A stretch of 12,301 bases of DNA from Candidatus Helarchaeota archaeon (GTDB lineage Archaea > Asgardarchaeota > Lokiarchaeia > Helarchaeales > HEL-GB-A): contig JABXJU010000125.1 of NCBI GenBank assembly GCA_013375405.1, positions 1 through 12,301 of the forward strand, given 5' to 3'. Position 1 is the first letter of the stretch, and every line of letters starts with the position of its first letter. Shown here in pieces: positions 1-12,301 of this stretch. A program made the position numbers and the translations under genes. The notes below the pieces were generated by a model that did no database searches, was not told the origin of the DNA, and saw only the letters and a program-made list of their open reading frames with translations.

Positions 1-1943
1 GATGTATCATAGTCCCAATTTACGCTAACGGAATTATCCGTTAATGTTACATCACGAGGTGCAATTCGGGAATAGATTAATAATTTTAACGATGAATTTG
101 GGGAATATTCAATGGCAAGATCGAGGCCTGAGGAATCTGTTTTGACCTTTGGTATTAATTTATTAGCACAGGTAACGAATTTCTCAGGGGTCCCAATCAA
201 AGCGAGACCTTCCTTTAAAAATGGGACAAAAATGAAATATTTGTGTTCCATTCTTTTGAGTTTGAGCTTTATAACGTCATCTGGACCTATCTCTCTAATT
301 TCTCCAGAGAAAAAATCGTAAATCACCCCTGTTTCTGCATATCCCAATTCTCGCAAGGTTAGGGTTGGGTCCTTAACGCGTCGAGGCCACAAATTCACCA
401 CGAATATATAACGCCAGAACCGATCTTCCTTCTGACTCCACGTATCCATAATGTAGGGTTTCTGGTTAATTTTGAACATCAGATCATTTGCCGTAATAGG
501 ACGATCCGGCTTGAGGAGCAGCCCTTCTTCGGTGCAAGTTTTCATTAACAATTCCTTATTAACACGCTCGGCTTTATCGGCAGGACAAATTATACCGCCT
601 CCAAGGTTACTCAACATTGTCATTTGTTCGGGGTACTTCTCTCGGTAAAGGCCTTTCTTGAGAGGTGTTGTAGTAGTAAGAAAACAATCTAAAGAAGGCC
701 AAATTCCAATGCCCCAAGCAATAATATTCGTTTGGCTAAAGTGAGGATAAAAAAATTGCTTTGTAGCCCTGGCATGATAATCACCCGTAACTCGTGCATT
801 TGTGATTGCAGGTAATTTTAACGCATAAAGAAAAGCACCTGAAGGAGCCATACAATATTGAATTGAAATATTATTTCGATCTGCAGCTTCAGCCATCCAA
901 GTTAACCAATTTTCTGCAGCATCTACATCCTCTTGAAGGTGTGGAATACGACTAAATGTGGTACGTAACCAATCCTGTTCGTACATTTTTATCCCCCATT
1001 TTGCTGACTGTTTCATAAGGTCATTCCAAAATTGAGGATCCATCGGAAGGGCTGCTTTCTTTCCAAAAATAGATTCATATTTTTTAAAATATGGAGATTT
1101 CGTGGAGAACCAACGGGCGTGACATGCAAAGGGCAATCCAATCTGTTCGTGCAATGCCTTCAAACCATCAGGGAATTCTTCAGGAATGGGTTCCCATAAT
1201 ATGGTGCCACCATAGGCACCTCCTCCAATTAACCGTCCAAGCCAACTGAAAGGTGGAACTTTCCAGATTGTTTTCATGTCTTTTAGGTACCACCAGGAAT
1301 CGAGTTGGTAATATTTAAAGGGGATACCAAGATTTTTGAACACATCACGGGCGTATTGGACAGTTTGTGCATAGTTCATCCCTTTTTCTTTACGATAATA
1401 ATAATAGGCTCCATTATCTGTCCAGAATCCGATATTTGCTACCACGGGATCAGCGTAAGGATCTTTTGGTTCCGTCCCATAATATTTGTGAAGGTAGCCA
1501 CACCATTCAACAATTGCTTGATTAATGCCTTTTGTTAATAAAAACAAGCAAGAGTGCTCAAAGGTGTCCGGTATTTCCTTGATTTTTCCTTCTAAACCGT
1601 GAAAGATCACTCCCTCTTTTTTTGTATACGCAACCATGAAGTGATCCATTGGGCCAAAAACTACGGAATTCAACTCATTATCATAAAAAACGACGGGGCC
1701 ATGAGTTCCTTTTTTTGGGATTTTTCGAATAGGGGGACAAAACAAGGCGTCACGGTAAGCCAGAATTTTTTGATTGGGGGCTTTAAGAGCAAAGCAAGGA
1801 AATTTAAAAATCAAGTTTTCATATTTTCCCGTCGATACATCCTTAAGTCCTTCAGGAAATTGAATTTGAAACTTTAAAATAGGTTGATTAGGATAAATCT
1901 TTATGCTAGTATGGAGGGTATTGACGTACCCTCTATTTTCCAT
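1..1943 (-). CDS. GH36/raffinose-synthase-like glycosidase, main catalytic part (3' end off window; 5' part in another frame)
   Basis: This open frame enters from the left edge and runs back to an ATG at 1943; the first upstream stop is TGA at 1977-1979. About 647 codons are visible. An N-terminal beta-rich stretch is followed by a TIM-barrel region: YYQLDSWWY with Asp at codon 1299-1301, then KMYEQDW with the likely nucleophile Asp at 972-974, then YCMAPSGAF, and ARVTGDY with the likely acid/base Asp at 780-782. The order and spacing match raffinose synthases and other clan GH-D enzymes (MCMA..., VRASDD..., a GGPIYVSD-like stretch seen here as GGGIICPAD, and a final P-x-R-P). The substrate is probably an alpha-galactoside or related glycan, but specificity cannot be read. 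No Shine-Dalgarno precedes ATG 1943, and the homologous N-terminal region continues in the other frame at 1901-2326. I therefore infer one gene broken by a frame change, not a gene starting here. Confidence 0.8.
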   Translation of the reverse strand, partial: MENRGYVNTLHTSIKIYPNQPILKFQIQFPEGLKDVSTGKYENLIFKFPCFALKAPNQKILAYRDALFCPPIRKIPKKGTHGPVVFYDNELNSVVFGPMDHFMVAYTKKEGVIFHGLEGKIKEIPDTFEHSCLFLLTKGINQAIVEWCGYLHKYYGTEPKDPYADPVVANIGFWTDNGAYYYYRKEKGMNYAQTVQYARDVFKNLGIPFKYYQLDSWWYLKDMKTIWKVPPFSWLGRLIGGGAYGGTILWEPIPEEFPDGLKALHEQIGLPFACHARWFSTKSPYFKKYESIFGKKAALPMDPQFWNDLMKQSAKWGIKMYEQDWLRTTFSRIPHLQEDVDAAENWLTWMAEAADRNNISIQYCMAPSGAFLYALKLPAITNARVTGDYHARATKQFFYPHFSQTNIIAWGIGIWPSLDCFLTTTTPLKKGLYREKYPEQMTMLSNLGGGIICPADKAERVNKELLMKTCTEEGLLLKPDRPITANDLMFKINQKPYIMDTWSQKEDRFWRYIFVVNLWPRRVKDPTLTLRELGYAETGVIYDFFSGEIREIGPDDVIKLKLKRMEHKYFIFVPFLKEGLALIGTPEKFVTCANKLIPKVKTDSSGLDLAIEYSPNSSLKLLIYSRIAPRDVTLTDNSVSVNWDYDT

Positions 1944-2326
1944 TTTATGGAAGTTATTTCGTAGTTTCCAAATACATCAGAGTCTAATTTTTTTTCGATT
2001 GATTGAAGATGAAGAGTTTTCGCTTCATTAGATGGGTGTGCGTGATACCATTGTCCTCGAAAATGGATTTGAAGAGTTCCTGTAGAGAATTTACGCCCAT
2101 TTCCAAAAGCAATTTCGTACGAACCAGTCTCGTCCACCTTCACCTCGGGAGTAGTGGCTTGAATTTGATTGGGTTGGGGTTGTGCAATTTGATCCCATTT
2201 ACTCGGTTTGTAGGCTGCATTGAGATAACGTGCCCATACTTTCCAGAGAAGAGGTAATATCAGATAGAGTATTAAAATTGTACCTATAATATATAGAATC
2301 CATCTGATTGCTGCCCAAAAAACCAT
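1901..2326 (-). CDS. N-terminal membrane anchor and start of the GH36-like glycosidase (frame-broken 5' part)
   Basis: As read, this encodes 141 residues from ATG 2326. Residues about 3-29 form one hydrophobic membrane segment, followed by Lys and Arg, a Pro/Gln-rich linker (about 44-62) and a beta-rich domain. The stretch DSDVFGNYEITSIKWKI resembles the D-x-x-G-x-Y...W element that opens the N-terminal beta-sandwich of GH36/raffinose-synthase proteins. It should be followed by a 'TSI-x-x-Y...F' strand, and exactly that (HTSIKIYPNQPILKF) appears in the -1 frame of the overlapping downstream ORF. The last residues (EGTSIPSILA) are then out-of-frame read-through. It is best regarded as the 5' part of one roughly 780-residue membrane-tethered enzyme. 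Basic residues just after the membrane segment leave the topology uncertain. Alternatives are a real pseudogene, a recoded gene, a spliced gene or a one-base sequence error. Confidence 0.7.
   Translation of the reverse strand: MVFWAAIRWILYIIGTILILYLILPLLWKVWARYLNAAYKPSKWDQIAQPQPNQIQATTPEVKVDETGSYEIAFGNGRKFSTGTLQIHFRGQWYHAHPSNEAKTLHLQSIEKKLDSDVFGNYEITSIKWKIEGTSIPSILA
1914..1933 (-). other. Perfect 20-nt hairpin at the glycosidase frame break (possible mini-intron or recoding element)
   Basis: The arms 1914-1920 and 1927-1933 are perfectly complementary (7 bp, GAGGGTA/TACCCTC) around a 6-nt loop. The hairpin begins exactly at a codon boundary of the upstream frame and ends exactly at a codon boundary of the downstream frame. 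Deleting these 20 nt joins ...SIKWKI to HTSIKIYPNQ... and restores one long frame. Adding one G to the GGG run in the upstream arm also restores it (...KIEGYVNTLHTSIK...). I could not fit the standard 3-4-3 bulge-helix-bulge geometry to its flanks, so an intron reading is only a possibility. Confidence 0.4.
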
Positions 2327-2380
2327 TAAAACGCACCGACTGGTTTATTTTGAGTATTAGGAGTGGATTATTAGTTTTTT

Positions 2381-2390
2381 GATATAAAAT
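2381..2390 (-). promoter_or_regulatory. Probable TATA box for the glycosidase gene
   Basis: Read on minus, the sequence is ATTTTATATC, about 55-65 nt upstream of the ATG at 2326, in the 78-nt gap after the DUF389 gene. It is a plausible archaeal TATA element giving a leader of roughly 30 nt. In such AT-rich DNA a match of this kind is weak evidence. Confidence 0.3.
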
Positions 2391-2404
2391 TATAGCTTTT
2401 CAAA

Positions 2405-3406
2405 TTAAATTAATGCTAAAACGATAGTAAATGCTAATAATAACAAAGCAGCAAAGACAATTATGAGATCCTTTCGAGCAGTACGGGCCCGTAACTTTTC
2501 CATGCGCTTGCTTTGGACAGGGGATTTAACTCCAGCAAGAAAAAAGGTGATAGTACAAGTAAAATTAATACAGAGTAGGTTAATTAGAAGAATCCAGAGA
2601 GACCCGATGGCTCCACTAAATTCACCTATAGCCAATAATAGCCCAACATTGGCAGCGGGAGGCATTAATGAGGCTGCTACTGCAACGCCCACCAAAGCTG
2701 TGGCAACTCCACTTACAAAACAAAGACCTGCGGCAATACCAGAGGCAATACCCAATCCAAAATCAGCTAGAGTTGCATTTGTGCGGAGGATAATCTCTGA
2801 AGGAAGAGTTCCTGCTTCCACAGTTCCTTGTAGCTGACCCGTCAAATTGAATAGGAATCCAAGAAGTACTCCAATAAGAACCGAGATCGTAAGACCAATA
2901 AATTCAGTAAATAAACTCCGTTTTAGAATTTTCCTATTACTAGTAACAGTACCGAGGGAAGTGCCAACAATAGGACCCAATAGGGGCGCAATAACCATAG
3001 AACCAATGATAACGGCTACATTATTGTATACTAATCCTAAGGCAGCAACTATCGCAGATACAATACAAAATGTTATGTATAAAATATCGGGGTAAGTGGT
3101 TGGTTCAATTATTTGAAATAATTCTTCATAAGAAAGGGATTGAATTTTAGGTTTTTTTTCTGATTTTCCAAGATAAGGTGGGATTAATCCAAGAATTGGT
3201 AAAATATTGATTCGACCATAAGTAGTGCTAATACCAATTCGTCTCATATCTTCAATAGTGGTTTTAGAACCACTGATATCCGTAAAAATAATTAAAAGGG
3301 CTTCAGTTTCGCCCTCAATAATATCATAATCATAAAATAATTTGGTCAGAGTCTCCTTAGTTTCATCGACTTTGTCCTTGGGGATTATGATTTCAATTTT
3401 CCGCAT
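2405..3406 (-). CDS. DUF389 (TIGR00341-type) integral membrane protein
   Basis: 333 residues. The N-terminal ~80 residues are soluble, with an ACT-like beta-alpha pattern (KIEIIIPKDKVDETKETL). A linker follows, and then about seven hydrophobic segments beginning near residue 108. The hallmark DUF389 motif NNVAVIIGSMVIAPLLGPI lies at about 128-146, and a second conserved Gly/Pro-rich stretch, VAVAASLMPPAANVGLLLAI, follows later. Length and domain order are normal for the family. The biochemical function of DUF389 proteins is not established; they are often proposed to be transporters or envelope proteins. Start ATG 3406 has an AAGGTT element 6-10 nt upstream. Only 20 nt separate it from the CofD-like gene upstream, so the two are probably co-transcribed. 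Confidence 0.85.
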   Translation of the reverse strand: MRKIEIIIPKDKVDETKETLTKLFYDYDIIEGETEALLIIFTDISGSKTTIEDMRRIGISTTYGRINILPILGLIPPYLGKSEKKPKIQSLSYEELFQIIEPTTYPDILYITFCIVSAIVAALGLVYNNVAVIIGSMVIAPLLGPIVGTSLGTVTSNRKILKRSLFTEFIGLTISVLIGVLLGFLFNLTGQLQGTVEAGTLPSEIILRTNATLADFGLGIASGIAAGLCFVSGVATALVGVAVAASLMPPAANVGLLLAIGEFSGAIGSLWILLINLLCINFTCTITFFLAGVKSPVQSKRMEKLRARTARKDLIIVFAALLLLAFTIVLALI

Positions 3407-3426
3407 TTAAGAACCTTACTAAAGTT

Positions 3427-4404
3427 TTAGATCTTCTTTTTCACTAATCGACTAAAAAATCGGCTTACTACATTTGCTTTACTTGGTTTAACCGTTTCCT
3501 TTAATGGAAAAAGATTAAATAAAAATGATGCTAATTCGAATGCTTCAGTTTTATTTTTTATTGCCAAATTTCCAACAGTAACCTGAAACCCTAAATTCTG
3601 GATTTGGTCTTTGTATTCTTTCTGAGATTCATCGATTATGATAGTATCTGCCAGATTTTCAACTGTTTTTGCGAATTCTAGGGCATTAAGATCAGTATAA
3701 CCCAGCCTATTGAGCACTGTAATATGCTTTTCGGTGATGAGATTAGAACTGTCAATTGGGCATGTAGCAAAAATTGGACATGGAACTTCTTCTAGTATCT
3801 TTCTTACGCCAGGAACTTGAAGCATCGCATGGAAAACAACCAGATCATTTGGTAATAATAAAATGTATTCGGAATTATTCGCTATATCTTTTAGACTTTC
3901 GCTCGGTTTTTTATCTTTATATCCATTAAAGGTAACTTCTTGAAATTTTAAATCAGAATTAGGCGATCGAAGAAATTTAAGGTAATCTGTAGTTTTTGTA
4001 CCGAGTTTTAATTGTATAGGCAAGATTTCCTCGCAAATTGGAATGATTTGAGCGTCAATGGAAAAATATTCGCGTATTTTTCCAGTTAATTCTGATAATT
4101 TTTTTCCTTTTGATACCATCTCGGTTAGTAAAATAGAGAGTGCTACATCTAAGTCAGTAAATTGAAGTTGTATTTTTCTGTATTCTAATTTTTTGAGAAA
4201 TTTATGAACCCGGTAAGTATTCAGATATTCAACACGCATCAATGAATGTAACAAGGCACGAAGGCACAGGTTCATTTGTGTACCAGAAAGATTGAGCACA
4301 TTAGTCGTATCGAACACAAAACCTAATTTATTTTGAGGTAAATAAGTTATTAAACTATGCAAAATATTTGATATTCGGGTGCCCGAATAGAAAATTAGTA
4401 ACAT
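3427..4404 (-). CDS. CofD-like protein with degenerate active-site motifs
   Basis: 325 residues that align along their whole length with CofD, the 2-phospho-L-lactate transferase of coenzyme F420 biosynthesis. The recognisable skeleton is: an N-terminal strand plus glycine loop (LLIFYSGTR, 3-10, where CofD has LSGGTG); FDTTN (31-35, where CofD has NTGDD); FTDLDVALSILLTEMVSKGKKLSELT (82-107, close to the CofD 'GDxDLAxHxxRTxxLxxGxxLSEVT' helix); IPICEE (121-126, CofD ILPMSDD); LLPNDLVVF (183-191, CofD GPSNPITSI); VPGVRKIL (197-204); and ATCPIDSS (213-220, CofD AVSPIIGG). The fold is therefore CofD, but most glycine and acidic residues of the substrate/metal site are replaced. A basic, probably disordered tail (about 302-325) is added. 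It may be a regulatory or re-purposed paralogue rather than an active transferase. No other F420 genes are in view. It is probably the first gene of an operon with the DUF389 gene. Confidence 0.7.
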   Translation of the reverse strand: MLLIFYSGTRISNILHSLITYLPQNKLGFVFDTTNVLNLSGTQMNLCLRALLHSLMRVEYLNTYRVHKFLKKLEYRKIQLQFTDLDVALSILLTEMVSKGKKLSELTGKIREYFSIDAQIIPICEEILPIQLKLGTKTTDYLKFLRSPNSDLKFQEVTFNGYKDKKPSESLKDIANNSEYILLLPNDLVVFHAMLQVPGVRKILEEVPCPIFATCPIDSSNLITEKHITVLNRLGYTDLNALEFAKTVENLADTIIIDESQKEYKDQIQNLGFQVTVGNLAIKNKTEAFELASFLFNLFPLKETVKPSKANVVSRFFSRLVKKKI

Positions 4405-4424
4405 ATTTTTTTCCTTTATAATTT

Positions 4425-4434
4425 CTTATAAATA
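4425..4434 (-). promoter_or_regulatory. Probable TATA box of the CofD-like gene (near-leaderless)
   Basis: The minus strand reads TATTTATAAG 21-30 nt upstream of the ATG at 4404. If functional, transcription would start at or within a few bases of the start codon. The 4405-4603 gap between this gene and divergent TFS otherwise holds only AT-rich sequence with T-runs and no supported gene. Confidence 0.4.
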
Positions 4435-4572
4435 CGTCGAACTTACCCGATTCTCGCTTTTTTAAAGCAAAATCTCCTTTTTCGCGTTTTATAATCAAAT
4501 ACTGTATCTTCTCTTTATTGTATTACTCTATTTAAAAAGTTTTCTTTTTCAAAAAGTCTTTTTTTCGATAGA

Positions 4573-4588
4573 TTTAAGTGTTTATATT
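4573..4588 (+). promoter_or_regulatory. Probable BRE/TATA promoter of the TFS gene
   Basis: The sequence TTTAAGTGTTTATATT ends 15 nt before the ATG at 4604, giving a start site close to the codon and a probably leaderless mRNA. A nearly identical 13-mer (TTTAAGTGCTTAT) occurs at 9101-9113 upstream of psmA, which suggests a shared promoter element rather than chance. Confidence 0.5.
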
Positions 4589-4603
4589 AAATTTTGTAAT
4601 GTT

Positions 4604-4942
4604 ATGGAGTATTGCCCTTCTTGTGAGTCGATCATGTACCCGATGAAACAAGGAGAGGGAACAGTTCTCAAATGCAGGCGGTGCGGGTTCGTTAAGGAGA
4701 TGTCAGAAGATCTAGATAGAGAGTCTTTTAAGATATCAAGAGAATTTCAGCATTCTGTGAAAGATAGGATCGAAATTATAAGAACTGATGATCTAAAAAC
4801 AATGCCCACAACAAGAGCAGAATGCCCGAAATGTGGTCACAAAGAGGCAGCATATTGGCAATTACAAACTCGTTCAGCTGATGAAGGGATGACAACCTTT
4901 TATCGGTGCCTTAAATGCAAGTATACGTGGCGTGCATATTAA
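4604..4942 (+). CDS. tfs: Transcription elongation/cleavage factor TFS (TFIIS/Rpb9-type)
   Basis: 112 residues, normal for archaeal TFS. The N-terminal zinc ribbon has C4-x2-C7 and C24-x2-C27. A variable linker (about 30-68) leads to a TFIIS-type C-terminal zinc ribbon with C74-x2-C77 and C102-x2-C105. This ribbon contains the signature QLQTRSADEGMTTFYRC, and D93-E94 is the acidic dipeptide that TFIIS proteins insert into the polymerase active centre to stimulate cleavage of backtracked RNA. Because the DE pair is intact, this should be a cleavage-competent factor, not an inhibitory paralogue. The ATG at 4604 is needed for the first zinc ribbon. It is followed on the same strand by the RNase III-like gene and is transcribed away from the CofD-like gene. 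Confidence 0.95.
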   Translation: MEYCPSCESIMYPMKQGEGTVLKCRRCGFVKEMSEDLDRESFKISREFQHSVKDRIEIIRTDDLKTMPTTRAECPKCGHKEAAYWQLQTRSADEGMTTFYRCLKCKYTWRAY

Positions 4943-5017
4943 AAAAAGATCAATAATTAGGAATTTCAGTAAAATAATATAATTATTAATAATGATTCAT
5001 TTTTATAGGGAAAAAAT

Positions 5018-5440
5018 ATGACTCTAGATAAATTAAAAGCCATTAAAAAGTTTTCTAATATTAGAGAAATTTTAATTAACAAAGATTTAGCTAAATTAGG
5101 AGATCCTTTTGTCAATTTTATTTATTCATTAGCCAAATCATGTGTATTGGGTAAATTTAATGGTTGGAAGGTACCGGACAAAGTTCTAGCACAAGCTTTA
5201 CGGGATGCAGAAATGCGTTCTATAATTTCCCAAAAAGCTAGCAATCATGACTTAGGAGATGCAGTTGAAGCACTGCTCATTCATGAATGGTTATTTGAAA
5301 ATATTTCAATTGAACAACTTACTACTATTTTAGTCAATCAATTACGAACTGGAGATTTTTCAGATAAAACAAAGGAAGCAAGGAGTGCCTTACAAGCATT
5401 CACTGCACTCCTCCTAGAAATTCGTAAAAGATTCAAATAA
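5018..5440 (+). CDS. Archaeal RNase III-like protein (PF11469-type)
   Basis: 140 residues, all helical in character, matching the compact archaeal RNase III-like family. The two signature stretches are LAKLGDPFVNFIYSLAKS (24-41), equivalent to the bacterial 'EFLGDAVL' motif, and DLGDAVEALLIHEWL (78-92), equivalent to 'LADALEALIGA'. Acidic residues D29, D81 and E84 correspond to metal-binding positions of RNase III, but the first glutamate of 'ExxGD' is Ala25 here. In that respect it resembles its archaeal family rather than bacterial enzymes. There is no separate dsRNA-binding domain. The likely role is RNA processing, but activity is uncertain. ATG 5018 is preceded by AGGGA, and an AT-rich TATA-like stretch lies at about 4973-4984. 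It is convergent with rpoL, with 33 nt between them. Confidence 0.8.
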   Translation: MTLDKLKAIKKFSNIREILINKDLAKLGDPFVNFIYSLAKSCVLGKFNGWKVPDKVLAQALRDAEMRSIISQKASNHDLGDAVEALLIHEWLFENISIEQLTTILVNQLRTGDFSDKTKEARSALQAFTALLLEIRKRFK

Positions 5441-5473
5441 TGAATAAAATATATATAATAAATTAATTATTTT

Positions 5474-5758
5474 TTAACTTTCTGACGTAACTTCTTCGAA
5501 TTTAGTTTCAAATTCTTCGAGTTTTGCTTCAAGTCTTTTTAAAGCGTCTTGTAACGCTTTTAAGGGACTTTTATCTTTCTTTGTTTTTATGTAAAAACGC
5601 ACCTCTTTGATGAGTGGATGCTTAACCATATAACCAGTATGAATTACAGCAGGATCATTAAAAAGCTCTTTGCGTAAGGAGCTCATTAGAGTATGCCCTT
5701 CCTCCAAAATGCGAATTTCCAGCTCGTTTTCCACCTGATTCAAGATTTCTAACTTCAA
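5474..5758 (-). CDS. rpoL: DNA-directed RNA polymerase subunit L (Rpo11)
   Basis: 94 residues, the usual size. It shows the Rpb11/RpoL pattern: a beta hairpin (LEIRILEEGHTL, about 12-24), the conserved helix SSLRKELFNDPAV, then HTGYMVKHPLIKEVRFYIKTKKDKSPLKAL, and a C-terminal charged helix. RpoL dimerises with RpoD in the assembly platform of archaeal RNA polymerase. The start is a TTG at 5756-5758; a stop lies three codons upstream (TAG at 5765-5767) and no ATG fits, while the family N-terminus (MxLEIL...) begins exactly here. A GAGG lies about 11 nt before the TTG. The gene is complete and divergent from the 76-residue gene at 5867. Confidence 0.93.
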   Translation of the reverse strand: MKLEILNQVENELEIRILEEGHTLMSSLRKELFNDPAVIHTGYMVKHPLIKEVRFYIKTKKDKSPLKALQDALKRLEAKLEEFETKFEEVTSES

Positions 5759-5866
5759 CTTTATCTAAACCTCGATAAGAAAAATCAAATACCATTTTAA
5801 AAGTTTATTCCCCCAAAAATACTAAAACTTAGGTTTCATTATAAGAAATAGAAACATAGGACGTAA

Positions 5867-6097
5867 ATGGAGCCTAATCTTTTGGCGAAAACCAGAAAAA
5901 AGGAATTAGCGTTTTATCTGAGGGATCCAGAAAAGAGGACAGAATTTCTTGAAATAGTTCGAAAGAAGGTTACAATGGTGAATTTACGTTTAATGGTAAA
6001 ACAGGATAAGGTACGGATTACAGTCACAGGACCTCATGAAAGTGTGCGATATGCAATTCAATTAATTAAACGAATCCAATCTTCATTAATAAATTAA
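5867..6097 (+). CDS. Small conserved-looking protein of unknown function
   Basis: 76 residues. I do not recognise the family. The first ~34 residues are basic and helical (KTRKKELAFYLRDPEKRTEFLEIVRKK). The rest reads as beta-beta-alpha: VNLRLMVKQD, KVRITVTGPHESVRYAIQLIKRI. That pattern with a G-x-x-x-S-V turn is reminiscent of small KH-like or Pcc1-like RNA-binding folds, but no diagnostic motif is present. A TATA-like TTATAAGA at 5839-5846 lies 21-28 nt before the ATG, suggesting a leaderless mRNA. It sits between rpoL and csl4, with only 10 nt before the convergent end of csl4, so an information-processing role is plausible but unproven. Confidence 0.65.
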   Translation: MEPNLLAKTRKKELAFYLRDPEKRTEFLEIVRKKVTMVNLRLMVKQDKVRITVTGPHESVRYAIQLIKRIQSSLIN

Positions 6098-6107
6098 GAG
6101 ATTTGGC

Positions 6108-6698
6108 TTAAAAGACGTATTTTCCGTAATCATTAGCTACCTTACGGCGTTCAATATTTCTGCATGTTGGACATTGTAATCGGTGGCCTTCGAGTTTTAG
6201 CACGTCACCACATTCTGAACAAGTGGCTAATATTACTCCAAGGTTAGGAGTAGAGGTATGAATATGGAAGGGTATTACTTCATCGTTTGTAATAAGAGCT
6301 CGTATAAGATCTCCAGTTTTGAAAGCATCTGAGAGGGAATCAAGGTACCCTTTCGTAACTTGAGAGATATGAATCATACCTTCAAAATCGGTTGTCGGAT
6401 GAAATCCGCGTATGTTAGTAATGTCAGCGATAGCCATCTGTTTTCGGACCATACTAATGCGACCAATAACCACATCTCCTGTTTTAGGTAAGGAAGGTTT
6501 ATCTTGTCTTGGGACAATATATACCTTTTTTTCTCGTTGATTTATGTGCAAACTGCCAGGTATTGTCGCATAAATTACTCCATTCTCTTCGTAAGTTCCT
6601 GGTCCGGGCATGTACATTTCTATTACACCGATTTTTTGCCCAGGAAGGACAAAATCGCCTACTTTTATTTCATTTTTGCTTTCTACCAATTTTTTCAT
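6108..6698 (-). CDS. csl4: Exosome complex cap subunit Csl4 (S1 and zinc-ribbon)
   Basis: 196 residues. The N-terminal domain has the family opening VGDFVLPGQKIGVIE (13-27) and GPGTYEENGVIYAT. The S1 domain is at about 72-155 (GDVVIGRISMVRKQMAIADI...FEGMIHISQV). The C-terminal zinc ribbon has C160-x2-C163 and C176-x2-C179. Csl4 caps the archaeal RNA exosome over the Rrp41-Rrp42 ring and recruits substrates and DnaG. The frame could start at a TTG at 6701, but the adjacent ATG at 6698 is preferred. The other exosome genes lie 4 kb away on the other strand (rrp4, rrp41). A methyltransferase gene lies 77 nt upstream on the same strand. Confidence 0.93.
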   Translation of the reverse strand: MKKLVESKNEIKVGDFVLPGQKIGVIEMYMPGPGTYEENGVIYATIPGSLHINQREKKVYIVPRQDKPSLPKTGDVVIGRISMVRKQMAIADITNIRGFHPTTDFEGMIHISQVTKGYLDSLSDAFKTGDLIRALITNDEVIPFHIHTSTPNLGVILATCSECGDVLKLEGHRLQCPTCRNIERRKVANDYGKYVF

Positions 6699-6775
6699 CA
6701 ACTAGTCTTGCTTTTTTGTATCTTCTAGATTAAATCTTTATCCTATTTTAAGTCCATATCTTGTTTTTAATTTTT

Positions 6776-7417
6776 TTACAGACCAGAAATAATTCTATAA
6801 AGATCTACTTCAATAGGATATTGTTTCTTTTTATGAAAATTAAAGAGATGAGGAATCAATATTTGAATAGGAACGATTGCATCAACAAGGGCATTCTGAT
6901 TTTGGATGAGATTTCGTAAAAAACTTTGATTTTTTTCTCCTGATTTATGAAGGGAATAAATAATTTTAGCATTTTTGATAGCTGTTTTTAAAAAGATGAC
7001 ATCCATACCACGCCTCATTTGAACACCAAAGGGAGGGTTTTGTATGATGACATCAAGGGATTGTGAAAATTCTTGAATATCCATTCTTAACCATTTGATT
7101 TTATTATTTACCTGTAGGTTTTTAGCATTTTGAGCTGCTATATCTAATTGTCGTTGATCAATATCCACACCAATAACTTGTTTAGCATCTAATAATGCGG
7201 CACCTATAGCCAATATTCCGGTTCCGCATCCTAGATCGCCTACAATTTTATTCTGAATATCATTGAATGTATTTGCAATAATAGATAGAATAATGGAAGC
7301 TCCTCTAGGTGTAATAGGATATTGCTCTAATTCAGGTTTAGGATCTACAAAATCTACAATTTGTTGTAATAGAATTTCAAGTTTTTTTCGTGGAACTATT
7401 TTTTTTTGAAATGACAT
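6776..7417 (-). CDS. METTL5-type SAM-dependent RNA (adenine-N6) methyltransferase
   Basis: 213 residues from ATG 7417; a TTG two codons earlier (7423) is less likely. It is a Rossmann methyltransferase: LEQYPITPRGAS (30-41) is the conserved pre-motif of the METTL5 group, DLGCGTG (61-67) is motif I for SAM binding, GVDID (83-87) is motif II, and NPPFG (127-131) is the N-P-P-F catalytic motif of amino-methylating enzymes. LKTAIKNAKIIYSLHKSG follows, as in archaeal and eukaryotic members. Human METTL5 makes m6A in 18S rRNA; an equivalent 16S rRNA target is inferred here. There is no TRM112 partner in view. It lies between csl4 and the 40-residue zinc-ribbon gene, all on minus. Confidence 0.88.
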   Translation of the reverse strand: MSFQKKIVPRKKLEILLQQIVDFVDPKPELEQYPITPRGASIILSIIANTFNDIQNKIVGDLGCGTGILAIGAALLDAKQVIGVDIDQRQLDIAAQNAKNLQVNNKIKWLRMDIQEFSQSLDVIIQNPPFGVQMRRGMDVIFLKTAIKNAKIIYSLHKSGEKNQSFLRNLIQNQNALVDAIVPIQILIPHLFNFHKKKQYPIEVDLYRIISGL

Positions 7418-7475
7418 ACCCAATTACTCTAAGAAATTTGGTTTTCAAAAATTTGTCGTTTTTTCTTTTATATAA

Positions 7476-7598
7476 TCATTTAGTTTCACAACTACATACG
7501 CTATATTCATGAACTTTTCTCTCCCCATCCCAGAAGGAGATTAATACTATAGGTTTTTTACATTTGCTACAAATTTTTTGCTTTTCAGATGATTTCAT
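7476..7598 (-). CDS. 40-residue zinc-ribbon-like protein
   Basis: A short ORF from ATG 7598 to TGA 7476-7478. The protein opens MKSSEKQKICSKCKKP and ends EYSVCSCETK. Cysteines at 10 and 13 (C-x2-C) and at 35 and 37 (C-x-C), with a strand-turn-strand between them (VLISFWDGERKVHEY), fit a single treble-clef or zinc-ribbon fold. A GGAA lies about 8 nt upstream of the ATG. It fills the gap between enolase and the METTL5-like gene on the same strand. The four-cysteine spacing makes it more than a chance ORF, but I cannot assign a family or function; RNA or polymerase-associated ribbons of this size are common in archaea. Confidence 0.6.
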   Translation of the reverse strand: MKSSEKQKICSKCKKPIVLISFWDGERKVHEYSVCSCETK

Positions 7599-7621
7599 TT
7601 TGAATTCCAGTATTTTTTTTC

Positions 7622-7647
7622 AAAAAAATGATTGAAGATAATCAATC
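7622..7647 (-). terminator. Hairpin plus T-tract after enolase
   Basis: On minus, 21 nt after the enolase stop, GATTGA and TCAATC (plus 7630-7635 and 7642-7647) form a perfect 6-bp stem with a 6-nt loop, followed by A and seven Ts (7622-7628). Archaeal termination mainly needs the U-tract, which is present. The T-run continues into an A-rich stretch, so it may be leaky. Confidence 0.45.
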
Positions 7648-7668
7648 CAAGCAGTTCTATAGTTAGTA

Positions 7669-8994
7669 TTAATCATTGAAAATCAAATTACTCTTATCTA
7701 CTTTAGTTCCTGCATAAACAGCTTGAGCGGCCAACTCTTCTTCAATTCTGAGGAGTTGATTATATTTACAGGTCCGCTCGCTTCTAGCAGAAGCACCTGT
7801 TTTAATTAAACCACCATTCAATCCTACAGCTAAATCAGCAATAAATGTATCTTCAGTTTCACCACTTCGATGACTCACAATCACTCTATAATCGCGGAAA
7901 AGTGCCAATTTTGCCGTGGATATTGCTTCAGATAAGGAGCCACATTGATTAACTTTAAGTAATATACAATTAGCTGCTTTATTATCAATTCCTACTTGAA
8001 GTCTTTTTTCTTGGGAAACAAATAGATCATCCCCTACAATCATTACATTAGATCCAAGGATATCCGTTAGTTCAGCGGTATTTTCAAAATCGTCTTCTTG
8101 AAAAGGATCTTCAATAGAGCCAATTGGATATAATTTTACAAGGTTTTGGTAGTAGTCGATTAATTCTCCGGGATTTAACTGTTTTCCATCGATTTGATAG
8201 GTTCCATTTGTATAAAATTCATTTGCCGCTGCGTCAATTGCAAAAATTACATCGGTTTTTGGGGTGTAATTTGCATTTTCGATGGCTGATATAAGAATTT
8301 CAAAAGCTTCTTGGCTTTTATTCAAATTAGGCGCAAATCCACCCTCATCACCAACATTAATAGCAGTTTTTCCATATTTTCTCTTTAGGATTTCCTTAAG
8401 AGATTGATATATTTCACTCGTCGCTTGAATTGCTTTGTGAAATGTTTTGAAATTAATAGGTAATACCATAAATTCTTGAATAGCAAGGTCATTTCCCGCG
8501 TGTTTCCCGCCATTTATAATATTAGCCATTGGAATGGGAAGTAAGTATACATTCGATGATATCGTATGTGAAAGCTCAAATACATATTTATAAAGAGGTA
8601 CATTTTTAACTTTCGCTGCTAATTTTGCAACGGCAAGTGAGACAGATAGAATAGCATTGGCCCCTAAAGTAGCTTTATTGGGAGTTCCATCGAGCTCAAT
8701 CATTGTTTTATCGATGTTGTTTTGCTCGAAAACATTCATATCTAGCAATTTTGGGGCAATTTTTTGATTAACATTTTGGATTGCTTGTTTTACGCCTTTC
8801 CCTTTGAATTCGGAATTATTATCCCGAAGTTCAAGTGCTTCGTGAGTTCCAGTAGAGGCCCCTGATGGAACTGCTGCGCGGGCAAAAAGATTTTGTACAT
8901 TTGCAAAAACTTCAGTTTCTATTGTTGGATTACCTCTTGAATCTAAAATCCACCTTGCGTGAATTTTTTCGATAACAGCATCCAAATCACCCAT
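7669..8994 (-). CDS. eno: Enolase (phosphopyruvate hydratase)
   Basis: 441 residues, full length. Enolase interconverts 2-phosphoglycerate and phosphoenolpyruvate in the cytoplasm. All hallmarks are present: DSRGNPT (18-24), SGASTGTHEALELRD (44-58), NGGKHAGND, the proton donor E216 in GDEGGF, metal ligands D254, E295 (IEDPF) and D322 (GDD), the base K347 in LLKVNQ, the SHRSGETED loop (374-382) and the C-terminal RSERTCKYNQLLRIEEEL signature. ATG 8994 is the only reasonable start. Upstream on minus is a TATA-like CTTTATAAAAG at 9051-9061. Archaeal enolase genes often sit with RNA polymerase or ribosomal protein genes; here it sits beside the proteasome/exosome operon, divergently transcribed. 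Confidence 0.97.
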   Translation of the reverse strand: MGDLDAVIEKIHARWILDSRGNPTIETEVFANVQNLFARAAVPSGASTGTHEALELRDNNSEFKGKGVKQAIQNVNQKIAPKLLDMNVFEQNNIDKTMIELDGTPNKATLGANAILSVSLAVAKLAAKVKNVPLYKYVFELSHTISSNVYLLPIPMANIINGGKHAGNDLAIQEFMVLPINFKTFHKAIQATSEIYQSLKEILKRKYGKTAINVGDEGGFAPNLNKSQEAFEILISAIENANYTPKTDVIFAIDAAANEFYTNGTYQIDGKQLNPGELIDYYQNLVKLYPIGSIEDPFQEDDFENTAELTDILGSNVMIVGDDLFVSQEKRLQVGIDNKAANCILLKVNQCGSLSEAISTAKLALFRDYRVIVSHRSGETEDTFIADLAVGLNGGLIKTGASARSERTCKYNQLLRIEEELAAQAVYAGTKVDKSNLIFND

Positions 8995-9050
8995 TTCTTA
9001 CACAATCCTTTTTTTTTGATTTTTTTGTTATTAGTTTTTTAAAGAATTAA

Positions 9051-9061
9051 CTTTTATAAAG
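9051..9061 (-). promoter_or_regulatory. Probable TATA box of enolase
   Basis: CTTTATAAAAG on minus lies 57-67 nt upstream of the enolase ATG, leaving a leader of about 30 nt that is strongly A-rich. It is one half of the divergent promoter region shared with psmA. Confidence 0.4.
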
Positions 9062-9100
9062 AACTTTTTATTTTATTATTTTGATTTACTTTGAGATAAA

Positions 9101-9128
9101 TTTAAGTGCTTATTTTGAAAAGTGCTTA
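9101..9128 (+). promoter_or_regulatory. Two direct repeats AAGTGCTTA with promoter-like context upstream of psmA
   Basis: The 9-mer AAGTGCTTA occurs at 9104-9112 and again at 9120-9128, 16 bp apart start to start. The first copy lies in TTTAAGTGCTTAT, which matches the TFS promoter element (4573-4585) at 12 of 13 positions, and the second is followed by AATAATATAT. This is the best candidate for the psmA operon promoter and/or a regulator site. If so, the psmA leader is about 200 nt long. Confidence 0.4.
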
Positions 9129-9188
9129 ATAATATATTTCAAATAAATGAAAATTTTATAGGAGATTTGTAAGAGAAGAACAAGATTT

Positions 9189-9239
9189 TAAGTTCTTCAG
9201 GCTATTTCAGCGGAAGAAATGAGTTAGTTGAAGAACTTA
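9189..9239 (+). other. Strong stem-loop in the psmA upstream region (leader structure or small RNA candidate)
   Basis: The arms TAAGTTCTTCA (9189-9199) and TGAAGAACTTA (9229-9239) are a perfect 11-bp inverted repeat. Inside, ATTTC (9204-9208) pairs with GAAAT (9216-9220) around an AGCGGAA loop. The remainder of the 345-nt gap between enolase and psmA (8995-9339) holds A/T-rich divergent promoter sequence and no convincing gene: the longest open stretch, about 9173-9280, has no ATG, GTG or TTG start. No tRNA or C/D-box signature is visible. Confidence 0.45.
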
Positions 9240-9339
9240 GAAAAGATAATAGTTGGATACAGAGAAAATTTGAAATATAGGAAAAATTTTCTAAAAATAG
9301 GACAATAAGAAAAAGGATAGTTTTAAAAGAGGTGGTTTT

Positions 9340-10065
9340 ATGTTTGCTCCACCGGGTCTTGGTTATGATAGAGCTATAACAATATTTTCCCCAGATGGCA
9401 GACTTTTTCAAGTTGAGTATGCAATTGAGGCGGTTCGAAGAGGAACAACTGCAATTGGAATTAGATGTAAAGATGGAGTTGTATTAGCAGTTGAAAAAAG
9501 AGTATTAAATTTACAAGAACCTGAATCGGTTGAAAAGATTTTTGATATTGATGCTCACGTTGGAGCTGCCATTGCGGGATTGACTGCGGATGCACGAGTT
9601 TTGATTGATAATGCTAGAATTCAGTCACAAGTTAACAGACTTTATTATAATGAAGCAATAAGCATCCCAATGTTAACAAAAAAAATCTGTGATTTAAAGC
9701 AATTATACACGCAACACGCAGGAGTTCGTCCATTTGGAGTTTCATTATTAGTTGCAGGAGTTGATGATGCTCCGAAATTGTTTATGACAGATCCGTCTGG
9801 TGCGTTTTGGGGTTATCGGGCTCAAGCTATTGGGTCAGGTGCCCAAACGGTCCGTGAAGAACTAGAAAACGAGTATGACGAAAGCAAATCAATAGATGAA
9901 ATCATCGTAATAGCTCTGAAGGCATTGAAAAAGGTAATCGAGGCCGATTTAGATCCGACAAAAGCTGAAATTGCAATCATTAAAACGGATACCAAAAAAT
10001 TTGAACGCCTTTCTCTTAAAGAAATGGAGAATTATATCAATCAGGTTAATGATAGCGGCACGTGA
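9340..10065 (+). CDS. psmA: 20S proteasome alpha subunit
   Basis: 241 residues, normal length. It forms the outer rings of the archaeal 20S proteasome and gates substrate entry. The N-terminal gate motif Y9-D10-R11 is followed by the alpha-subunit signature AITIFSPDGRLFQVEYAIEAV (12-32). The pocket that binds the C-terminal HbYX tails of PAN or Cdc48-type ATPases is intact: K66, G80 and L81. GVRPFGVSLLVAG and GSGAQ follow, as in other alpha subunits. There is no N-terminal catalytic threonine, as expected. Start ATG 9340 has a strong GAGGTG 5 nt upstream (9329-9334). It is the first gene of the psmA-SBDS-rrp4-rrp41 cluster. Confidence 0.96.
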   Translation: MFAPPGLGYDRAITIFSPDGRLFQVEYAIEAVRRGTTAIGIRCKDGVVLAVEKRVLNLQEPESVEKIFDIDAHVGAAIAGLTADARVLIDNARIQSQVNRLYYNEAISIPMLTKKICDLKQLYTQHAGVRPFGVSLLVAGVDDAPKLFMTDPSGAFWGYRAQAIGSGAQTVREELENEYDESKSIDEIIVIALKALKKVIEADLDPTKAEIAIIKTDTKKFERLSLKEMENYINQVNDSGT

Positions 10066-10070
10066 AATGA

Positions 10071-10787
10071 ATGGTAGGTATGCGCGGGAGAGCGCGAGTA
10101 GACATCGGCGATGCAGTCAGGGCGAGATATGAAACAGACGGAGAACGATTCGAAATCCTAGTAAAGCCAGAATTGGCGTGGGATTTCCGTGATGGGAAAG
10201 AAATAGATATACGAGACATATTAGTTGGATACATTATTTTTGAAGACGCGCTAAGAGGAAAAAAAGCAACGGATGAATCAATTCAAAATGTTTTTGGTAA
10301 TGTTGATACCATAGACATTGCTAAGCAAATCCTACTTGAAGGAGAAATTCAGCTTACTACAGAACAAAGACGGAAAATGGTTGAAGAAAAACGAAAGCAA
10401 GTAGTTACCTACATAGCCCAAAACGCAATTAATCCACAGACCGGACTTCCGCACCCACCTCCTCGAATTGAACGCGCTTTAGAAGAAATCAAAGTGTCTA
10501 TTGATCCTTGGGAAAATGTAGAAGCTCAAGTGAAAACTATTGTTAAGGATTTAGAACCAATAATTCCCATACGATTAGAGAAAATAACATTTGCCATAAA
10601 AGTGCCTGGGAAATATCAGGCGAAATCCTATCAAATAATAATACGAATAGGAACGATCACCAAGGATGAATGGCAACCAGACGGAAATTGGATTGCGATT
10701 TTAGAAATGGCAGCAGGCTTACAGCCAAAATTACTTGACCAGTTAAAAAAACTTACAAAAGGTCGTTTAGAAGTTAAAAAACTTTAA
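10071..10787 (+). CDS. sdo1: Ribosome maturation protein SBDS (Sdo1 homologue)
   Basis: 238 residues, full length. SBDS proteins work with an EF-2-like GTPase in late maturation of the large ribosomal subunit. The FYSH domain is at about 10-95 ([34 protein letters not shown], with the I-x-x-V-F-G-N-V-D element). A helical domain at about 98-168 contains [43 protein letters not shown], and a C-terminal ferredoxin-like domain follows. It begins 5 nt after psmA. ATG 10071 is used here, but ATG 10080 (MRGRARV...) is equally possible since neither has a clear Shine-Dalgarno; translational coupling to psmA is likely. Confidence 0.94.
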
Positions 10788-10810
10788 AATTGGATACTAA
10801 GGAAAATATT

Positions 10811-10816
10811 GAGGTG
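10811..10816 (+). promoter_or_regulatory. Shine-Dalgarno site that fixes the rrp4 start
   Basis: GAGGTG ends 6 nt before ATG 10823. The same hexamer precedes psmA (5 nt spacing) and rrp41 (11537-11542, 6 nt spacing). It therefore marks ATG 10823 as the rrp4 start rather than the TTG at 10790. Confidence 0.8.
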
Positions 10817-10822
10817 TTTTTA

Positions 10823-11548
10823 ATGAGTATATTTTTTGAGAAGAAAAAAATTGTAGTCCCCGGAGAAAACCTTGCCGAAGGGAAATATAGGGCAGGTTTC
10901 GGCACTTATAAGGATAAGGGGTTGATTAAAGCATCGATCATAGGATTGCCTGAACTTAGAAATAATTATATTACAGTAATCCCCCTTCAGGGAGCGTATA
11001 TATCAAAATAATTGATGACGTAAATCCCTAAAGTGGGAGATCTTGTAATTGGTAAGATAATAAATACCACTATAGTATCTTGGAAAATTGACATTAATTC
11101 TGCGTATACGGCAACACTTCATGCATCTACCGTTTTAGATCGATCTTTTAATCCATTGAAAGATGATATTCGAAGACATTTTGAAGTAGGAGACATAATA
11201 GCTGCAGAAATAACTGCTTTTAATCGTACAAGAGATCCAGTATTATCCTTAAAAGGAAGGGGATTAGGGAAATTAAGAAGAGGTCGGATAATAGAAATTA
11301 TTCCGGCAAAAGTTCCCCGATTAATTGGGAGAAAGGGTTCAATGATTAACCTGATAAAAAATGAAACAAATTGTAGGTTGATAATTGGACAAAATGGGCG
11401 AGTATGGATGAGTGGAAAAACACTCGAAATTGAACTGTTAATTGAAAGATTGATTCGTAAAATAGAGAAGGAAGCCCATACATCTGGTTTAACAGATAGA
11501 GTGAAGGAATTAATTCAAGAAGAAATGAAAAATCTTGAGGTGAGTTAA
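10823..11548 (+). CDS. rrp4: Exosome cap subunit Rrp4, interrupted by a 24-nt BHB intron
   Basis: Read without splicing, the frame stops at TAA 11009-11011 and again at TAA 11021-11023, leaving a 62-residue N-terminal piece and a separate 3' piece. Removing 11000-11023 joins exon 1 (10823-10999, residues 1-59) to exon 2 (11024-11548) in phase 0 and yields 233 residues, the normal Rrp4 length. The junction reads VIPLQGAY|IPKVGDLVIGKI, the standard Rrp4 linker into the S1 domain. The N-terminal domain (KIVVPGENLAEGKYRAGFGTY) comes first, then S1 at about 62-135, then a KH domain with the G-R-K-G loop (RLIGRKGSMINLI) and a helical C-terminus. Rrp4 caps the Rrp41-Rrp42 ring and favours poly(A)-rich RNA. 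It abuts rrp41 directly (stop 11548, ATG 11549). Without splicing, exon 2 could only start at GTG 11033, which has no Shine-Dalgarno. Confidence 0.9.
10980..11038 (+). other. Bulge-helix-bulge (BHB) splicing element spanning the rrp4 intron
   Basis: Outer exon helix: 10989-10993 pairs with 11025-11029 (AGGGA/TCCCT). It continues past one mismatch as 10985-10987 with 11031-11033, and past a second mismatch as 10980-10983 with 11035-11038. A 3-nt bulge AAA lies at 11022-11024 on the 3' side. The central 4-bp helix is 10994-10997 (GCGT) with 11018-11021 (ACGT, one G-U). A 3-nt bulge ATA lies at 10998-11000 on the 5' side. The inner helix is 11001-11006 (TATCAA) with 11012-11017 (TTGATG, one G-U), closed by a 5-nt loop. 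This is the canonical symmetric 3-4-3 substrate of archaeal splicing endonuclease. Confidence 0.88.
11000..11023 (+). other. Inferred 24-nt tRNA-type intron in rrp4 mRNA
   Basis: Cutting both 3-nt bulges after their second base (10999|11000 and 11023|11024) releases exactly 24 nt containing both in-frame TAA codons. Nucleotides 11000 and 11024 are both A, so shifting the excised window by one base gives the same product. The intron lies between Tyr59 and Ile60 in phase 0. Confidence 0.85.
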
Positions 11549-12301
11549 ATGGCATTGATAAAATTTGAACCTCCAGAGAGATTAATAGATAAAAATGGAT
11601 TGAGGATGGATAAAAGAAAATTTAATGATTTAAGACCTGTTTCCTTCAAATTAGGTATTCTACCAAATTGTGATGGCTCTGCTTATGTCGAAATGGGAGG
11701 AAATAAAATAGTAGTAGGTGTTTATGGTCCAAGAAAAGTACAACCACGACATATAGCACATCCTAATGAGATGGTTATTCGTACTTTATACCGAATGGCA
11801 ACTTTTTCTGTAGATGAAAGAAAATCACCAGCACCCAGTCGAAGAGAAGTGGAATTATCAATGGTAATTCGCAATGCATTAATCCCATCAGTTTTTATTA
11901 ATTATTATCCGAAAACTTTGATAGATGTATCTATTCAAGTTTTGGCTGCAGACGGAGGGACAAGGTGTGCTTGTATTAATGCAGCATCATTAGCCATTGC
12001 TGATGCTGGAATTGCACAGAGAGATCTTGTTTCTGCAGTTGCAGTAGGAAAAATTAATGGGAAAATTGTACTTGATTTGAGTGATGTTGAAGATAAAGAG
12101 GGGGAAGCAGATTTGCCTATAGCCATTATGCCACAAAGTAATAAAATAACACTACTTCAATTCGACGGAAAAATGACCAAAGATGAATTTGTAGAAGCAA
12201 TGAACTTGGGATTAGAAGGAATTAAGAAGATCTATAAGCTTCAACAAGAGGCTATCAGAGCCAAATTTATTGAAATTCCGGAAAAAAAAGAGGAACAACC
12301 T
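11549..12301 (+). CDS. rrp41: Exosome catalytic subunit Rrp41 (3' end off window)
   Basis: 251 codons are visible without a stop. It is an RNase PH-fold phosphorolytic exoribonuclease that forms the hexameric ring with Rrp42. The N-terminus (LRMDKRKFNDLRPVSFKLGIL) and AYVEMGGNKIVVGVYGPRKV are typical. R98-R99 in APSRREVELS bind RNA and phosphate, and D188 in EGEADLPIAIMP is the catalytic aspartate, so the enzyme should be active. ATG 11549 follows the rrp4 stop with no gap and has GAGGTG 6 nt upstream inside rrp4. The charged tail (PEKKEEQP) suggests that only a few residues are missing. rrp42 would be expected next in the usual archaeal gene order. Confidence 0.95.
   Translation, partial: MALIKFEPPERLIDKNGLRMDKRKFNDLRPVSFKLGILPNCDGSAYVEMGGNKIVVGVYGPRKVQPRHIAHPNEMVIRTLYRMATFSVDERKSPAPSRREVELSMVIRNALIPSVFINYYPKTLIDVSIQVLAADGGTRCACINAASLAIADAGIAQRDLVSAVAVGKINGKIVLDLSDVEDKEGEADLPIAIMPQSNKITLLQFDGKMTKDEFVEAMNLGLEGIKKIYKLQQEAIRAKFIEIPEKKEEQP

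Follow-up and report, generated by a model that had tools for sequence, protein, structure and literature searches.

A predicted bulge-helix-bulge intron in the rrp4 exosome gene of Helarchaeota

As read from the sequence, the rrp4 gene in the window (the whole 12,301-nucleotide stretch of Candidatus Helarchaeota archaeon DNA analysed here) is broken on the + strand at positions 11000-11023, at the border of the N-terminal and S1 domains. We predict that this insert is a bulge-helix-bulge (BHB) intron that is very probably excised by EndA, with the exons likely joined by RtcB. EndA would cut each of the two bulges between the second and third nucleotide, RtcB would ligate the rrp4 exons, and the spliced mRNA would be translated as one Rrp4 of 233 aa. 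An exosome cap subunit would then rely on EndA and a ligase for its expression. This is a well-supported prediction, by which rrp4 would be, after cbf5 and independently of it, the second archaeal protein gene with an intron. Introns of this kind are known; as far as the literature was searched, the host gene, its archaeal group and the history of gain and loss traced here are new.

The insert is 24 nt long (ATA TCA AAA TAA TTG ATG ACG TAA), with TAT (10997-10999) on its 5' side and ATC CCT AAA GTG on its 3' side. The initial annotation had described a 24-nt insert with two in-frame TAA codons at the rrp4 linker, and its coordinates are exact in the sequence. The parts of the gene are as follows.

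10823..10999, + strand: rrp4 exon 1, 59 codons, MSIFFEKKK...LQGAY; N-terminal domain, Pfam ECR1_N/ECR1_N_2
11000..11023, + strand: predicted BHB intron, 24 nt, with in-frame TAA at 11009-11011 and 11021-11023
11024..11548, + strand: rrp4 exon 2, IPKVGDLVIG... to the stop TAA; S1 and KH domains (Pfam RRP4_S1, KH_6)

Unspliced, rrp4 consists of two ORFs, one running to ...LQGAYISK and a stop codon ending at 11011, the other starting from GTG at 11033. The N-terminal piece (P0121) is matched by Pfam PF22625 with an E value of 5.2e-12. Removal of the insert yields MSIFFEKKK...LQGAY|IPKVGDLVIG..., a protein of 233 residues, in which Pfam places the N-terminal domain at residues 9-56 and S1 from residue 59 onward; thus, the insert sits on the domain border. 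Excision at the standard bulge positions rejoins GAYIPKVGDLVIG in frame. When the phase was tested, a cut after the second bulge nucleotide gave the in-phase join GAY|IPKVGDLVIG, as the initial annotation had proposed for the canonical bulge positions, and the joined sequences of the window and of its relative Hel_GB_A (locus L001) agree.

The surrounding genes in the window are listed below.

6108-6701, - strand: Csl4-like exosome subunit (Pfam ECR1_N and EXOSC1), some 4 kb away from rrp4
9340..10065, + strand: proteasome subunit alpha (Pfam PF00227, E 3.7e-57), upstream of rrp4 in the same gene string
10071..10787, + strand: ORF directly 5' of rrp4, likely the SBDS ribosome-maturation protein, judging by position
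11549..12301, + strand: RNase PH-type exosome core subunit (Pfam RNase_PH, E 5.6e-34), starting right after rrp4 and open at the window end; presumably Rrp41, judging by position

At the other end of the window, positions 3-1943 on the - strand hold a 647-aa ORF that leaves the window and has no Pfam match at E 0.001.

We folded the region with RNAfold. The BHB was both the minimum free energy and the centroid structure in the window, and had two 3-nt bulges on opposite strands, a 4-bp helix between them and helices on both sides. The elements are as follows.

10989..10993, + strand: outer helix, 5' strand AGGGA, 5 bp with 11025-11029 (RNAfold)
10994..10997, + strand: central 4-bp helix, 5' strand GCGU, with one G-U pair (RNAfold)
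10998..11000, + strand: 5' bulge AUA, predicted EndA cut at 10999/11000
11001..11017, + strand: inner hairpin of 6 bp (11001-11006/11012-11017, one G-U) with a 5-nt loop at 11007-11011
11018..11021, + strand: central 4-bp helix, 3' strand ACGU, GCGU in L001 (RNAfold)
11022..11024, + strand: 3' bulge AAA, predicted EndA cut at 11023/11024
11025..11029, + strand: outer helix, 3' strand UCCCU (RNAfold)

Positions 10980-11040 folded at -21.7 kcal/mol with a z-score of -5.09, a value equalled by 0/200 shuffles, and the bare 41-nt motif at -11.4 (z -3.83), equalled by one shuffle in 200. This agrees with the canonical order claimed in the initial annotation, i.e. outer helix, 3-nt bulge, 4-bp helix, 3-nt bulge and hairpin. 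According to the accessible sections of PMC2738675, cutting takes place between the second and third bulge residue; applied to the bulges of the window, this rule puts the cuts exactly at 10999/11000 and 11023/11024.

A BHB motif alone proves little, and strict BHB motifs are not rare. With introns of up to 150 nt permitted, the window has four motifs (5/4/5 bp) on the + strand and one on the - strand. When introns were limited to 12-60 nt with at most three G-U pairs, one motif was found on the + strand of the window, versus a mean of 0.4 and a maximum of 3 in 60 shuffles. On both strands of 225,534 bases (the window together with L001 and with 20 stretches from a relative) there are 16 strict BHB motifs, and only that of rrp4 restores a frame, counting interrupted frames with 50 or more codons on both sides. 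With the insert position held fixed, a full BHB arose at the join, or in one of the two registers equivalent to it, in 1 of 400,000 shuffles of 104 nt, and in 5 of 400,000 when only the insert was shuffled.

Two other identities of the insert were considered and rejected. Group I and group II self-splicing introns and inteins need far more than 24-25 nt, and the insert is too small for any of them. Nor is it the cbf5 intron itself, as the host gene is rrp4; the two are alike in kind and are different introns.

Intron DNA came from two genomes, the window and L001 of Helarchaeota Hel_GB_A (SUPS01000269.1; genome G001), and the other cases described below were read from protein fragments. A scan of genome contigs for the rrp4 locus returned 14 loci. 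L001 carries 25 nt at the same rrp4 site (1917-1941), which shifts the frame, and reading then meets a stop. L001 retains the outer and central helices, with U-G in place of the central U-A pair of the window. The interior of its insert is unlike that of the window, the inner helix is absent and the 5' bulge is unclosed, giving a relaxed motif; the canonical form claimed in the initial annotation thus holds for the window and fails in Hel_GB_A. The bare 42 nt of L001 fold weakly (z -1.64, with 17/200 shuffles as good), and with longer flanks the z-score is -4.77. In L002 (Helarchaeota Meg19_1012_Bin_504) the insert is absent and rrp4 reads through the join point. A comparison with relatives at this site, which the initial annotation had suggested as a check, shows an insert of 25 nt in L001 and none in L002.

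We then compared the coding sequences of the window and L001. For exon 1, dN was 0.169 and dS 1.46; for the first 160 codons of exon 2, dN was 0.132 and dS 1.03. With dN well under dS in both exons, both halves of rrp4 are under purifying selection. The two sequences are identical at 14 of the last 15 bases of exon 1 and at the first 18 of exon 2, versus 72-77% identity over the remaining exon sequence, so the bases flanking the splice point are unusually conserved. The IPK codons 5' of the GTG are retained in both insert-bearing DNA sequences.

Rrp4 was matched, in some cases partially, in 78 of the 83 genomes of the class. Only in Hel_GB_A was the gene broken by a TAA at the intron site among these 78 matches, most of which were assessed solely from the length of the open frame and the number of stops, with five odd ones viewed more closely. 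On closer viewing, rrp4 runs on across the site in G083, G054 and G019; the site is unreadable in G005 and the contig of G082 stops short of it, and neither of these was judged for the intron. The Rrp4 match at L205 (G083:C485; 43% identity) has one TGA flagged and an alignment unbroken across the intron site, and hence its TGA lies elsewhere or at the match edge. When 227 genomes of the phylum were searched with the intron-region DNA, eight matches were obtained, of which only that of Hel_GB_A spans the insert.

A protein search with the C-terminal ORF gave 1,605 matches, of which the best 120 were taken. Among these best 120 were 30 split C-terminal Rrp4 pieces, from at most 28 loci, since P0002/P0003 and P0012/P0014 have equal contig sizes, are near-identical but for the first letter, and look like one locus each. 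The called start lies at or beside the V of PKVGD in 19 pieces (168-180 aa, that of the window included), at MKDDIR in eight (126-127 aa), and elsewhere in three. Judged by P0020, an intact Rrp4, MKDDIR is 44 residues into exon 2, and the calls of 126-127 residues presumably reflect an exon 2 without a usable start near its beginning. For P0051-P0054, P0056-P0058 and P0070, gene prediction leaves the last 126-127 residues of Rrp4.

Searches with the N-terminal part gave 37 matches, of which 24 belong to the split clade, and three of the other 13 were read. These three, P0132, P0146 and P0147, lie outside the split clade and continue through IPK. Each of the 24 clade pieces reaches its stop 2-10 residues past GAY, with tails that vary in length and sequence. 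Five of the tails end in VNP before the stop, and that of P0140, read by eye, in VNS. Both endings are exon 2 in the wrong frame, so that these six pieces imply a 25-nt intron; in P0126, one of the five, the tail is identical to that of L001. The other 18 pieces end earlier, as expected with a stop inside the insert.

Twelve pairs of N- and C-terminal pieces match in the size of their longest contig (29829, 2611, 914, 141671, 3004, 29707, 8160, 1450, 50852, 71270, 12980 and 1759), and each pair was therefore taken as sharing one contig. One pair has the close locus tags HWN66_15080 and HWN66_15085. The initial annotation expected automated annotation to split the gene, and this is what we saw: the 168-aa C-terminal pieces P0002 and P0012 are named Rrp4, and the N-terminal pieces P0122 and P0126 'hypothetical protein'.

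The tree was built from 53 of the 120 proteins, omitting P0046 and P0090 (short, yet uninterrupted at the join), P0047-P0050, P0055, P0059-P0069 and P0071-P0120. The 30 split pieces and the intact P0020 form one clade (100/98), within which P0020, reading GAYIPKAGD, is the sister of the split P0070 (100/98). Compared with solved archaeal Rrp4 structures, P0020 matches over nearly its full length (best 3l7z/2je6, E 5.7e-51). The split and intact states require two changes on the tree, and one intron gain plus one precise loss is the simplest reading. We infer a single gain at the base of a Helarchaeota subclade, followed by drift of the intron interior and at least one precise loss.

The break could instead mark a genuine division of rrp4 into two genes, whose products, a peptide of the N-terminal domain and an S1-KH protein begun at the GTG of PKVGD, would assemble as two chains. 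The break does lie between two domains, and the 19 of 30 C-terminal pieces called from the V of PKVGD or beside it indicate that a second start is often possible. Still, we regard such a division as improbable. The eight pieces that start at MKDDIR would lose much of S1, both DNA sequences preserve the IPK codons that precede the GTG, and an intact protein with the exact join is nested in the split clade. In addition, the N-terminal tails differ and reach their stop in varied ways, and a BHB lying precisely where the exons join would have to be put down to coincidence.

Recoding, in which translation would skip the 24-25 nt or continue past the stops with the hairpin as a stimulator, is a very improbable account, even with a strong hairpin right after the last exon-1 codon. 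Readthrough cannot work with a 25-nt insert, as carried by L001 and implied by the six tails. For a ribosome hop, the take-off codon TAT or TAC is a poor match to the TAA triplet before the landing codon, and the fold has BHB geometry rather than that of a generic hairpin. That the break is an artefact of sequencing or assembly, or that the gene has decayed, is scarcely credible: both insert-bearing DNA sequences are from metagenome assemblies, or look so, but the same break recurs in many predictions from differently sized contigs (19 pieces, 168-180 aa), both rrp4 halves are under purifying selection, and the neighbourhood is a regular gene string in which an RNase PH exosome gene adjoins rrp4.

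We compared the predicted rrp4 intron with known systems. The accessible sections of PMC7714728 give cbf5 as the sole BHB intron reported in archaeal mRNA as of 2020; the initial annotation likewise mentions cbf5 as the known protein-gene case. As of 2009, there were predictions of introns in further protein genes, but these were unconfirmed (PMC2738675, accessible sections). In the partly accessible literature searched, which leaves most subscription journals and bioRxiv uncovered, we found no report of a BHB intron in rrp4 or in any Asgard mRNA. In the accessible text of PMC12397907 (2025), the terms mRNA, protein-coding, Asgard and cbf5 matched in the reference list only, and in that of PMC13149111 (2026), cbf5 and Asgard are absent.

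By the account in the same sections of PMC2738675, the cbf5 intron of Sulfolobales and Desulfurococcales is likewise short and in a protein gene (16-44 bp, versus 24-25 nt in rrp4), and its cuts are also predicted between the second and third bulge residue. Most species have unconventional cbf5 motifs, as in the relaxed rrp4 motif of Hel_GB_A. The flanking pairing of the cbf5 intron is kept while the interior varies, as in rrp4; its gain and loss are lineage-specific, as they seem to be in rrp4; and the EndA of its hosts is hetero-oligomeric (PMC2738675, accessible sections), as that of Helarchaeota may be. Splicing is demonstrated for cbf5, whereas it is predicted for rrp4 (PMC2738675, same sections). 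Cbf5 is a pseudouridine synthase, whereas rrp4 encodes an exosome cap subunit and its case is in Asgard. Given the other gene and the other archaeal group, the rrp4 intron would be a gain independent of that of cbf5.

The geometry is the same as that of the canonical and relaxed BHB introns of archaeal tRNA, and the relaxed form in Hel_GB_A resembles motifs removed efficiently only by (alpha-beta)2 and epsilon2 enzymes (PMC6379350, accessible sections). Unlike tRNA introns, that of rrp4 lies in a precursor with no tRNA body for EndA recognition. In Haloferax, the BHB sites in the 5'-UTR of HVO_1309 are cut by EndA, so that here too an mRNA is processed by the splicing endonuclease, but these sites lie in an untranslated leader and no coding sequence is rejoined (PMC7714728, accessible sections). 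Putative 12-bp introns in protein genes of an archaeal virus are likewise short inserts, but consist of 12-bp units, with splicing undemonstrated according to the accessible sections of PMC2738675.

If rrp4 is indeed spliced, mRNA introns removed by the tRNA enzymes arose more than once, and rrp4 is a second, independent case in a core RNA-machinery gene, in Asgard, the group held nearest to eukaryotes. Rrp4 would also be misannotated in many such genomes. Since the intron is present, drifts and has apparently been lost precisely within one clade, ideas on how archaeal mRNAs gain and lose introns can be put to the test.

We also considered that the rrp4 intron may act as a switch, by which the tRNA-splicing capacity of an Asgard cell sets the amount of complete Rrp4 and hence of capped exosome. 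Unspliced mRNA would yield a short N-terminal peptide and, where the GTG is usable, an S1-KH protein that could not dock on the exosome ring, and if cutting were not followed by ligation, the exosome core gene downstream would become detached. We consider this role unlikely; if true, RNA processing and RNA decay would be coupled via one mRNA intron.

A wider scan looked for further BHB introns in protein genes. Permissive settings gave too many matches for use. Scanning L001 and 100 stretches of the Hel_GB_A genome (1,972,638 strand-bases, counting both strands) for 4/4/4-bp motifs with introns of 12-80 nt gave 854 motifs, nine of them ORF-restoring, with settings that are blind to relaxed motifs and miss the rrp4 intron of Hel_GB_A itself. 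The nine candidates were judged by eye. L139, L147 and L171 look like gene ends abutting another frame or gene, the frames in L131, L132, L142 and L197 do not resemble coding sequence, and at the two candidates in L200 the bases are read through without a stop in another frame; all were rejected. Over about 0.98 Mb of Hel_GB_A, the scan thus yielded no credible strict BHB intron in another protein gene. Likewise, the TruB-domain (cbf5-type) gene held no stop in any of the four Helarchaeota-type genomes searched.

As for the enzymes that would splice the predicted rrp4 intron, a member of the tRNA_int_endo family (EndA) and RtcB were each found in all four related genomes. Three of the four (G002, G003 and G004) have two EndA paralogues. 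Read by eye, one of these has a catalytic set of the Y...H...K type, which we take to be the EndA catalytic motif, and the other lacks it. In Hel_GB_A, where the intron is seen, the structural-type EndA alone was found and the catalytic paralogue was not, perhaps because this metagenome-assembled genome is incomplete. From their sequences, the two paralogues fit the (alpha-beta)2 kind. Relaxed motifs are efficiently removed only by (alpha-beta)2 and epsilon2 enzymes, one (alpha-beta)2 enzyme being constrained, according to the accessible sections of PMC6379350.

The tRNA genes of Hel_GB_A suggest that tRNA splicing is probably busy in this lineage. Among the tRNA matches above the cut-off, 17 of 23 span at least 90 nt, and of the 19 distinct tRNA genes among those listed, ARAGORN gave 12 an intron, these introns being tool calls counted without regard to BHB motifs within them. 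Several of the tRNA loci L066-L095 seem to bear extra variable-arm sequence, as if they held more than one intron.
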